Positions 1 to 64,000 of a stretch of 64,000 nucleotides of DNA are shown here, one piece after another (position 1 is the stretch's first letter; each line of letters opens with the position of its first letter). The position numbers and the translations under genes are program-made. The notes beneath the pieces are model-generated. The model saw nothing but the letters and a program-made list of their open reading frames with translations, had not been told where the DNA came from and did not search any database. Origin of the DNA: Chloroflexota bacterium (GTDB lineage Bacteria > Chloroflexota > Anaerolineae > Anaerolineales > Anaerolineaceae); the NCBI GenBank assembly GCA_021825925.1, contig JAKAFP010000008.1, positions 62,001 to 126,000 of the forward strand. Reading direction: 5' to 3'.

Positions 1-1
1 G

Positions 2-850
2 CACGCTGCAGGCGTCCGCCCTGATTTCAAGGTCACTCCCCGCCGTGGAGAGTATTACCTGCTCGATAAAGCCGAAGTTGAGATGAACAACATCCTCTTC
101 CCCGTGCCGAGCGCGGTCAGCAAAGGCATCCTGGTACTGGGCAGCACCCACGGCAACGTGTTGGTGGGTCCAAACTCGCAATCCACGGATGACAAGGAAA
201 ACAAGTCCGTCACACCCGATGGCCTCGCTGAGATCTGGCAGGGTGCCCAGAAACTGGTCCCCTCCATTACGCCGCGCACCATCATCGCCGTGTTTGCCGG
301 GCTGCGTGCCACCGGCAATGCCGTCTGCCTTACCCCCGGCGTGAATTATCACAACGATTTTGTGATCGAACGTGCCACTGAAGTGGAAGGCTTGATCAAC
401 CTGGCTGGCATCGAAAGCCCTGGGTTTACCGCTGCTCCTGCCATAGCCCAACGCGTGACTGAACTGCTCGCAGATGGCGGAGAAACGCTGGTCGAAAAAC
501 AGGGCTGGAATCCCATCCGTAAGACACGGCCGCGCTTCAACCACCTGAGCCGCGAAGAGCAGGCCGCCCTGGTCGCGAAGGATCCCCGCTACGGACGCAT
601 TGTCTGCCGCTGTGAAATGATCACCGAAGGCGAGATCGTAGCCGAGATCCATGCACCCCTGCCTGCCCGCACCTACGACGCCATCAAGCGGCGCACCTGG
701 CTGGGCACCGGCCGCTGCCTGGGATCATTTGACATGCCCCGCGTAGTGGAACTCCTCGCTCACGAATTGAATTTACCCGTGACCGCCATCAGCAAAAAAG
801 GTCCCGGTTCGGAATTTCTACTGCGTCCAACCAAAGAAGTGGAGGCCTGA
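2..850 (+). CDS. GlpA-like FAD-dependent oxidoreductase, C-terminal part (5' truncated by window edge)
   Basis: The reading frame is open from base 2, so the gene begins before the window. The visible part carries the substrate-side region of the DAO/GlpA fold (PRRGEYYLLDK, then an FPVP segment) and a C-terminal BFD-like [2Fe-2S] domain with the start motif VCRCEMITEGEI. Family members oxidise glycerol-3-phosphate or similar 2-hydroxy compounds in the cytoplasm. Oddity: the second half of the cluster motif reads GRCLGSFD, where GlpA-type proteins usually have GRCQGGFC, so the fourth cysteine ligand appears to be Asp. The stop lies one base before the next gene, so this is an operon with the FAD oxidoreductase and DUF1667 protein. 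The substrate is inferred only from the family and this three-gene order. Confidence 0.85.
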   Translation, partial: HAAGVRPDFKVTPRRGEYYLLDKAEVEMNNILFPVPSAVSKGILVLGSTHGNVLVGPNSQSTDDKENKSVTPDGLAEIWQGAQKLVPSITPRTIIAVFAGLRATGNAVCLTPGVNYHNDFVIERATEVEGLINLAGIESPGFTAAPAIAQRVTELLADGGETLVEKQGWNPIRKTRPRFNHLSREEQAALVAKDPRYGRIVCRCEMITEGEIVAEIHAPLPARTYDAIKRRTWLGTGRCLGSFDMPRVVELLAHELNLPVTAISKKGPGSEFLLRPTKEVEA

Positions 851-851
851 G

Positions 852-2129
852 ATGACCATCAAAGACCAATATGATGTGGTGGTGATCGGTTCCGGCCCAG
901 GCGGGTTGGCTGCAGCCATTTCCGCCAAAAAGAACGGCGCGCAGGACGTATTGATCATTGAACGCGATATTGAGCCCGGCGGCATCCTGCTCCAATGCAT
1001 CCATAACGGTTTCGGGGTGGAAGTCTTCAAACAGGATCTTCCCGGCCCCTCTTATGCACAGCGTTTCATCAACGAAGCTTTCCAGGTGGGCATTGAGTTT
1101 TTGCTCGACACCATGGTGCTCGAAATCACCCGCGACCACCGCATCACCGCCACAAGCAAGCGCCACGGATTCCTAACCATCCAGGCGAAAGCGGTGGTGC
1201 TGGCCATGGGCTGCCGCGAACGCACGCGCGCCCAGGTGCGCCTGCCCGGCACCCGACCCGCGGGAGTCTTCACCGCCGGCACCGCACAGCGCTGGGTCAA
1301 CGTCGAAGGTTACATGCCTGGCAAGAACTTTGTCATTTTAGGCTCAGGCGACATCGGTATGATCATGGCCCGCCGCCTGACCTTTGAAGGCGCCAAAGTG
1401 GAACGCGTACTCGAAGTGATGCCTTACCTTTCTGGCCTCACGCGCAACTATGTGCAGTGTTTAATGGATTTTGATATTGAACTGCAGCTAAAACACACTG
1501 TCAAAAACATCATCGGCAAGACACGTGTCGAAGCCATTGAATCCGTGGCTGTGGATGACAAATGGAATTACATCCCAGGTACTGAAGAGATCATTCCCTG
1601 TGACTCACTGCTGCTTTCAGTGGGCTTAATCCCGGAAAACGAACTCTCACGTCAGGCGGGTGTATTGATTGATCCCGTCACCGCAGGTCCGTTCGTGGAT
1701 AACGGCTTTCAAACCAACATTCCCGGCATCTATTCGGCTGGCAATGTGGTGCATGTCTATGACCTGGTGGACTGGGTCACCGAAGCCGGCTTGATCGCTG
1801 GACGCTCTGCTGCCAGGCTGGTACAAAGCGAACCGAAGACAGATGTCAAGACTATTCCGGTCAAGGCTGGGGAGAACGTACGCTATGTGGTACCGCACAC
1901 CCTCAACCCTGATCATCTCGCAGAAGGCGAGATCCGCATTCAAATGCGCGTACGCCAGCCCATCGAAGCTCCGGTATGGGTTGAAGTGCGCAGCGGCGAG
2001 AAACTGCTTTACCGCAAAGCCGAACCCTATGCCAGGCCGGGTGAAATGGTCACCATCCCGCTCAAACCCGCCCACTTGGATGAAGTCAAAGCAGCCGGTG
2101 AATTAACCGTTGCGATCGTAAAAAGGTAG
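852..2129 (+). CDS. NAD(P)/FAD-dependent oxidoreductase, partner of GlpA-like protein
   Basis: A 425-residue flavoprotein. The N-terminal FAD-binding Rossmann motif is VVVIGSGPGGLAAA (about residues 10-23), followed by a GGILLQCIHNGFG segment typical of the oxidoreductase that accompanies GlpA-like proteins in Thermotoga and Firmicutes. A second nucleotide-binding motif, ILGSGDIGMIMARR, lies near residue 160, and the FAD C-terminal motif (GIYSAGNVVHV) near residue 290. It follows the upstream gene by one base and precedes the DUF1667 gene by six, so the three are probably one transcript and one complex. It probably carries electrons from the GlpA-like subunit. The electron acceptor is unknown. 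Confidence 0.88.
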   Translation: MTIKDQYDVVVIGSGPGGLAAAISAKKNGAQDVLIIERDIEPGGILLQCIHNGFGVEVFKQDLPGPSYAQRFINEAFQVGIEFLLDTMVLEITRDHRITATSKRHGFLTIQAKAVVLAMGCRERTRAQVRLPGTRPAGVFTAGTAQRWVNVEGYMPGKNFVILGSGDIGMIMARRLTFEGAKVERVLEVMPYLSGLTRNYVQCLMDFDIELQLKHTVKNIIGKTRVEAIESVAVDDKWNYIPGTEEIIPCDSLLLSVGLIPENELSRQAGVLIDPVTAGPFVDNGFQTNIPGIYSAGNVVHVYDLVDWVTEAGLIAGRSAARLVQSEPKTDVKTIPVKAGENVRYVVPHTLNPDHLAEGEIRIQMRVRQPIEAPVWVEVRSGEKLLYRKAEPYARPGEMVTIPLKPAHLDEVKAAGELTVAIVKR

Positions 2130-2135
2130 GAACTC

Positions 2136-2507
2136 ATGACCAGACTCTCAGAGAAAGTAATTTGCGTCACCTGCCCCAAAGGCTGTACTCTTGTGGTTAC
2201 CCGCGATGGCGAGACCGTGATCAATGTCGAAAACGGCTGCAAACGAGGACACACCTATGCGCAACAGGAACTCGTTGATCCGCGACGCATGGTGGCCAGT
2301 TCGGTCCGCCTTAAGGGTGGACTGCATCCCCTGCTGCCGGTTTATACTTCTGCCCCCTTTCCCAAACCCCGCATCCCGGAACTGCTGTCACTTCTACGCA
2401 AGGTTGAAATCTCCACCCCCGTTAGCCTTGATCAGTTGGTACTTGAAAATGTGCTGGATACAGGTATCAACATCCACGCCAGCCGGGAAATGAAAAAAGT
2501 AATCTAG
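2136..2507 (+). CDS. DUF1667 domain protein (small cysteine-rich redox subunit)
   Basis: A 123-residue protein with a CVTCPKGC motif near the N-terminus and a further cysteine in NGCKRG, the hallmark of DUF1667. This family is almost always found beside a GlpA-like dehydrogenase and a second FAD oxidoreductase, as here. The cysteines suggest an iron-sulfur or zinc site. The rest of the protein (VASSVRLKGG, then a proline-rich central part) matches the family's usual layout. It is the last gene of the operon; a hairpin follows at 2539-2571. Function beyond an accessory redox role is not established. Confidence 0.85.
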   Translation: MTRLSEKVICVTCPKGCTLVVTRDGETVINVENGCKRGHTYAQQELVDPRRMVASSVRLKGGLHPLLPVYTSAPFPKPRIPELLSLLRKVEISTPVSLDQLVLENVLDTGINIHASREMKKVI

Positions 2508-2538
2508 TAATCCTCCTTAGTCTTTTTCCTTCCTTCCG

Positions 2539-2571
2539 CTCCCCTCTTCTAAATCATCTAGAAGAGGGGAG
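2539..2571 (+). terminator. Hairpin at the end of the glycerol-oxidation operon
   Basis: Perfect 12-bp arms (ctcccctcttct / agaagaggggag) with a 9-base loop, 31 bases after the DUF1667 stop. No strong T-run follows, so it may be a 3' stabilising or dispersed repeat hairpin rather than a classical intrinsic terminator. Confidence 0.5.
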
Positions 2572-2692
2572 TTAGATTCTCTTACAAATTGAAATTACAT
2601 AATCAAAGAATATTGTTATAAAATATACAGACTGCGGGGATCAAGATATTCTGGCAATACGCAACAAAATTTATTGTGCAACGAGGAGTGTC

Positions 2693-4345
2693 ATGAAAAA
2701 CGCATTGAAATGGATCGTCTCAATCCTACTGCTGATCGGTTTTGCAACCGGTTCATATTTTTGGGCGACAGGGTTAATTTCCTCAAATTTCAATTATCGT
2801 TCCCAAATCAAAGACAATCCTCCCCTACCCGGTAACGCGCTTGGAACTGCTTCAACCGAGCGTTTGGTGATCGTGCTGATTGATGCCCTGCGTTATGATA
2901 CCTCGATGAAACCAGATGTCATGCCCACACTCGCTCAATTACGCACCCAGGGCGCCTCTGCGCTGATGCACAGCCAGCCGCCGTCCTTCTCTGAACCGGG
3001 TTACTCCACCCTGCTGACCGGTGCCTGGCCTGAAATCAATGACGGCCCTGCCTTCAACCTGGATTTCGAAGACATTCCAACTTTCACCCAGGATAATCTT
3101 TTCAGCAGCGCGCACCGCAACGGATGGAAAACCGCGATCAGCGGCTATTATTGGTTTGAAAAACTCATTCCACAATCTGACGTGGATCTCAGTTTCTACA
3201 CTCCCGGCGAAGATGAAAGTGCAGATATCGAAGTCATGGATGCCGCCATGCCCTGGCTTCAAAAAGATGAGGCTCAGGTTGTATTGATCCACATTGACCA
3301 GGTGGATTATGCCGGTCATCACCAGGGCGGTCCGCAATCCCCCAACTGGGATGCGGCTGCCACACGCGCAGACGCCATGCTGGCAGATATTGCCTCAACC
3401 CTCGATTTTTCCAAAGACACTCTGGTGGTCTTGAGCGATCATGGCCAAATTATGACTGGTGGACACGGCGGCCAGGATCCTGACTGTCTGCTTGAACCCT
3501 TTGTCATCGTTGGTTCAGGGGTCAATCCAGGTCAATATCCTGACATCCAAATGGTGGATGTGGCGCCAACCCTTTCAGCCTTGTTGGGCATCAACCTGCC
3601 CGCCTCCGCGCAGGGCTCGGTCCAATCCGACATGTTGACCCTACCACAGGAGGTTCTCGCAGTATTGCCGTCTGCAACTGGCGATCAACAACTGGGATTG
3701 TTGATGGCCTACTCGTCGGCGCTTGGCAAAGAAGACACTGCCCTGAAGCTTCTGAAATCCAACTCGGTCAGTGACACCCAGACCGTCATCCACGACCTGC
3801 GTGCCCAAAGACTTTTTAGTGACAGGGTTAAAAGAGCCATTCCCACCGGCGTTTTGCTGGCGTTGGCCGTTACCTTGTTACTCCGGCAGCGGAAGAATAA
3901 TTCAATTTCATGGGTTCTTGGCGGTATACTCTTTGTCGCACTCTTCAACCTGAGATACCTGCTGATAGACCGCAAAGTGTATTCCTTGAGCTCCATCATC
4001 AGCCAAACAGATCTGATCGTCTATATTGCCTCAACAACCGCTGTTGCCCTCATTCTTGTCTGGCTTGTGGTGAACTTTTATAACAAAACTTTTAGTAGTT
4101 TGCCCAATCAAAATGGATTAAAGACGCTCTGGCTGGGATTCACCGTTATCCTGATCGCCGGGCTGCCTGTTCTTGCCAGCTATTTCTTAAATGGTCCAGT
4201 AGTGAGCTGGACGCTGCCCGATTATCTCATCAGTTTCCTGGGCTTGATCGGTCTGATCCAAATACTCATCCTCAGCGCTTTAACACCCGTACTAGCCGGA
4301 TTGACTGTGGCGATTAATGCTATCAATAGAAAATTTAAAAAATAA
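2693..4345 (+). CDS. Membrane-anchored alkaline-phosphatase-superfamily phosphodiesterase, GPI ethanolamine-phosphate-transferase-like
   Basis: A 550-residue protein with an N-terminal membrane anchor (residues 7-28), an extracytoplasmic type I phosphodiesterase domain (about 55-300) and four or five C-terminal membrane helices (about 375-545). Visible metal and catalytic motifs are LIDALRYDT (D64), PGYSTLLTG with the nucleophile Ser/Thr at 105-106, DQVDYAGHH (D202, H209), LSDHG (D249, H250) and GGHGG (H258). The DALRYD and D-x-x-G-H spacing and the helix-bundle tail recall eukaryotic PIG-O/PIG-G GPI ethanolamine-phosphate transferases. It starts behind an AGGAG ribosome site. The next gene, a GH5 glycosidase, begins 18 bases after its stop, so the pair probably acts on related glycolipids. 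A plain nucleotide pyrophosphatase is the alternative. Confidence 0.8.
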   Translation: MKNALKWIVSILLLIGFATGSYFWATGLISSNFNYRSQIKDNPPLPGNALGTASTERLVIVLIDALRYDTSMKPDVMPTLAQLRTQGASALMHSQPPSFSEPGYSTLLTGAWPEINDGPAFNLDFEDIPTFTQDNLFSSAHRNGWKTAISGYYWFEKLIPQSDVDLSFYTPGEDESADIEVMDAAMPWLQKDEAQVVLIHIDQVDYAGHHQGGPQSPNWDAAATRADAMLADIASTLDFSKDTLVVLSDHGQIMTGGHGGQDPDCLLEPFVIVGSGVNPGQYPDIQMVDVAPTLSALLGINLPASAQGSVQSDMLTLPQEVLAVLPSATGDQQLGLLMAYSSALGKEDTALKLLKSNSVSDTQTVIHDLRAQRLFSDRVKRAIPTGVLLALAVTLLLRQRKNNSISWVLGGILFVALFNLRYLLIDRKVYSLSSIISQTDLIVYIASTTAVALILVWLVVNFYNKTFSSLPNQNGLKTLWLGFTVILIAGLPVLASYFLNGPVVSWTLPDYLISFLGLIGLIQILILSALTPVLAGLTVAINAINRKFKK

Positions 4346-4363
4346 AATAGAGGGAGACAGGAA

Positions 4364-6238
4364 ATGATCAAAACAAAAGGTCCTTGGTTGATAGACGAAA
4401 CTGGACGCACTGTCATGTTGCGAGGTGTCAACCTGGGCGGCAGCACCAAAGTCCCCACCCGCCCCAATGGAGCCAGTTGGAATCCAGAAGGTTTTTTTGA
4501 CCATCGCGATGTTTCCTTTGTGGGTCGGCCGTTTCCCCTTGCCGAAGCGGATGAACACTATTCCCGCTTGCGCCAATGGGGTTTCAACTGCCTGAGGTTC
4601 TTGATCACCTGGGAGGCCGTGGAACACGCCGGCCCCGGTATCTATGATGAAGAATATCTCGATTATTTATATGCAGTGGTCAAAAAAGCTGGTGAATACG
4701 GCTTGCATGTTTTCATTGATCCCCACCAGGATGTTTATTCACGTTTCTCCGGAGGCGATGGCGCTCCCGGTTGGACGCTTGAAGCAGCTGGCTTGGACAT
4801 GCGAAACTTTAAAGAAACCGGTGCCGCCATTGTTCATCAAACCCACGGCGATCCATTTCCACAGATGATCTGGCCGACCAATGCCTATAAACTGGCGGCG
4901 GCCACCATGTTTGCCCTTTTCTTTGCGGGCAACGATTTTGCCCCCAAAACCACGGTGGAAGGCAAGAACATCCAGGATTATTTGCAGGAACATTATTTCG
5001 CTGCCATGAAAAAGGTAGCCCAAAAGCTCAAAGACCTTGAGTGCGTTATGGGTTTCGACACCCTTAATGAGCCGCAGCGCGGCTATATCGGCGTTAAGGA
5101 TTTGACAACCCTCTACGGTCATATGGATATTGGTATTGTTCCGACTCCATGGCAATCCATGTTGTTGGGCGCCGGTTACACCCAAAAAGTGAAACACTTA
5201 ATCCGCAATGTCATCGGCACTTTTCAAAAAGGTTGGGTCACACTCAACCCTGAAAAGAAATCCGCCTGGCTGCCCGGCCGCGAATGTGTCTGGAAACAAA
5301 ACGGCGTTTGGGATGTGGATGCAGATGGCAACCCCGTTTTATTGAAACCGGATTATTTTCACAAAATCAATGGCCGTGAAGTCAGTTTCGTGCAGGACTA
5401 CATGAAGCCCTTCATGCAGAAAATGACTGAAAACATTCGCACCGTGAAAGCCGACTGGATCGGATTCATGGAAAGTGAAGTAAATAATTACCCGCCGTTC
5501 TGGCAAGAAGCCGGGCAATTGAACCTGGTGAATGTTCCCCATTGGTACGACGGTCCGCTGCTTTACTTCAAAAAATACATCTCCTTCATCGGTTTTAATG
5601 AGATCACCCAACAGGTCATCTTTGGAAAGAAAAATGTTGACAAAGCCTACGTGGAACAATTGGCTTTGGTCAAACAGCATAACAAGGAAAGATTGGGCAA
5701 CATCCCTCTGCTGATCGGTGAATTTGGCATCCCCTTTGACCTGGAAAAAAAGAGGGCTTTTCGAAACGGAGATTACCGCGATCATGTCAAAGCCATGGAT
5801 CGCAGCATGAGTACGCTTGAAGCCAACTTGCTCAACTACACCATTTGGAACTACACGTCCGATAATTCCAATGAACGCGGCGACCTGTGGAACGACGAGG
5901 ATCTTTCCATTTTCAGTCGTGATCAGCAAAAAGATAAATCTGACCTCAATTCCGGCGGCCGCGCTTTGCAGGCAGTCATCCGTCCCTTCCCCATGGCCTT
6001 TTCAGGAGAACCCACAAAGTCCAGATTCGACCCCTTTTCACGAACCTACGAACTGGAATTTGTCGGAGACACTTCCATAACAAAAGAGACCGAGATTTTT
6101 TACCCAAAATTCCATTATGCAAAAGGGAGTGAAATCATCCTTTCAGATGGCAGCATGGTTATTGATGAAAACAAACAGGTTTTGTACTATACATCGGGGG
6201 ATCTACCCGTTCATAAAATCACCATCAAACCAAAGTAA
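4364..6238 (+). CDS. Glycoside hydrolase family 5, sterylglucosidase/glucocerebrosidase-like (GH5_12-like)
   Basis: A 624-residue GH5 clan A hydrolase. It begins with LRGVNLGG (residues 19-26). The acid/base is probably E236 (DTLNEP) and the nucleophile E453 (LIGEFG). The segment HQDVYSRFSGGDGAPGW (121-137) closely resembles the signature of fungal EGCrP2/Sgl1 enzymes, which cleave beta-glucosylceramide and ergosteryl-glucoside inside cells. A C-terminal beta-domain follows from about 540. No signal peptide is seen, so it should be cytoplasmic, as in the fungal enzymes. GGGAGACAGG lies just upstream of the ATG. Subfamily is assigned from memory of the motif. Activity on bacterial glycolipids, hopanoid glucosides or sterol glucosides is inference. 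Confidence 0.82.
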   Translation: MIKTKGPWLIDETGRTVMLRGVNLGGSTKVPTRPNGASWNPEGFFDHRDVSFVGRPFPLAEADEHYSRLRQWGFNCLRFLITWEAVEHAGPGIYDEEYLDYLYAVVKKAGEYGLHVFIDPHQDVYSRFSGGDGAPGWTLEAAGLDMRNFKETGAAIVHQTHGDPFPQMIWPTNAYKLAAATMFALFFAGNDFAPKTTVEGKNIQDYLQEHYFAAMKKVAQKLKDLECVMGFDTLNEPQRGYIGVKDLTTLYGHMDIGIVPTPWQSMLLGAGYTQKVKHLIRNVIGTFQKGWVTLNPEKKSAWLPGRECVWKQNGVWDVDADGNPVLLKPDYFHKINGREVSFVQDYMKPFMQKMTENIRTVKADWIGFMESEVNNYPPFWQEAGQLNLVNVPHWYDGPLLYFKKYISFIGFNEITQQVIFGKKNVDKAYVEQLALVKQHNKERLGNIPLLIGEFGIPFDLEKKRAFRNGDYRDHVKAMDRSMSTLEANLLNYTIWNYTSDNSNERGDLWNDEDLSIFSRDQQKDKSDLNSGGRALQAVIRPFPMAFSGEPTKSRFDPFSRTYELEFVGDTSITKETEIFYPKFHYAKGSEIILSDGSMVIDENKQVLYYTSGDLPVHKITIKPK

Positions 6239-6254
6239 CTACAAAGTCTATTCC

Positions 6255-6284
6255 AAAAAGAACCTCATTGATGAGGTTCTTTTT
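6255..6284 (+). terminator. Intrinsic terminator after the GH5 gene
   Basis: Perfect 13-bp arms (aaaaagaacctca / tgaggttcttttt) around a ttga loop, with the T-run forming the end of the 3' arm. It lies 16 bases after the GH5 stop. Confidence 0.9.
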
Positions 6285-6500
6285 GTCTCTAGAGAAAACT
6301 TATTTTCTCTTTTTGACAGCTTGAAAATCCACTTACCCATCTGACTCTTCTAGAATTTTGACATTGTCCTTGCTTTTTACGGAGATTTATTGGAATAATC
6401 TTAAGGAAGTTATACAATTATTTCACATAATAAATAACGGATCAAACTATGATATTAAAGGTAACTGATGATGATTTAGAGGTTAAAAATCGGGGCGTGT

Positions 6501-9500
6501 ATGTTCAATGAATTGAAAAGCGTATGGTTTCAAAAGGTTGCAAAATGGGTGGGAAAATTCCTTATTTCAGGCAGTTTATATTTTCTATTTGGCAAAATTG
6601 GATCATTAATTACCATTCAACCAGGACATTTTTCTGTGCTTTGGGTCCCGGCAGGTTTTGCGTTGGGGGCAATAATCCTTTTTAAGTGGCCGGCAATTAT
6701 TGCTGTTTTTTTGTTAGTATTTTTAGTTAACCTTGATACATTCACAGTTCAAAACTCCATCCCACTCTCATTGGCATTAACCATATTACTCACGCTTCAG
6801 GCTGTTGCTGGAGCAGAATTAATGAGGAAGAAAGCCAGACTGATCCCTCCAGACAACGTGAAGGATATCTTGAGTGTCATTTCCATACTTTTCTTTACTT
6901 CTTTTTTGACTGCTGTAATTGGCACATCTCTTTTGGTATTATTCCAAATTGACCTGCCTTTAGCCCCCTGGCTGTTCGCCTCAATATGGATCACTGGCAG
7001 CATCATCAGCAATTTTACAATCGCGCCAATACTACTTCCACTTTATGATCGCTTGCGTATTCGCGAAAAAAGAGCTCAATTCATAGGCGTTTTTTCGTCA
7101 TTGATCATCAGTTTTACATTTTTTCTGGTTTACATAACCTGGATCACAGAAACCGATCGCGTCAATTCGCAATTTCAAGATGATAGCCGGGAAATGTTCT
7201 CGATCATTAATTCAGAGTTTCAAAAAGAAATTGAGAGCATACAAGGTATTAAAGCTTTCTATAATGCTTCGGATATCGTAGAAAGACAAGAGTTTTCCGA
7301 TTTCACCAAGATATACCTCGACACTACTGACTCAACCATTTCATTGGCATGGTTACCTCTTGTGAAGAACTATGAACTTGCCGATTTCGAAAAACGAGTC
7401 CAGGCTGAAGGGTTTCCCAATTATCGAGTCTTCGAAATAGATCCCTCTCAACAAAAAGTCAATGTAAGCAAAAGAAGTATCTACTATCCAGTAGATTACT
7501 TTGCTGCTGAAGCAAACTTGGAAAACGAAATGGGTTTCGATTTTGGTTCAAACCCCAGTCTTCTCAATGCCATTAATATGGCGCAGGAATTAGGTGTTCC
7601 GGTTTCAACCCAACCCATAAACTTACATCTCTCGCAAACAGATGAACAAGATATATATGTCATTGTTCCAATATATGGCAAATCAAGCCCTTCAAATTCA
7701 GCAAATGATATCCGAGGCAACGTAATTGGTTATGGTGTTGGTAATTATGATGTGGAACATATCATAGACAATGCTCTTAACAAGATCAAAACCTATGATA
7801 TTGCACTTTTCCTGTACGACACCACCGATAAAAATAATCCAATTTTCATAACAACTCATCCATCAACAAGCAAGGCAAGCATAGCGGAACAAACAAAAGA
7901 ATCATATTTGTCAAATTTCAAGAATAACAGCGCTTACCGAGAAGAATTTGAAATCTTCGGCAGGACCTGGATGCTGGTTAGTTTTCCCGCCAAAGAATAT
8001 GCGTTCAAGTTTTTTCCCAATTATTCAATTATTGTTTTACTTTTTGGTTTGACCTTATTGATCGCTTACCTGGTTAACTCAAGCAACAATGAAAGAAGCG
8101 AAAACAGAATTCGTAAATCAGAGTCCATGTTTCGAAGTTTGTCTGATTCAGCGCTAACCGGGATCATCAGATTCAATAAAAGTGGTGAAATCATCTACAC
8201 AAATGACGCCTTGGCCAAAATATTTGGTTTTGAGAGATCGAATGAATTCTCTAAATCAAATTTCTTTGAGTTTTTTGAGGACCCTTTTAGAATTAAAAAG
8301 GAAATTAGTACATCGAAAACCGGTTCATCAATGTTAAATATGCAATTCAAGATCAAAAATCAGAATGGGGATTCACGCGATATTCTCGTTTCAGCAGGTT
8401 TTTATGAAGAGATGATCAGCGCCAATATATTGGATATCACCAATCTAATTCAACTTAACAAAGAAGTTCAACAGTTAAACCATGCGATCAGGCAAATGGC
8501 CGACACAGTTTTCATAACCGACGATAAAGGGATCATCGAATATGTAAATCCCGCTTTTGAAATGAAAACCGGTTTTTCCTATGGAGATTCTGTCGGTAAA
8601 CACATAAAAACAATTATTAAGGAGTTGTCCGCGGATAGTGATCCCTCGTTAATTTGGGAAACCCTTTTGGACGGAAATCCACATGAATTTGAGTATCAAA
8701 CCAGGCTAAATAATATCGAGATTATATCGGAATTAATTTCCATTTCACCGATCAGCGACTCAGATGGAAAAACAATCCAATTTATTGGATCGGGAAAAGA
8801 CATTACTGACCTAAGAAAAGCAAGACAAGAGATTCTTGACCTCAATAGCAACCTTGAAAAAAGGGTTGTTCAAAGAACCTCAGAACTTGAAAAAGCCAAA
8901 AAGGAAATGGAAGCCTTTTCATATTCTGTTTCTCATGATCTACGGGCTCCCCTTCGTAATATGCATGGTTACTCATCAATCCTATTGGATGACTATGCCA
9001 AATCAATGGATAGCACTGCAACAAACTACTTATTGCGCATTCAAGAAGCCAGTGTCAAAATGGATAACTTGATCCAGGACCTGCTCAAATTAAGCCAAAT
9101 ATCCAAATCAGCTTGTGTAAGAAAAAAAGTGGATCTGATTGAATTTGCAAAGGAAATAATCCATAACCTACAGAATGAGGAACCCAATCGCAATGTAAGC
9201 TTCGTAATTCCAAATTCGTTAGTTGTTTGGGCTGACGCAGATCTCATCTCCATTGCGATGAATAATCTGATCAGAAATGCCTGGAAATTCACAAAAAAAA
9301 GAAGCGACGCCAAAATTGAAATTGGAAGTTTTTTTGATGAGGATGAACAGATAATTTATATCAAGGATAATGGTGCAGGTTTTGACATGGCATTTCAAAA
9401 TAAGCTCTTTGGAGTTTTTCAAAGACTTCACAGCGGAGAAGAATTTGAAGGAACCGGTATCGGTTTGGCAACGGTCAAACGTATAATTGACCATCACGGA

Positions 9501-9575
9501 GGGAGAATTTGGGCTGAAGGGGAGGTAGGGAAAGGTGCCACTTTTTATTTTACTGTTGGAAACCTGGAAGAATGA
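6501..9575 (+). CDS. Hybrid-input sensor histidine kinase: MASE1-CHASE-PAS-PAS-HisKA-HATPase
   Basis: A 1024-residue membrane kinase. Residues 15-225 form a MASE1 multi-helix sensor (FSVLWVPAGFALG), 235-500 an extracytoplasmic CHASE domain bounded by a helix near 512-530, then two PAS domains (about 545-650 and 660-780) and a short coiled coil. The HisKA box reads SVSHDLRAPLRN with phospho-acceptor H812. The ATPase has the N box (NNLIRNAWKF), G1 (DNGAGFD) and G2 (GTGIGLATVKRIIDHHGG). No receiver domain is fused and no regulator is adjacent; the nearest regulators are the two orphans at 14132-15832. The gene is more AT-rich than its neighbours. CHASE domains sense small ligands, but the signal here is unknown. 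Confidence 0.92.
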   Translation: MFNELKSVWFQKVAKWVGKFLISGSLYFLFGKIGSLITIQPGHFSVLWVPAGFALGAIILFKWPAIIAVFLLVFLVNLDTFTVQNSIPLSLALTILLTLQAVAGAELMRKKARLIPPDNVKDILSVISILFFTSFLTAVIGTSLLVLFQIDLPLAPWLFASIWITGSIISNFTIAPILLPLYDRLRIREKRAQFIGVFSSLIISFTFFLVYITWITETDRVNSQFQDDSREMFSIINSEFQKEIESIQGIKAFYNASDIVERQEFSDFTKIYLDTTDSTISLAWLPLVKNYELADFEKRVQAEGFPNYRVFEIDPSQQKVNVSKRSIYYPVDYFAAEANLENEMGFDFGSNPSLLNAINMAQELGVPVSTQPINLHLSQTDEQDIYVIVPIYGKSSPSNSANDIRGNVIGYGVGNYDVEHIIDNALNKIKTYDIALFLYDTTDKNNPIFITTHPSTSKASIAEQTKESYLSNFKNNSAYREEFEIFGRTWMLVSFPAKEYAFKFFPNYSIIVLLFGLTLLIAYLVNSSNNERSENRIRKSESMFRSLSDSALTGIIRFNKSGEIIYTNDALAKIFGFERSNEFSKSNFFEFFEDPFRIKKEISTSKTGSSMLNMQFKIKNQNGDSRDILVSAGFYEEMISANILDITNLIQLNKEVQQLNHAIRQMADTVFITDDKGIIEYVNPAFEMKTGFSYGDSVGKHIKTIIKELSADSDPSLIWETLLDGNPHEFEYQTRLNNIEIISELISISPISDSDGKTIQFIGSGKDITDLRKARQEILDLNSNLEKRVVQRTSELEKAKKEMEAFSYSVSHDLRAPLRNMHGYSSILLDDYAKSMDSTATNYLLRIQEASVKMDNLIQDLLKLSQISKSACVRKKVDLIEFAKEIIHNLQNEEPNRNVSFVIPNSLVVWADADLISIAMNNLIRNAWKFTKKRSDAKIEIGSFFDEDEQIIYIKDNGAGFDMAFQNKLFGVFQRLHSGEEFEGTGIGLATVKRIIDHHGGRIWAEGEVGKGATFYFTVGNLEE

Positions 9576-9723
9576 TCTGCAATTAATTTGTTGGTATTAA
9601 TATTTAGTTTAGAAAATTATTTTTTGTACGATATATTATTATTAGCTGTTAGCAATTATTCACCACAAACAGACATAGAACAATAAATCAAACAATGATT
9701 TGCGATCAGGAAAAAGCCGACGG

Positions 9724-10425
9724 ATGTCAACAGCATCATTAATTCAACAAGACTCGAAGACAATCATTGATTTCCTGAGATCTTTATCCGATCCAGATGT
9801 CAAGAGACAACAATCCAGGTTCGGAATCGCTGGTCGCGAGATGCTGGGGATTTCAATCTATGATCTGCGGAAAACAGCCAAGGGGCCAAAGAACCATACC
9901 CTGGCGCTCGAGCTGTGGCAATCAGGCATTCATGAAGCACGATTGCTGGCAGCCATGGTGGATGATCCAGCCCAGGTTACACTTTCACAAATGCAAGACT
10001 GGGTGACCGAGTTTGATTCCTGGGATTTATGTGATGTTGTTACAGATGAATTGTTTATCCATTCTCCTGACATGCTCGAAGCGATTCCGCAGTGGGCTAT
10101 TCGCGAAGAAGAATATGTCAAAAGAGCGGCTTTTGCCATGATTGCTGCCATCGTGGTTCACCGCAAAGACGTGTCTGACGATATAATAAGGTCTTATTTC
10201 TCTCTAATTGAAGCCGCGGCGGATGATAACCGCAATTTTGTCAAAAAAGCGGTTAATTGGGCTTTACGTAACATTGGCAAGTGGAAACCCTCTCTCAGAT
10301 CAGAAGCAATAGCCTGTGCCAACCGATTGTTAAGCAAAGAATCGCCTTCGGCACGCTGGATTGCTAAAGATGCAATTAAAGAATTTATACTCAAATTTGG
10401 AGGCAAAGATGAAATCGGAAGTTAA
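9724..10425 (+). CDS. AlkD-like DNA alkylation repair glycosylase
   Basis: A HEAT-repeat protein of 233 residues in the AlkD family, which removes 3-methyl- and 7-methylpurines from DNA without base flipping. The EFDSWDLCD segment carries the Trp/Asp pair corresponding to the family's active site, and repeated helical blocks continue to LRNIGKWKPSLR. I chose the ATG at 9724, which has an AGGA upstream. The frame also has a TTG at 9700, but no ribosome site precedes it. The 3' end overlaps the channel gene by 17 bases, suggesting translational coupling. Confidence is high for the family, moderate for the exact lesion range. Confidence 0.85.
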   Translation: MSTASLIQQDSKTIIDFLRSLSDPDVKRQQSRFGIAGREMLGISIYDLRKTAKGPKNHTLALELWQSGIHEARLLAAMVDDPAQVTLSQMQDWVTEFDSWDLCDVVTDELFIHSPDMLEAIPQWAIREEEYVKRAAFAMIAAIVVHRKDVSDDIIRSYFSLIEAAADDNRNFVKKAVNWALRNIGKWKPSLRSEAIACANRLLSKESPSARWIAKDAIKEFILKFGGKDEIGS

Positions 10426-12307
10426 GTTTAGGGATCGTCTCAAATATGCAGTAGATAACACTTTTTCAAAAGGCTCTGGCGCCTTGATCATGTGGCTGGG
10501 AATTCTCTCGCTGGTGATCATCAGCCTGGTAGCCCTGGCTTCTTCTTTACTCAGAGTTACTCCTGAAGGTGAAGCCCCCCTGGGTTTTGTTGAAGCCTTT
10601 TGGCGAAGTCTGATGCGCACCCTGGATGCAGGCACCATGGGCGGAGACGCCGGATGGGGATACCGTATTGCCATGTTCGTGGTTACCATCGGCGGTGTTT
10701 TTGTCATCAGTACCTTGATCGGTATCCTTACTTCTGCTGTTGAAGGTAAGCTGGATGATCTGCGTAAAGGCCGTTCCCGATTGCTCGAAGAAAATCATAC
10801 TGTCATTCTGGGCTGGACAGAACAAATCTATACGATCATTCCTGAAATTGTCGAAGCAAATTCAAATCAAAAATCCTCCTGTGTGGCCATTATGAGCGAT
10901 CATGACAAGGTTGAAATGGAGGAATCGCTTCAGGGTCGTATCGGTAAGACTGGTACCACGCACATTGTCTGCCGTTCAGGCAGCCCCATGGATATTACCG
11001 ACCTCAGCATCGTTTCAATCAACACCTCCCGATCAATCATTGTTTTATCCCCAGAAGATAGTGAAGATCCTGATTCAGAAGTGATCAAGATCATCCTGGC
11101 CATCACCAATCATCCTGATCGCCGCGAAGAACCTTATCACATCATCGCCGAGATCAGAAATCCACGGAATTCAGAAATCGCTAAGATCGTGGGCAAAGAT
11201 GAACTTGAGATCATCCAAACAGGTGAGATCGTTGCCCGCATTATTGCCCAAACCTGCCGCCAATCCGGCTTGTCTGTGGTCTACACTGAACTTATGGACT
11301 TTGGTGGGGACGAGATCTATATCAAGCATTTCCCTGAATTGGTCGGCAAGTCTTACGGCGAGATACTTCCACTCTTCAACAAGAATTGCGTCATGGGCAT
11401 CATTACGCCAGGCAACCCGGCTCAATTAAATCCCCCCATGGATACCATCTTCACTGAAAACGATCAATTAGTCGTAATCGCGGAAGATGATGACAAGATT
11501 TTCGTTGATGGAAAGTCCGCTTTACAACCTGAACTGATAAAATCCCTCAAGAGCGACAGCTCCAAACCCGAAAAGACCCTGCTCATGGGCTGGAACTGGA
11601 AAGCGCCCTCCATCATCCGCGAACTGGATAATTATGTCCCCAAAGGCTCAGCCATTACCGTTGTGGCAACCGCCGATGGCGTTCAAGAAAAACTGGATGA
11701 TCTTTCAAAAGAATTAAAGAACCAAAAATTAACTTTCCTTGAAGGGGATATCACCGACCGTAAGAACCTTGAATCACTCAATCTGGGTTCCTTCAGTCAT
11801 ATCATCCTCCTGTGCTATTCTGATGATCTTGCAGTACAAAAAGCTGATGCACGCACAATGATCACCTTGCTCCATCTGCGTGATATTGCCGAAAAAACCG
11901 ACCAGGACTTCTCAATCGTCAGCGAAATGCTTGACATCCGCAACCGCAACCTGGCTGAAGTTTCACAGGCAGACGATTTCATTGTCAGCGACAAATTGAT
12001 CAGTTTAATGATGGCCCAGGTTTCAGAAAACAAATCGCTTAACTCAGTCTTCCAGGATATTTTCGATACTGATGGCTCCGAGATTTATCTCAAACCGATT
12101 TCAGAATATGTAGAAATTGGAAAACCTGTCAATTTCTATACGGTGCTTGAATCTGCCCGTAAAAAGAATGAAACCGCTATTGGCTTCCGTCTGATGGCCG
12201 ATGCCAGAAATTCATCACTATCCTACGGTATCCATCTCAATCCTGATAAGACAGAGAAAACGATTTATGCAGCCAACGATAAAATTGTTGTGCTGGCCAA
12301 CGACTAG
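10409..12307 (+). CDS. CASTOR/POLLUX-type ion channel with tandem RCK/TrkA-N domains
   Basis: A 632-residue protein. TM1 is about residues 25-48, a pore loop with the filter-like sequence LDAGTMGGD 72-80, and TM2 84-110. Two cytoplasmic Rossmann RCK-like units begin near NHTVILGW and KTLLMGWNW. This layout and the EEDSEDPDSEVIK-type middle match the plant symbiosis nuclear channels CASTOR and POLLUX (DMI1), which have bacterial homologues. Those conduct K+ or Ca2+ under control of the RCK ring. The start is the ATG at 10409, preceded by GGAGG with a 5-base gap. A frame extension to 10361 has no ribosome site. It sits between a repair gene and a nucleoside phosphorylase, six bases from the latter. 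Confidence 0.85.
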   Translation: MKSEVKFRDRLKYAVDNTFSKGSGALIMWLGILSLVIISLVALASSLLRVTPEGEAPLGFVEAFWRSLMRTLDAGTMGGDAGWGYRIAMFVVTIGGVFVISTLIGILTSAVEGKLDDLRKGRSRLLEENHTVILGWTEQIYTIIPEIVEANSNQKSSCVAIMSDHDKVEMEESLQGRIGKTGTTHIVCRSGSPMDITDLSIVSINTSRSIIVLSPEDSEDPDSEVIKIILAITNHPDRREEPYHIIAEIRNPRNSEIAKIVGKDELEIIQTGEIVARIIAQTCRQSGLSVVYTELMDFGGDEIYIKHFPELVGKSYGEILPLFNKNCVMGIITPGNPAQLNPPMDTIFTENDQLVVIAEDDDKIFVDGKSALQPELIKSLKSDSSKPEKTLLMGWNWKAPSIIRELDNYVPKGSAITVVATADGVQEKLDDLSKELKNQKLTFLEGDITDRKNLESLNLGSFSHIILLCYSDDLAVQKADARTMITLLHLRDIAEKTDQDFSIVSEMLDIRNRNLAEVSQADDFIVSDKLISLMMAQVSENKSLNSVFQDIFDTDGSEIYLKPISEYVEIGKPVNFYTVLESARKKNETAIGFRLMADARNSSLSYGIHLNPDKTEKTIYAANDKIVVLAND

Positions 12308-12313
12308 GAACCC

Positions 12314-13084
12314 ATGACACATAAAACGCCCATCCTTGAATTTGATGATGACCGTTCGGCCATTCTGATGCCCGATCCTTACCGCTTTGCGAAAAGTGGA
12401 CCGATCCCGGCCAGGGGCGTTTTATGTTTTTTCAAAGATGTAATTGACATTATGCTGGCTGAAGGTAAACTCACCTTGTTGGGAGATTTGCGCTCAGAAA
12501 TTGGCAGCCATCCCGTTTATTCATACGCGAGTGAAGGAAAACCTGTCACGGTTTTTCATCCCGGGGTGGGTGCACCACTGGCCGCCGGTTTTCTCGAAGA
12601 GTTGATCGCCGTCGGCGTCACCAAGTACATCGTTTGCGGAGGCTGCGGGGTGCTTAACCATGATATTGCCGCCGGGCACCCCATCATCCTGACGGCTGCC
12701 ATCCGTGACGAAGGCACTTCTTACCATTACCTGCCCCCCACCAGGGAAGTCAAAGCCAACCCCAAAGGGGTGGCCGCACTTGAAAAAGCCTTTTCAGATT
12801 CCGGGTTGGAATACCGCACCGGAAAAACCTGGACGACAGATGCCATTTATCGTGAAACCAAAGGCAAACGAAAGTTGCGCATGAGTGATGGATGCGATGT
12901 GGTCGAGATGGAAGCGGCGGCCTTTTTTGCGGTAGCCCAATTCCGCGAGATCACACTTGGCCAGGTGGTTTACGGCGGTGACCTTGTCATCCCCGAAGGC
13001 TGGGACGGCCGCGAATGGCATAAACGCGGCGATGATCGCCGTTTGATGTTTGAGATGGCCGTAAAAGCGGTTATGAATCTTTAG
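12314..13084 (+). CDS. Nucleoside phosphorylase (uridine/purine phosphorylase superfamily)
   Basis: A 256-residue PNP_UDP_1 fold protein that would split nucleosides with phosphate into base and ribose-1-phosphate in the cytoplasm. Support includes HPGVGAPLAAGFLEEL and GVTKYIVCGGCGVL in the phosphate/ribose-binding half, and VVEMEAAAFFAVA, the EMEAA ribose-binding motif of the superfamily. The N-terminal LMPDPYRF region resembles uridine phosphorylase. It starts six bases after the channel gene with AGGAAC ahead of the ATG, so it is the last gene of that operon before the bidirectional terminator. The base specificity cannot be set from motifs alone. Confidence 0.85.
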   Translation: MTHKTPILEFDDDRSAILMPDPYRFAKSGPIPARGVLCFFKDVIDIMLAEGKLTLLGDLRSEIGSHPVYSYASEGKPVTVFHPGVGAPLAAGFLEELIAVGVTKYIVCGGCGVLNHDIAAGHPIILTAAIRDEGTSYHYLPPTREVKANPKGVAALEKAFSDSGLEYRTGKTWTTDAIYRETKGKRKLRMSDGCDVVEMEAAAFFAVAQFREITLGQVVYGGDLVIPEGWDGREWHKRGDDRRLMFEMAVKAVMNL

Positions 13085-13087
13085 ATC

Positions 13088-13120
13088 AAAAAACGGGAGT
13101 TTTATAAACTCCCGTTTTTT
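13088..13120. terminator. Bidirectional intrinsic terminator between nucleoside phosphorylase and lipA
   Basis: The arms aaaaaacgggagtt and aactcccgtttttt give a T-run on either strand. It lies between two convergent genes, 3 bases after one stop and 15 before the other. Confidence 0.95.
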
Positions 13121-13135
13121 GTATTCCACGTCTAT

Positions 13136-14071
13136 TTATGTTCCGTATAATGATTGATGGACTTTGCTCAAAGCCATCACCTGCTCAACTGCATGGTATG
13201 AAGAACGAACAAGCGGTGCACTTTCAACCCATTTGAATCCAATCGCCAACCCATATTCCTTCAATTCAGCGAACTCCTCGAGGGTATAGTAGCGTTCGAT
13301 CGGTATATGCTGTCGGCTGGGCTGCAGGTATTGTCCAATGGTCAAAATATCCACATCCCAAGCTCTCAGATCTTGCATCACCGCTTTAACTTCGTCTAGT
13401 GTTTCACCCAGACCCAACATAATGCCCGATTTGGTCAAAACTTCAGGGTCAAGCCGTTTGGCATTTCTTAATACCGCCTCTGACCATTCGTAATGATCCT
13501 GAGGTTGAACCTTTTTAAACAAGGAAGGTACGGTCTCGACATTATGATTGAGAATCTCAGGTCGTTCATCCATGACAATTTTCAAGGCCGAAAGACTCGC
13601 TTTGAAATCGGGTATTAGTACCTCGATCGAACAGCCGGGTGCCAATTCGCGAATTCTACGGATAATGGCCGCGAAGATCGGCGCACCGCCATCTGCTCGT
13701 TCATCACGATTAACCGAAGTGATCACAGCATGTTTTAAGTTCATTGAGCTAACTGCCTGAGCCACCCGCTCAGGTTCATCCCAATCAAGTTCACCCGGTC
13801 GGCCGTGCTTGACATCGCAAAAACGGCAGGCACGTGTACACACATCGCCAAGGATGAGGAATGTTGCCGTACCACTTCCCCAGCATTCCCCCATGTTAGG
13901 ACAACCGGCCTCTTCACAAACCGTATGAAGTTCCTTGCTGCGCATGAGATGCTGAAGTTGAGCATAGGTTTCGCCATTAGGCGCCTGCACTTTGATCCAC
14001 TCAGGTCTTCGTTGTGGCCGGGGTGTGCTTTGTTCGTTGTTAAGCCGATCTCGAGTAGGGATATGTGCCAT
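13136..14071 (-). CDS. lipA: Lipoyl synthase
   Basis: A radical-SAM enzyme that inserts two sulfurs into octanoyl chains on lipoyl domains. It has the LipA-specific N-terminal cluster [12 protein letters not shown] for the auxiliary 4Fe-4S, and the radical-SAM motif [10 protein letters not shown]. The C-terminal RSSYHA motif supplies the serine ligand typical of LipA. I chose the ATG at 14071 ([11 protein letters not shown]), since AGGAG lies 8 bases upstream; the longer frame to 14128 adds a hydrophobic non-conserved leader. No lipB or lplA is in the window. The ribosome site lies inside the hairpin at 14078-14110. Confidence 0.96.
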
Positions 14072-14110
14072 AAAAAAAACTCCTGCCAGAATTATAACCT
14101 GCCAGGAGTT
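14072..14110 (-). terminator. Terminator of response regulator 1, overlapping the lipA ribosome site
   Basis: On the minus strand the arms aactcctg (14110-14103) and caggagtt (14085-14078) pair, with three more inner pairs after one mismatch, followed by eight T residues that end at the lipA ATG. The 3' arm contains the lipA AGGAG. A TATAAT lies in the loop. Confidence 0.8.
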
Positions 14111-14131
14111 CCAACTCGTAAATAACAAATA

Positions 14132-14881
14132 TCAATTTTCAGTCATCAATTTGTAACCCACACGGTCCACATTCTTGATGACCGGGTTTGTGCTATCTAT
14201 TCTCAAGAACTCCTGCCGCAGTAAATAGATCAGGTACTTCAAACGATTATGGGCGGAGACACTGGTCTCACCCCAGATCTCTTTGGTAATATCATCGTAG
14301 GGCATTACCCGCGGTGCATTGCGGGCTAACACCAGCAGTACTTCAAACATTCTGCCAGTGAGTTGAACACGCTCACCTTTATAGATGATCTCTTGAGAAT
14401 CAAGATCGAGGACCAACTCGATCATGGAAAAACCAAGCCGGTTGATCTTTTGTTTCTTACCACTGCGCCGAAGTACACAATTCACCCGGGCAACCACTTC
14501 AGCCTGATCAAAGGGTTTTGTAATGTAATCATCCATACCCATTTGAAGTGCTTTGACCACATTCTCGGTTTGCTGAGCGGCTGAGACCACGATGACAGGC
14601 AATTCTGATATTTTGCGTAATTGTTGATAGGTTTGCCACCCATCCATCTCGGGCATCATCAGATCAAGAATGATCAAGTTCGGTTTAACATCGGGAATCT
14701 TTCGAAGTGCCTCTTTGCCACTGCTGGCCCCGCTGACGTCAAACCCCTTGGATTGAAACATTAATTTTAACAGTGCGACATTATCCGGTTCATCATCTAT
14801 GAGTAATATTCGCGGATGTTCACCTTGAACTCTTTGGTCCAGGTCAACGCCTTCTTTCATTGTTAGAATTTGTGTAGACAT
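14132..14881 (-). CDS. Response regulator, REC plus winged-helix DNA-binding domain (copy 1)
   Basis: A 249-residue OmpR/PhoB-type regulator. The receiver domain (about 22-140) has the acidic pair DD 29-30, phospho-acceptor D73 (LDLMMPEMD) and the KPF lysine near 120. The C-terminal winged helix (about 150-247) has the usual LTGRMFEVLLVLARN and WGE...RLKYLIYLLRQEFL segments. It is a paralogue of the gene just upstream at 15059-15832, in the same orientation and separated by 226 bases. No histidine kinase is adjacent. The unusual 20-residue N-terminal leader before the receiver is shared in length with the paralogue. Its promoter probably lies in the intervening gap. Confidence 0.9.
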   Translation of the reverse strand: MSTQILTMKEGVDLDQRVQGEHPRILLIDDEPDNVALLKLMFQSKGFDVSGASSGKEALRKIPDVKPNLIILDLMMPEMDGWQTYQQLRKISELPVIVVSAAQQTENVVKALQMGMDDYITKPFDQAEVVARVNCVLRRSGKKQKINRLGFSMIELVLDLDSQEIIYKGERVQLTGRMFEVLLVLARNAPRVMPYDDITKEIWGETSVSAHNRLKYLIYLLRQEFLRIDSTNPVIKNVDRVGYKLMTEN

Positions 14882-15058
14882 AAACAGGCCTTTTTTCTCC
14901 CTTATCGGTTCACCGTTTAATCCTACCTATAATTAGGTATTTTTTAATTCTATCCCGAATCAACTGATTGGGAAATACTTCACAACCAGTTAACAAATGA
15001 GAATGATACATTATCATCCTCATTGTAGCAACAAATCAATTGAGTTCAACCCGTCAGT

Positions 15059-15832
15059 TTACTCGCCGGTGATTAATTTGTAACCCAATCTGTCAATATT
15101 CTCGATGAGTTCAACTTTGTCATCAATCTTTAGAAATTCCTGCCGCAGCAGATAAACCAGGTATTTCAGACGATTACGCACCGAAGCGGAATTTTCGCCC
15201 CACACTTTTTCAGTTAATTCCTGATAATTTACTACTTTGGGAGCTGACTTGGCCAATAACGCCAGCACCTCAAACATCTTGCCGGTTAATTGGATGGTGC
15301 TGCCCTTGTATGTGACTTCATAGGTTTCAAGATCAATGATGAGATCAACACCTGGGAAGGAAAGCACATTCAGCACCATAGGCTTTTCGGCACGGCGCAG
15401 TACGGCATGCACACGGGCCGTCACTTCAGCGCTGTTGAAAGGCTTGGTGATATAGTCATCCACACCACGTTGGAGTAAATTTACGATCTCTTCTTTTTGG
15501 TTTACTGCAGAAAGCACAATAACCGGGATATCATTGATCTTGCGAATCGCATCAAGGGTTTGCCTGCCATCCATCTCAGGCATGAGTAGATCAAGAATTA
15601 CTATCGAAGGGTTTATGTCATTGATCTTCTTGATTGCTTCTCTACCGCTTAATGCCCCCGCAACATTAAATCCGTCATTAATAAAAATATGTTTCAAAAG
15701 GGTGATGGTATCTGGTTCGTCGTCAACCACAAGAATTCGCCGTCGGTTGACTGGTTCCACCTCATCCAGATCCACCCCGCTACCAAACGGCACTGCGTTG
15801 TTCTCGGCGGTTTTGAAAGTATTGGCTATCAT
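15059..15832 (-). CDS. Response regulator, REC plus winged-helix DNA-binding domain (copy 2)
   Basis: A 257-residue paralogue of the regulator at 14132-14881. Conserved receiver residues are DD 37-38, D81 (LDLLMPEMDG) and KPF near 128. The winged helix repeats the LTGKMFEVLALLAKSAPK and VWGENSASVRNRLKYLVYLL pattern. I chose the ATG at 15832, preceded by TTAGGAG four bases away; the frame extends to a TTG at 15871 without a ribosome site. The two copies probably arose by tandem duplication and then diverged. The recognition helices (RNRLKYLVYL versus HNRLKYLIYL) are nearly the same, so they may bind similar sites. Confidence 0.9.
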   Translation of the reverse strand: MIANTFKTAENNAVPFGSGVDLDEVEPVNRRRILVVDDEPDTITLLKHIFINDGFNVAGALSGREAIKKINDINPSIVILDLLMPEMDGRQTLDAIRKINDIPVIVLSAVNQKEEIVNLLQRGVDDYITKPFNSAEVTARVHAVLRRAEKPMVLNVLSFPGVDLIIDLETYEVTYKGSTIQLTGKMFEVLALLAKSAPKVVNYQELTEKVWGENSASVRNRLKYLVYLLRQEFLKIDDKVELIENIDRLGYKLITGE

Positions 15833-16044
15833 GGCACTCCTAAGAATTGCGCAGGCATTTAATTTACCCAAATATTACTATGCCCGTTCGATTTATTGCC
15901 CATTACCGTAAAAACACAATAAAAGTAACTTTAGCAGTAATCTATTAGTATTATAACAGTATAATTTTGGAATTCAAGTAAAAATATCGTAATACACTCA
16001 TCTTTTTACGCCGTGATATACTTTTCTCCGAAAGGATTTCACTC

Positions 16045-16743
16045 ATGCTTGTATTAGTAGCCACCCCAATTGGCAATTTAGGAGATATATCTCAACGTGC
16101 ACTTGCAGCACTTGAATCAGCGGATGTGGTGGTCAGTGAAGACACCCGAAAAACAGGTTTTTTACTCACCCATTTTGACATTAAGAAACCTCAGATCTCT
16201 TTCCGCGAAGACAACGAACAACGTGTCTTGCCTAAAATCATGGAAATCCTTTCTTCTGGCAAGAACGTGGCTCTGGTCACCGATGCCGGTACCCCCTCCA
16301 TTTCGGACCCTGGTTTCATTCTGGTGCGAAGTGCGATTGCCGCCGGTGTTGAAGTAACTGCCATCCCTGGCCCGACCGCCCTGATCATGGCGGTGGTTCT
16401 TTCTGGTTTGCCAGTGCATAGCTTTACCTTCCGCGGATTTCCACCGCGCAAAAGCGGACCACGAAAACGCTGGCTTGAAATTGATCAAAAATCTCCCCAT
16501 ACACTGATCTTCTATGAAAGCCCTCACCGACTGGTTGCCTTTTTACGCGATGCACTCGAGGTCTACGGCGACCGTTCAGCAGTGATCGCCAATGATCTAA
16601 CCAAAAAATTTGAGACCCTCTTTCGAGGGTCCCTGAGTTATTTGATTTTGGAAATGGAAAAAACTGAATTGAAAGGCGAATTCGCCGTGGTCATTGCCAG
16701 CGCGGATTATGCCCTGGTGACCACTTCATTTTCCAATGAGTGA
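16045..16743 (+). CDS. rsmI: 16S rRNA (cytidine-1402-2'-O)-methyltransferase
   Basis: A 232-residue tetrapyrrole-methylase-fold enzyme. It has the RsmI signature [11 protein letters not shown] at the N-terminus, [24 protein letters not shown] and AIPGPTA. It adds the 2'-O-methyl of m4Cm1402 in helix 44 of 16S rRNA, at the ribosomal P site. It is shorter than the E. coli enzyme (about 286) and lacks the C-terminal extension, as some family members do. GAAAGGA precedes the ATG. The 3' end overlaps the convergent transporter gene by 18 bases. It opens a stretch rich in decoding-centre methyltransferases. Confidence 0.95.
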
Positions 16744-17451
16744 AAATCGCGTCTTGGTGTCGTAGTAATCTTCATTCTCAGCGCGTTTCAATTTACTCAC
16801 CACCCAATAGGTAACGGGGGTCATCAACGCTTCGATCAAACATTTGAAGATGTAATTGGCCACGATCAAAGTAAAGAACAGGCTCCACGGAAAAACTCCC
16901 ACCAGACACGCCACTCCGATAAAGATGATGGAATCCACACCCTCGCCCACCAGGGTACTGCCGATGGTGCGCATCCAAAGCCAGCGGCCTTTGGTGGCCA
17001 CCTTCATCTTGGCCAGGATGACCGAGTTGGTGAATTCCCCTGCCAGATAAGCGACCAGGCTGGCCAACACGATACCACCGGTGCTGATGCCGCCCAACAC
17101 ATTATTGAAGGAAGTTTGTCCGGTGCTTTCCATCCAGGTGGCTTCACCCGGCATAATCCGAACGAGCCACAAGACAATAGCTGTTAATGAAAGGCAGGCA
17201 AAGCCCGTCCAGATCACACGGCGCGACTTGCGGAAGCCGTATACTTCTGTAAGGACGTCTCCAAAGATATAGCTGATGGGGAACAGGATCGTACCGGCAT
17301 CAAAGGCCAGGGGTAGACCAAAAAGTGAGACCCCCCAGTCCACGATCTTGGCAGAAGAGGCAATATTGCTGACGATCAACACAGTCACGAAGACGGCCAT
17401 GACCAGGTCAAAGTATCGGTAAACACGAGGTTGTTCAGTTTGTTGATTCAA
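16726..17451 (-). CDS. yhhQ: Queuosine precursor transporter (YhhQ/VUT family)
   Basis: A 241-residue integral membrane protein with about six helices and the family sequences [24 protein letters not shown] and [11 protein letters not shown]. Members import queuosine precursors such as preQ0, preQ1 or queuine. The neighbourhood fits, as a tRNA-guanine transglycosylase homologue lies 3 kb away at 20611-21711, although on a separate transcript. The C-terminal tail ([14 protein letters not shown]) is hydrophilic and overlaps rsmI convergently. No queC, queD, queE or queF is in the window, consistent with salvage but not proof of it. Confidence 0.88.
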
Positions 17452-17510
17452 TCTACTAATTCCTTATACATGAAAAGATGCACCTAGTATAATCGAAGTG
17501 GAGAATAATC

Positions 17511-18239
17511 ATGCACCGATTCTTTATTCCTGCTGAACTCTTTAAAACACCTGAAATCATCCTTCCCAGGGAAACTTCCCAGCAGATCAGTCGTGTACTG
17601 CGACTGAAAACCGGCAGCGAGGTATTACTGCTGGATGACTGCGGTTATGAGTATCCCGCTCGCCTGTCTGAGGTTAATGAGTCGCATTGCATAGCATCCA
17701 TACTTTCGAAACAGGAAGCCCAGGGAGAACCGTTGACCCGGATCACAATGCTGATCGGATTGACCCAACGCGAGAAGTTCGAGTTGATCCTGCAAAAATG
17801 CACCGAGATCGGTGTGACGACTTATGTGCCCATGGTTACCACGCGTACTCTCATTCAAAAAACAAGCGACGTGGAAGATAAAACGCCGCGCTGGAAGAAG
17901 ATCCTGCAGGAAGCCGCTGAACAAAGCCACCGCGGACGCATCCCCGTGCTCTCACCTGCGCTCAAATATGCCGATGCGTTGGCCAGATCCAAAACCGAAG
18001 ACTCCCTCAAGCTGATCCTCTGGGAGGATGAGGCCAATCACTCGATCAAACAGCAGCTGCAAGAGTTCACGGAGAAACAGGTCAGCCTGATCATCGGCCC
18101 TGAAGGCGGACTTTCCGCCGAGGAAGTGGAACTTGCCAAAGCCAGCGGATATATTCCCGTCAGCCTGGGGAAGCGCATTCTACGCATGGAAACCGCCGCC
18201 ATCCACACCGCGGGAGTTGTGTTATACGAATTGGGATAA
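17511..18239 (+). CDS. rsmE: 16S rRNA (uracil-1498-N3)-methyltransferase
   Basis: A 242-residue SPOUT-class enzyme. An N-terminal PUA-like domain (residues 1-70, HRFFIPAELF) is followed by the trefoil-knot domain with LIIGPEGGLSAEEVELA, LGKRILRMETA and a conserved EQSHRGRIP segment. It makes m3U1498 at the base of helix 44, next to the mRNA path. GTGGAG lies upstream of the ATG. The gene is divergent from the transporter gene (60 bases between starts), so the promoters of both must lie in that short gap. The 3' end meets two palindromic repeats and the convergent rsmF. Confidence 0.94.
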   Translation: MHRFFIPAELFKTPEIILPRETSQQISRVLRLKTGSEVLLLDDCGYEYPARLSEVNESHCIASILSKQEAQGEPLTRITMLIGLTQREKFELILQKCTEIGVTTYVPMVTTRTLIQKTSDVEDKTPRWKKILQEAAEQSHRGRIPVLSPALKYADALARSKTEDSLKLILWEDEANHSIKQQLQEFTEKQVSLIIGPEGGLSAEEVELAKASGYIPVSLGKRILRMETAAIHTAGVVLYELG

Positions 18240-18248
18240 AAATTTTTT

Positions 18249-18298
18249 GGGCGGGTTATGAACCCGCCCTGAGCCTTGGGTGGGTCGCGGACCCACCC
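18249..18298. repeat. Two adjacent palindromic repeats between rsmE and rsmF
   Basis: The first has 9-bp arms gggcgggtt/aacccgccc (18249-18257, 18261-18269). The second has gggtgggtc/gacccaccc (18278-18286, 18290-18298). Both have three-base loops. They resemble the palindromes at 56496, 58499 and 59199 and may also terminate the two convergent genes. Confidence 0.8.
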
Positions 18299-19792
18299 CT
18301 ACCTTAAATGCCTCGAGGACAGATTCTTCAAACGGTCTGCCATCATTCTGCCGCGACCGACCACCCTGCCCTGACGATCAATCACTACCCGAATCTCTGT
18401 TTTAGCGTTTACGCCATCCACATACCCCATCAGATCATCCCCCCTAATAAATTCAGCAAAAAGTTCATTCTCCAGCGTGATCAGACAATCCACGCACTGC
18501 GCGCCAAAACGCAGCACCCACTCGTGTGAGGGGATGAAGGCATCACCCTCCCACTCGCCCAACAGCATGCCTGCTGACTGCACCGGCAGGCTGCGGAATT
18601 GTTCGAGCAGCAGCCGTGGAAAGAGAAAGAGGCGAGCATCCCTTTTCACCAGCGTCCGTTGGTGTTCCTGGAGATAAATCGAAAGGTCATAACCGGTCCA
18701 GCTTTTGAAGTCCCTGGCAAATTTCTCGGATTCCGAATAAGTAAGTTCACTAAAACCGGCCGCTTCCATGGAATGGGTTGGCGGCTCCAATGTTTTAAGA
18801 TCCAGGTCGCCGGTCTTCTGGAGCAGACAGGCGAAGAAACCTGCCGTCTGGTAGCGGTGAGGCCATAGGCGCACCACGCGGCTCATATCCGCCTGGTAGG
18901 GGTGTCCATCCAACTGCTGTATGCCAGGGGCAGGCTGCGGCAGTTTGGGGCTTACATCAACCAATTCAACCGCGTGGCCGAATTTACTTAACACAGCCTC
19001 CACCACCCCTTCATCCTCGCCGGGCAGCAGTGTGCAGGTGGAATACACCACCTGGCCGCCAACCTTGACGGCTTGCAGCGCGCTGACCAGCAAAGCGGTC
19101 TGGCGCTGCGCCAACAGGCGGCTTTCCTTATCCGTCACCGGCCTTTCGTCATGCGATTCGGCGGTACGCAGCCCCTGCATGGAACAGGGTGCGTCTATCA
19201 GCGCCCGATCAAAAGTATTCGGGAACCAGCTTCCAAATTTCTCACCGGCAAAGCGAGTCACGGCGGTGTTGGTGGCACCCCAATGCTGCAGCACCACCTT
19301 GAGCGCCTGAATGCGTCCCTGGCTGGAATCATTTGCCAGCACCAGTCCGCGATCGTTTTGGCGCGCCACAATGTGGGTAGTCTTGCCGCCAGGCGACGCT
19401 GCCAGGTCAAGAGTCAACCCCTTTTCTTCGCCATGGACGTCAAAGAGCGCCACCGGCAGCATGGAAGCCGCCTCCTGGATGTAATACTGGCCGGTGCGGT
19501 GCTCGAGGGCGGCACTCACGGCCGGACCGTCGTTCACCTGAACGCGATAACCCTCTTTGCAGAAAGGAATGGGGGTCAGCGTCCAGCCGTAGCGTTTTGA
19601 CAAAGCCTTGGCCAGATCTGCCGGGGCCTTGAGCGGGTTGATGCGGAGTGCGGGAGGCAGCGTTTTTTCAACCTCGATCTGCAGCACGGCAAACTCATCT
19701 GCGCTGAGCATGGGTTGAAAAGCGGCCAATTGCTCCGACTTGGACGGGATGAGATTGAGGGGCTTTTGTGTGGACTTTTTCTTACGTTTCAT
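18299..19792 (-). CDS. rsmF: 16S rRNA (cytosine-1407-C5)-methyltransferase (RsmF-like)
   Basis: A 497-residue NOL1/NOP2/Sun enzyme. The N-terminal part has RYGWTLTPIPFCKEGYRV, nearly the same as E. coli RsmF, and YYIQEAASMLPVALF. The Rossmann SAM motif is LDLAASPGGKTT. The two catalytic cysteines are in DAPCSMQG and YSTCTLL. A C-terminal PUA/ferredoxin-like extension (KRDARLFLFPR onward) is also RsmF-like. RsmF makes m5C1407 in helix 44. The gene starts six bases after the RmtB-like gene, so the two are co-transcribed. This matters because G1405 and C1407 methylations sit two bases apart. Assignment to C1407 rather than another cytosine is by family similarity. Confidence 0.88.
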   Translation of the reverse strand: MKRKKKSTQKPLNLIPSKSEQLAAFQPMLSADEFAVLQIEVEKTLPPALRINPLKAPADLAKALSKRYGWTLTPIPFCKEGYRVQVNDGPAVSAALEHRTGQYYIQEAASMLPVALFDVHGEEKGLTLDLAASPGGKTTHIVARQNDRGLVLANDSSQGRIQALKVVLQHWGATNTAVTRFAGEKFGSWFPNTFDRALIDAPCSMQGLRTAESHDERPVTDKESRLLAQRQTALLVSALQAVKVGGQVVYSTCTLLPGEDEGVVEAVLSKFGHAVELVDVSPKLPQPAPGIQQLDGHPYQADMSRVVRLWPHRYQTAGFFACLLQKTGDLDLKTLEPPTHSMEAAGFSELTYSESEKFARDFKSWTGYDLSIYLQEHQRTLVKRDARLFLFPRLLLEQFRSLPVQSAGMLLGEWEGDAFIPSHEWVLRFGAQCVDCLITLENELFAEFIRGDDLMGYVDGVNAKTEIRVVIDRQGRVVGRGRMMADRLKNLSSRHLR

Positions 19793-19798
19793 CAGTGC

Positions 19799-20611
19799 TC
19801 ACTTTTCGATCAAAAAAGCCAGTTCACCGGTGAATTCCATTTTGGTGACTTTCCAGCTTTCCCCTTCGATCAATTGATTAAATCGGGTTTCGTAATTCTG
19901 CAGCATACCTTTGGATTTTCCGCCCAGACTATGTGCCGGGAAGGATGCTAGGATGTATTGCGCATACAAGCCCTGAAGGAGGCGTTTGGCGGCATTCTTG
20001 TCCACCTGATCCAGACAGGGGATGGTTTTGAGAAGTAACGCAACCTGCACGGACACCGATGGCACTGATTGTGTCAAGTCAACCACCGACGCTTTGCCAT
20101 TGATCTTAAAATGGGCAAACCAGGCATTGAGATAACCGGTCATATCGGCATAGATGTCACAGGCGGTGTATTCCATATCAGCGGCGGCAGGCATCCACGG
20201 CAGGCAGAGCGGATTGAGTCCGCAGGCCAAGTCGAGGATGGAATGGAGCGGTGCGATGGATCCCAGCGCATCCTTGAAAAAATGCGGCAAAATGGATAAT
20301 CGTTCGGCGGTGGAGGCGTGCATGCCCATCTGGCGTTTGAGGGTCGCCGTAACCTGTTCATCCTGTAGATCAACCGGCAGCTGGGCTAGTTCCTCCAGCC
20401 ATGCGGCATAGGGGATGGGTTTTTCTTGAAAGGCCGAACCCACCTGATGCAGCTTGTTGCGCGTCTCTTTAACCGCTTCTTTCAAGTTGCGGCGTTTGGC
20501 AAGTTCCTTGGCGCCGATCTCACGCACCAGGTCAGGTGAAATGGAAGCATATTTATCCGAAGCCGTCACCAGGCTGATCAGTTCTGCAAGCAGTTCGGTT
20601 GGCGTAGACAT
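19799..20611 (-). CDS. ArmA/RmtB/FmrO-family 16S rRNA (guanine-1405-N7)-methyltransferase homologue
   Basis: A 270-residue protein with the whole motif series of the aminoglycoside-resistance G1405 methyltransferases: KY-SPDLVREI near 20-32, KLHQ 53-56, HASTAER 98-104, the SAM loop LDLACGLNP 126-134, CDIY, LLLKTIPCLD 192-201 and ASFPAHSLGGKSKGM-QNY 222-240, ending in TGELAFLIEK. ArmA and RmtB share each block. Those enzymes make m7G1405 in helix 44 and give high resistance to 4,6-disubstituted deoxystreptamines. The ATG at 20611 shares its A with the tgt stop (TGATG), so I preferred it to a 50-residue longer frame that overlaps tgt. It sits in a chromosomal RNA-modification operon with no mobile element or antibiotic cluster nearby, so a housekeeping role is possible. 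Confidence 0.88.
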   Translation of the reverse strand: MSTPTELLAELISLVTASDKYASISPDLVREIGAKELAKRRNLKEAVKETRNKLHQVGSAFQEKPIPYAAWLEELAQLPVDLQDEQVTATLKRQMGMHASTAERLSILPHFFKDALGSIAPLHSILDLACGLNPLCLPWMPAAADMEYTACDIYADMTGYLNAWFAHFKINGKASVVDLTQSVPSVSVQVALLLKTIPCLDQVDKNAAKRLLQGLYAQYILASFPAHSLGGKSKGMLQNYETRFNQLIEGESWKVTKMEFTGELAFLIEK

Positions 20612-21711
20612 CAGGCAAACTTTCCCTGAATACGTTCGCACAACTGCACCATAAAACGCAGGTTGTGCAGGGTCGCCAGACGGAAGAACAGGGTATCGCC
20701 CATCTTGAACAGATGATGCAAATAACCCATGGAATAGTGCTTGCAGCATGGACAATCGCAATCCTCGCTGATGGGGCGGTCTGCCTTGATGTGCTCCTCG
20801 TCGTTGATGTACTTGAAGCCAAACCAGTCACCGTTCAGCCCAAAATCCGGTCCCTGCGCACTTTGGCGGAAGGTGAACAATCGTCCATGCCGGGCGTCAC
20901 GGGTGGGCATGGCGCAGTCGAAAATATCGTAACCCAGCTCGAAACAGGCCAGCACATTCTCAGGATGCCCGATGCCCAGGGCATGCATGGGATACTCATC
21001 CGGGATGATGCTGCGGGTGTAACCAATAATGTCAGCCAGCAGGTGGTTATTCTTATCCAGCGGCCAGCCGCCAAAACCGTAACCGTCAAAGCCGATCTCG
21101 AGCAGCGCCTCGGCGCAGCGCAGGCGAAGTTCGGGGTATCCTCCGCCCTGCACCACAGCAAACAAGCGCGGACGGGTTTCTTCGGTCAGCTTCTTTTGCT
21201 CGATGATGCGGTTGAATTCCTTCCTGCTTTTCTTCGCCCAGGCGATCGTGCGTTCCACGGATTCCTTCTGGGCGGCCAGGTTTTCATCCACATTGGTGCA
21301 GTCATCCAGGCAGATGACCACATCGGAATCGTAACCGATCTGAAGCTGCACGGTCTTCTCTGGCGTCAGTTGAAACTTGCGAGTACTGCCTTCCGGTTGG
21401 AAGCTGATGCCTTTTTCGTGGATGCTGCCAAATTTTGGGTTTTGGCGAATGAGCGAGTACGCCTGGAACCCGCCTGAATCGGTGACGATGTTGCGCTTCC
21501 AGTTCGACATCTTGTGCAGCCCGCCCAACGACTGGATGGTCGAGGAACCGGGTTTCTGCATCAGGTGGAAGGTGTTCATCACCAGCGCTTCAATGCCGAT
21601 CGAGAGCAGGTCTTCTGAATCCACCGAACGCACCACACCAAAGGTGGCATCCGGCAGGTAAATGGGCGAACGCACTTCGCCCTGGGTTAGTTTAAGGAGT
21701 CGGGGTTTCAT
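20611..21711 (-). CDS. tgt: tRNA-guanine transglycosylase homologue with altered base-binding loop
   Basis: A 366-residue TIM-barrel enzyme that swaps guanine-34 of tRNA for a 7-deazaguanine. It keeps the general base D78 (TDSGGFQ), the nucleophile D265 (IFDCAMPTRDARHG) and the zinc site CDCPCC (318-323) with a histidine at 332-333. It differs from classical bacterial Tgt: the substrate loop GGLAVGE reads GGWPLDK (214-220), and the FDECTPYP segment reads LDDCTNVDEN. The enzyme may therefore take a different base or tRNA set. It starts four bases inside the end of the DUF3052 gene (ATGA) and its stop overlaps the start of the RmtB-like gene. Confidence 0.86.
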   Translation of the reverse strand: MKPRLLKLTQGEVRSPIYLPDATFGVVRSVDSEDLLSIGIEALVMNTFHLMQKPGSSTIQSLGGLHKMSNWKRNIVTDSGGFQAYSLIRQNPKFGSIHEKGISFQPEGSTRKFQLTPEKTVQLQIGYDSDVVICLDDCTNVDENLAAQKESVERTIAWAKKSRKEFNRIIEQKKLTEETRPRLFAVVQGGGYPELRLRCAEALLEIGFDGYGFGGWPLDKNNHLLADIIGYTRSIIPDEYPMHALGIGHPENVLACFELGYDIFDCAMPTRDARHGRLFTFRQSAQGPDFGLNGDWFGFKYINDEEHIKADRPISEDCDCPCCKHYSMGYLHHLFKMGDTLFFRLATLHNLRFMVQLCERIQGKFA

Positions 21712-22091
21712 AAGCGCTTCATCCGAAAAGCGGACCAGGTTTCATCCACGGAAGTCATGGCCACACCCGTCCAGCCAATGGTGGCGGCGTATTGAAAGAT
21801 CTTGTCGCGGTTCACATCCGAGCGCAAGGCGGAGGTCAACTTGGGATAGATCACCCACAGGATGCCGCCAGGGGTCAGAGCATCCGCAGCTGCCGAGAGG
21901 CCGGTCTTGAGCCATTCCATGTTTTTCACAAAAAACAGCACCACATCTGCTTTGTCAAATTTAGGGGCCATCTTGGAGCGTTCAGGCAGAGGACCTAATA
22001 GAGAGTTAAATCCATCTGGTGGATTGATCAGCCGCAGTGTGCGGCCGGGTTTTACCTGTAAGCGTTCACATAAAGATTTTTCGCTGGACAT
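21708..22091 (-). CDS. DUF3052 family protein
   Basis: A 127-residue protein resembling DUF3052. It begins with SLCERLQVKPGRTLRLINPP, has an ADVVLFFVKN strand, and keeps the family's GGILWVIYPK, SDVNRD and SVDETWSAFRMK segments. No catalytic residue set is recognisable and the function of the family is unknown. The frame opens earlier, at 22160, but the ATG at 22091 begins the conserved part. Its ATGA overlap with tgt makes it the first gene of a four-gene RNA-modification operon, so a role with RNA or nucleotides is a reasonable inference and no more. Confidence 0.72.
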   Translation of the reverse strand: MSSEKSLCERLQVKPGRTLRLINPPDGFNSLLGPLPERSKMAPKFDKADVVLFFVKNMEWLKTGLSAAADALTPGGILWVIYPKLTSALRSDVNRDKIFQYAATIGWTGVAMTSVDETWSAFRMKRL

Positions 22092-22173
22092 ACCCTGATT
22101 ATAAAGGAGATTTGAGGGTTTCGGATTTGATGAACTTGTTTTACTCGTTCTATAAAACACCCCTCACCCCAAA

Positions 22174-22199
22174 CCCCTCTCCCAAGCCTGGGAGAGGGG
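22174..22199. repeat. Palindromic repeat, copy A
   Basis: Arms cccctctccca and tgggagagggg with a four-base loop. The same palindrome with one loop difference recurs at 25654-25679. It lies between the starts of the RNA-modification operon and the end of the MFS gene. Confidence 0.85.
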
Positions 22200-22286
22200 A
22201 AAAGAAATCGAATTAATTGAGCAATGAAATCAGGCGAGAGGGCAAACGATCTTTTAACTAATATAAGCATGGATTGCATTAATTTC

Positions 22287-23543
22287 CTACGCTGCTTCTA
22301 CACCCTTGAACTCTGGCACCTTGCGCATGGCCAGGGCAGACCACAGCATGAGCACGGCAGAGATGGCAAAGAGAGCCGTCCAGCCCCACCAGTGGCCTGG
22401 CGCGGCATTATTGAGCACATCGGTCATGGGGCCTTCCAGACGGGCTACGGCGGCGGAACCGGCGGTGGCCAGGTTGGTCAGACCGATGTATTTACCCACA
22501 TCCCCGGCAGGGGCCATTTGGTTGGCCAGCGCCCAGTTGGTGGCAAGAAAGATACCCAGCCCGGCACCCAAAATGCTGCCAAAGAGGATCAATTGGAAAG
22601 GCGTCACAGCAAAGATAACCAGGATGGCACCCAAAGCGCCAACAAATGAAGAGACAATTTGCAGGCGTTTGCGCCCGATCCTGTCGCTCCAGCGGCCTGA
22701 AAACAGTGAGAATATGATCAACACGATCACGAAGGAGCCCATCACGAACTGGGTGAATTGGATGGGGTCCTGGCTGCTGAACTTGTCGCGGATGAAGTAC
22801 TGCGCGAAAGATTGAAAACCGTAAATACCCACAAGGTAGAGAAAGCGGCTGAAGATCAGGCGCCAGTAATTCCTGTCACCATCCGCTTTGAAGTAGAAAA
22901 CGGATTTCCATAAAGCCTTCCAGTCCACACGGGTGCGCTGGGTGACATAGGTGGATTTTTCATGCGACCCGAGCAGGGTGATCAAGCCAAAGACCACCAG
23001 CAGCCCAATGATGACGATTGTAGAGAGGGTCGGGTCGGGATCCTTGGCCGAGATCAAAAAACCCATCAGCAAAGAGGACAGGATAATGCCGGCCATGTCG
23101 AGGGTGGTCTTGATGCCGCTGGCCATGCCCAACTGCGAGGCAGGTACTTCATCCGGCAGCAAGCCCTGGGCGGGACCATGAGCGATATTTGAACTGGTCT
23201 GAAGGCCAATATAGCCGATGAAGAGCGCGGGCAGTCCGCCGATGAAGCCCATGATCGCCAGAAAGACCAAATCCCCGCCGGTGCCGAGCCACATAAAAGG
23301 GCGGCGGCGTCCCAATTTGGATTGCCAGCGGTCGCTGATGGCGCCCGAAAGCGGCTGGATCAGCATGGCCAGGATCAGACCGAAAAAGGTCAGCAGTCCA
23401 AGCCAGGTGTTCTTCTGGGTTTCAGGTACGTACTTGAGCAGCACAGCCGGCAGAATGGTCACATGCAGGCTGTTCCACATGAATGAAAGGCCTATCCAGT
23501 AGGCATTGAGCACAAAAATATACCAGCCGCTGACTCGTTTCAT
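22287..23543 (-). CDS. MFS transporter, sugar/cation symporter-like (SLC45-like)
   Basis: A 418-residue protein with twelve predicted membrane helices. The loop 2-3 motif is SGAISDRWQSKLGRRRPFMW and the loop 8-9 equivalent is SGRWSDRIGRKRLQ, both MFS hallmarks. The early GRRRPFMWLG segment is typical of the sucrose or melibiose-type (SLC45, GPH-like) branch. The substrate cannot be read. It is the last gene of a minus-strand operon with a VOC protein 36 bases upstream, an alpha/beta hydrolase and a fatty acid hydroxylase. CAGGAG lies seven bases before the ATG. Confidence 0.85.
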   Translation of the reverse strand: MKRVSGWYIFVLNAYWIGLSFMWNSLHVTILPAVLLKYVPETQKNTWLGLLTFFGLILAMLIQPLSGAISDRWQSKLGRRRPFMWLGTGGDLVFLAIMGFIGGLPALFIGYIGLQTSSNIAHGPAQGLLPDEVPASQLGMASGIKTTLDMAGIILSSLLMGFLISAKDPDPTLSTIVIIGLLVVFGLITLLGSHEKSTYVTQRTRVDWKALWKSVFYFKADGDRNYWRLIFSRFLYLVGIYGFQSFAQYFIRDKFSSQDPIQFTQFVMGSFVIVLIIFSLFSGRWSDRIGRKRLQIVSSFVGALGAILVIFAVTPFQLILFGSILGAGLGIFLATNWALANQMAPAGDVGKYIGLTNLATAGSAAVARLEGPMTDVLNNAAPGHWWGWTALFAISAVLMLWSALAMRKVPEFKGVEAA

Positions 23544-23579
23544 AATGAGCTCCTGCGATGAAGAGGTTAAATAGAGATC

Positions 23580-24044
23580 TCAAATTCCTAAAAGTTCATT
23601 AACTTTTTCGATAGTATAGTTTGTGAAGTCAGCGATTTCTTGTACTGATTTTCCTTCATCCACTAACCGACGACAAACAACAGACATTGTCTCAGCCACT
23701 TCGTTGATATGTCCGTCACAATCATAAAAACGGAAGTTTTTTTGCTTCCACGGCTGCTCTTGAATGCGATGGACAAATTCAAAACCAGCCTGCAGAATGG
23801 CTTTTTCCATGCTCTCAAGGTCTTCCACTTCAAAGTAGAGCACCACACTATTGGACTTTGTTTGAACTTGCAAACCACCGGTCAGGTTCTGGAAAAGCTC
23901 GCGTTGATAAAGCGAAAGCCCTCCTTCAAGGCCGACATTATAGATGCCGTGATCTTCGGTCACCTTCATCCCCATGATCTTCTCATAGAGTTGACGTGAA
24001 CGAAGGACGTCTTCAACAACGATGATTGATGATAAAAAGCTCAT
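23580..24044 (-). CDS. VOC (glyoxalase/bleomycin-resistance) superfamily protein
   Basis: A 154-residue protein. It has the paired beta-alpha-beta-beta-beta modules of the VOC fold: IIVVEDVLRSRQLYEKIMG at the start, then NSVVLYFEVEDLESMEKAI and FRFYDCDGHINEVAE at the second module, where H and E are possible metal ligands. About 30 residues of helical tail follow. The ATG at 24044 has GGGAGGGAG ahead of it; the frame's upstream TTG at 24056 would overlap that ribosome site. It lies in an operon with a hydrolase 18 bases upstream and an MFS transporter downstream. Substrate unknown. Confidence 0.82.
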   Translation of the reverse strand: MSFLSSIIVVEDVLRSRQLYEKIMGMKVTEDHGIYNVGLEGGLSLYQRELFQNLTGGLQVQTKSNSVVLYFEVEDLESMEKAILQAGFEFVHRIQEQPWKQKNFRFYDCDGHINEVAETMSVVCRRLVDEGKSVQEIADFTNYTIEKVNELLGI

Positions 24045-24062
24045 TCTCCCTCCCAAAAGAAA

Positions 24063-24938
24063 CTATGCTCGTTTGATATTGGCATCGAAAAAGTCGATCA
24101 CTTTTTCAATGTAAAGTTCGGGGTTTACCAGATCCACTTCACGGTGGCGGGCGCCAGACACGCGCCACAAGTTCAAGTTGCCTTTGGATTTGGCCATCAT
24201 TTTGTTTAATTCCTTGTTGCGTGTGTAAGGGTCCTTGTCGCCATGGATGAGCAGTACCGGCGTTGGAGCGATCTTGCCGCCCACCACCAACGGATCGTTG
24301 CGGAAGAGATTGGTCAACAATCTGAGCGATGCACCCAACAAGATCATGAATGCGAGGATGCCTGACAAGTTATCCGGCACTTTGCGGCGCCGCAGGTCCA
24401 TACTAACGGCGGTGCTCAGGCGCAGCGGACCGCCATCAGAGATGACAGCCTGAATGCCCGGATGCTGGGCGGCGGCCAACAGCGCGGCCCTGCCGCCCAT
24501 TGAGAAGCCCATCAACCCGATGGACCAACTGTTGCAGGATTTGGCAAAATGGATTGCGCCGATGACGTCGTTGACCTCGAGTGCGCCCAGGCTGGAGCGA
24601 TTGCCGTGGCTGCGTCCGTGAGCGCGGAAGTCAAACATCAAGACGTTGTAGCCCGCCTGGATGAAGGCAGGCAAGTACTTAAGGTCGGGATCCATGCTGC
24701 CGGCAAAGCCGTGCAGAAAGATGATCGTGTTCGGCGAACCTTCCGCCGGGATCCACCAACCAGAAAGGGTGATGCCATCCGCGGAAGGGAAATGGACAGG
24801 GTTGAAATCGAGTCCAAGGTCCGCGGGGGAGCGAAAATCTTTCAGGCTGTGCCGTTTGGTTAACGGGATGGACAAGACCAGGCAAACTGCCAGGAAAAGT
24901 AACACAACAATTGCAGCGGTAAAGAAATATGAGTTCAT
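24063..24938 (-). CDS. Membrane-anchored alpha/beta hydrolase
   Basis: A 291-residue protein with a single N-terminal membrane helix (residues 5-25) and an alpha/beta-hydrolase domain. The oxyanion region is FLHGFAGS, the nucleophile elbow GFSMGG, an acid candidate in LIHGDKDPYT and the histidine in GARHREVD. It resembles the BEM46/FrsA-like serine hydrolases. The start overlaps the end of the fatty acid hydroxylase gene by four bases (ATGA), so the two are translationally coupled. That suggests a lipid substrate, which is inference. Confidence 0.85.
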   Translation of the reverse strand: MNSYFFTAAIVVLLFLAVCLVLSIPLTKRHSLKDFRSPADLGLDFNPVHFPSADGITLSGWWIPAEGSPNTIIFLHGFAGSMDPDLKYLPAFIQAGYNVLMFDFRAHGRSHGNRSSLGALEVNDVIGAIHFAKSCNSWSIGLMGFSMGGRAALLAAAQHPGIQAVISDGGPLRLSTAVSMDLRRRKVPDNLSGILAFMILLGASLRLLTNLFRNDPLVVGGKIAPTPVLLIHGDKDPYTRNKELNKMMAKSKGNLNLWRVSGARHREVDLVNPELYIEKVIDFFDANIKRA

Positions 24939-25573
24939 TCGGTCGGTTTTGTTTTGAAAACGTAATCCCAGAGGGGTGAGCTGACGCCGTAGCGAGCATT
25001 GGGGGTCTTGTAATGATGCTGCATATGGTAGCGTTTGATGAATTTGGCATAGCCGCTGCGCATGGGGAAGTGATGCGTGGCGTAATGGGTCAGATCGTAA
25101 GTCAGGTAGCCCAAAATGAAAGCAGAAAAGATGGGGTCAAACCAGAGCGGCGCTTGTAGAAGGACCTTGATCACCAGATAAAACAATCCATAAAAGACAG
25201 CAGCCAATGGGATAGCCACGATCGGCGGCATGACCAGGCGGGTCTTGCACTGCGGCTGGGCATGGTGCACGCCGTGGAAGAGGAAGGTGACACGCTGACC
25301 GCGTTCCGATTTGGCAGCAAAGTGGAAGAGGAAACGGTGCAGCAGATACTCCGAGAGGGTCCAGACGAAGAGTCCGATCAGCAAACCGAGGGGGATGTAG
25401 AAGGGAAATCCGTGGATGGGTGCTTCGGCGATGGAGCGGCCAAGGAAGAAGACTGCCACCGGCAGCCAGATGATGGTAACCGTCACCGGGCTGATGTGTG
25501 AGAAGAATTCCATGAAATCCGATTTAAACAGACGGATGGGCACGTCGCTGTGATCAATGGGTAAATGGCTCAT
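24935..25573 (-). CDS. Fatty acid hydroxylase/sterol desaturase family protein
   Basis: A 212-residue integral membrane protein with the eight-histidine di-iron signature: HRFLFHF, HGVHH, HYATHH and HMQHHY. The arrangement and the SEYLLHR start resemble the Scs7/FA2H lipid 2-hydroxylase branch. About four membrane helices are seen. These enzymes need oxygen, which is notable in a group of mostly anaerobic bacteria. I chose the ATG at 25573, preceded by GGAGG; the longer frame to 25654 has no such site and its leader is not conserved. It is the first gene of a four-gene operon. Confidence 0.88.
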   Translation of the reverse strand: MSHLPIDHSDVPIRLFKSDFMEFFSHISPVTVTIIWLPVAVFFLGRSIAEAPIHGFPFYIPLGLLIGLFVWTLSEYLLHRFLFHFAAKSERGQRVTFLFHGVHHAQPQCKTRLVMPPIVAIPLAAVFYGLFYLVIKVLLQAPLWFDPIFSAFILGYLTYDLTHYATHHFPMRSGYAKFIKRYHMQHHYKTPNARYGVSSPLWDYVFKTKPTE

Positions 25574-25653
25574 CAGTAGACCTCCACAAATAAGATAGTT
25601 AATTGTACAACATGTGTAAAGTGTCATTGCTTTTTTTCGCCCTCTCCCCTGCA

Positions 25654-25679
25654 CCCCTCTCCCAGGCTTGGGAGAGGGG
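25654..25679. repeat. Palindromic repeat, copy B
   Basis: Same arms as the palindrome at 22174-22199 (cccctctccca / tgggagagggg); the four-base loop differs. Both sit upstream of a minus-strand operon. Confidence 0.85.
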
Positions 25680-25700
25680 AAAAAGCTTTGAAGTTCAGAC

Positions 25701-25733
25701 CCCCGCGGTTTTAAGAGCAGAAACCGCGGGGGT
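25701..25733. repeat. GC-rich palindrome
   Basis: Perfect 12-bp arms cccccgcggttt / aaaccgcggggg around a nine-base loop. No T-run follows on either strand. Confidence 0.75.
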
Positions 25734-25783
25734 CGTGTTATTCCGGCAGGTCTTGCTTTTTCACAATGACAATTTATTACGTC

Positions 25784-25812
25784 GCCCCCCTTCTTGACTA
25801 GGGAAGGGGGGC
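25784..25812. repeat. GC-rich palindrome
   Basis: Nine-bp arms gcccccctt / aaggggggc with an 11-base loop, about 200 bases past the chemoreceptor stop. Confidence 0.65.
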
Positions 25813-26012
25813 TGTAAAAAGGAGGGAAATGATCAGTTGACTGATCATAAAATCAATTTAAATGCAGTGGCAAACATATTAGTTCAATGTTTGTCACTAC
25901 CAATAAACGAGTTTTCTAGACAACTAATGAAAAAGATTTTGCTGATTATACAACTTTTTCCGGGAGTGAGATTAAATTCCACCCGACCAGAGTTGGTTGC
26001 AGGCACAGTCCT

Positions 26013-28532
26013 CTATTCAAGGGTGAAGTTGTTGGAGGCCTTGCGAAGCTGCTGCATCATCTCGACCAGGTGTTCAATGGAACTCTTGAATTCCGAAACC
26101 TGAGCGGTGACCTCTTCAGTAGAAGCAGAGGTTTCTTCAATGGCAGCGCTGCTTTCCTGACTGATGGAGGCGATGTTTTCAATGGCCTCATTGGCAACGA
26201 TCGAGTTGGCCGCCATTTCGGCTGCCTCACCGCGGTTCGTTTCAACAATTTCAGCCATCTGCAGCATGGCCTTTTCGAGCTGGCTGGCAGAAACGCCGAT
26301 CTTATTGGCCACTTCCGCAGCCTTTGCCGCCTGTGCGGTCACCGTCTCTGCGCTCTCGAGAATCTTCTGCAATGATTGACCCGATTTTTCAGCTTTACCC
26401 ACGCCGGAATCCACTTCTTTGGAGCTTTCCTCCATGGCAAGGACTGCTTCACGCACGGTGGTCTGGATGCGATGCACAAGGTCGCTGATCTCTTTGGTGG
26501 AGGTGGAGGAACGTTCTGAAAGCTTCCTTACCTCATCCGCCACAACGGCAAAACCCTTGCCATGCTCACCCGCCCTCGCGGCTTCGATGGCAGCGTTCAA
26601 CGCCAATAAGTTGGTCTGAGAGGCAATATCATCAATGGTTTCAACAATGCGGCCAATCTCTTCTGACCGTTCGCCCATCTCGTGGACTTTTCCAGCCGAG
26701 ATGTTAACCTTGGTTTGGATCTTTTTCATGCCCTCAAGCGTGGCATCCACGGTCAAGACGCCTTCTGATGCCGAATCCGCGGCAGACTGGGCTTGCTGCT
26801 GCACCGATTGGGTGTGCTCCCCGACTTCCTGAATGGCAAGGGTGATTTGATTGGACTTTTCTGACACTTCGGTGACAACCTGTGCCTGTTCCTGTGACAC
26901 TTTATCCACGCGGTTGATGGAATTGCTTAACTGCTCAATGATGGCAGTGGTTTTGGTCACACTGGCTGCCTGCTGGGAGGCTCCCTTGGCGATTTCCTGA
27001 ATGGTGACTGCAATTTGCGAGGTGGCCTGGTTTACCTGGGTAGATCCGTCAGCCAATTGTGCTGATTCATCATCAAGAATGGCGACGCCCTGTTTTAAGA
27101 TGGAGATGGTATCGCGTAAATTAACCAGCATTTCCTCAAACGCGGTTCCAAGCACATCCTTGGGATTGATTCGTGTAAGCTGAATGGACAAATCCCCTTT
27201 GGAGATGGATTGGGCCGCGCCGGCAATGTTTTGAATATAGGCAATCAAGTTTCTGAAGGCGTCGGCCAGATCGCCGGTTTCATCTTTGGCAGCATAAGTG
27301 ATCTCATGATAAATATCGCCTACTGCCAGTTGTTTGGCGGTTTTGGTTAACGACACCAATGGGTTGGCGATCTTGGAAGCGAGGAAAAAGACTACCACTG
27401 AACAGATGGCAGCGAGTCCCAAACCGAACAGGATGAACATCCACATCATCTGCGCCTGGGTCTTGCGAAGAGTAGCAAAGAATCCCTGATAATCGGATTC
27501 ATTGGCGTTGATCAAGATCACCCAATCCCAGGGGGCATAATAAGCAACTTCAACAAGCTGCTGCGATTGGTCGTTTCTGGAGGTATAACGAAAACTGGTG
27601 GTCTCGCCGGGGGGTAAGGCAATCGCTGCGTTGATGATCTCCTGGATGATCAGATTGCCATCGTTATCCTGTTGTTCCCAGGCGGATTGCCCGTCAAGGG
27701 AACTATCATGGGAGATAAGATACTTGCCCTTCTGATCGTTCTTGCCACCCAGGATGGAAATATAACCGGTGGTGCCCACTTTGGTCTGCTGGATGGCATT
27801 CCTCAGTGTAGCCACGCTCTCTTGTTTCACCCCCACCGAAAGGACAGCAATGATCTCATTCTTATCATTGGTCACCGGGTGGAAGGCTGTGATGTACCAT
27901 GCATCCACCTCATAAGAAGTGCCAATATAATCTTCGCCTCCCATGACCTTGGTATAGATCAGGTTGTCACTGCCATCGGGATTTTGTGCGGGTATATAAG
28001 TCCCCAGAGCGCGGTTTCCGTCCGAGTTGATCACGTTGGTCGCCACTCTCAATAACCCGGCGTTGTCAGGCATGGGTTGATAAATGGTGGCTTTGGCGTT
28101 GATCAGACTCTGCATCTCATCAATGGCTGGAATCGCAACTTTGGCGTTGGTCACCTTTCCCAGCCACTTATCACCCAAAATCAGTTGGGGCAGCATGACC
28201 CCTTGAGATTTCTTGGTTAATTGATTGATGACTGCCCAGACAACGGTCTGGTCATAGACGCTCAAACCACCTTCACTTTCGACCAATTTCTTCAGAACGT
28301 TCAAGCCACCCTGCACTTGTAGTGAGATGGCCTCATCCTGTGATTTAACCAAATTGTACGTATCCGTGGTAATTTGACTGATCTCTTTTTGTATGAATTC
28401 ATTGGCTTGTTGGGTTGACTTTTTTTCGGCAATCTTGGATTGCCAAACCCCAACGATGGCTAAAACCAATGCAGTGATCACGACGCTGGTGACACCCAGT
28501 AAGACCAGTTTTGTGCGTATGTTAAATTTCAT
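26013..28532 (-). CDS. Methyl-accepting chemotaxis protein with Cache sensor
   Basis: An 839-residue transmembrane chemoreceptor. TM1 is about residues 10-30, then a large extracytoplasmic Cache_3-Cache_2-type sensor (35-360) with the typical [17 protein letters not shown] and [11 protein letters not shown] segments. TM2 is about 368-390, HAMP 390-445, and a long helical signalling domain has the conserved hairpin tip [32 protein letters not shown] (written here only by its ends: [11 protein letters not shown] to [10 protein letters not shown]). No cheA, cheW or cheR is in the window. Cache domains bind small metabolites such as organic acids. The C-terminus lacks a visible CheR-docking pentapeptide. 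Confidence 0.92.
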
Positions 28533-28669
28533 CTTTTCTCCAAAGTAAATAACACACCAAATTCCAAGAGAACAAGGTATTGTTTTCTACAAATAAAAAA
28601 TAGTGGATTTATATAGTACAGTCTGCCTTAATCAGGGAAAGTAAAAACCCTATTAAGGATCGGTAAAGA

Positions 28670-28828
28670 ATGAATAACACTTTTTTGAATTGGGAGCGCG
28701 ACCATGGTTTTGTTGGCAAAAAGATGCACATCAATAACCGTCCCCGCCTGCCTTTATTTGGCTTTGTGATGGGAACGGAATGTGAATTACAAATATTCGG
28801 TATCCAGATTATTCTTCGCGTTTTATAG
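28670..28828 (+). CDS. Possible small protein, 52 residues
   Basis: An ATG with AAGGAT nine bases upstream opens a 52-codon frame beginning MNNTFLNWERDHGF and ending QIIILRVL-like (LRVL before the stop). The middle (NNRPRLPLFGF) has normal-looking composition for a protein. It lies in an otherwise empty 276-base gap between divergent positions of the chemoreceptor gene and overlaps the 3' end of rnz by 20 bases, convergent with it. I recognise no family. It could be chance. Confidence 0.35.
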   Translation: MNNTFLNWERDHGFVGKKMHINNRPRLPLFGFVMGTECELQIFGIQIILRVL

Positions 28829-29729
28829 TAAAGGTATCAAAATCGCGAGCCACTACTGCCCCCGGGAAAACACTCTGGGCTTCAGCCGCAACATCTTTAT
28901 CACGATAACGGCGGCTGAGGTGGGTGATGATCAATTTTCCGGCTTTGATCTTGCTGGCAAAAGCGGCGGCTTGCTTCGCAGTGAGGTGAGAGAACTGCTT
29001 TGCCATGTCGGCTTCTTCTTCAAGATAAGTGGATTCAATGACCAGACCATCCACGTCTTGCAAAGTCTCCACCAGACTTTCAGTTTCACCCAGATCACCC
29101 AGCGCGGCCAGGCGGGTGCCTCTGCGCAGTTCTCCCATCACCATTTCTGGGGTAATGGTGCGGCCATCTTCAAGGGTAATACTCTGACCGGAGACAAGTT
29201 TTCCGCATAATGGTCCGGGGGGGACACCCAGTTCGGATGCCTTTTCGGGCAGGAAAGGGCGTCGGGATTTTTCTTCAAATAGAAAACCCAGGCAATCCGG
29301 TCCGCGGTGCTGGACGGGAAAAGCGCTGACAGTAAAATCATCCCCTTCAAAGAACACACCTTTTTTAATGGGGATGAGTGAAATGGGCATGGGGGCGCTG
29401 GTACCGCGTAAAACGACACCATAAAGCAGGTCGTGGATTCGATCGAGTGCACCCGCGCCGCCGTATATTTCAAGGTTGTCTATGGATTCCCAACGCATAA
29501 AGGTGGAAAGCAGCCCGGCCAGGCCGAGGATGTGATCCAAATGCCCATGGGTAATAAGAATTCGATTAAGCCGTTTGAATCCAACCCCGGATTGTAGGAT
29601 CTGACGCTGAGTCCCCTCGCCGCAATCCACTAAAAATCGGAATTCGTCATGTTGCACGAGATAAGAGGGGAGGCTGCGTTTGGGAGATGGTGCAGAAGCG
29701 GAAGTACCGAGGAAGGTGATCTCAAACAA
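28809..29729 (-). CDS. rnz: Ribonuclease Z (tRNA 3'-endonuclease)
   Basis: A 306-residue metallo-beta-lactamase-fold nuclease that cuts 3' trailers from tRNA precursors. The N-terminal LGTSASAPSPKR matches the family start, the metal motif is THGHLDHILGL, and further ligands appear in FPVQHRGPDCLGF and in ITHLSRRYRD near the C-terminus. The length matches the short (ElaC) form. It has its own promoter region shared with no divergent gene; the adenosine-specific kinase starts 142 bases away on the other strand. AAAGGAC lies ahead of the ATG. Confidence 0.94.
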   Translation of the reverse strand: MFEITFLGTSASAPSPKRSLPSYLVQHDEFRFLVDCGEGTQRQILQSGVGFKRLNRILITHGHLDHILGLAGLLSTFMRWESIDNLEIYGGAGALDRIHDLLYGVVLRGTSAPMPISLIPIKKGVFFEGDDFTVSAFPVQHRGPDCLGFLFEEKSRRPFLPEKASELGVPPGPLCGKLVSGQSITLEDGRTITPEMVMGELRRGTRLAALGDLGETESLVETLQDVDGLVIESTYLEEEADMAKQFSHLTAKQAAAFASKIKAGKLIITHLSRRYRDKDVAAEAQSVFPGAVVARDFDTFTIKREE

Positions 29730-29871
29730 TGGCGAAGTCCTTTCAGAATGTCCTTTCTATTTTACCCTAACTTGTTTGGAATCCAAATTATGAAGTTGTG
29801 GCATGAACCTTGCAATCTAGACAGCGTGCAGAAAGAGGCATGAAATTCGATATTATTTCAGGAGCGTCGCT

Positions 29872-30357
29872 ATGAACCTGCTTTCCATTAAGATCGAGAA
29901 GCCGGAGGATATCAATTTTGTCCTTGGTCAATCTCACTTCATAAAGACTGTGGAAGACATCCACGAAGCTTTGGTGAGTACCGTACCTGGCATCAAGTTT
30001 GGGCTGGCTTTTTGTGAAGCCTCAGGTCCATGCCTGATTCGAAGTTCAGGCACAGACGAAGCCATGATTGACCTGGCGCGCAAAAATGCCTTCGCCATTG
30101 CAGCCGGTCACAGCTTCATCCTCTTTTTGGGAGAGGGGTTCTATCCCATAAATGTGCTGAACACCCTCAAACACATCCCCGAAGTATGTGAGATCTACTG
30201 CGCCACAGCCAACCCCGTGGATGTCGTGATCGCCGACAATGGCAAAGGACGAGCCGTGCTGGGCGTCTTTGACGGCGAAAAACCAAAGGGATACGAGACT
30301 GAAGAAGACGTGGTTTGGCGCAAAGATTTCTTACGCAAGATTGGTTACAAGGCCTGA
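29872..30357 (+). CDS. Adenosine-specific kinase family protein
   Basis: A 161-residue protein matching the adenosine-specific kinase family (formerly DUF355), known best from archaea and thermophiles. Conserved segments are LGQSHFIKTVEDIHEAL, FGLAFCEASGPCLIR, GHSFILFLG and CATANPVDVVIA. The fold is unrelated to ribokinases, and the biochemical evidence for its activity comes from one archaeal protein. AGGAG lies eight bases before the ATG. The downstream lipoprotein gene starts 22 bases later, so they may be co-transcribed. Its presence here fits nucleoside salvage together with the phosphorylase at 12314, which is inference. Confidence 0.85.
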   Translation: MNLLSIKIEKPEDINFVLGQSHFIKTVEDIHEALVSTVPGIKFGLAFCEASGPCLIRSSGTDEAMIDLARKNAFAIAAGHSFILFLGEGFYPINVLNTLKHIPEVCEIYCATANPVDVVIADNGKGRAVLGVFDGEKPKGYETEEDVVWRKDFLRKIGYKA

Positions 30358-30379
30358 GCGCCTTGATGGAGGAGTACTC

Positions 30380-31363
30380 ATGAAGCTAAAAATCATCCCG
30401 ATTATGGTCGTTTTGTCGTTATTGTTAACGAGCTGTGGCTTGTTCTCAAACCTCAAAGCTGAACAACCGCTCACCGACGCCGAGATGGCCACGCGTGTGG
30501 CGGAACTGCTTTCGACCATGACCACACCGACCGCGGAAATTGACTTCCCTCCCACGCCGACGCTGGGTCTACCCACCACAGCCCCGACGATCACCCCCAA
30601 TTTGGTGGTGCTGGCAACTTCCACACCAGTGGTAGCCCTTGGCGGGGACCAGCCAACGTCCACGGCGATGATCGTGCTGCCAACCCTTGAGGCCACCCCC
30701 ACCCTGGCGGAGACCCTGCAGCAGCCCAGTCCGACTGCCACACTAAATGTTCCCTCCACTGACCCCATCAATTCACTTGGCAGCCCCACCGGCGCTGATC
30801 CCATGGACGTGGCCAGCAAATGGGCCTGGCCTACCGGAGCAGACGATTATATTGATGTCCAGTTCAAAGACGGATTCATGCTCCTGACCAATTTAAGCAA
30901 GGTTGCCGCCGGCTGGCGATTACCCCTTTTAGGTCAGCAAGTGGATACCTATATTGAATTAACCGCCAATTCAGGCACCTGCTCAGGCAAAGATTCCTAT
31001 GGGATCATCTTTAGAGTACCGGTCTTGAAATCACCCGACCAGGGTTATCTGTATCAGGTGACCTGCGATGGTTACTACCGGTTGTGGAAGTGGGACGGCA
31101 AGGTTGGCGACAAAGGTCTGGCCGTCAGCCTGCTCAACTGGAAACAAAGCGACAAGATCAACAAAGGTCCGGATCAAACCAACCGTTTGGGTGTGAAGGT
31201 GGTGGAGAAAAAGATCACCCTTTATATGAACGGTGTGGAATTGGGGTCGGTTTCTGACGGTTCTTATTCCGCCGGCTTCTTTGGCGCATTCGTCCGCTCG
31301 GGTGGCGATAGCAATTACACTGCCAAACTGGACGAAATGAAATATTGGGAAAACCCCAAATAA
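30380..31363 (+). CDS. Lipoprotein with Thr/Pro-rich linker and C-terminal concanavalin-like domain
   Basis: A 327-residue predicted lipoprotein. The lipobox LLLTSC places the lipid-bearing cysteine at residue 19. A Thr/Pro/Ala-rich linker runs to about residue 145, then a beta-rich domain follows (YIELTANSGTCSGKDSYGIIF, GYYRLWKWDGK, LGVKVVEKKITLYMNGVELG), the pattern of LamG/DUF1080 jelly rolls that bind carbohydrate. GGAGGAG supports the ATG at 30380; an upstream frame to 30239 overlaps the kinase gene and is not credible. A terminator follows at 31392. The ligand is unknown. Confidence 0.82.
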   Translation: MKLKIIPIMVVLSLLLTSCGLFSNLKAEQPLTDAEMATRVAELLSTMTTPTAEIDFPPTPTLGLPTTAPTITPNLVVLATSTPVVALGGDQPTSTAMIVLPTLEATPTLAETLQQPSPTATLNVPSTDPINSLGSPTGADPMDVASKWAWPTGADDYIDVQFKDGFMLLTNLSKVAAGWRLPLLGQQVDTYIELTANSGTCSGKDSYGIIFRVPVLKSPDQGYLYQVTCDGYYRLWKWDGKVGDKGLAVSLLNWKQSDKINKGPDQTNRLGVKVVEKKITLYMNGVELGSVSDGSYSAGFFGAFVRSGGDSNYTAKLDEMKYWENPK

Positions 31364-31391
31364 ATTGCAAACAAAATTACGGATAACAAAG

Positions 31392-31414
31392 AGCCTCAGC
31401 AATGGGGCTTTTTG
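31392..31414 (+). terminator. Intrinsic terminator after the lipoprotein gene
   Basis: Stem agcctca / tggggct (one G-U pair) with a gcaa loop and a following T-run, 28 bases after the stop. Confidence 0.85.
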
Positions 31415-31456
31415 TTTGATTATGGGCTAAAATGGTGCAAAGTGGAGGTTATGGAT

Positions 31457-31876
31457 ATGAAGAGTTTTCGCAAGGAATTATGGTTTCTCATCCCCGCCCG
31501 GCGTGGATTTGTCAACATCACCGATCAGGTTTATCAATGTGTGCGTGAGAGCGGCGTGCGTGAAGGGCTGGTGCTGGTCAACTCCATGCATATCACCGCC
31601 AGTGTGTTCATCAACGATGACGAGGGCGGACTGCATCACGACTACGACGAATGGCTCGAGAAACTGGCGCCGCATGAACCCGTCTCGGGTTATTGGCATA
31701 ACCGCACCGGCGAAGACAACGCGGATGCACACATGAAACGCCAGGTCATGGGGCGCGAAGTGGTGGTAGCCATCACCAATGGCCGCCTGGATTTCGGTCC
31801 GTGGGAACAGATCTTCTACGGCGAGTTTGACGGCGGCAGGCAAAAGCGCGTACTGGTGAAGGTCATCGGAGAATGA
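31457..31876 (+). CDS. yjbQ: YjbQ/UPF0047 family protein (secondary thiamine-phosphate synthase-like)
   Basis: A 139-residue protein of the UPF0047/YjbQ family. The recognisable parts are [26 protein letters not shown], the histidine-rich [51 protein letters not shown] (given here only as HMKRQVMG to FYGEFDG). E. coli YjbQ shows weak thiamine-phosphate synthase activity, but the physiological role is unsettled. I chose the ATG at 31457, eight bases from GGAGG, over the ATG at 31451, which is only two bases from it. The next gene starts one base after the stop. Confidence 0.9.
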
Positions 31877-31877
31877 A

Positions 31878-32762
31878 ATGAAAGACATTAAAGTCAATGC
31901 TGGTGGTATTGCCTTACAAGTCAGGGACTATGAATCACCAGGCCAAACGATTTTGTTTTTGCATTTTGGCGGCGGAAATCTAATGATGTGGCAGCCAATT
32001 ATTAAGTTTTTCGATGATCAATTTAGGGTGATTTTGGTTGATCTACGAGATCATGGCAAATCCGAAAAACCGCAAACTGATGGACACATTGATACGATGG
32101 CAAATGATATAGCAGAATTAATTAACGAGATGAATCTTAAAAAGGTCCATGTTGTTGGAAGTTCCTTAGGGGCTGAAGTAGGGCTAAGTCTCGCTGCTAA
32201 TCATCCAGAAAAAGTATTATCACTCGTATGTGATGGGGCAACATCTAATGAATATGGTGAGTTCAGCTGTTGGCAAGACTCCCTGGAAGAATTTTCTAAA
32301 TACAAGAACAATAAGATCAATTCAGTATGCAATCCTGATCAGGTCTATGCTTCTCCAAAAGAGTTTGTTGAAGCAATGAAGGTCAATTTTAGCCAAAATT
32401 ATTTTTGGAATGATTGGGTTGAAACATTTTTTACCTATGATGCTTATGAGGTAAGTCCTGGAGTCTTCACAAGAAGTTGGCAAAATAAGGCAAAAAAACT
32501 TTACATGGAAACCTATTTTAATTCCCAGTTTCAAAATTACTACCGCCGAGTTACTTGTCCGGTGATGGTTCTGACAAGCGATGAGGAGTATATGAATGAG
32601 TTAAGTCGAAACGCCATGTGTGGATTGATTAAACTAGCAAAAAAAGGCAGGCTTTCAGTAGTTCCTGGTTGGTTCCACCCATATGGCTGGATGGAAGATC
32701 CAACACTTGTGTGTGAAAGAATCCTGGATTTTTATAAAGAAATTACACCAGATATTAAGTAG
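31878..32762 (+). CDS. Alpha/beta hydrolase
   Basis: A 294-residue cytoplasmic alpha/beta hydrolase. The oxyanion segment is LFLHFGGGN, the nucleophile elbow VGSSLGAE, acid candidates are in VLTSDEEYMNE and the histidine in GWFHPYGW. RDHGKSEKPQ is typical of the haloperoxidase/esterase branch. A long cap region (about 130-225) is rich in aromatic residues. The gene is clearly more AT-rich than yjbQ, which ends one base upstream, so it may be a later arrival next to it. GAGAATGA provides a weak ribosome site. Substrate unknown. Confidence 0.83.
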   Translation: MKDIKVNAGGIALQVRDYESPGQTILFLHFGGGNLMMWQPIIKFFDDQFRVILVDLRDHGKSEKPQTDGHIDTMANDIAELINEMNLKKVHVVGSSLGAEVGLSLAANHPEKVLSLVCDGATSNEYGEFSCWQDSLEEFSKYKNNKINSVCNPDQVYASPKEFVEAMKVNFSQNYFWNDWVETFFTYDAYEVSPGVFTRSWQNKAKKLYMETYFNSQFQNYYRRVTCPVMVLTSDEEYMNELSRNAMCGLIKLAKKGRLSVVPGWFHPYGWMEDPTLVCERILDFYKEITPDIK

Positions 32763-33000
32763 GTATAGCTTCCAGATTTTCATTTTGTAAATTGATGACG
32801 ACTCCATAAATCTCTCCACCTTGATTTTGAACTTATGACATTTGATCTCCAAAAAAGTCATCTACCGAGTTACATGGCAAAAGATAGATAAGATTATTAT
32901 TGGATGCCCATTTTGAAAGAAATAATTCCTGGAAATTTGTTTTCAGACCCTATTTCAAGTATCATTATTGATAATTGCTCAACCTGATAAAGAGATAATT
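32763..33000. other. AT-rich intergenic region upstream of the seven-gene operon
   Basis: No gene is supported. The 238 bases are AT-rich and presumably hold the promoter of the operon at 33001-38939. I found no confident -35/-10 pair and no hairpin. Confidence 0.6.
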
Positions 33001-34020
33001 ATGTCGGAACACGCCTTAATTTGTCCACAATGTAAAGCTCCCCTCACAGCTCACCGGTTTGCAAAATCTGCTGTATGCAGCTTTTGTGGAACCACCGTTT
33101 TCCTTGAAGAGACGAATATATCTTCTGCTCAATTTCATGAAGCGTATCGCTTCTGGAATGCACCAGAGAGCTACGCCCTTACCTCATGGATTACTTTAAG
33201 CAATCGAAATTGGGTGCTCGAAAAACAAATCGCCCAGGGCGAAAGTGCTGATGTATACACAGGCAGACTTGCCCGTTGGCCAACCGAGTTGGTGGTCATC
33301 AAAATTCTACGAGTGGGTGAACATGAACATCATCTGGAAAATGAATGGGAAACTTTACGCCAGCTTTTACTCAGCCATGCCACAGGCGCTGATGTTTTCT
33401 CCCGAATGATCCCGCAGCCTGTTGCTTTTGGCAAAGTGACCGGCGGCGCCTTTTCAGGTTCCAAAGCCATGATCTTACGCTGGGAAAGCGGCTTCTATCA
33501 CTCATTTGATGAAGTCAGCCGCGTTTACCCTGAGGGCATCCCTGCAAGAGCCTCCATCTGGGTGTGGCGCAGAATTCTCGAAACGCTCGCCTTTTTACAC
33601 GAGTCAGGCTACGTACACGGTGCAGTCGTGCCTGCCCATCTTTTGGTGCAGCAGAATGAACATGGTGTACGCCTGATCGGCTACGGTAGATCCGGGCGAA
33701 TAAACAACCCGGTGCCCCCTGAACTGGAGATGCTTCAGCCTTATTTGCCGATCCCGGCCAAAGATTTGAAAGTACTGTCTCCGCAGATGGATCTGGTGAT
33801 GAGTGCCAAAAGCATTATCAAAGTGCTTGGCGGTGACCCTGAAACCAATACACTCCCCACGACGGTGCCGATCAAGCTGGCAGAAGTCATCAAAAAATAT
33901 GCTCAACTTGATTCACGACAATCAACCGCCCTCAACGCCTGGTCAATCCATCAAGAACTGGGTCACATCGCCGATCAAGTCTATGGCGCCCCGGTATTTA
34001 TTCCAATAGACCTGCCCTGA
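33001..34020 (+). CDS. Zinc-ribbon protein with protein-kinase-like (pseudokinase) domain
   Basis: A 339-residue protein. An N-terminal zinc ribbon uses C8, C11, C26 and C29. A protein-kinase-like domain follows from about residue 68: a degenerate glycine loop (IAQGESADVYTG), the VIK lysine K101 and helix-C glutamate near 114. The catalytic loop, normally HRDLKPxN, reads HGAVVPAH (206-213), and the DFG position reads IGYG. It therefore lacks the catalytic Asp, the Asn and the metal-binding Asp and should be inactive as a kinase. The ATG at 33001 follows AAAGAGA. It opens a seven-gene operon and precedes a VWA gene by 43 bases. A scaffold or sensor role is inference. Confidence 0.82.
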   Translation: MSEHALICPQCKAPLTAHRFAKSAVCSFCGTTVFLEETNISSAQFHEAYRFWNAPESYALTSWITLSNRNWVLEKQIAQGESADVYTGRLARWPTELVVIKILRVGEHEHHLENEWETLRQLLLSHATGADVFSRMIPQPVAFGKVTGGAFSGSKAMILRWESGFYHSFDEVSRVYPEGIPARASIWVWRRILETLAFLHESGYVHGAVVPAHLLVQQNEHGVRLIGYGRSGRINNPVPPELEMLQPYLPIPAKDLKVLSPQMDLVMSAKSIIKVLGGDPETNTLPTTVPIKLAEVIKKYAQLDSRQSTALNAWSIHQELGHIADQVYGAPVFIPIDLP

Positions 34021-34063
34021 AAAGAATAAAACACACTCTTGACAATTAGTAAAAGGAGAAACT

Positions 34064-34969
34064 ATGGGATACGGAAATTACAGCCAAGCAGCACATGATG
34101 CGCTTTTAAAAGGCAGAACCAATATTCCTGTTCAACAGGTTTTCAAACAATCTCAATGCCATCCGCTCATGAATCCCCACGGTGTAAAGTTGAGAGAGAG
34201 CCGGGATGGTTCAGACCACCCTCAGTCAATCAGTATAGTCTTTGCCTTGGATGTGACCGGTTCGATGGGAGACATCCCAAAATTGCTGGCCACAAAACAG
34301 CTACCTGTGTTCATGAAAGTCTTGATGGGCTGTGCAATCCCCGACCCGCAATTGATGTTCATGGCGGTTGGCGACGCATACAGCGACAGTTCACCCTTGC
34401 AGGTGGGACAGTTTGAATCCACGGCTGAATTAATGGATCAATGGCTGACCTGGTCTTATCTTGAAGGCGGCGGGGGCGGGTCCGGCGAGGAATCTTATGA
34501 ACTGGGGATGTATTTTCTGGCCGCCCACACCGAGATGGACTGCATGGTAAAACGCAAGAAACGCGGTTACCTGTTCATGACCGGCGATGAATTCCCGTAT
34601 GCGGTGCTGCCCAAAAACGTGATCGAATCTGTGATAGGTGATCGTCTGGATGAAGACCTGAAAGTCGAAGAGATTGTGGCTGAACTGCAAAAATCCTATA
34701 ATCCATTTTTCATCATCCCCGATTATGCCAGGGCAAACCGCTGCGAACGCCGCTGGCGTGACTTGCTGGGTGACAACGTTTTGGTGATGGATGCCCCCGA
34801 GGACGTGTGCTTTGTTGCGGCAGGCGTCATGCTTCTAAGTGAAGGGCGAGTCAAGAATATGGATGAGGTGGTGAAATTCCTTTCTGATGCCGGTATGACG
34901 AAAGAACGTACCCCTAAAGTCGTTGCCACTTTGAAACCTTATGCGGAAGTGGTTCTTAACCTTAGATAG
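34064..34969 (+). CDS. VWA-domain protein
   Basis: A 301-residue protein with a von Willebrand A domain. The metal-adhesion motif is DVTGS (D63, T65, S67), followed by the family's central GDAYSD and a glycine-rich loop (EGGGGGSGEES) and a C-terminal MTGDE strand. No signal peptide is seen, so it should be cytoplasmic, as are the VWA proteins of TerY-type and MoxR-type systems that work with kinases or ATPases. AAAAGGAG lies ahead of the ATG. It lies between the pseudokinase and the PurA-like gene, nine bases from the latter. Confidence 0.85.
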   Translation: MGYGNYSQAAHDALLKGRTNIPVQQVFKQSQCHPLMNPHGVKLRESRDGSDHPQSISIVFALDVTGSMGDIPKLLATKQLPVFMKVLMGCAIPDPQLMFMAVGDAYSDSSPLQVGQFESTAELMDQWLTWSYLEGGGGGSGEESYELGMYFLAAHTEMDCMVKRKKRGYLFMTGDEFPYAVLPKNVIESVIGDRLDEDLKVEEIVAELQKSYNPFFIIPDYARANRCERRWRDLLGDNVLVMDAPEDVCFVAAGVMLLSEGRVKNMDEVVKFLSDAGMTKERTPKVVATLKPYAEVVLNLR

Positions 34970-34978
34970 CATAATAAA

Positions 34979-36292
34979 TTGCGCGCATATGTAATTATTG
35001 ATCTCGGATTTGGCGACGCCGGTAAAGGGCTGATCACGGACTTCCTTGTCCGTCAGACCCAGGCCGGCGTTGTTGTGCGTTACAACGGAGGAGCCCAGGC
35101 CGGGCACAACGTGGTAACGCCTGATGGCATTCACCATACCTTTTCACAATTCGGATCAGGAAGTTTTTCTGCCGGAGTCAAAACATATCTTTCAAAAGAC
35201 ATGGTCGTCCATCCGAGCGCGCTGTTAGTCGAAGGGGATATACTGGTTAATAAAGGGGTCAATGATATTTTTTCAAGGATCAAGATCAACCCCCAAGCCC
35301 TGCTCATCACCCCCTACCACCAGGCTGCCAATCGGATCAAGGAACTTGCACGTGGCTCGGGCCGCCACGGATCCTGCGGCGTCGGCGTTGGCGAGACAGT
35401 TGAAGATTCCCTGGCGGGATATGACGATTGCATTGTCGCAGGCGACCTGGCAAAACCTGATCTCATACAACAAAAAATGGCCGCCATCAGGGAGCGAAAA
35501 AAAAGAGAATTAGGTAAAACAATTGGTCCTGATTTGTTTTCAGGCCTCACAGCCCTTGAATGGCAAGTGTTTCTTAAGGATGATCTGGCTGATCTCTGGA
35601 TGGATTCCATTCAAAGGATCACTGAGTTGGACCTTGTGGATGATTCTGATGTCCTTTCCAGCTGGGTAAAGGATTCCGAGACCTTGATTTTTGAGGGTGC
35701 CCAAGGCGTCTTGTTGGATACCAGGGTAGGTTTCTATCCGTATAACAGCTGGACGAACTGCAGACCTGAAAATGCGATAGCGCTTGTAAACGATTATGCA
35801 CCGACCAGTGAGATCATCAAGGTTGGGGTTTCACGGTGCTACGCCGTCCGTCACGGACCTGGACCTCTACCGACTGAAACGCATGAGCTGGATGGTCTTG
35901 TTACAGACCACAATCAGTTGAATTCCTGGCAGGGCAACGTCCGCTACGGCTGGTTTGACCAGGTGCTTTTCAACTATGCATTGAATGTCATTAAGGGGGT
36001 GGACCTGCTGGCGATCACCCACCTGGACATTTTGAATCGGTTGAAATCATGGAAGATGGGCAGCCATTATCATGCAGCTTTGGAAACAAGTTTAATATCC
36101 TTTCCATCACTTTCATCGGGTCAAAAAGAAAAATTAACCCAACAATTACTGGCTGTAAAAACACAATTTGATTCTTACCCATCAGTTGAAGAAGTTGTAT
36201 TGGATATCATCAAACAAACTGCGGGGCTGCCGGTCTCATTGGCTAGTCACGGTCCAAAAGCCCAGGATGTTCAATTCTTGATCGGAAAATAA
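34979..36292 (+). CDS. Adenylosuccinate-synthetase-like enzyme (divergent PurA paralogue)
   Basis: A 437-residue PurA-fold GTP-dependent ligase. It keeps the loop GFGDAGKG (PurA: GDEGKG; D13 kept, E14 to A), AGHNVV with the catalytic His (43), EGAQGVLLD, GPGPLPTE and GNVRYGWFDQ. The IMP-contact segment, usually TTGRGIGPAYEDK, reads HGSCGVGVGETVEDS, so the acceptor may not be IMP. PurA joins aspartate to a 6-oxopurine. The start is a TTG at 34979, the only start codon after an in-frame stop (TAG at 34967-34969); no clear ribosome site, so coupling to the VWA gene nine bases upstream is likely. Housekeeping PurA is probably encoded elsewhere. Confidence 0.83.
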   Translation: MRAYVIIDLGFGDAGKGLITDFLVRQTQAGVVVRYNGGAQAGHNVVTPDGIHHTFSQFGSGSFSAGVKTYLSKDMVVHPSALLVEGDILVNKGVNDIFSRIKINPQALLITPYHQAANRIKELARGSGRHGSCGVGVGETVEDSLAGYDDCIVAGDLAKPDLIQQKMAAIRERKKRELGKTIGPDLFSGLTALEWQVFLKDDLADLWMDSIQRITELDLVDDSDVLSSWVKDSETLIFEGAQGVLLDTRVGFYPYNSWTNCRPENAIALVNDYAPTSEIIKVGVSRCYAVRHGPGPLPTETHELDGLVTDHNQLNSWQGNVRYGWFDQVLFNYALNVIKGVDLLAITHLDILNRLKSWKMGSHYHAALETSLISFPSLSSGQKEKLTQQLLAVKTQFDSYPSVEEVVLDIIKQTAGLPVSLASHGPKAQDVQFLIGK

Positions 36293-36314
36293 CCCATCAC
36301 CAGGACTTACAAGA

Positions 36315-37115
36315 ATGTGTGAAAACCTATACCAATACAGATTTGAGAAATGCACCTCACTAGATGAGATTGCCAGTCTAAGACATCAATATCTGGATGG
36401 GTTGATCGAACCTCAAGAATTTTTCCTCGAGCTGGCAGTTGTCAATGCCAAGATTTATATGATCCATCTCAATGATGAACAGATGGGCTATTTTCTGATT
36501 AATGATGAATCTGTCCTAATAGAGTATTTCATCATACAAAAATATGTGTTTCTCGCCGATTCCATATTGATGAGAATTGTGGATGATTTTTCGATCACCA
36601 AAGGTGTATGCAAGACTTTTGACCACCTGTTTCTCTCCTGTTGTGTTGGCATACAAAAGAAGATGCGAGTCGTTGGAGTTCTATTTAGAACCTACCATCC
36701 AGCCAGTGATATAGGTCAACATAGAGAGATATCAGTAAGGCAAGCCACTATTGCTGATGAAAAACATATCATTGAGATCAACGAAGAAGTCTTTGACCAC
36801 GATCATGAAGTGCTGGAGTATATTCACAAAAAACAGCTCTTGATCTTTGAAAAAGAGGGCACTCCCGTTGGTTTTGGGATTTTTTCAAGGGTGATTGAAG
36901 GCAGACCGGATTTTGATATTGGCATGCTGGTTGAAAAAGGATTCCGCGGTCAGGGGTTAGGTCAATTCATCATCAGTTATTTGGCTGATTATTGCTTTAG
37001 CTGGGGATGGCGGCCAGTTGCTGGTTGTGCGGTTGACAACATCGCCTCCAGGCGTACATTGGAGAAAGCCGGATTCATTGCCGATTACCGCATGTTGGAG
37101 TTTTCATTTAGATAA
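36315..37115 (+). CDS. GNAT-family N-acetyltransferase, two GNAT-like halves
   Basis: A 266-residue protein. The C-terminal half (about 138-266) is a clear GNAT domain, with VRQATIADEKHI, FGIFSRVIEG, the acetyl-CoA loop VEKGFRGQGLGQFII and NIASRRTLEKAGF. The N-terminal half (1-130) has the strand-helix pattern of a second, degenerate GNAT fold without the R/Q-x-x-G-x-G/A loop. The gene starts 22 bases after the PurA-like stop and belongs to the same operon. It is AT-rich. The acceptor amine is unknown. Confidence 0.82.
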   Translation: MCENLYQYRFEKCTSLDEIASLRHQYLDGLIEPQEFFLELAVVNAKIYMIHLNDEQMGYFLINDESVLIEYFIIQKYVFLADSILMRIVDDFSITKGVCKTFDHLFLSCCVGIQKKMRVVGVLFRTYHPASDIGQHREISVRQATIADEKHIIEINEEVFDHDHEVLEYIHKKQLLIFEKEGTPVGFGIFSRVIEGRPDFDIGMLVEKGFRGQGLGQFIISYLADYCFSWGWRPVAGCAVDNIASRRTLEKAGFIADYRMLEFSFR

Positions 37116-37159
37116 TATAATTTGTCATCAATCAAGAAACTTAAAGATCAGAGGGCAAA

Positions 37160-38014
37160 ATGGATGATCCAATAAAATCACTATCTGATGTTTCAGGAAC
37201 AATGTTGATCACCCTTTATTCACGTGCCAGAGAAACGATGAGTCCAGACCCGATCATCCAGGACCCCAAAGCGGTGGAGATCATCAACATCTTCAAAAAA
37301 GAGTTGGCCGGGTCATCCAATCCGATCCATCAGAAGATCGTCAATGACACATACAACCCTAAATTGGCGGTAACCATGGCACTGCGAAGCCGGTGCTTTG
37401 ACCGTTACGTGCTTAATTTTTTGGAACGCCATCCAGACGGGACGGTGATCAATTTCGGCTGCGGCCTGGATACACGCTTTGACCGCATTGATAACGGAAA
37501 TGTAAAATGGTTTGATATAGATTTTGAATCCGTGATCGCGCTTCGCCGCCGCTTCATGGCAGAAACCGATCGCCGACGCTTCATTGCATGTTCCATTCTG
37601 GATGAGGCCTGGACCGAACAAGTCAAAACTGGAGGCCCCTTTTTGATTCTGGCCGAGGGAGTTTTCATGTATCTCACGGAGACTGCCGTGAAAAACCTCC
37701 TAGCCATGGTCAAAGCCAAGCTGGGATCGTTTGAACTTGTATGCGAGGTGTCAAACCTTTACTGGGTCAAAAAAATGACCACTCCATACATGCAGCAAAA
37801 ATTCAAACGGCAATTAGGGATGGAAAGCGGCGCGCTTTTTTCTTTTGGCATCCCTGATAGTCATTACTTTGAAACATGGGCACCTGATTACACATTGCTG
37901 GATGATTGGACCTATTTTGACGACCGCGAGAAAAAACTGAGGTGGTTCAACTTATTCTCAAAAATTGATGTGATTCGCAGAGTGCAGTGGACCATCCATT
38001 ATCAAATCGGATAA
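37160..38014 (+). CDS. LCMT/TcmP-type SAM-dependent carboxyl or O-methyltransferase
   Basis: A 284-residue class I methyltransferase of the leucine carboxyl methyltransferase / tetracenomycin TcmP family. It has the early ITLYSRARET, LRSRCFDRYV, the SAM loop VINFGCGLDTRFDR, VKWFDIDFESVIALRR and LAEGVFMYL. Bacterial members are often found in specialised-metabolite clusters and methylate hydroxyl or carboxyl groups of small molecules. AGAGGGCAAA precedes the ATG. It lies 44 bases after the GNAT gene and 31 before the next methyltransferase, both in the same operon. Confidence 0.86.
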   Translation: MDDPIKSLSDVSGTMLITLYSRARETMSPDPIIQDPKAVEIINIFKKELAGSSNPIHQKIVNDTYNPKLAVTMALRSRCFDRYVLNFLERHPDGTVINFGCGLDTRFDRIDNGNVKWFDIDFESVIALRRRFMAETDRRRFIACSILDEAWTEQVKTGGPFLILAEGVFMYLTETAVKNLLAMVKAKLGSFELVCEVSNLYWVKKMTTPYMQQKFKRQLGMESGALFSFGIPDSHYFETWAPDYTLLDDWTYFDDREKKLRWFNLFSKIDVIRRVQWTIHYQIG

Positions 38015-38045
38015 GCGGAAACTCAGACATGAAAAAAGGGATACT

Positions 38046-38612
38046 ATGGAAACAATGAGTTTCGAAGATTATGCTCAACTTTTAAAAGGAACTCGCGGCG
38101 AATATTATGACGGCCGATGGGAATATTACAAAGAAGTCATTGAAATTGTTCATCAACTGAACCCGACATCCGTGCTTGAACTTGGCCCCGGGTCGCACAC
38201 CATAGTTAAGAACTGCGATATTATGGTAAAACCTGAGGATGATGATTGGGGCAGACCGATTAATCCCATCAATCGCGTTCATTTTTTTGATGCCACTGAA
38301 AAAGACTGGCCGATCGCTGACAAGCAATACGACTTGTTTATTGCCTTGCAGGTTTGGGAACACCTGAGCAACAAACAGAGCCGAGCCTTTCGAGAAGTCA
38401 TGCGCATCTCAAAGGCTGCCATTTTAAGCCTGCCTTATTGGTGGGATTGCCCGGTGAATGATGCCAATTATCCAGAACATCATCACATAGATGAAGAACT
38501 GATCGCTGATTGGACCTTGAACATCAAACCAGAAAATGTGATCAAAATTGCCAGAACCGGTGACCGCGTGAGCAAAGGTCCGCGTATCATCTATTATTGG
38601 AGGTTTAATTAG
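38046..38612 (+). CDS. Class I SAM-dependent methyltransferase
   Basis: A 188-residue protein with a Rossmann methyltransferase core. SVLELGPGSHTIV is motif I, the segment ATEKDWPIADKQYDLFIALQVWEHLSN covers the acidic and post-I motifs (given here in parts: ATEKDWPI, then YDLFIALQVWEHL), and AAILSLPYWWDCP is the strand 5 region. The tail HHHIDEELIADW may form the substrate pocket. It is shorter than the LCMT-like protein and not closely related to it. It is gene six of seven in the operon. Substrate unknown. Confidence 0.82.
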   Translation: METMSFEDYAQLLKGTRGEYYDGRWEYYKEVIEIVHQLNPTSVLELGPGSHTIVKNCDIMVKPEDDDWGRPINPINRVHFFDATEKDWPIADKQYDLFIALQVWEHLSNKQSRAFREVMRISKAAILSLPYWWDCPVNDANYPEHHHIDEELIADWTLNIKPENVIKIARTGDRVSKGPRIIYYWRFN

Positions 38613-38651
38613 TAACAAAATTGTGGTAACTACACATTTCGGACAACAGAT

Positions 38652-38939
38652 ATGATCAAACCTTATGAATGCACACAATGTGGAGCCACTGAGTTCGATG
38701 ATATTAGTGTAAACAAGGTTCGCTGCGCATATTGTGGAAGTTTGTTTGCAGTGACAAAAAAAGAACCCACCTTGTTTATCAATAATGGCGCGAATGTCAC
38801 ATTCGGCAAAAACGCAAATGTCGAAGTGCGTGGCGACATTGAAATTGAAAAGGGTGCAAATGTTGACATACAAGGAAAGGTAACTGTACTAAAAGGCCGG
38901 GAGCAGAAAGCTTTCAGCCTGACTCTGATAAAACCATAG
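38652..38939 (+). CDS. Zinc-ribbon mini-protein with short beta-repeat tail
   Basis: A 95-residue protein. Residues 7-29 form a zinc ribbon with CTQCG and CAYCG, echoing the ribbon at the start of the pseudokinase that opens the same operon. The rest consists of short beta-repeats (NNGANVTFGKNANVEVRG, then EIEKGANVDIQGKVTV) like the right-handed beta-helix of bactofilins or polymer-forming proteins. It is the last gene of the operon; a terminator follows. The function is not known. The gene is small but well supported by the motifs. Confidence 0.75.
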   Translation: MIKPYECTQCGATEFDDISVNKVRCAYCGSLFAVTKKEPTLFINNGANVTFGKNANVEVRGDIEIEKGANVDIQGKVTVLKGREQKAFSLTLIKP

Positions 38940-39003
38940 TTCCAATAACTCATAATTAGCAGTTCAAGGTTTCAGCTAGAAGCATCAACAATATATCATT
39001 AAA

Positions 39004-39038
39004 GCAAAATTCCGGCTGCCGCATAGCCGGAATTTTGC
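39004..39038. terminator. Bidirectional terminator between the seven-gene operon and araA
   Basis: Perfect 14-bp arms gcaaaattccggct / agccggaattttgc around a seven-base loop, between convergent transcription units, 64 bases after one and 50 before the other. Confidence 0.9.
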
Positions 39039-39088
39039 ACGTAAAAGGAGAGAAATGTCCCAGTAAGGGAACGGATGTTGTCTAAAGT

Positions 39089-40594
39089 TTAGTGGTTGCC
39101 ACGCATGTGGTAGTACGCTTCGTTCCAGTGGATTTCTTTTTTAAACTCGCTCAATTTCGTATTCTCATCAATCAGGAGCAGTTCGATGCCCGCCATCTCG
39201 GCAAAATCCTGCATATGTTCGGCGGTCAGATCAAAACTGAAGCTGGTATGATGAGCTCCACCGGCATAGATCCAGGCGGCTGCAGCCACTTTCAGGTTCG
39301 GACGAGGTAGCCACAAGGCGCGTGCCACGGGCAGTTTGGGCAGCGCTTGATCGGTTGGCACCACATCCACCACATTGGCCACCATTCTAAAGCGGTCGCC
39401 CATATCCATGATCGAAGCAGCGACTGCCGGGCCGGTCTTGGAATCAAAGATCGCGCGCACGGGATCAGCCTTGCCGCCAATGGATAGGGGCAGGATATCG
39501 AGTTTGGGTTTACCACTGGAAATGGATTCACTCACCTCGAGCATGTGGGCACCGAGGATCTTGTCGCCAGAGGGATGGAAGTGATAGGTGTAATCTTCCA
39601 TAAAGCTCATGCCGCCGGGCAACCCTACGCCCATGACCTTCATGGCGCGCACAAGGGCGGATGTCTTCCAATCGCCCTCAGCGCCAAAACCGTATCCATC
39701 GCGCATCAAGCGTTGAACAGCAATACCGGGCAGTTGTGTCAACCCGTAGAGGTCTTCAAAGTTGGTGGTAAAGGCTTTGAAACCGCCATCCACGAGGAAA
39801 CTGCGCATGCCGACTTCAATACGAGCAGCTTCGACCAGGGATTGATGCGCCTTGCCACCTAGCAGTAAGGCCGGGGCAACACTATATTCATCCTGATAAG
39901 TTTGAACCAGTTTCTTGATATCAGCATCACTGGCTTCATTGACATATTTGACCAATTCGCCCACCCCGTAAGCATGGACGGCGAAACCAAATTTGATCTG
40001 GGCCTCAACTTTATCCCCTTCGGTAACAGCTACATTGCGCATGTTGTCGCCAAAACGCGCAAGTTTAGCGCCCTGCCAATCTGCCCAACCCGCTGCCACG
40101 CGCGCCCAAACCCCCAGGCTGGCCTGCACTTCGGGGTCTTGCCAGTGTCCAACGACGACCTTGCGTTCCAAACGCAGGCGGCTGCCAATAAACCCGTACT
40201 CACGGTCTCCATGGGCAGCCTGATTAAGATTCATGAAATCCATATCCATTTCGGACCAGGGAATTTCACTGTTGTACTGGGTGTGCAAATGGACCAATGG
40301 TTTTTTCAAATGGGTTAAACCGGCGATCCACATTCGCGCAGGAGAGAAGGTGTGCATCCAGGTGATCAATCCAATACACTGATGTGCGTTGTTGGCTTCG
40401 AGACATAAGGCCAGGATCTCTTCAGAAGTCTTTACCACCGGTTTGAAAACCACTTTAACCGGAATCTCGCTGCATGCATCCAGAGCCTTGGCAATTTCTG
40501 TTGAATGCGCGGCCACCTGGAGCAAAGTCTCAGGACCGTATAAATGCTGGCTGCCGGTGACAAACCAAATTTCGTATTGTTTTAGATCGATCAC
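39089..40594 (-). CDS. araA: L-arabinose isomerase
   Basis: A 501-residue enzyme that turns L-arabinose into L-ribulose. Typical parts are [12 protein letters not shown] at the start, [49 protein letters not shown] in the variant form [12 protein letters not shown], and [12 protein letters not shown]. Conserved metal-site residues (E306, E333, H350, H450 in E. coli numbering) have counterparts in these segments. The start is GTG at 40594, preceded by AAGGAG six bases upstream; the frame's TTG at 40615 lies before that site. It is the last gene of araB-araD-araA, 45 bases after araD. Confidence 0.95.
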
Positions 40595-40639
40595 TTTTAA
40601 CTCCTTAACTATCAATATAAGTATAGAGATCCGCGGCGG

Positions 40640-41281
40640 TTATTGACCGTAGACCCCCGTATAACGCTGATGAAGGGATTTAATTTGTTCGGCCGGGATT
40701 TCATCCGGCGTGCCAATTTGCAACGCCATCCAAACAGTGGCAGCCACGTCTTCGGTCATGACGGCGGCTTTAACTGCTGACACTGCGTCTTTACCAATAG
40801 TGAATACGCCGTGATTCTTGAGCAGCACCGCGGGAGAACGTCCGATGCTTTCGAGCACCACCTTGCCAATGGCTTCATCACCGATCAGTGCAAATCCGCC
40901 ACAAGGGATGGGACCACCGAACTCGTCAGCAATAGCAGTCAAAACACACGGAATGGACCTTCCAACGGCTGCGAAGGCTGTGGCATAGCGAGAATGGGTG
41001 TGTACGATGCCATTCACATCTGCACGATGTTGGTAGATATATAAATGGCTCCAGGTATCAGAGGAAGGTTTGCAATGCCCTTCGACCACCTTGCCGGCCA
41101 TATTGAGCACCACCATGTCTTCAGGACGCAGTTTTTCAAAGGGGACACCACTGGGCTTGATCACCATCAAACCCGAATCAATATCCCGGGCACTGACATT
41201 GCCGCTCGTCCACGCAACCAGGTTATTCTTCGGAAGTTCACGATTCAGTTCGACCAATTCTTCTTTCAGTTTTTCAAGCAT
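40640..41281 (-). CDS. araD: L-ribulose-5-phosphate 4-epimerase
   Basis: A 213-residue class II aldolase/epimerase. It has NLVAWTSGNVSARD, IKPSGVPFEKL, VHTHSRYATAFAA with the zinc histidines, and LLKNHGVFTIG with the third metal histidine. It links ribulokinase output to xylulose-5-phosphate and the pentose phosphate pathway. It is somewhat shorter than the E. coli enzyme (231), losing the C-terminal tail. TAAGGAG supports the ATG. It lies between araB (42 bases) and araA (45 bases) in one operon. Confidence 0.92.
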   Translation of the reverse strand: MLEKLKEELVELNRELPKNNLVAWTSGNVSARDIDSGLMVIKPSGVPFEKLRPEDMVVLNMAGKVVEGHCKPSSDTWSHLYIYQHRADVNGIVHTHSRYATAFAAVGRSIPCVLTAIADEFGGPIPCGGFALIGDEAIGKVVLESIGRSPAVLLKNHGVFTIGKDAVSAVKAAVMTEDVAATVWMALQIGTPDEIPAEQIKSLHQRYTGVYGQ

Positions 41282-41323
41282 TCATTACTCCTTACTGAGG
41301 TTACCTGTTTCTTCAACAGGTGA

Positions 41324-42925
41324 TTATTTCATCGAGTCAATCGCAACTCGTTCAATCGCAAGTCCATTTTTATAACGCGCCATGAAAATGGCAAAGCCTT
41401 CCACATCTTTAGCATCAGGTGTTATGGTTTTTCCATTTTGATCTGCAAAAACTTTCTTTGTCAGATACTCTTCAAGCGATTCCTTATCGGCCTTATTCAA
41501 CATGAAAGAAGCCAGCAAGGCGATCCCCCAGGCGCCCCCCTCGCCTGCGGTCTCCATCACAGCCACCGGCACATTCATCGCCGCAGCCATGATCTTTTGT
41601 CCCACGTCCCTGGTTTTAAAGAAGCCCCCATGACCAAGGACCTGGTCAACTTTTACCTTTTCCTGTTCAAACAGGATATCCAATCCAACTTTTAAAGCGC
41701 CAAGAGAAGAGAACAGATGCACCCGCATGAAGTTGGCCAGGTTGAATCGGCTTTCGGGTGTGCGTACGAACAGCGGACGTCCTTCTTCAAAATGAGTGAT
41801 ATGTTCACCGGAAAGGTAATTGTAAGCTAATAGATTGCCGCCATCTGCATCCCCTTGAAGCGCTTTTTGGTAGAGCAGTTCAAACAATTTATTTTGATCC
41901 ACTTCGACCCCCAGCAGGCCGGTAAACTCCTGAAACAATCCGATCCAGGCATTAAGGTCGGAGGTGCAGTTGTTGCAATGCACCATGGCGACTGGTTTGC
42001 CGGTGGGGGTTGTAACCATGTCAATCTCGGCGTATCGCCTGGATAATGCTTTTTCGAGCACGATCATGGCAAAAACGGAGGTGCCTGCAGAGACGTTGCC
42101 TGTACGTTCAGCCACGCTGTTGGTGGCCACCATACCTGTCCCAGCATCCCCTTCTGGTGGACAAAGCGGAATACCTGCCTTGAGGGCTCCAGTCGGGTCA
42201 AGCAATTTGGCACCGGCTTCAGTTAACTCACCCGCCCTCTCACCTGCTGTGAGTACTTTTGGCAGAATATCTTGAAGCTTGAATGGCAGGTTCAGAGAAT
42301 TGAGCTTCTCATCGAAAAGCTTGAGCATGCCTTTATCGTAATCATTGGTGTTACTGTCAATGGGGAACATCCCCGAGGCTTCACCCACTCCCAACACTTT
42401 TTGGCCGGTTAATTTCCAGTGCACGTAGCCCGCAAGGGTTGAGAGATAGGTGATATTCTTGACGTGGGATTCGTTATTCAGGATCGCCTGATAAAGATGG
42501 GCAATGCTCCAGCGTTGAGGGATAGTGAAATCGAACAACTCACTTAGCTGGCTGGAAGCTTCTTCGGTCATGGTATTGCGCCAGGTGCGGAAAGGTACCA
42601 GCAGGTTTTCACCTTGATCAAACACCATGTAACCATGCATCATCGCGCTGAAACCGATGGCGCCAATTTTTGTTAGGGGCGTGTTGTACTTATTCAATAC
42701 GTCGTCACATAGGTTACGGTAACAATCCTGCAAGCCAGTCCAAATATCATCCAGGCTGTACGTCCAGACACCGTTTTCGTATCGGTTTTCCCAATCGTGG
42801 CTTCCTGAAGCAATCGGGGAATGATCTTCAGCGATCAGGACAGCCTTGATACGGGTAGATCCGAATTCGATGCCCAGAAAAGTTTGGCCGTTGTTTATTG
42901 CAGTTTGGATGGCTTGTTGATTCAT
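41324..42925 (-). CDS. araB: FGGY-family carbohydrate kinase, probable ribulokinase
   Basis: A 533-residue FGGY kinase. [15 protein letters not shown] is the phosphate-1 loop, ATP-binding sequences include [12 protein letters not shown] and [20 protein letters not shown], and [13 protein letters not shown] is the adenosine motif region. It is less like E. coli AraB than like the larger FGGY kinases of clostridia, but its place upstream of araD and araA points to L-ribulose. AGGA eight bases before the ATG at 42925 supports that start over an in-frame ATG at 42946. The 264 bases upstream, before the permease gene, presumably carry a promoter. Confidence 0.85.
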
Positions 42926-43189
42926 TAATAGTCCTACCTTCGACATATAAGGTTATTACAATAAATCTCAGTAAAACAATTAGGCAACTCAATACCCAGA
43001 GGCAACACTAAACATACGGTGTCATCAATATGACCGATGTCCGCCAATGGTTTTTTTCTATAAATAAGTTGTTTTTGCTTTTCGAACAATTGTTGCTTAC
43101 TAAAGAGTAAGATTTTTGACTAATTTAATACCGTTCTTTTCCAAATTGATCTACGAAACTACCATTCAATTTAGATGATTATTTGCATA

Positions 43190-44350
43190 CTAGCTTTTAT
43201 TTTTCTGGTAAACATCAAATAATACTGCAGCTAAAAGCACTAAACCTTTAACTACTTTTTGCCAATCAATACCCAGACCCATGATGGACATACCGTTATT
43301 CATAACACCAATGATGAAGGCGCCTACTACTGCACCGATCACTTTGCCAATACCGCCGCTCGCTGAGGCGCCACCAATAAAGCATGCGGCAATAACATCC
43401 AATTCCATGCCATCGCCGGCGTTGGGTGTTGCACTGTTAAGGCGGGCTGTTACGATCAAACCGGCCAAGGCAGATAAAACCCCCATATTGATGAAGGTTC
43501 CAAACAATAATTTCGGGGTATTCACGCCGGAAAGCCTTGCGGCTTTTTCATTGCCACCCAACGCGTAGATCCTTCTACCAATTACGGTTTGACTGCTTAC
43601 AAAGGAATATAGAGTGATCAAGACAAACAACAGCACCAGAACATTAGGCAATCCTTTATATGAAGCCAGAATAAAGCACAAACCTATGATAGCTGCTGAG
43701 ATCACCAAGTTTTTTATGATGAAAATATAGGCTGGCAACACTTCAAACCCATATTTCCGTTCGTGTTGTCGGGTTCTATAATCGAGAAAAACAAGTGCAA
43801 TAGCCAATATTGCGCCGATGATAATCGTAGTCAGGTGGATGCCCTCAACATGGAAGAAATCAGGAATGAACCCGGTACTGATTTTTTGAAAGCCAGTGGG
43901 GAAAGGTCCAATAGATTCTCCTTGCAGCAAGACAAAAGTCAATCCACGGAAAATCAACATACCTGCCAAAGTAACGATGAATGCCGGGATCTTAACATAG
44001 GCGACCCAATAACCTTGCCAGGCACCTACGACAGCACCAAGTATCAAACAAATAACAACTGTGACAATCCAGTTAACATCCATCTTAACAATAAGGACCG
44101 ATGCAACAGCACCGATCACTGCGACGACGGACCCTACTGACAAATCAATCCAGCCAGAGATAATGATAAGCAGCATGCCTAACGCCATGGCAATAATATA
44201 GCTATTTTGCAGAACCAAGTTAGTAATGTTGACCGGTTTGAACAAAATCCCTTTTGTGATTATCTGGAATAGAATCATGATCACAACCAAAGCTATGAGC
44301 ATGGCATAATCACGGATATTGTTTTTCAGAAAGGAAGATAAACTTTTCAT
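43190..44350 (-). CDS. Sugar ABC transporter permease, GguB/MmsB-like
   Basis: A 386-residue permease with about ten helices. It has the family segments [55 protein letters not shown] and [12 protein letters not shown], and the long insertion after helix 5 that marks the GguB/XylH group. The start overlaps the ATPase gene by four bases (ATGA). It forms the channel of a monosaccharide importer with the ATPase and binding protein upstream. The adjacent arabinose genes suggest L-arabinose or related pentoses. Confidence 0.9.
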
Positions 44351-45885
44351 AATTCATTCACCTCTTGGGTCATGATGTGTTTCATAACTATTTCTGGTGT
44401 TGCTTGTTTGGATGGCATCTCACCAACGATCTTCCCTTCGCGCACGATGTAAATCCGATCGCAAACACCCAGCACTTCAGATAATTCTGAAGAAATCAGG
44501 ATGATTCCTTTACCTTCACTTGCCAGGCGATTAATGATGGTATAGATTTCAAACTTCGCCCCTACATCAATACCCCTGGTTGGTTCATCCAAGATTAAAA
44601 CATCTGGAGTGGCAAATAACCACTTGCTGAGTACGACCTTTTGCTGATTGCCGCCAGATAAATTAACTGCAAGTTGCTGTAAACTGGAGCACTTAATATT
44701 TAATTTTTCACGATATCCACTTGTGACAGACATTTCCTTGGGTTGATTGATTACGAACCCATTGGAAACGGCTCTTAAATTTGCAAGCGTAATATTCTCT
44801 TTAATATCTTGAATCAGCACCAAACCATATGCTTTTCGGTCTTCTGTTGCATAGGCAATGCCGTTTTTTACTGCTTTATCAATCGAGCTGATATCAATTT
44901 GCTTGCCTGATTTATATGCAAACCCAGAGATGTGTTTTCCATAAGAGTGGCCAAAAATACTCATGGCCAATTCCGTTCTTCCGGCGCCCATCAAACCCGC
45001 AAGACCAACGACTTCACCCCTGCGGACATTTATGTTCACATTGGAACTTACCTTAAGGTCCGAATGAACAGGATGGTAAACATTCCAATCTTTTACCTCA
45101 AAAATCACTTCACCAATTTCATTTTCGCGAGGCGGAAAACGATGTGTAATATCACGTCCCACCATTCCTCGAATGATTCGGTCTTCGCTGATCTTGTCCA
45201 CTTTACAGTCCAAGGTTTCAACCGTTGCGCCATCACGTAGAATTGTAATTGAGTCTGCAACCTTGGAAATTTCGTCCAGCTTGTGAGAAATCAAAATGGA
45301 AGAGATCCCATGAGATTTTAATTGAAGGAGTAAATCAAGCAGCTTATCACTATCAGTTTCATTCAATGAAGCAGTAGGCTCATCTAATATTAACAGTTTT
45401 ACTTTCTTTGCCAAAGCCTTGGCAATTTCGACCAGTTGTTGTTTTCCAACCCCAAGGGTTGAGATGATCGTATTTGGATTTTCATGTAATCCAACTTTTT
45501 TCAATAATTCGATGCTCTTTGCTACTGATGCTTTCCAATTAATTACACCCCTTTTACTTTGCTCGTTTCCAAGAAAGAGGTTTTCAACAATTGACAAAGT
45601 TGGTATAAGAGCAAGTTCTTGATGAATAATTACCAGTCCAACCGCTTCAGAATGGCTGATATCTTTAAACCGACACTCGTTTCCTTGAAAATAGATCTCA
45701 CCTTCATAAGTGCCATGTGGATAAACACCACTAAGCACCTTCATCAACGTTGACTTACCAGCACCGTTTTCTCCGACCAAGGCATGAATCTCGCCCTCAG
45801 TGACGCTAAAACTTACATTATCAAGTGCTTTCACTCCGGGAAATGACTTACTAATATTGCGCATTTCCAAAATGACATCAGCCAT
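44347..45885 (-). CDS. Sugar ABC transporter ATP-binding protein, GguA/MmsA-like
   Basis: A 512-residue fused double ATPase of the RbsA/XylG/GguA type. In the N-terminal half the Walker A is [11 protein letters not shown] and Walker [12 protein letters not shown]. In the C-terminal half the signature is [12 protein letters not shown] and Walker [15 protein letters not shown], while its P-loop is degenerate ([12 protein letters not shown]), as usual in this family. It energises import through the permease whose gene it overlaps by four bases. A stable hairpin (45960-45987) lies between it and the binding-protein gene. Confidence 0.93.
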
Positions 45886-45959
45886 GGTTGATTAGTCCTT
45901 AATTAAAGATGAATAAAAGAAATTATAGTAAAAACTTCTTGAAAATTCAACAAATTTTA

Positions 45960-45987
45960 TAGAGCAGAGGGTTGCCCCTCTGCTCTA
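45960..45987 (-). promoter_or_regulatory. mRNA hairpin between binding-protein and ATPase genes
   Basis: Perfect 12-bp arms tagagcagaggg / ccctctgctcta with a four-base loop, 13 bases after the binding-protein stop. There is no T-run on the minus strand, so it is more likely a stabiliser of the upstream mRNA or a partial attenuator than a full terminator. Confidence 0.7.
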
Positions 45988-46000
45988 TGAATTGAAACGA

Positions 46001-47083
46001 CTACTTCAGGTCTTCAGCTTTAATGTATCCGCTGTCAACAAGTTCTTTCTGGTAGTTGGTAATGTCAATGCTAATGGGGGTCAAAAGGTAAGAAGGAACA
46101 ATTTTGACTTCATTATTGTAGGTTTTGGTGTCATTGACATCCACAGTCTCGCCCTTGAGAGCCTGATCAACCATCTTGGCAGTCTGAGCAGCAAGTGCAC
46201 GAGTGTCTTTGAAAACGGTGTAGGTTTGTTCGCCAGCGATCATGGATTTGATCGAAGCAACTTCCGCATCCTGTCCAGTGACAACGGGGCATTTCAGTTC
46301 AGGTGTGCAGTAGCCAACACCCTTCAGTGAAGAGAGGATACCGATTGAAAGACCATCGTAGGGTGACAAAACGCCGTCAATTTTCGCGTCGGTGTAATAG
46401 GCGCTCAGAAGGTTGTCCATACGAGCCTGAGCGGTAGCTGCAAGCCAGCGTAAGGTACCGACTTTATCCATGCCCATTTGACCACTTTTCACGACCAAAA
46501 CACCACTGTCAATGTAGGGTTGAAGAACAGACATGGCGCCATCATAGAAATAGAAGGCATTGGTATCATCAGGTGATCCACCGAAGAGTTCAATATTGAA
46601 GGGGCCTTTGGCACCATCTGTTACACCAAGTCCTTTAAGAAGTTGGGTTCCTTGAATGACACCCACACCGAAATTATCGAAGGTGGCGTAGTAATCAACA
46701 TTCTCAGTTTTGGTGATCAGGCGATCATAAGAGATAACCAAAACACCAGCATCATGTGCTTTTTTAAGCACGTCAGACATGGTTGAACCATCAATGGCTG
46801 CGATCACGAGAACTTTGGCACCTTTGGTGACCATGTTTTCGATCTGAGCCAATTGGTTTTGGATATCATTGTCTGCAAATTGTAAATCAGCCTGGTAGCC
46901 TAAGGATTCAAATGACTTGACCATGCTCTCTCCGTCAGAAATCCAACGGGTTGAAGTTTTGGTAGGCATAGAAATTCCGACGAGTTTGGCATCAGAACTG
47001 GCTTTCGGTGCGCCGCAAGCAGCAAGCACGAAGCTTAAAAGAACGAGAACAACGACTAACTTATAGATCAAACCTTTTGACAT
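46001..47083 (-). CDS. Sugar ABC transporter substrate-binding lipoprotein, ChvE-like
   Basis: A 360-residue periplasmic-binding-protein type I fold. The signal peptide ends in the lipobox VLAACG (C23). Then come [43 protein letters not shown] and [14 protein letters not shown], close to ChvE/GguABC-type multiple-sugar binding proteins. It captures monosaccharides outside the membrane for the importer encoded downstream. It is the first gene of the transport operon. The gap to the regulator gene (153 bases) must hold its promoter. AGGAGAAGG lies ahead of the ATG. Confidence 0.92.
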
Positions 47084-47236
47084 TTCCTTCTCCTTATTCG
47101 AAAAATTGGTTTTATTGGTTACATTTCAAAATTTCTGGTCCTTTTTGAAAACACCGTCTTCAACCATATCCTTATAGTGTGAAAATCTCACCTCCTTATA
47201 CAATATCTCAGTCAAAGGATCCTGAGGATAACGAAA

Positions 47237-48268
47237 TTATGCAGTTCGTACTGTACTTTCACGAACTACGAGAATTGGCTTAATAATCGTGGGTGACACA
47301 AGAGAGGATTTGTTTTCTATTCTTGCCTGGATCATATCTGAAAGCTTTTGAACAGCCAATGCACCTGAAAGCTGCAAATCTTGAAAAATGGTAGATAAAG
47401 AGGGATACAAGTATGCCGACTCTAATAAATTGTCAAACCCAATGACAGCAAGATCTTCAGGAATTCTTAGCCCGCGCATTAATGCGACTCTGAGCGCACT
47501 CTGAGCCATTTGGTCGTTTCCAACAAAGACTGCATCCATTTCAGGGTAAGAAACCAATAACTCGCAAATTGCTTGTTCACCACTCGCAGAAGACCAGTTG
47601 CCCATCGTGCAATGTTCTTCTTTGGGAGTAAAACCGGCAGCAATCAAAGCGTCTTGCCAGCCTTGTTTTCGTTGGCGAGCCTCCCACCAATCAATCGGGC
47701 CAGAGATATGACCAATATTCTTTTTTCCAAGACTGATGAGATGCTCAGTAGCTATTTTTGCGCCATAATAATTATCAACAGATACGTAATTAACATTTTC
47801 ACGATTACCCATAGTTAAGAAGATAATCGGTATATTGATGCTAGGCAGATAATCAACCAACCAACTTCGATTGTCACCAATTTCTGACACTGCCCAAATA
47901 ATACCGTCAACTTGATGAGCATCAAACCATTGGAAAACAGGTTTGACATTATCTCCACTTTCAATTTCTTTAAGCAGCAAACCGTAACCCAATTCCTGAG
48001 CTTTATTGGTTATTCCGTTCAACGTTCGTGAAGGACCAATATATTTCAATCCAGAAATAACCACACCAAAGAGATAGGTCTTTTGGCGGCTTAGACTTTG
48101 GGCGATCGCGCTGGGATGGTAGCTCAATTCATCCATGATCTTTTTTACCCGGGTTCGGGTCTCATCAGAGACATCCTGACGGTTGTTGAGCACGCGTGAA
48201 ACAGTTTGCCTTGAAACCCCGGCTTTTTCCGCAACGTCATAAATGGTAGTTTTATTTCGTTCAGCCAA
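47237..48268 (-). CDS. LacI-family transcriptional regulator of the arabinose locus
   Basis: A 343-residue repressor. The N-terminal LacI helix-turn-helix reads TTIYDVAEKAGVSRQTVSRVLNN (given as TIYDVAEKAGVSRQTVSRVL), with hinge SYHPSAIAQSL. A periplasmic-binding-like effector domain follows (LFGVVISGLKY, PIIFLTMGN, VFVGNDQMAQSALR, VIGFDN). The start is a TTG at 48268 with AGAGGAAA upstream, giving the usual family length. The frame opens earlier (48370), but that stretch contains the operator repeats. It probably senses a pentose or arabinose-derived ligand and controls the transport and ara operons as well as itself. Confidence 0.9.
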   Translation of the reverse strand: MAERNKTTIYDVAEKAGVSRQTVSRVLNNRQDVSDETRTRVKKIMDELSYHPSAIAQSLSRQKTYLFGVVISGLKYIGPSRTLNGITNKAQELGYGLLLKEIESGDNVKPVFQWFDAHQVDGIIWAVSEIGDNRSWLVDYLPSINIPIIFLTMGNRENVNYVSVDNYYGAKIATEHLISLGKKNIGHISGPIDWWEARQRKQGWQDALIAAGFTPKEEHCTMGNWSSASGEQAICELLVSYPEMDAVFVGNDQMAQSALRVALMRGLRIPEDLAVIGFDNLLESAYLYPSLSTIFQDLQLSGALAVQKLSDMIQARIENKSSLVSPTIIKPILVVRESTVRTA

Positions 48269-48301
48269 GGTTTCCTCTAATAAAAAAGTTTGTCTGGAAT
48301 T

Positions 48302-48337
48302 GTGAGCGGTAACGTGAGCGGTAACGTGACCGCTCAC
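48302..48337. promoter_or_regulatory. Three-half-site operator upstream of the LacI-family gene
   Basis: Two direct copies of gtgagcggtaac (48302-48313, 48314-48325) are followed by gtgaccgctcac (48326-48337). The second and third form a palindrome matching at 11 of 12 positions with a central CG, the usual LacI-family shape. It lies 34-69 bases before the TTG start and probably serves autoregulation. Confidence 0.8.
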
Positions 48338-48487
48338 GAACATAATAGCAAAATCAGAATCTGAAGTCAATAGGTTTAAGGCAATCTGACATTTTTTGTC
48401 CGATTATATTAATGGTTCTTAATCTTCCCTTTTGACCCCTAGATGTAATAACTTCGACATTATTTGTCGTCCCACCTCCTCCCCCGT

Positions 48488-48516
48488 AAAAAATAAGCCC
48501 GGCTTCACGCCGGGCT
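48488..48516 (-). terminator. Intrinsic terminator of the FW-domain lipoprotein gene
   Basis: On the minus strand agcccggc / gccgggct form an 8-bp stem with a five-base loop, followed by TTATTTTTTA. It lies 24 bases after the stop at 48540. Confidence 0.88.
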
Positions 48517-48539
48517 CATTAGTATTTATCGTTCCTCGA

Positions 48540-49172
48540 TTAGGGGTTGCCTACCACAATCTTCATACTCATTTCTTCACCAAACAGTTTTCCGTCGGCA
48601 TTCACCAATCTCCAATAGCTGGTGTGGGTACCCAAGTCAGATGGAGCGGTAAAGGTGACCGCGACTTGAACACTTTGATCGGGCTTTACCTCATTGGGAA
48701 GGTGCACATAAAGCATCTCTTTGGCGTCCTTCAACCCATCAAGATAAGCCAAACGATAAGCAGTCTTCCAAGTGGTCGTTCCGATGTTCTTGATGGCCCA
48801 TATTTTCACCACCGTTGAACCAGGTTTGACGATCGTTCCGTCGGGGATGGTGACATCAGAAACGTAAACCGCCTTGTCATCCACATCACCCTGAATTGAA
48901 ACAGGTTGTGTTGACGTCGGTGTTGGGAACACTTCGGTAATCTCGGGGGTAGCGGTCGGCGGTGCCATGGTCGGTGTGGCAGTCGGCTCAAGTGTGGGCG
49001 TAGCCGATGGGGTCAAAGCCGCGTTTTGGGTAAACTCAGCCTGGATGGTGGCGGCAATTTGGGTAATCTTGATCGCCGGATCCTCGGTCGGTGTGGCAGC
49101 CGCACAGGCTGACAAGATGATCGTGCTGATGAGGAGGACTGCAATCAGCCCCCTGTTGATTTTTGAGTTCAT
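48540..49172 (-). CDS. Lipoprotein with NBR1-type Ig-like (FW) domain
   Basis: A 210-residue predicted lipoprotein: signal peptide, lipobox ILSAC (C23), a Thr/Pro linker (about 60-95) and a C-terminal beta-sandwich. That domain has the four-tryptophan style of the FW domain first described in the autophagy receptor NBR1: KIWAIKNIGTTTW, then HTSYWRLVNADGKLFGEEM. Pfam places bacterial copies under N_BRCA1_IG. Bacterial roles are unclear; peptide or cell-surface binding is possible. The start at 49172 has AAGGAA eight to nine bases upstream. The frame extends to 49298 but that part is not signal-like. Confidence 0.85.
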   Translation of the reverse strand: MNSKINRGLIAVLLISTIILSACAAATPTEDPAIKITQIAATIQAEFTQNAALTPSATPTLEPTATPTMAPPTATPEITEVFPTPTSTQPVSIQGDVDDKAVYVSDVTIPDGTIVKPGSTVVKIWAIKNIGTTTWKTAYRLAYLDGLKDAKEMLYVHLPNEVKPDQSVQVAVTFTAPSDLGTHTSYWRLVNADGKLFGEEMSMKIVVGNP

Positions 49173-49540
49173 GATGATCTTTTCCTTATTCATTTTTTTA
49201 TATAAGTTGTTATTGTCAGGCGAAACGAAGCAGTTGTCAAGGCTGATGATAAATGACCAATTGTCAATACTTTTTATACTTTGCTGATTAATGATCATTT
49301 TCTGCTATCATCAGAGGTATATATTTGTTATCAGCAAGAAGTCAAATCAGTCAGTCATGAGGTAAATAATTAAACATGACCCAAACTCACGCAGGATCTG
49401 CCACAAATTCCACGCTCATCACCTTTTTGGCAGTTCATCCACCAACAACAACATTAAGCTGATCGCGGAATAAAAAACTGACATTGATTATCATAAACAA
49501 GGGGATTGAATTAATGTAAAAGCTAAAATCTGGAGGGAAA
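49173..49540. other. Intergenic region between divergent genes
   Basis: These 368 bases separate the divergent FW lipoprotein and ketopantoate-reductase-like genes and should contain both promoters. No gene longer than 28 codons, hairpin or repeat is convincing. Confidence 0.6.
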
Positions 49541-50482
49541 ATGTCAACTGGACAGGTCAGGATATTGGTATTTGGCGCGGGAGTAAATGGATGTGCATGC
49601 GCCAGCATTTTACATCAAAGCGGCATTAACGTAACTGTTCTGGCAAGGAGCCCTCGCTACGAATTCATCCGCGATAATGGCATTGTCATTGAAAATCCAA
49701 TGAACCACCAGCGATCCGTCGCCAAAGTGGAAGTTGTTAGTTCATTAGCTCCGGAAGATTATTATGATTACATTTTTGTGATCATGCGCAAGAATCAAGC
49801 CCTTGAAATATTACCCATTCTTCGACAAAACCGCTCACCAAATATTGTCTTCATGGGAAACACCCTTGCGGACCCACAGGAATATACCAACGAACTCGGC
49901 AAAGAACGTGTATTAATGGGGCATGTTTATGCCGCGGGAAGACGTGAGGGAAACATCATTAAAGCGATGATCGTTAAATCCATCGCCATCCCCTTTGGTG
50001 AAATTGATGGAACCAATACGCCCCGCTTGAAAATGCTAGTCTCCACTTTGAATCATGGCATTTCAAAGGCCAAAATATCCACCCATATTGTGGACGATTT
50101 GGTGGTTCATGCCGCTGGTGTCGTACCCATAGCCATGCTAGGGCTGAAACATGGAGGAGACTTACGCGACCTGGCAAAATCAAAATCTGACCTTACCCTG
50201 ATGGTTAAAGCGATCAAGGAATCGTTATCGGTAGTCCAGGCCTTGGGTTATAAGCACCTTTCTCCAAGCGATAAAATGATGATGAATACACCTCTATTCT
50301 TGCTCACAACTATGTTCCGCTTACTCCTAAAATCAAAATTGGGCGAGGTCGGTATTGGTTATCATCTCTCTCAGGCTCCAGATGAAATGCAGCAACTTGC
50401 CAAAGAAATGCATGCACTCGTGAAACGATCAGGGCTCGAAGTTCCATCTCTGCGTGCTGCACTAGATGTATATCCTTCCTAG
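49541..50482 (+). CDS. Ketopantoate reductase family protein (ApbA/PanE-like)
   Basis: A 313-residue NADPH-dependent reductase-like protein. The N-terminal nucleotide motif is ILVFGAGVNGCACASIL. A DYIFVIMRKNQALEIL strand and NIVFMGNT follow, and the C-terminal helical domain begins near HIVDDLVVHAAG. In PanE the catalytic Lys and Glu lie in the C-terminal domain; the equivalent segment here is poorly conserved, so activity on ketopantoate is uncertain. GGAGG lies upstream of the ATG. It stands alone, followed by a HIT pseudogene on the same strand 28 bases away. Confidence 0.82.
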   Translation: MSTGQVRILVFGAGVNGCACASILHQSGINVTVLARSPRYEFIRDNGIVIENPMNHQRSVAKVEVVSSLAPEDYYDYIFVIMRKNQALEILPILRQNRSPNIVFMGNTLADPQEYTNELGKERVLMGHVYAAGRREGNIIKAMIVKSIAIPFGEIDGTNTPRLKMLVSTLNHGISKAKISTHIVDDLVVHAAGVVPIAMLGLKHGGDLRDLAKSKSDLTLMVKAIKESLSVVQALGYKHLSPSDKMMMNTPLFLLTTMFRLLLKSKLGEVGIGYHLSQAPDEMQQLAKEMHALVKRSGLEVPSLRAALDVYPS

Positions 50483-50510
50483 CCCATAACTATTTTGATC
50501 TGAGGACGTT

Positions 50511-50993
50511 ATGAGGACTATATCTCTGGTGAAACAGACAAACAACGACTGCTTTGTCAGCCAATAACAGAGAGGCTAAGAAAAACTCTTCGGCGGTTTT
50601 TTTTATGAAGAGGATCTGATCTCGGTCTCTCATTCCCTTTTTGGGGGGGACGAGAAAACTCATTACATCAGTCATATCTTCATCGAAACCAAAAGACACG
50701 TGGCCGAGTATGCCGACTTGACAGATAACGAAGCCCAAAGGATAGAACTCGACATCATAAAGGTTCCAAAAGCACTGCTGATCACCCTAGACATGGACCA
50801 TGTCTATTCATTTATAATTGTGGACGGCGTTCCACATGTGCACGTTATCGGAGGCTATCGCGGAGCCTCGCGCGAGTATTGGGGGGCACGGGTGGATGAA
50901 TAGCCCGATGCGCCCAAGGGTGGAGAGAACGAGATCGAGAAGATCACCGAACAAATTCGCCGTTATTTAGCCAATGCAGTTGAGGGTGCTTAA
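50511..50993 (+). pseudogene. Decayed HIT-family hydrolase gene
   Basis: One frame from the ATG at 50511 to the stop at 50991 encodes a recognisable HIT protein (YEEDLISVSHSLF, ETKRHVAEYADLTDNEAQRI, MDHVYSFIIVDGVPHVHV, then REYWGARVDE and PDAPKGGENE). It is broken by three internal stops: TAA at 50565, TAA at 50577 and TAG at 50901. The catalytic triad normally written HVHVHV is reduced to HVHV by loss of two residues, and the paired cysteine near residue 14 is replaced by serine (CFVS). No frameshift is needed to align it. The stop overlaps the ATG of the next gene (TAATG). Confidence 0.85.
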
Positions 50994-51520
50994 TGGAAAA
51001 ACCAATCGAATTCCAAAAAAAGAAACAACCGGTCTTATTAATTACCTTGTTCTTATTATTCATCGGTGGTGCGGGTATTTGGGTTTTGCTTCGTTTCCTC
51101 TACCCCAACCTTGAAGGGTTTTGGAAATTTAAGCTCACAGCGGTTGTGATCATTGCAGCGGTCGTGATCTGGGCAATCGTAGTGGTGATCAGGCATGCGA
51201 ACCGAAAGATCCCCGGTCTAGTCGTTGACAATAATGGCATCACGGATCACACCAACATCACCAGCGTCGGCTTCATCCCCTGGAACGATATCACCTCCTT
51301 TGAGTTGGTCAAGGGCAGCTTTCAGCATCAATTGATCGTGGTCAAAGTAAAAAACCCGGATTTTTACATTTATGCCAATCCTAAATTGAGTGCAAGCCGC
51401 CAAATGCAGTTAAGTCAATTTGGGTCGCCCATTCTGGTCACTGCCACCACGCTGGAGTACGATCCGCAGCAGCTCTTAAGCATACTGACTGAGCGATTGG
51501 GTCATTTTACAAGATATTGA
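50993..51520 (+). CDS. STM3941-like membrane protein with PH-like domain
   Basis: A 175-residue protein with two N-terminal membrane helices (about 13-35 and 43-68) and a cytoplasmic PH-like beta domain. Its GLVVDNNGITDHTNITSVGFIPWNDI segment (given by its ends, GLVVDNNGI and GFIPWNDI) is the hallmark of STM3941-type proteins. Function of the family is not known. The ATG overlaps the stop of the HIT pseudogene by one base, so translation was probably coupled to that gene before it decayed. A GAGGGTG lies seven bases upstream. Confidence 0.75.
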   Translation: MEKPIEFQKKKQPVLLITLFLLFIGGAGIWVLLRFLYPNLEGFWKFKLTAVVIIAAVVIWAIVVVIRHANRKIPGLVVDNNGITDHTNITSVGFIPWNDITSFELVKGSFQHQLIVVKVKNPDFYIYANPKLSASRQMQLSQFGSPILVTATTLEYDPQQLLSILTERLGHFTRY

Positions 51521-51601
51521 TCATCCAAAACTCTAATCTAAAAGACTCAATCCTTTTGCTATAATCAGTTAATTATCTTAACTGAATCAGGAATCATTTT
51601 A

Positions 51602-52438
51602 ATGGGTCACAAAATCTACTTCGCCGACAACCTCGGAATTCTGCAGTCATTGCCTTCTGAATCCGTAAGTCTCATTTATATAGACCCCCCTTTCAACACA
51701 GGTAAAACACAGGCGCGTACTCAAATAAAGATCGAAAAATCAGATACCGGTGACCGAACCGGCTTCGCCGGGCAGCGCTATACAACCTTAAAAGTCGGTT
51801 CTCAGGCCTATGAAGACGTGTTTGACGACTTGCCCACCTTCCTGGAACCGCGCTTGATCGAAGCCAAGCGCATCCTCAAACCAAACGGCAGCCTCTACTT
51901 CCACATTGATTATCGCGAAGTGCACTACTGCAAGGTGCTGCTTGACAGCATCTTTGGGCGCGAAAGCTTTTTAAACGAGATCATTTGGGCTTACGACTAC
52001 GGTGCCCGTACCAAGAAGAAATGGCCTGCCAAACACGACAACATCCTGTGGTATGCCAAGGACCCCGAGAACTACATCTTTAACGTGGATGAGATCGAAC
52101 GCATCCCCTACATGGCCCCCGGTCTGGTCGGACCGGAAAAAGCCGCCCTCGGCAAACTGCCCACCGATACATGGTGGCATACCATTGTTCCGACCAACGG
52201 CAAAGAAAAGACCGGCTACCCCACCCAGAAACCTTTGGGCATCATCCGGCGCATCATTTCCGCTTCCTCCAACCCGGGCGACACCGTGCTCGATTTCTTC
52301 GCCGGCAGCGGCACCACCGGTGTAGCCTGTCACGAACTCGGCCGCGAATTCATCCTCGTGGATAGCAATCCGCAAGCCATCGAGACCATGAAGGTGCGCT
52401 TCAAAGAGTGTAATGATATTGATTGGATAACAAGTTAA
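51602..52438 (+). CDS. Orphan DNA methyltransferase, beta class (N4-cytosine or N6-adenine)
   Basis: A 278-residue enzyme. The catalytic motif DPPFNTG (D28-P-P-F) comes first and the SAM motif DFFAGSGTTG near residue 240 comes last, the order of beta-class amino-methyltransferases. The middle (about 110-200) forms the target-recognition part. Family members modify the exocyclic amino group of adenine or cytosine; DPPF is compatible with either. No restriction endonuclease or specificity gene is adjacent, so it is probably a solitary methylase. AGGA lies ten bases upstream of the ATG. The target sequence cannot be read. Confidence 0.88.
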   Translation: MGHKIYFADNLGILQSLPSESVSLIYIDPPFNTGKTQARTQIKIEKSDTGDRTGFAGQRYTTLKVGSQAYEDVFDDLPTFLEPRLIEAKRILKPNGSLYFHIDYREVHYCKVLLDSIFGRESFLNEIIWAYDYGARTKKKWPAKHDNILWYAKDPENYIFNVDEIERIPYMAPGLVGPEKAALGKLPTDTWWHTIVPTNGKEKTGYPTQKPLGIIRRIISASSNPGDTVLDFFAGSGTTGVACHELGREFILVDSNPQAIETMKVRFKECNDIDWITS

Positions 52439-52533
52439 TAATTTAGCATTTCAGCAAGGAAATTAGAGACTTTATAAGCTGGTCACTCAAGATTTGATCG
52501 TGGTAACAGCCATATTCTTGGGAAGGCGGAAAA

Positions 52534-54789
52534 ATGAATCTAAACAGCTCTTGCTTGAAGCATTCTTTTATTGTCGTCCTGTTTGCATCCTACCTGGTAT
52601 TATGCGGATGCCAAAACCTGCAAAGTCTTTCATCAAGTAATGATAATTCACTCAAGCATCCAAAAGATTATCCGGCCGTCCCGTATGAGATGATATCAAC
52701 GGATTCAATTTTTACCTATCTTGAAGCGCTCACCTCAATTCAGCCATATTCGGGTTGGCGAAACTCAGCCAGCAGCGGTGAGGCGGAAGCGTTGGATTAT
52801 GTTCAAAACCAGCTAGATGGTTTTTCAAACCTGAAAGCAAATGGAATGGAGCTTGAACGGCAGTCATTCAATGTTTATGCAGGGGTGGAATTATGGACGA
52901 CTGACATCTACCTGACGCTCGCCGGGCAAGAGGTCGAAGTTCCTGCAGATGGTTTACGCGGTTCACGTTATGATCCAAAAATAGCACTATCGTTGGATTC
53001 TGATGGTAAAGCAAATGACATTGAACGAAACCCGGTTGAGGCCTCTGGATCAATTTTGATCGTCAGTACAGTTGAAGAGTTGGACAGGTTGAGTTCCTCT
53101 GATGTAAAGAACATGATCATGATCCTGGATTATGCCTTGATTGATTCTGTCACAAACCATGATTTTGTCTCGAACACTCAAAGCTTGATCAGGTTGATTG
53201 ATAATGGGTTGAACGGGCTTATTCTGGTCACCAGTTATTCCAATGTGGATGGCGAATCCAGAGGAACGATGATAGGCGACGGCGGTGTTTTTCAATGGTT
53301 CAATCATACACAGCCAATTCCGATTTTATATGTGAGACTTGAAGATCTAAAAACTGCAGGGATTGAAAAATGGCAGGATTTTGGAAAAGTTGAATCTGCG
53401 CGCATGGTATGGGATGCTGACGTTTTAATGCCCGCAAATGCCGGCAATTTGATCATGCATATTCCGGGAGTTGATCCTTCAAAAGCTGTGCTGCTTTCAG
53501 CTCATATTGACTCACCAAACGGCCCTGGTGCTTTTGACGACGGCAGCGGTTCAGCCATTTTGCTTGAAATTGCGCGAATCTTAAATGAATCAAAAGTACA
53601 ACCCGCCGTTGACCTCTATATCGCGTGGTATGGCGGACACGAGTTGGGTACATACGGTTCATCTTATTTTATCTCCACCCATCAAGACCTAATGGATAAG
53701 CTGCTGGCCATGCTTGTGATAGATCCGGTCGGCATGCCGCTGGACGGAAAAGAAATAAATATTTCAACGAGTTATACAAGTTATCAAAGTTTTGGGGATG
53801 ATCGTTCACTTTGGGCGGACTTTTTATCCAGTGACGCGACAACTCACGGCATCGTTTTTGAACAAGAAAAATTTGATGGACTGATTGCAGATAACAGTAA
53901 TTTTGACGCCTTCAACGTACCGGAATTCAACCTGTCAGTTTTGGACAATGCCGAGTGGGTGGCGAAAGGCAGCGCGTATGGTCATTATGCCAGCCATTGG
54001 CACGATCCATATGAGACCGTTGAACTAGCCAAAAGTGTTGATGATGTGTTTGCTGATATCACCAGAATTGCTCTTTCTGCCGCTCTTGAGACTGGCCGTG
54101 AAGAAATTGTGTTTAAAGTAACTCCCAAGGTTGAACACCGCGCGGTTGTGATTGCAAGTCACACAGAAAATCCAAGCATCGCACCGGCTTTATTGCAGGA
54201 TTTGGGAATGGCACTGGCCTGGAATGGATTTGATGTAGATCTTATTCCTTATGGGCAGAGTGTAACCGAGGAGGATCTTAAGGATACTGAACTGGTTGTA
54301 CTGCTCCCGACCCTCGATTACCCTGGTCCAAATGTTGAAACATGGAACAAAGTAGAAACTGAGTTGCTGACCCGCTACGTTGAAGATGGTGGATTATTGT
54401 TGGTGACCAATAGCGCATATAGCCTGGCTTCCGGCCGGCGGGTGGAAGAGGTGAACGAAGACGCCACAGCCATTAACGTCCTGTTGAAACCCATGGGGAT
54501 CGAATTCAGAACTGGAAATCTGGGTGGAGATTCATATCAGATTACGAATGATCATGCTTTGACTGCCAACATTCACCAATTAGCCTCAATGTTTGAAAAC
54601 AATCGCGTGCCGGTAAAACTAGCAAATGGGCTTGAATTGGTCAAGGGGGTTATGGGGCTGGTGGATTATGGAAAACAAGGCGGTCAGATCCTCGTTATCA
54701 GCGACATCGGGTTTCTGAAGAATATTGCTCAAAGCGTGCAAAACCTGGAATTGGTTAAGAATATTGCCGATTATGCGGCCAATCGTTAA
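52534..54789 (+). CDS. M28-family aminopeptidase lipoprotein with C-terminal extra domain
   Basis: A 751-residue predicted lipoprotein with lipobox VLCGC (C26, or C24). A PA-like insert is followed by the M28 zinc-peptidase core: LSAHIDSPNGPGAFDDGSG (H324, D326, D335) and AWYGGHELGTYGS (E370, where most members have EE). The last 210 residues (about 525-751) form an alpha/beta domain resembling class I glutamine-amidotransferase-like or DUF4350 modules (VVLLPTLDYPGP, EDGGLLLVTNSAYS). It is probably a secreted aminopeptidase anchored to the outer surface. It has an unusually poor ribosome site (AAGGCGGAAAA). Confidence 0.88.
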   Translation: MNLNSSCLKHSFIVVLFASYLVLCGCQNLQSLSSSNDNSLKHPKDYPAVPYEMISTDSIFTYLEALTSIQPYSGWRNSASSGEAEALDYVQNQLDGFSNLKANGMELERQSFNVYAGVELWTTDIYLTLAGQEVEVPADGLRGSRYDPKIALSLDSDGKANDIERNPVEASGSILIVSTVEELDRLSSSDVKNMIMILDYALIDSVTNHDFVSNTQSLIRLIDNGLNGLILVTSYSNVDGESRGTMIGDGGVFQWFNHTQPIPILYVRLEDLKTAGIEKWQDFGKVESARMVWDADVLMPANAGNLIMHIPGVDPSKAVLLSAHIDSPNGPGAFDDGSGSAILLEIARILNESKVQPAVDLYIAWYGGHELGTYGSSYFISTHQDLMDKLLAMLVIDPVGMPLDGKEINISTSYTSYQSFGDDRSLWADFLSSDATTHGIVFEQEKFDGLIADNSNFDAFNVPEFNLSVLDNAEWVAKGSAYGHYASHWHDPYETVELAKSVDDVFADITRIALSAALETGREEIVFKVTPKVEHRAVVIASHTENPSIAPALLQDLGMALAWNGFDVDLIPYGQSVTEEDLKDTELVVLLPTLDYPGPNVETWNKVETELLTRYVEDGGLLLVTNSAYSLASGRRVEEVNEDATAINVLLKPMGIEFRTGNLGGDSYQITNDHALTANIHQLASMFENNRVPVKLANGLELVKGVMGLVDYGKQGGQILVISDIGFLKNIAQSVQNLELVKNIADYAANR

Positions 54790-55002
54790 TATGCGTTATT
54801 TGTATCCCCTTTGGATGTCTTTTATCATCCGGTAAAATGGCTTTCATTGGCGGGATGATCCATCTAATAGATGAAAAGTGAAAGGAGATTTGAGGTCAGT
54901 TGATCTATGACCATTCACTAAATATAATGTGACCTTGGTAATTTGACATCATTTCTCAAACATGATAAACTCGGTCTACAATTCAATAGCCCCAAAACGG
55001 CA
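54790..55002. other. Intergenic region upstream of the SAM riboswitch
   Basis: It contains a plausible promoter: -35 TTGACA at 54943-54948, 17-base spacer, -10 TAAACT at 54966-54971, about 30-40 bases before the riboswitch. Otherwise nothing recognisable. Confidence 0.5.
54943..54971 (+). promoter_or_regulatory. Probable sigma70 promoter of metK
   Basis: A perfect TTGACA, 17-base spacer and a weak TAAACT (four of six matches). Its position fits a transcript that starts shortly before the S-box aptamer. Confidence 0.5.
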
Positions 55003-55107
55003 CTTCTATCCAGAGAGGCGGAGGGATCGGCCCTACGAAGCCTCGGCAACCAGAACGGCGCAAGCTTTTCATGGTGCTAATTCCGACAGAATAAACTGGA
55101 AGATAGG
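55003..55107 (+). ncRNA. SAM-I (S-box) riboswitch
   Basis: The consensus core is present: agagaggcggaggga (after the P1 arm ctatc at 55006), cggccctacgaagcctcggcaaccag (in parts: ggccct, cggcaacc), atggtgctaattcc and gacaga, closing with gatag at 55102-55106. It precedes metK, one of its standard targets. A hairpin with weak T-run follows, as expected for the expression platform. Confidence 0.93.
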
Positions 55108-55126
55108 AGGGCAAGCCGCAAGAATG

Positions 55127-55165
55127 TTGCCCCTCGTGTACTCTCCGATAGGGGCAATCTAATTT
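55127..55165 (+). terminator. Expression-platform terminator of the SAM riboswitch
   Basis: Stem ttgcccct (55127-55134) / aggggcaa (55150-55157), followed by TCTAATTT. The T-run is short. An alternative pairing with the aptamer's 3' part would be needed for switching. Confidence 0.65.
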
Positions 55166-55181
55166 AAAGGAGATAAACTCA

Positions 55182-56396
55182 ATGGCTTCAAGCACTTTCA
55201 TGGATTCACCCAGCTACAAATTCACATCAGAATCTGTTACCGAAGGTCACCCTGATAAACTCTGCGACCAGGTTTCAGACGCCGTGTTGGACGCCTGCCT
55301 TGCGCAGGATCCTCGCAGCCGTGTCGCCTGCGAAACCGCCACCAAGACCGGTTTCGTAATGGTACTCGGTGAGATCACCACCAACGCTTTCGTCAACTTT
55401 GACGATCTGGTACGCAATGTGGTCAAAGGCATCGGCTACGACAGCAGCGATAAAGGCTTTGATGGCAACACCTGCGCCGTGATGAGCGCCATCGCCAGCC
55501 AATCTGCCGATATTGCCCTCGGTGTGGATAAATCCTACGAGGTCAAGGGCGGCGAAGTGACCGAGCAGGAACTCAACGAGATCGGCGCCGGCGACCAGGG
55601 TATGATGTTCGGTTACGCCTGTAACGAAACCCCCACCCTGATGCCCATGCCCATTTACCTGGCTCATAAACTGACCCGCAAGCTGGCCGAAGTGCGCAAA
55701 GCCAACGGACTGCCCTGGCTGCGCCCTGATGGAAAATCTCAAGTTACAGTCGAATATTCCCACGGCAAACCCGTGCGTGTGGATACCGTTCTGATCTCCA
55801 CCCAGCACTCCCCCGAAGTCTCGCATGCCGAGATCACCGAGGGTGTGATCGAAGAGATCATCAACACCACCATCCCCGGCGAACTGCTTGACCATCAACC
55901 CAAGATCTACGTTAACCCGACCGGCCGCTTTGTCATCGGCGGACCGATGGGCGACGCTGGTGTTACCGGCCGCAAAATCATTGTGGATACCTACGGCGGT
56001 ATGGGCCGTCACGGTGGCGGCGCCTTCTCAGGCAAAGATCCCACGAAAGTGGATCGCTCTGCTGCGTACGCCTGCCGCTGGGTTGCCAAGAACGTGGTGG
56101 CCGGTGGATTGGCCGACCGCTGCGAAATCCAGGTGGCGTATGCCATCGGTGTAGCGCACCCCCTCAGCATCAACGTCGAGACCTTCGGCACCGGCAAGAT
56201 CGCGGATGAGAAGATCGCCCAGTTGATCGCCCAGACCTTCGATCTGCGTCCCGGCGCCATTATCCGCGACCTGGACCTGCGCAAACCCATTTATCAGAAG
56301 ACCGCCGCCTATGGCCACTTCGGCCGTGACGATGTTGATTTCACCTGGGAACGCACCAATAAGGCCGAAGAGCTGCGCAAACTCGCGGGACTATAA
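55182..56396 (+). CDS. metK: S-adenosylmethionine synthetase
   Basis: A 404-residue MetK that makes SAM from methionine and ATP. It shows [55 protein letters not shown] (given as [17 protein letters not shown]) and [19 protein letters not shown], all catalytic-site signatures. The N-terminus has a 9-residue extension over E. coli. AAAGGAG lies ahead of the ATG. It is controlled by the S-box riboswitch at 55003 and so should be shut down when SAM is high. SAM is used by several methyltransferases in the window. A terminator-like palindrome follows at 56496. Confidence 0.97.
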
Positions 56397-56495
56397 ACCT
56401 TTTCTTATAATCCCTCTCGCCGCTGTGCGGCTCGGGGACGCCAAGATCGCGCCATAAAAAACACGAAAATCACGAAAAATAAAAACCTTTTTGTA

Positions 56496-56527
56496 GGGGC
56501 GGTTCACGAACCGCCCCACATTTTTTT
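56496..56527 (+). terminator. Palindromic repeat with T-run after metK
   Basis: Arms ggggcggtt / aaccgcccc (56496-56504, 56509-56517) with a four-base loop and seven T residues at 56521-56527. It belongs to the palindrome family also seen at 18249, 58499 and 59199. Confidence 0.75.
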
Positions 56528-56588
56528 ATTTCCAATAATAGCCCTCGTTATTGTTGTACCCTCCCGTAATTCAGAGAGATCCCTTCGC

Positions 56589-57215
56589 TTAAGGTGCGGA
56601 GGTCAGGGTTTCTGGCAAGACCGGTGTAACGTTATAGATATAGATCTGTGAGAAACCGGCCGGGTTATCCTGCCAGCCATCATTGACGGATTCATCAAAG
56701 TAATAGCCCACTCGGATGGTGTGAGGCTGGTTGACTTTCCAACCATCCAGGGTTGCGGTGATCGAAACCGAATCTGCCTGTGTTTTGTTTTCTTCATCGT
56801 AGGGGGCCAGGTATTGGACGATCATATCGGGGGAAAAGTAATCCTGCCCGTCTATCTCAAAGATCCAATGAATGTGTGCCAGATTATCCACCATGATGGT
56901 CGGGCTGGCCGTCCACCACATGACGCGAACACGCACCGGTTTATCGTAGGGGATGCTGACATCATGGGTGCCTGCCTCCACGACCCTGCCGATCATGTCA
57001 TCCAGCAAGACCACGGGCGGGCACTCCGATTCAACCGGGCAGATGCTGATCGCCAACGGCGGCTCGGGCGTGCCGGGGATTGAAGTCTCGTTGACCAAAG
57101 GGGCTGAAGTGAGGGTGGGGGTTACCACCGTGCGGACCGGGAAGCTGCAGCCCGCCAGCAGGGTGAGCATCAGAACAGCGATCAGTCTTGTAAGTAAACC
57201 TGGAATATGACGCAT
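56589..57215 (-). CDS. Lipoprotein with unnamed beta domain, paralogue of 62566-63531
   Basis: A 208-residue predicted lipoprotein with lipobox LLAGC (C23). After a short Thr/Pro linker comes a domain whose core (IHWIFEIDGQDYFSPDMI, then LDGWKVNQPHTIRVGYYF and VNDGW) matches block by block the lipoprotein at 62566-63531 (IQWVFKVDGQDYFNPNWI, MDGWKIGETHRVEIGIII, ADDGW). The acidic CPVESECPP stretch before it parallels VFIDTCPQ there. I do not recognise the domain. GGGAGGAAG precedes the ATG at 57215; a TTG at 57227 lies before it. Confidence 0.78.
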   Translation of the reverse strand: MRHIPGLLTRLIAVLMLTLLAGCSFPVRTVVTPTLTSAPLVNETSIPGTPEPPLAISICPVESECPPVVLLDDMIGRVVEAGTHDVSIPYDKPVRVRVMWWTASPTIMVDNLAHIHWIFEIDGQDYFSPDMIVQYLAPYDEENKTQADSVSITATLDGWKVNQPHTIRVGYYFDESVNDGWQDNPAGFSQIYIYNVTPVLPETLTSAP

Positions 57216-57474
57216 GCTTCCTCCCAATCTAGTGATGCACCAGTAACGACTAATGTATTGAATTAATTATCGGATCAATCATAAAGAAGTGAAATTGATT
57301 GCCTTCTGTTGCTAAATTGGATGAGGTAAGTTTTTTCATCAACCTTGATAAAAAACCTTAAACTCATTTCTGAAATCAGGTATCAATATTTTTAGTTACC
57401 CTTGCAATTAATTTTTAATCATCATATCCTTCACATAAGGATATCCTAAATAACCTTAGTTCGAAGGAAATAAT

Positions 57475-58452
57475 ATGAATAAAGAATACTTAAACAAGCT
57501 GGATAGGATCATTTGCAGCGACTATGCCAACATTGCAGGTATGGTTGTTCAAAAAAACGGCGTGACATTATATGAACAAGGCTTTAATGGATTCACTCCT
57601 TCTGATCCAATTCACGTTGCATCCGTCACAAAAAGTGTTTTCTCAGCTCTCATCGGTATAGCCCGAGATAAAGGACTATTAACCGATATAAATCGAAAGG
57701 TCCTTGATTTTTTTCCAGAATACAAGGTAATGGCGGGCGAAACCACGATACAGAACATCACTTTAAAAGATTTGCTTACCATGACCGCCCCTTACAAATA
57801 CGAAACTGAACCGTATGAAGCGTTTTTTGCCAGCCCAAATTGGGTAGAAAAAGCCCTCGACCTATTGGGCGGTAAAGGAAAGATAGGAAATTTTGTTTAT
57901 TCCGCCATGGTTGGAACTCAGATTTTGTCAGGGGTGCTTGCAAGGGTAACAGGAAAACCCGTCCTCGATTTCGCGGTGGATAATTTATTCTCCCCGCTTG
58001 GAATCAAAATTGAACAAAATGTGGTATTCCATAACAAAGAAGACCAGCTCGCTTGGTTTGCGGAAAACAAAAAATCTAGCGGCTGGGTGGTTGATCCGCA
58101 AGGGATAAATACTGCTGGCTGGGGGCTAACCATGACGCCCCTGGATATGTCAAAAATAGGCCAGTTGTATTTAAAGGGTGGTTTATGGGATGGCAAACAG
58201 ATCCTTTCAACCGAGTGGATTGAGGAAAGCACTAGTGTCCACAGCCGATGGGGTAAGCTGTTGTATGGCTATCTGTGGTGGATAATTGATGATAAAGATC
58301 GCATATTTGCCGCTTTAGGAGACGGCGGAAATGTCATATATGTAAATACTAAAAATAATTTCGTGGTTTCGATTGCATCTCTCTTTATGCCAGTGGCAAA
58401 AGATCGAATTGAATTGATTAGAAAGGTCATCGAACCGACCTTTGACATTTAG
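57475..58452 (+). CDS. Beta-lactamase-fold serine hydrolase
   Basis: A 325-residue protein of the class C beta-lactamase / penicillin-binding-protein family. The SxxK motif is SVTK (S50, K53), the YxN position is VYSAM (tyrosine kept, Asn replaced by Ala), and a WG/YG-type third motif may be GKLLYGYLWW. There is no signal peptide, so it is probably a cytoplasmic esterase or peptidase rather than a secreted resistance enzyme. GAAGGAA lies before the ATG. It stands alone between two minus-strand genes and has its own upstream gap. Confidence 0.83.
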   Translation: MNKEYLNKLDRIICSDYANIAGMVVQKNGVTLYEQGFNGFTPSDPIHVASVTKSVFSALIGIARDKGLLTDINRKVLDFFPEYKVMAGETTIQNITLKDLLTMTAPYKYETEPYEAFFASPNWVEKALDLLGGKGKIGNFVYSAMVGTQILSGVLARVTGKPVLDFAVDNLFSPLGIKIEQNVVFHNKEDQLAWFAENKKSSGWVVDPQGINTAGWGLTMTPLDMSKIGQLYLKGGLWDGKQILSTEWIEESTSVHSRWGKLLYGYLWWIIDDKDRIFAALGDGGNVIYVNTKNNFVVSIASLFMPVAKDRIELIRKVIEPTFDI

Positions 58453-58498
58453 TCAATTAATCACATTTATCGTAGGTGTGTATCATTAAAGAGTTTCG

Positions 58499-58525
58499 TA
58501 GGGGCGGGTCGCAGACCCGCCCCTA
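58499..58525. repeat. Palindromic repeat between convergent genes
   Basis: Perfect 12-bp arms taggggcgggtc / gacccgccccta with a three-base loop, 47 bases after the hydrolase stop. It belongs to the same family as 18249 and 56496. Confidence 0.85.
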
Positions 58526-58590
58526 AAATGGTAATTATTTGGATTTTTGTTATTTTTTTTTTGATTTATTGTATTTGTTAATTTGAGTAT

Positions 58591-59118
58591 TTACGCCACG
58601 AAGAAGCCTGCCCAGGGCACATTAAAGCTGACGGCGACCATGAGGAAGGCGGTCAAGACCCAGAAGAGGATGAGGATGATGCGGCTGGTCTTGGAGAGCC
58701 GAATGCCGGAAAGGTCCTGTTCGAGAAAGAGCAGGGCGACACCCATGAGCACGAGCACGATATTGGCGGCCAGTATCTCGACCACTTCGCTGGCAAAAGG
58801 TTTGCCAAAGAGGACGGGCAGGATGTACCAGAAGAACATGGTCCAAGGGGCGAGGTCCGTGAGCAGCAGGCGCGAATCAAAGAAGGATTGACGCTGCTCC
58901 TTTTGGACTTTGCGGATGAAATATTCACCCAGGCTGGCAAAAGTGAACGCCCAGAAGGCCATTTTCATGTGCTGGACGGCGCCTTCGCTGTTGCCGGCGA
59001 AGATGACTGTGAACGGCACCGGGATCCACTCATGCAAAAAGTGGAAGACGAGAAAGAGTATCCAGAAAGCCAATAATTTTAAGAGGAAGGTCTTGGGGGT
59101 ATGGGTAATGGGTTTCAT
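58591..59118 (-). CDS. Integral membrane protein of unknown function
   Basis: A 175-residue protein with five or six predicted helices (LLKLLAFWILFLVFHFLHEW, then WAFTFASLGEYFI, PWTMFFWYILPVLFG, IVLVLMGVALLF, ILILFWVLTAFLMVAVSF). A conserved-looking H-x-x-H-E pair lies in the first helix. I do not recognise the family with certainty. The start at 59118 has GGGTAT only; a better ribosome site is not seen. It lies between two palindromic repeats and is co-oriented with the large membrane protein, 149 bases away. Confidence 0.65.
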   Translation of the reverse strand: MKPITHTPKTFLLKLLAFWILFLVFHFLHEWIPVPFTVIFAGNSEGAVQHMKMAFWAFTFASLGEYFIRKVQKEQRQSFFDSRLLLTDLAPWTMFFWYILPVLFGKPFASEVVEILAANIVLVLMGVALLFLEQDLSGIRLSKTSRIILILFWVLTAFLMVAVSFNVPWAGFFVA

Positions 59119-59198
59119 ATAGAAATTTTAGCATAAGAAAAATAATTTCTCATGCACACTTGCACTGGCAGCTGGAGTCAGGGAAAAAAGCATGAATC

Positions 59199-59220
59199 GG
59201 GGCGATTCATGAATCGCCCC
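59199..59220. repeat. Palindromic repeat
   Basis: Arms ggggcgattc / gaatcgcccc with a two-base loop, then TTCATTTTTTG. It lies between the 175-residue membrane protein gene and the end of the large membrane protein gene and may terminate one of them. Confidence 0.8.
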
Positions 59221-59267
59221 TTCATTTTTTGTTTTCGTTTTGTGTTTTTAGTGGTTACCTTTTTTCT

Positions 59268-62200
59268 TTACTCGCTTGAACTGGGGATGGTAACCGTCAT
59301 GTCTTCATAAACGCTGCCGGTAATCGAATAGGTTACCGTACCGCTGCACTCTTCAAGGTAGTTGGTTTCTTTGCCATCGGAATCGGTAGTGGACACCTCG
59401 AAAAACAGGTCAACCAGGTAGCTTGCTGTCCCTTCTTTGAACACCCAGATCGGGTTCCCGGTTGGCATACTGCCATAAGTCCACGTGCCGGCACCGGAAC
59501 CACCCGCGTATTCCATCTTGGTGATCTTGATATCACCACCGACCGTACCGTACATGGCAAACCCGAAACAACCTGCCAACGCCAACGCCATCATGCCAAT
59601 GGCTATGGCGATCATCAGTCTTTGACGTTTCTTTCCCAAAGGGATGAGCCCCATACCAACCGCCGGGAACAAGACAAACACCGCCAAGATTGCCTTTTGT
59701 TGAGGAATACCTTTATTCGTCTCGATGACACCCGGAAGCGTTCGGGCGATGGTCTGAGGTAACCCGGGAATAAAGCCGGATTCATCAGAGGGTTTTGGCA
59801 TGGATAATTGTCCCTGAAGACGGATGCCATCGGCCTCGGTGATGGCTGATGCTTCAAAAGTGAAATCACTTTCGGTCGTATCAGGCGGCAGACGAGAGGG
59901 CACCAGGCTCCAATCAAGCGTTTGTCCGCTGCTGTCGGTGGTCATTTCACCCATCGCTCCCAGCAAGGTGAAATAGGTGGCACCAGCCATGCCTATATTG
60001 TTGGGGTCGGTGGCTTCCTCTCCCACACCACCGGTACACTGCATGCTGCTGCTGATCAAATTCCCCGGAAAGATCACCCAGGTGCCATCCAGGTTTACCG
60101 GTTGAATTTTAGCCTTGAAGGATTCACCGCCGGCTTTGCTATACGCCACCAAGCGAACCGTCCCTACACCAGTGCCTGCCTGGATGGGTCCGATCTTTAC
60201 CTGTTCGCCACCATCACTGGTAATCACATCACCGCCATCCAATCGGTACATAAATGGCACGCCCGGCTCGACCACCAGCATCAGCGGCAGCCCGGTGTAC
60301 TTGCCATCCGAACCACTGGTGATCTGCAGCGGATAGGCGCCATCCGCTTCGAGGGCAGCATCTATGACCAAATTTGATCCGATTTCCGTCTTTTCCTCTT
60401 TGATCTGCGGATCTACTCCGTTATGAATGTATTTGACAAGCGCTTTATCTGAACGCATCACTGAAATAACCTGCCCCCAGCCATCCTGGTTCTGCACGGC
60501 AGCCAAAGATATTGAAGTGTTGGCTTCTTCTGGAGAAGCTCCCAACAGGTAGCGTGCATAATCTTCGAGATTGCTGGTCAACATTTCACGCTCGTAATTG
60601 CTGTTGAATGGATAACGTCCGCCATTAATGGCAGCTACAAAATCGGCATGTGTGATCGGGCAGCCCAGATCGCAAATGTTGACCATAACCAATTGTGCAT
60701 GCACATAAAAATCCGAGGGCCACTGGTAGGGTGCACTCTGAAATGCCAACATGACATTATCGGATTTTGTGATCTTGCCATAAGTGTTCATATTATCCAC
60801 GATGTATTCGGGTATCACATCCATTACCATTATCTCTGCCGATACATCCATCCACCATTTTCGCGCGTCGCTAGCCTTGGCAATAGCCATTGAATAGACC
60901 CGGTTCTGGATCCAGTGTCCAATCTCATGCCAAATGGCTGTTCTTTCTGAGGATAATTTCGTAGGAATATCAGGAGGCAGGTAGACCACACCATTCTTGA
61001 AGTTATATTCGGGGCTGGTGTAATCGGCGCTGACCACGGCTAGCAACGGTGAAGAAGCGGATAGGCTGGCGTTTGAGTATCCCTTGCCAGCATAAGTTTT
61101 CATGGCGGCCTCAATTTCTTTGGCCGCATTGTAGGCATCTATATGAGTCAATTTATCATCCCATGGATAAATCACCATCACCGATCCGTCTTCGTTGGAT
61201 TGGCAGCGTTGAAAGATGGTCATTGCCTTCAAACTGACCGGAGTGCACATTTTTCCGGCCTCTTCTTGAGAAATTCGATTACTGGCCAAAATAATTGATG
61301 ATTCGGGAATTGAAGCGGATTCTTTCGGCGTCACAACCACAAAGAGCACACTATGGGTTTGACCGTTATCTCCCTCTGGATAGAGAACTCCCAGATCCGT
61401 GGGGCCAAGATGGGCGTTGGTGATCAGCTTGCCGTCTTTCGGTTCCTCGGCCAATAATATGGCTGCCTGCCGATCAATAATCAATAACAGCCGTGAGTTT
61501 GGATTGGCAGCTGGAAAAGTCAGCACCGCCGGACCGCTACCGTCATTCTGACCTTCGAGAGTCACTTCATAGAATGGTGTTTCAAGCGTATAACTTTCGC
61601 TCAGTTCTTTTTCAAGCGCCCCGCCGGCAGAATAAGTGGTGAGATTCGTGACAGTATCCTCAGAAGGCAGGGTTTCGGGTGCCACTTGAAGCATGGTACC
61701 CAAGTCGTCCTGGATCTGGCCGCCGCCAGGGTTGAGGGTCAAAGTGGTTTGCTGTTCGAAATTGTAGGTTTTTGTTGTAGCAGAGGACGAGCCTCCCGCT
61801 TTAAGCAGGGCGGAAATGCCGACCACGGCGAGGGCCACCACCAAGAGACCTCCCCCAACAATGCCGATCACCCCCCACGGCGATCTCTTTTGGGTTGGAA
61901 CAAATTGAGGAGGATACCCCATGACCTGCGGTGGTGCGATCACCGGCGGCGTGATGCTGACAGGAGGGGTGGAAGCCACCCACTGGCCCTGCCAAAGAAC
62001 ATGCCAGAGGCCGGTTCGTTCCTGCATTTGCCAGCGGTTCTGGTTTTCGTCGGTTACTTCCAGTTGGGTCAAGCACAAACGGTAATAGTCCATGGTGATC
62101 TGGCCGGCCTGGTACTGTGCCTCAAGGGCAGCGAACTGCTGCTCCGCCTGAGAAAAAGTCAATGCAGAAGGCGGATTAACCGTTTGGACGGGCGGCTGAG

Positions 62201-62390
62201 AGGGCATCCACTGGCCGTTGGAAAGCACATACCATTGACCGGTCAATTCCTGGATCTGCCATTGTTTGCCAGATGAATCCGTGACCTGAAGTTGGATCAA
62301 GGCCTGGCGATATTGATCATACGAAATTTGGCCGGCTTTATACTGAGCATCCAATTGTCTAAATTGAGCTTCTGCCTGAAGAAAATCCAT
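59268..62390 (-). CDS. Large membrane protein with tandem N-terminal repeats and HExxH peptidase-like domain
   Basis: A 1040-residue protein. Two repeats of about 68 residues open it (1-67, 75-141): each has a SHOCT-like helix (AQYKAGQISYDQYRQAL, AQYQAGQITMDYYRLCL), a QWQIQE/RWQMQE strand and a GQWM/GQWV end. A membrane helix follows (about 175-200). In the large extracytoplasmic part, HEIGH (488-492) with E519 in WWMDVSAE fits a zinc gluzincin site like Peptidase MA. Two helices end it (about 895-955) with a final beta part. The ATG at 62390 follows GGGAGGG. Function unknown. Confidence 0.75.
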   Translation of the reverse strand: MDFLQAEAQFRQLDAQYKAGQISYDQYRQALIQLQVTDSSGKQWQIQELTGQWYVLSNGQWMPSQPPVQTVNPPSALTFSQAEQQFAALEAQYQAGQITMDYYRLCLTQLEVTDENQNRWQMQERTGLWHVLWQGQWVASTPPVSITPPVIAPPQVMGYPPQFVPTQKRSPWGVIGIVGGGLLVVALAVVGISALLKAGGSSSATTKTYNFEQQTTLTLNPGGGQIQDDLGTMLQVAPETLPSEDTVTNLTTYSAGGALEKELSESYTLETPFYEVTLEGQNDGSGPAVLTFPAANPNSRLLLIIDRQAAILLAEEPKDGKLITNAHLGPTDLGVLYPEGDNGQTHSVLFVVVTPKESASIPESSIILASNRISQEEAGKMCTPVSLKAMTIFQRCQSNEDGSVMVIYPWDDKLTHIDAYNAAKEIEAAMKTYAGKGYSNASLSASSPLLAVVSADYTSPEYNFKNGVVYLPPDIPTKLSSERTAIWHEIGHWIQNRVYSMAIAKASDARKWWMDVSAEIMVMDVIPEYIVDNMNTYGKITKSDNVMLAFQSAPYQWPSDFYVHAQLVMVNICDLGCPITHADFVAAINGGRYPFNSNYEREMLTSNLEDYARYLLGASPEEANTSISLAAVQNQDGWGQVISVMRSDKALVKYIHNGVDPQIKEEKTEIGSNLVIDAALEADGAYPLQITSGSDGKYTGLPLMLVVEPGVPFMYRLDGGDVITSDGGEQVKIGPIQAGTGVGTVRLVAYSKAGGESFKAKIQPVNLDGTWVIFPGNLISSSMQCTGGVGEEATDPNNIGMAGATYFTLLGAMGEMTTDSSGQTLDWSLVPSRLPPDTTESDFTFEASAITEADGIRLQGQLSMPKPSDESGFIPGLPQTIARTLPGVIETNKGIPQQKAILAVFVLFPAVGMGLIPLGKKRQRLMIAIAIGMMALALAGCFGFAMYGTVGGDIKITKMEYAGGSGAGTWTYGSMPTGNPIWVFKEGTASYLVDLFFEVSTTDSDGKETNYLEECSGTVTYSITGSVYEDMTVTIPSSSE

Positions 62391-62506
62391 TGCGCCCTCC
62401 CATTCAATGTCTTTCAATCAATAAAGGTTTTCAGTTGTATTTATTTGAAGAATACTCATATTATATAAACCGAAAGGTAAAAAAATCCAGCCTCAATTTT
62501 CATGAA

Positions 62507-62535
62507 AAGAGTCATCCTAAAAAAGGATGACTCTT
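62507..62535 (-). terminator. Hairpin after the lipoprotein gene
   Basis: Perfect 11-bp arms aagagtcatcc / ggatgactctt with a seven-base A/T loop. On the minus strand it is followed by TTTTCATG, a short T-run, 31 bases after the stop at 62566. Confidence 0.75.
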
Positions 62536-62565
62536 GAGGTCGATTATTCTAAAAACAGATACAGG

Positions 62566-63531
62566 TTATTGGCAGTAAAACTCATGGGACTCACCGGTAT
62601 TAAGGGTGCCGGAATCCGTGGCGCCGCCGCATCCACGGGCAAAATAGCTGTAACTGCCCGAGCAAACATTTAAGGTGGTCACACCAGTGGCAAGATCAAA
62701 ATGGTATTTCGTCGGTCCTTTCAAATCTATGTTGACAGTGCCACCCGTGGTGTTATTGATCTCAATTGAAGAATCAACAACGCAGGGAGGGTTTGTTGGA
62801 GCCAGTGTGGGTTTCGGTGTTTTGGTGTAAGGAATGGCTGTTGGTCGCGGTGTGTTGGTACGTGTGGGGGTAGCGGTTGGAGTCGCTGTTGGTGGAATCA
62901 CCGGGATGAAATTGTAGCTGGTGATGAATTCAGTCCCGGTGTCATAAACGCCCCAGCCATCATCCGCGGTTTTTTTAATGATGATGCCGATCTCCACCCG
63001 ATGGGTTTCACCAATTTTCCAGCCATCCATGACTACGCCGAACCATTTACCTGGATATTCGATGGATGGATCATTTTCGTCAGGGATGACGCCGTCTTCG
63101 ATCCAATTTGGATTGAAGTAATCCTGTCCATCCACCTTGAATACCCATTGGATGTTCGGAAGGCTTTTATCGAGCAGGGCCTGGTCAACGGTCGTCCAAT
63201 CTTGCAACAGTTGGATCGGTTGGTCAATGGGAACCTTAATCGTGTTCAGATAATTTCTTGTGACAGGAATGGCAGCAATATCGTTGACCCACACTGCCTG
63301 AGGACAGGTGTCAATAAAAACGCAACCAGATAGGGATAATGGCGGCAGCGGTGTTTTGGTCGGCGTAGGGGTCACGGTGGGGGTTGGTGTGGATGTGGCG
63401 GTATTGGTGGGTGTTGGCGTTTTAGTGGCAAACAGGTTCTTTATGCCACTTGGAACCAGGCTGCAACTTAAGCCCAAAGCCAATAATAAAACAAGAAAGC
63501 CGGTGAGAAAAAGTTTCCTGACACGATTCAT
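62566..63531 (-). CDS. Lipoprotein with unnamed beta domain and C-terminal second domain
   Basis: A 321-residue predicted lipoprotein with lipobox LGLSC (C23), a Thr/Pro linker (about 35-63), the domain shared with 56589-57215 (about 68-205), a second Thr/Pro linker (PTATPTATPTRTNTP) and a small C-terminal domain of about 70 residues with three cysteines (PCVVDS, NVCSGSY, RGCGGA). The tail is a likely beta-sandwich (INNTTGGTVNIDLKGP). AGGGGCT precedes the ATG. Functions of both domains are unknown. It belongs with other linker-rich secreted proteins of the window. Confidence 0.8.
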   Translation of the reverse strand: MNRVRKLFLTGFLVLLLALGLSCSLVPSGIKNLFATKTPTPTNTATSTPTPTVTPTPTKTPLPPLSLSGCVFIDTCPQAVWVNDIAAIPVTRNYLNTIKVPIDQPIQLLQDWTTVDQALLDKSLPNIQWVFKVDGQDYFNPNWIEDGVIPDENDPSIEYPGKWFGVVMDGWKIGETHRVEIGIIIKKTADDGWGVYDTGTEFITSYNFIPVIPPTATPTATPTRTNTPRPTAIPYTKTPKPTLAPTNPPCVVDSSIEINNTTGGTVNIDLKGPTKYHFDLATGVTTLNVCSGSYSYFARGCGGATDSGTLNTGESHEFYCQ

Positions 63532-63638
63532 AGCCCCTCCAAACTTGGTATTAAATTGTCAACAGTAATGATGAAATTATTATAGTAAGGAATGAACGCA
63601 ATGCAACATTTACATTTTGCAACACTTTTTAATTTAAA

Positions 63639-63665
63639 ACCGGCAATGACAGTTCCATTGCCGGT
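63639..63665 (-). terminator. Terminator of the ftsK-type gene
   Basis: Perfect 10-bp arms accggcaatg / cattgccggt around a seven-base loop, then TTTTAAATT on the minus strand, 25 bases after the stop at 63690. Confidence 0.8.
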
Positions 63666-63689
63666 ATAAATCACAAGGATGATGCGTTT

Positions 63690-64000
63690 TTATGCGGTTT
63701 CTTCTTCGGGCTCTTCTTCAGATTCCACTTCATCGCCAAAGGTCAAGACCTCGCGCACCTGGGACCCGTGCTGCTGCGGACCGATGATGCCCTTTTCTTC
63801 GAGGGTATCAATCAGGCGGGCGGAACGGGTGTAGCCGATTCTCATTTTTCGCTGCAGCATGGAGATGCTGGCCTTGTTCTCGCGGCGTACGATTTCCATG
63901 GCATCTTCGAGGAGTGGATCGTTGGGGCGGCCACCATCGTCAAAGAGTTCGCCCTGTTTCAAGGGAGTGCCGGGGGTGTAGGGATCCAACAGCATGCCGT
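63690..64000 (-). CDS. ftsK: FtsK/SpoIIIE DNA translocase, C-terminal gamma domain (5' part outside window)
   Basis: The reading frame continues to the window edge, so only the last 103 residues are seen. They contain the end of the motor (GMLLDPY) and a winged-helix gamma domain (DPLLEDAMEIVRRENKASISMLQRKMRIG, given in part as LLEDAMEIVRRENKAS and LQRKMRIGYTRSARLIDTLE). The gamma domain reads KOPS/SRS DNA polarity marks. FtsK pumps DNA through the division septum and aids dimer resolution. A Glu-rich tail ends it. The terminator at 63639 closes the transcript. Confidence 0.93.
   Translation of the reverse strand, partial: GMLLDPYTPGTPLKQGELFDDGGRPNDPLLEDAMEIVRRENKASISMLQRKMRIGYTRSARLIDTLEEKGIIGPQQHGSQVREVLTFGDEVESEEEPEEETA

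Follow-up and report, generated by a model that had tools for sequence, protein, structure and literature searches.

The gene under study lies on the minus strand of a 64,000-nucleotide stretch of DNA, referred to here as the window, from an Anaerolineaceae genome of the phylum Chloroflexota (3.4 Mb, 84% complete, 5.6% contamination), and encodes a protein that we call Rmt1 (Table 1). Its open reading frame starts with ATG and is free of internal stops. An alternative longer frame from a TTG at 20761 is present in the sequence, but the alignments with close relatives begin at the first residue of the ATG form (L145 and L146 over residues 1-270, L144 over 1-269). The protein matches a single Pfam family, FmrO (PF07091), with 164 bits and an E-value of 5.7e-48 (curated cut-off 27), almost over its full length (residues 18-264, profile positions 2-252 of 255). 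In a phmmer search of the PDB sequences the top match is Sgm (3lcu, E 6.5e-44), followed by RmtA/RmtB-type, RmtF, ArmA and RmtC chains, and the motifs LDLACGLNP, K195-x-x-P198 and SFPAHSLGGKSKGMLQNY are all present. The AlphaFold model (mean pLDDT 95.2) combines a Rossmann methyltransferase domain with a helical N-terminal domain resembling those of Sgm and RmtB; Foldseek returns Sgm 3lcu as the top solved structure (rmsd 2.1 A, TM 0.89/0.92), and after it RmtC, RmtF, RmtB and ArmA chains, including the 30S-bound RmtC chain 8ghu. Chance similarity is ruled out by the E-values and the fold, and rmt1 is a real, intact member of the FmrO family. The sequence-only reading, which had named an ArmA/RmtB/FmrO-type homologue with the blocks LDLACGLNP, KxxP and a KGM-NY core and had proposed the PF07091 comparison, is thus borne out by profile, sequence, motif and fold.

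The start codon of rmt1 (20611-20609) has one base in common with the stop codon of the upstream gene, which encodes a divergent tRNA-guanine transglycosylase paralogue (TGT2), and the gene for an RsmF-like m5C methyltransferase starts 6 bases downstream of the rmt1 stop, so that the adjacency to rsmF claimed earlier is real. The top NCBIfam match of the latter protein is RsmF with 268.8 bits, below the cut-off of 588. A DUF3052-like frame at the head of the operon overlaps the TGT2 start by 4 bases and was found in nearer relatives only. Beyond rsmF lie genes for an RsmE-like methyltransferase, a YhhQ-type queuosine-precursor transporter and a protein that we take to be RsmI-like, a name based on its sequence together with its Pfam TP_methylase match. 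Neither a transposase, an integrase nor an antibiotic-biosynthesis protein was found among the 14 neighbours scanned with Pfam (13136-28532), in agreement with the earlier statement that no transposase or antibiotic cluster lies nearby. Elsewhere in the window, two response regulators of like domain architecture lie beside a lipoyl-synthase-like gene, and a SAM riboswitch is the only Rfam match over threshold.

Table 1. Features of the window in order of position
Feature	Position	Strand	Remarks
Response regulator	14132..14881	-	
Response regulator	15059..15871	-	
RsmI-like methyltransferase	16045..16743	+	PF00590; family target C1402; conserved neighbour
YhhQ-type queuosine-precursor transporter	16726..17451	-	TIGR00697, 112.3 bits (cut-off 50.95)
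RsmE-like methyltransferase	17511..18239	+	PF04452, NCBIfam RsmE family; family target U1498
RsmF-like m5C methyltransferase	18299..19792	-	PF01189 and PF17125; family target C1407; next in operon
Rmt1, FmrO-family methyltransferase	19799..20611	-	270 aa
TGT2, divergent tRNA-guanine transglycosylase paralogue	20611..21711	-	366 aa; GGWPLDK replacing GG[LV][SA]VGE
DUF3052-like frame	21708..22160	-	operon head; 21.8 bits, narrowly under cut-off 22.7
SAM riboswitch	55003..55109	+	RF00162, 80.9 bits

FmrO homologues occur in 109 of the 396 genomes drawn from the class (107 of them above the Pfam cut-off) and in 77 of 400 drawn from the phylum Chloroflexota, the two draws overlapping; within the class draw, 9 of the 10 other genomes of the same family carry one. 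Many genomes have two tandem paralogues, namely Rmt1, which is the type found in the window, and Rmt2, which forms a single clade of 27 rows (support 100/100) and from which the KGM segment is gone. Rmt2 was sought in the genome of the window and in the fetched stretches of the three closest named relatives, and none was found. The gene order in Anaerolineaceae is tgt - rmt1 - rmt2 - rsmF, followed by rsmE, yhhQ and rsmI on varying strands. When the count is restricted to distinct proteins flanked by 1.1 kb or more on both sides, a tgt paralogue lies on the same strand upstream of Rmt1 in 97 of 123 cases and downstream in 4, and the gene downstream of Rmt2 is rsmF in 37 of 54 cases and rsmE in 12. 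Among the 80 named loci most similar to the window protein, 73 have a tgt-like gene within the stretch. Copies of Rmt2 that lack the KGM segment still stand beside rsmF or rsmE (L051, L055, L078 and others); possibly Rmt2 methylates a different nucleotide or serves as a partner subunit. An additional rsmI often precedes TGT2 in Anaerolineaceae; in several of them (L033, L035-L040) this divergent second RsmI has 32-37% identity. One genome of the family (G253; L034, 9445-10260, minus strand) is a single case: it has no TGT2, and its sole FmrO homologue, from which the KGM segment is gone, forms a long branch.

The closest named homologues of Rmt1 come from Anaerolineaceae and Chloroflexi assemblies and share 84-85% identity with it. 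A tree built from 110 FmrO proteins puts the protein of the window into an Anaerolineaceae-type clade of 25 rows (support 99/96), which itself nests in a Chloroflexota clade of 72 rows (100/96); this tree is unrooted, has weak deep forks and omits the long branch of G253 as well as a spurious extraction (L020_29), both of which were part of an earlier tree. Pairwise comparison with three close relatives gives dN/dS values of 0.084-0.114 (Rmt1), 0.030-0.034 (TGT2) and 0.067-0.080 (rsmF). Rmt1 is under purifying selection and, judging from the sequence comparisons, looks vertically inherited in Anaerolineaceae. The phylogeny that had been proposed as a check therefore places Rmt1 within the FmrO family, among Anaerolineaceae homologues, and the suggestion of an intrinsic form gains support from this nesting, from the dN/dS values of 0.08-0.11 and from the conserved neighbourhood. 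The alternative suggestion of a natural reservoir is unsupported, since the plasmid-borne enzymes compared here share 23-29% identity with Rmt1 and fall outside the main Chloroflexota clade. Recent horizontal transfer was rejected because the window protein is nested among Anaerolineaceae, and a phage or viral source was likewise discarded, no relative having been found in a single-protein scan of viral_contigs. Two records labelled Acinetobacter phage gave an armA-like match at 29%, and two assemblies labelled Poribacteria and Proteobacteria (L156, L170) carry rsmI-tgt2-rmt1, which may reflect transfer or mis-binning. TGT2-linked Rmt1 proteins occur in the main clade and in two deeper groups (L120/L121/L126 and L009/L123), between which Sgm branches with weak support (87/81, 84/64), and the six reference enzymes are monophyletic in only 12% of the bootstrap trees; accordingly, the tree favours no particular descent of the resistance enzymes and speaks neither for nor against the ancestral form suggested by the sequence-only reading.

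With regard to tgt, the sequence-only reading was right about the one-base overlap and wrong about the housekeeping identity of the gene. The gene adjoining rmt1 is a divergent second Tgt paralogue: the canonical tgt of this genome resides on another contig (G000:C14) and scores 514.4 bits against TIGR00430, compared with 318.8 bits for TGT2, which is narrowly over the curated cut-off of 306.75, and several TGT2 proteins of other genomes score below it. In a tree, TGT2 and canonical TGT form separate clades of 53 and 22 rows (support 100/100). A profile built from 50 window-type TGT2 proteins gives 362-658 bits for phylum-draw matches at an E-value of 1e-100 or better and at most 289 bits for canonical-type matches (46 discordant class-draw genomes and nine others).

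With this profile, TGT2 was found in 69 of the 400 phylum-draw genomes, each of which belongs to the 77 that carry an FmrO homologue (Fisher p 5e-69, shared ancestry being ignored). Eight genomes of this draw have FmrO and no TGT2 match at threshold, of which two (G138 and G659) carry TGT2 in pieces; in G138 it is split over two frames (L048, 7854-9015, plus strand). The distance between TGT2 and Rmt1 is within 600 bases in 57 of the 69 genomes and 1.3-7.6 kb in 5, and the two genes are 319 kb apart on one contig in a single genome (G067) and on different contigs in 6; these seven separated pairs indicate that the association does not come from adjacency alone. In the class draw, at least two Tgt matches were counted in 68 of 109 FmrO genomes versus 5 of 287 without FmrO, the counts resting on the canonical model, and the TGT2 model having been applied to the 46 discordant genomes and nine others rather than to each of the 68 concordant ones. 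The 41 genomes with FmrO only comprise, according to the TGT2 profile, 3 that have TGT2, 36 with canonical-level matches only and 2 with none, so that 38 of the 109 have FmrO without TGT2; the five exceptions with at least two Tgt matches and no FmrO have canonical-level or fragmentary matches only. TGT2 without FmrO was found neither in the 400 phylum-draw genomes nor in the class-draw genomes to which the TGT2 profile was applied. This pattern suggests that the FmrO methyltransferase and TGT2 work together on decoding RNA.

The model of TGT2 (mean pLDDT 93.8) superimposes on Zymomonas mobilis Tgt (1ozm) with 1.8 A and TM 0.89/0.87 at 31% identity in the fold alignment. Among 123 TGT2 proteins, compared in Z. 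mobilis numbering with 21 canonical Tgt proteins, Asp102, Ser103, Asp156, Gly230 and Asp280 are each kept in 123, Gln203 in 122 and the zinc ligands in 122, 118, 122 and 123; Arg286 and Arg289, the tRNA-contact arginines, are kept in 121 and 123, respectively. The retention of Asp102, Asp156 and Asp280 together with Gln203 and Gly230 implies that a guanine-type base still fits. At the canonical positions Lys52 and Glu339, which form a salt bridge of the Tgt dimer interface, TGT2 has Arg in 118 of 123 and Asp in 112 of 123, respectively, and TGT2 may accordingly pair with itself. The difference from canonical Tgt lies in the base pocket: residue 231 is Trp in 121 of 123, residue 232, the Ala232 position, is Pro in all 123 and in 0 of the 21 canonical proteins, Asp occupies position 234 in 118, and at position 235, where 20 of 21 canonical proteins have Glu, TGT2 mostly carries Ser, Ala, Gly or Lys. 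The TGT2 of the window has Trp-Pro at 231-232 and Lys at 235 and thus lacks the guanine- or preQ1-reading combination of Leu231-Ala/Ser232 with Glu235. A family known to methylate guanine at N7 is hence linked with a guanine transglycosylase changed where N7 is read. As proline has no NH, the atom beside position 7 would be expected no longer to recognise N7 as an unmethylated acceptor the way canonical Tgt does. In Z. mobilis Tgt, according to PMC3660597, the 231/232 peptide flips, turning its NH to guanine or its C=O to preQ1, and is stabilised by Glu235. PMC9299380 describes 7-methylguanine as a competitive inhibitor of Tgt, from which it follows that 7-methylguanine can enter such a pocket.

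The putative specificity of Rmt1 for G1405 was approached by two routes. Against NF000466, the curated NCBIfam equivalog of Rmt-family 16S G1405-N7 methyltransferases (cut-off 250 bits), Rmt1 scores 208.1 bits, below the cut-off, and the controls pass (Sgm 300.2, RmtB 325.8, ArmA 320.5, RmtC 327.2 bits). All 54 Rmt1 proteins of one alignment match this model, the best with an E-value of 8.9e-73, which, converted from the bits and E-value of the window protein, would correspond to about 245 bits, still under 250. The second route concerns positions of RmtC taken to be relevant to 30S binding, counted over 147 Rmt1 and 65 Rmt2 proteins that were labelled by identity to seed sequences and include the spurious L020_29. 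The Arg50 position is Lys or Arg in 144 of the 147 Rmt1 (R in the window), the His54 position His in 146 (H), and the Arg241 position Lys or Arg in 128 (K). At the position of Met245, Met stands in 145 of the 147 Rmt1, including that of the window, in 6 of 6 known enzymes and in 4 of 65 Rmt2; with the KGM segment kept in Rmt1 and lost in Rmt2, the constraint on it is specific. The Lys72 and Arg211 positions are changed, to E and Q in the window, and Gln stands at 211 in 130 of 147 Rmt1. The 16S rRNA of the host has a standard A site with G1405, so that the putative target nucleotide exists.

From our point of view, the best explanation, to which we assign a probability of roughly 60%, is that Rmt1 is a constitutive G1405-type methyltransferase within a block of decoding-site modification genes and that TGT2 is a functional partner depending on the methyltransferase or its product. 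Most likely, N7 methylation of G1405 (helix 44, 30S subunit) by Rmt1 would belong to the normal set of rRNA modifications, and the enzyme would be expressed together with RsmF and TGT2, beside the RsmE- and RsmI-family genes, with TGT2 acting after or beside it; G1405 as target, the constitutive mode of expression and any step shared with TGT2 are what we infer. Family, fold, motifs, the conserved neighbourhood and the co-occurrence with TGT2 favour a decoding-site methyltransferase, and the known 16S targets of RsmF, RsmI and RsmE lie around G1405, as stated in PMC12406665. The G1405 account is weakened by the NF000466 score under the cut-off, by the changed positions 72 and 211 and by the FmrO genomes without TGT2. 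In addition, known G1405 enzymes expressed in E. coli interfere with RsmF or RsmI, and most of them increase decoding errors (PMC12406665), which is hard to reconcile with a constitutive methylation encoded next to rsmF. As to TGT2, a reaction on the methylated base is an appealing possibility in view of its one-way dependence on FmrO and its altered position-7 site, and a tRNA substrate is just as plausible in view of its conserved arginines that contact tRNA.

A possible alternative, though one that we would not expect to hold, is that Rmt1 modifies the ribosome while TGT2, in a reaction of its own, changes the wobble bases of some tRNAs and so offsets a changed decoding. This would fit with the conserved tRNA-contact arginines and zinc site of TGT2 and with a co-occurrence that holds without adjacency; furthermore, G1405 methylation alters decoding accuracy in E. 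coli (PMC12406665), and in a different bacterium the tolerance of aminoglycosides is influenced by Q34 (PMC11703503). Taken alone, however, it leaves the complete change around position 7 in every TGT2 unexplained.

It also seems unlikely that the FmrO enzyme was retargeted in Chloroflexota to tRNA or another RNA instead of G1405. Since Tgt acts on tRNA, the tight linkage of Rmt1 with a member of this enzyme family could indicate a tRNA target, and the score under the NCBI cut-off as well as the changes at some RmtC positions point in the same direction. However, Rmt1 retains the KGM segment and the full motif set, whose Met245 position is Met in so few Rmt2, and its neighbours are rsmF and members of the rsmE and rsmI families.

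More doubtful still is a methylation-primed base exchange, in which Rmt1 would make m7G at a chosen site and TGT2 would then replace it, either by guanine, which would make TGT2 an eraser, or by a 7-deazaguanine, for example preQ1, as a hypermodification; the proline-locked pocket of TGT2 would then, with the same low probability, recognise m7G as leaving group in ribosomal or transfer RNA. The absence of TGT2 without FmrO in 400 genomes speaks for such an exchange, as do the retention of the catalytic and guanine-binding residues alongside the Leu231-Ala232 to Trp-Pro change and the loss of Glu235, the fact that proline alters the peptide whose NH/C=O flip is described for Z. mobilis Tgt (PMC3660597), and the inhibition of Tgt by 7-methylguanine (PMC9299380), which can thus enter such a pocket. 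On the other hand, the retained Arg286 and Arg289 suit a tRNA-like U-G-U substrate rather than helix 44, and the proline may simply tune the choice among 7-deazaguanines. Moreover, no 16S sequence feature setting TGT2 carriers apart was seen in helix 44 of the 26 of 27 loci in which the A-site pattern was found; this pattern fixes the central letters and left L291 unmatched, and of the 41 genomes in which 16S was sought 15 gave no match.

That rmt1 serves specifically for aminoglycoside resistance or self-protection, or was acquired recently, is very improbable in spite of the homology to resistance enzymes, given a conserved chromosomal block whose 14 scanned neighbours include no mobile or biosynthetic gene, the vertical pattern in the FmrO tree, the presence of the family in 109 of the 396 genomes of the class draw and 77 of the 400 of the phylum draw, and the coupling to TGT2.

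Compared with the G1405 N7-methyltransferases of antibiotic producers, Rmt1 has the same motif set and finds its best match in both sequence and fold in Sgm of Micromonospora (3lcu; 32% identity in the fold alignment), but it lacks an antibiotic cluster, is coupled to TGT2 and falls below the equivalog cut-off that Sgm passes. With the plasmid-borne enzymes ArmA, RmtB, RmtC, RmtF and RmtH it has in common the Pfam family, the fold and the KGM-NY core, whereas it is chromosomal and apparently vertically inherited. TGT2 resembles Z. mobilis Tgt in its fold and its catalytic and zinc residues and differs from it by Trp-Pro in place of Leu-Ala, the lost Glu235, its separate clade and its presence in addition to a canonical gene. 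Like the DNA-modifying DpdA, a TGT paralogue with a new task according to PMC6884629, it may have acquired another function, yet it scores only 20.9 bits against DpdA (cut-off 200), and the window has no neighbouring genes for DNA modification. Nanoarchaeota are reported to have an FmrO-like gene (PMC3655853), and chromosomal homologues outside of producers are hence not unprecedented. A literature search, of partial wider coverage, on Chloroflexi together with G1405 16S methyltransferases, FmrO or a Tgt paralogue returned no report, and PMC6416219, on resistance genes from soil, turned out to have no connection with methyltransferases.

If the preferred reading of Rmt1 as a constitutive decoding-site methyltransferase is true, an enzyme type known for last-resort aminoglycoside resistance would natively serve a physiological function in a large part of one phylum, whose carriers include cultured and testable organisms such as Bellilinea caldifistulae, Dictyobacter kobayashii and Ktedonosporobacter rubrisoli, and the dependent TGT paralogue would offer a concrete handle on this role. 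TGT2 itself would add a subfamily of RNA-guanine transglycosylases whose base pocket is altered, and the finding could account for the toleration or removal of the costly G1405 mark. Should the base exchange prove correct, it would possibly be the system from which the resistance methyltransferases later detached.
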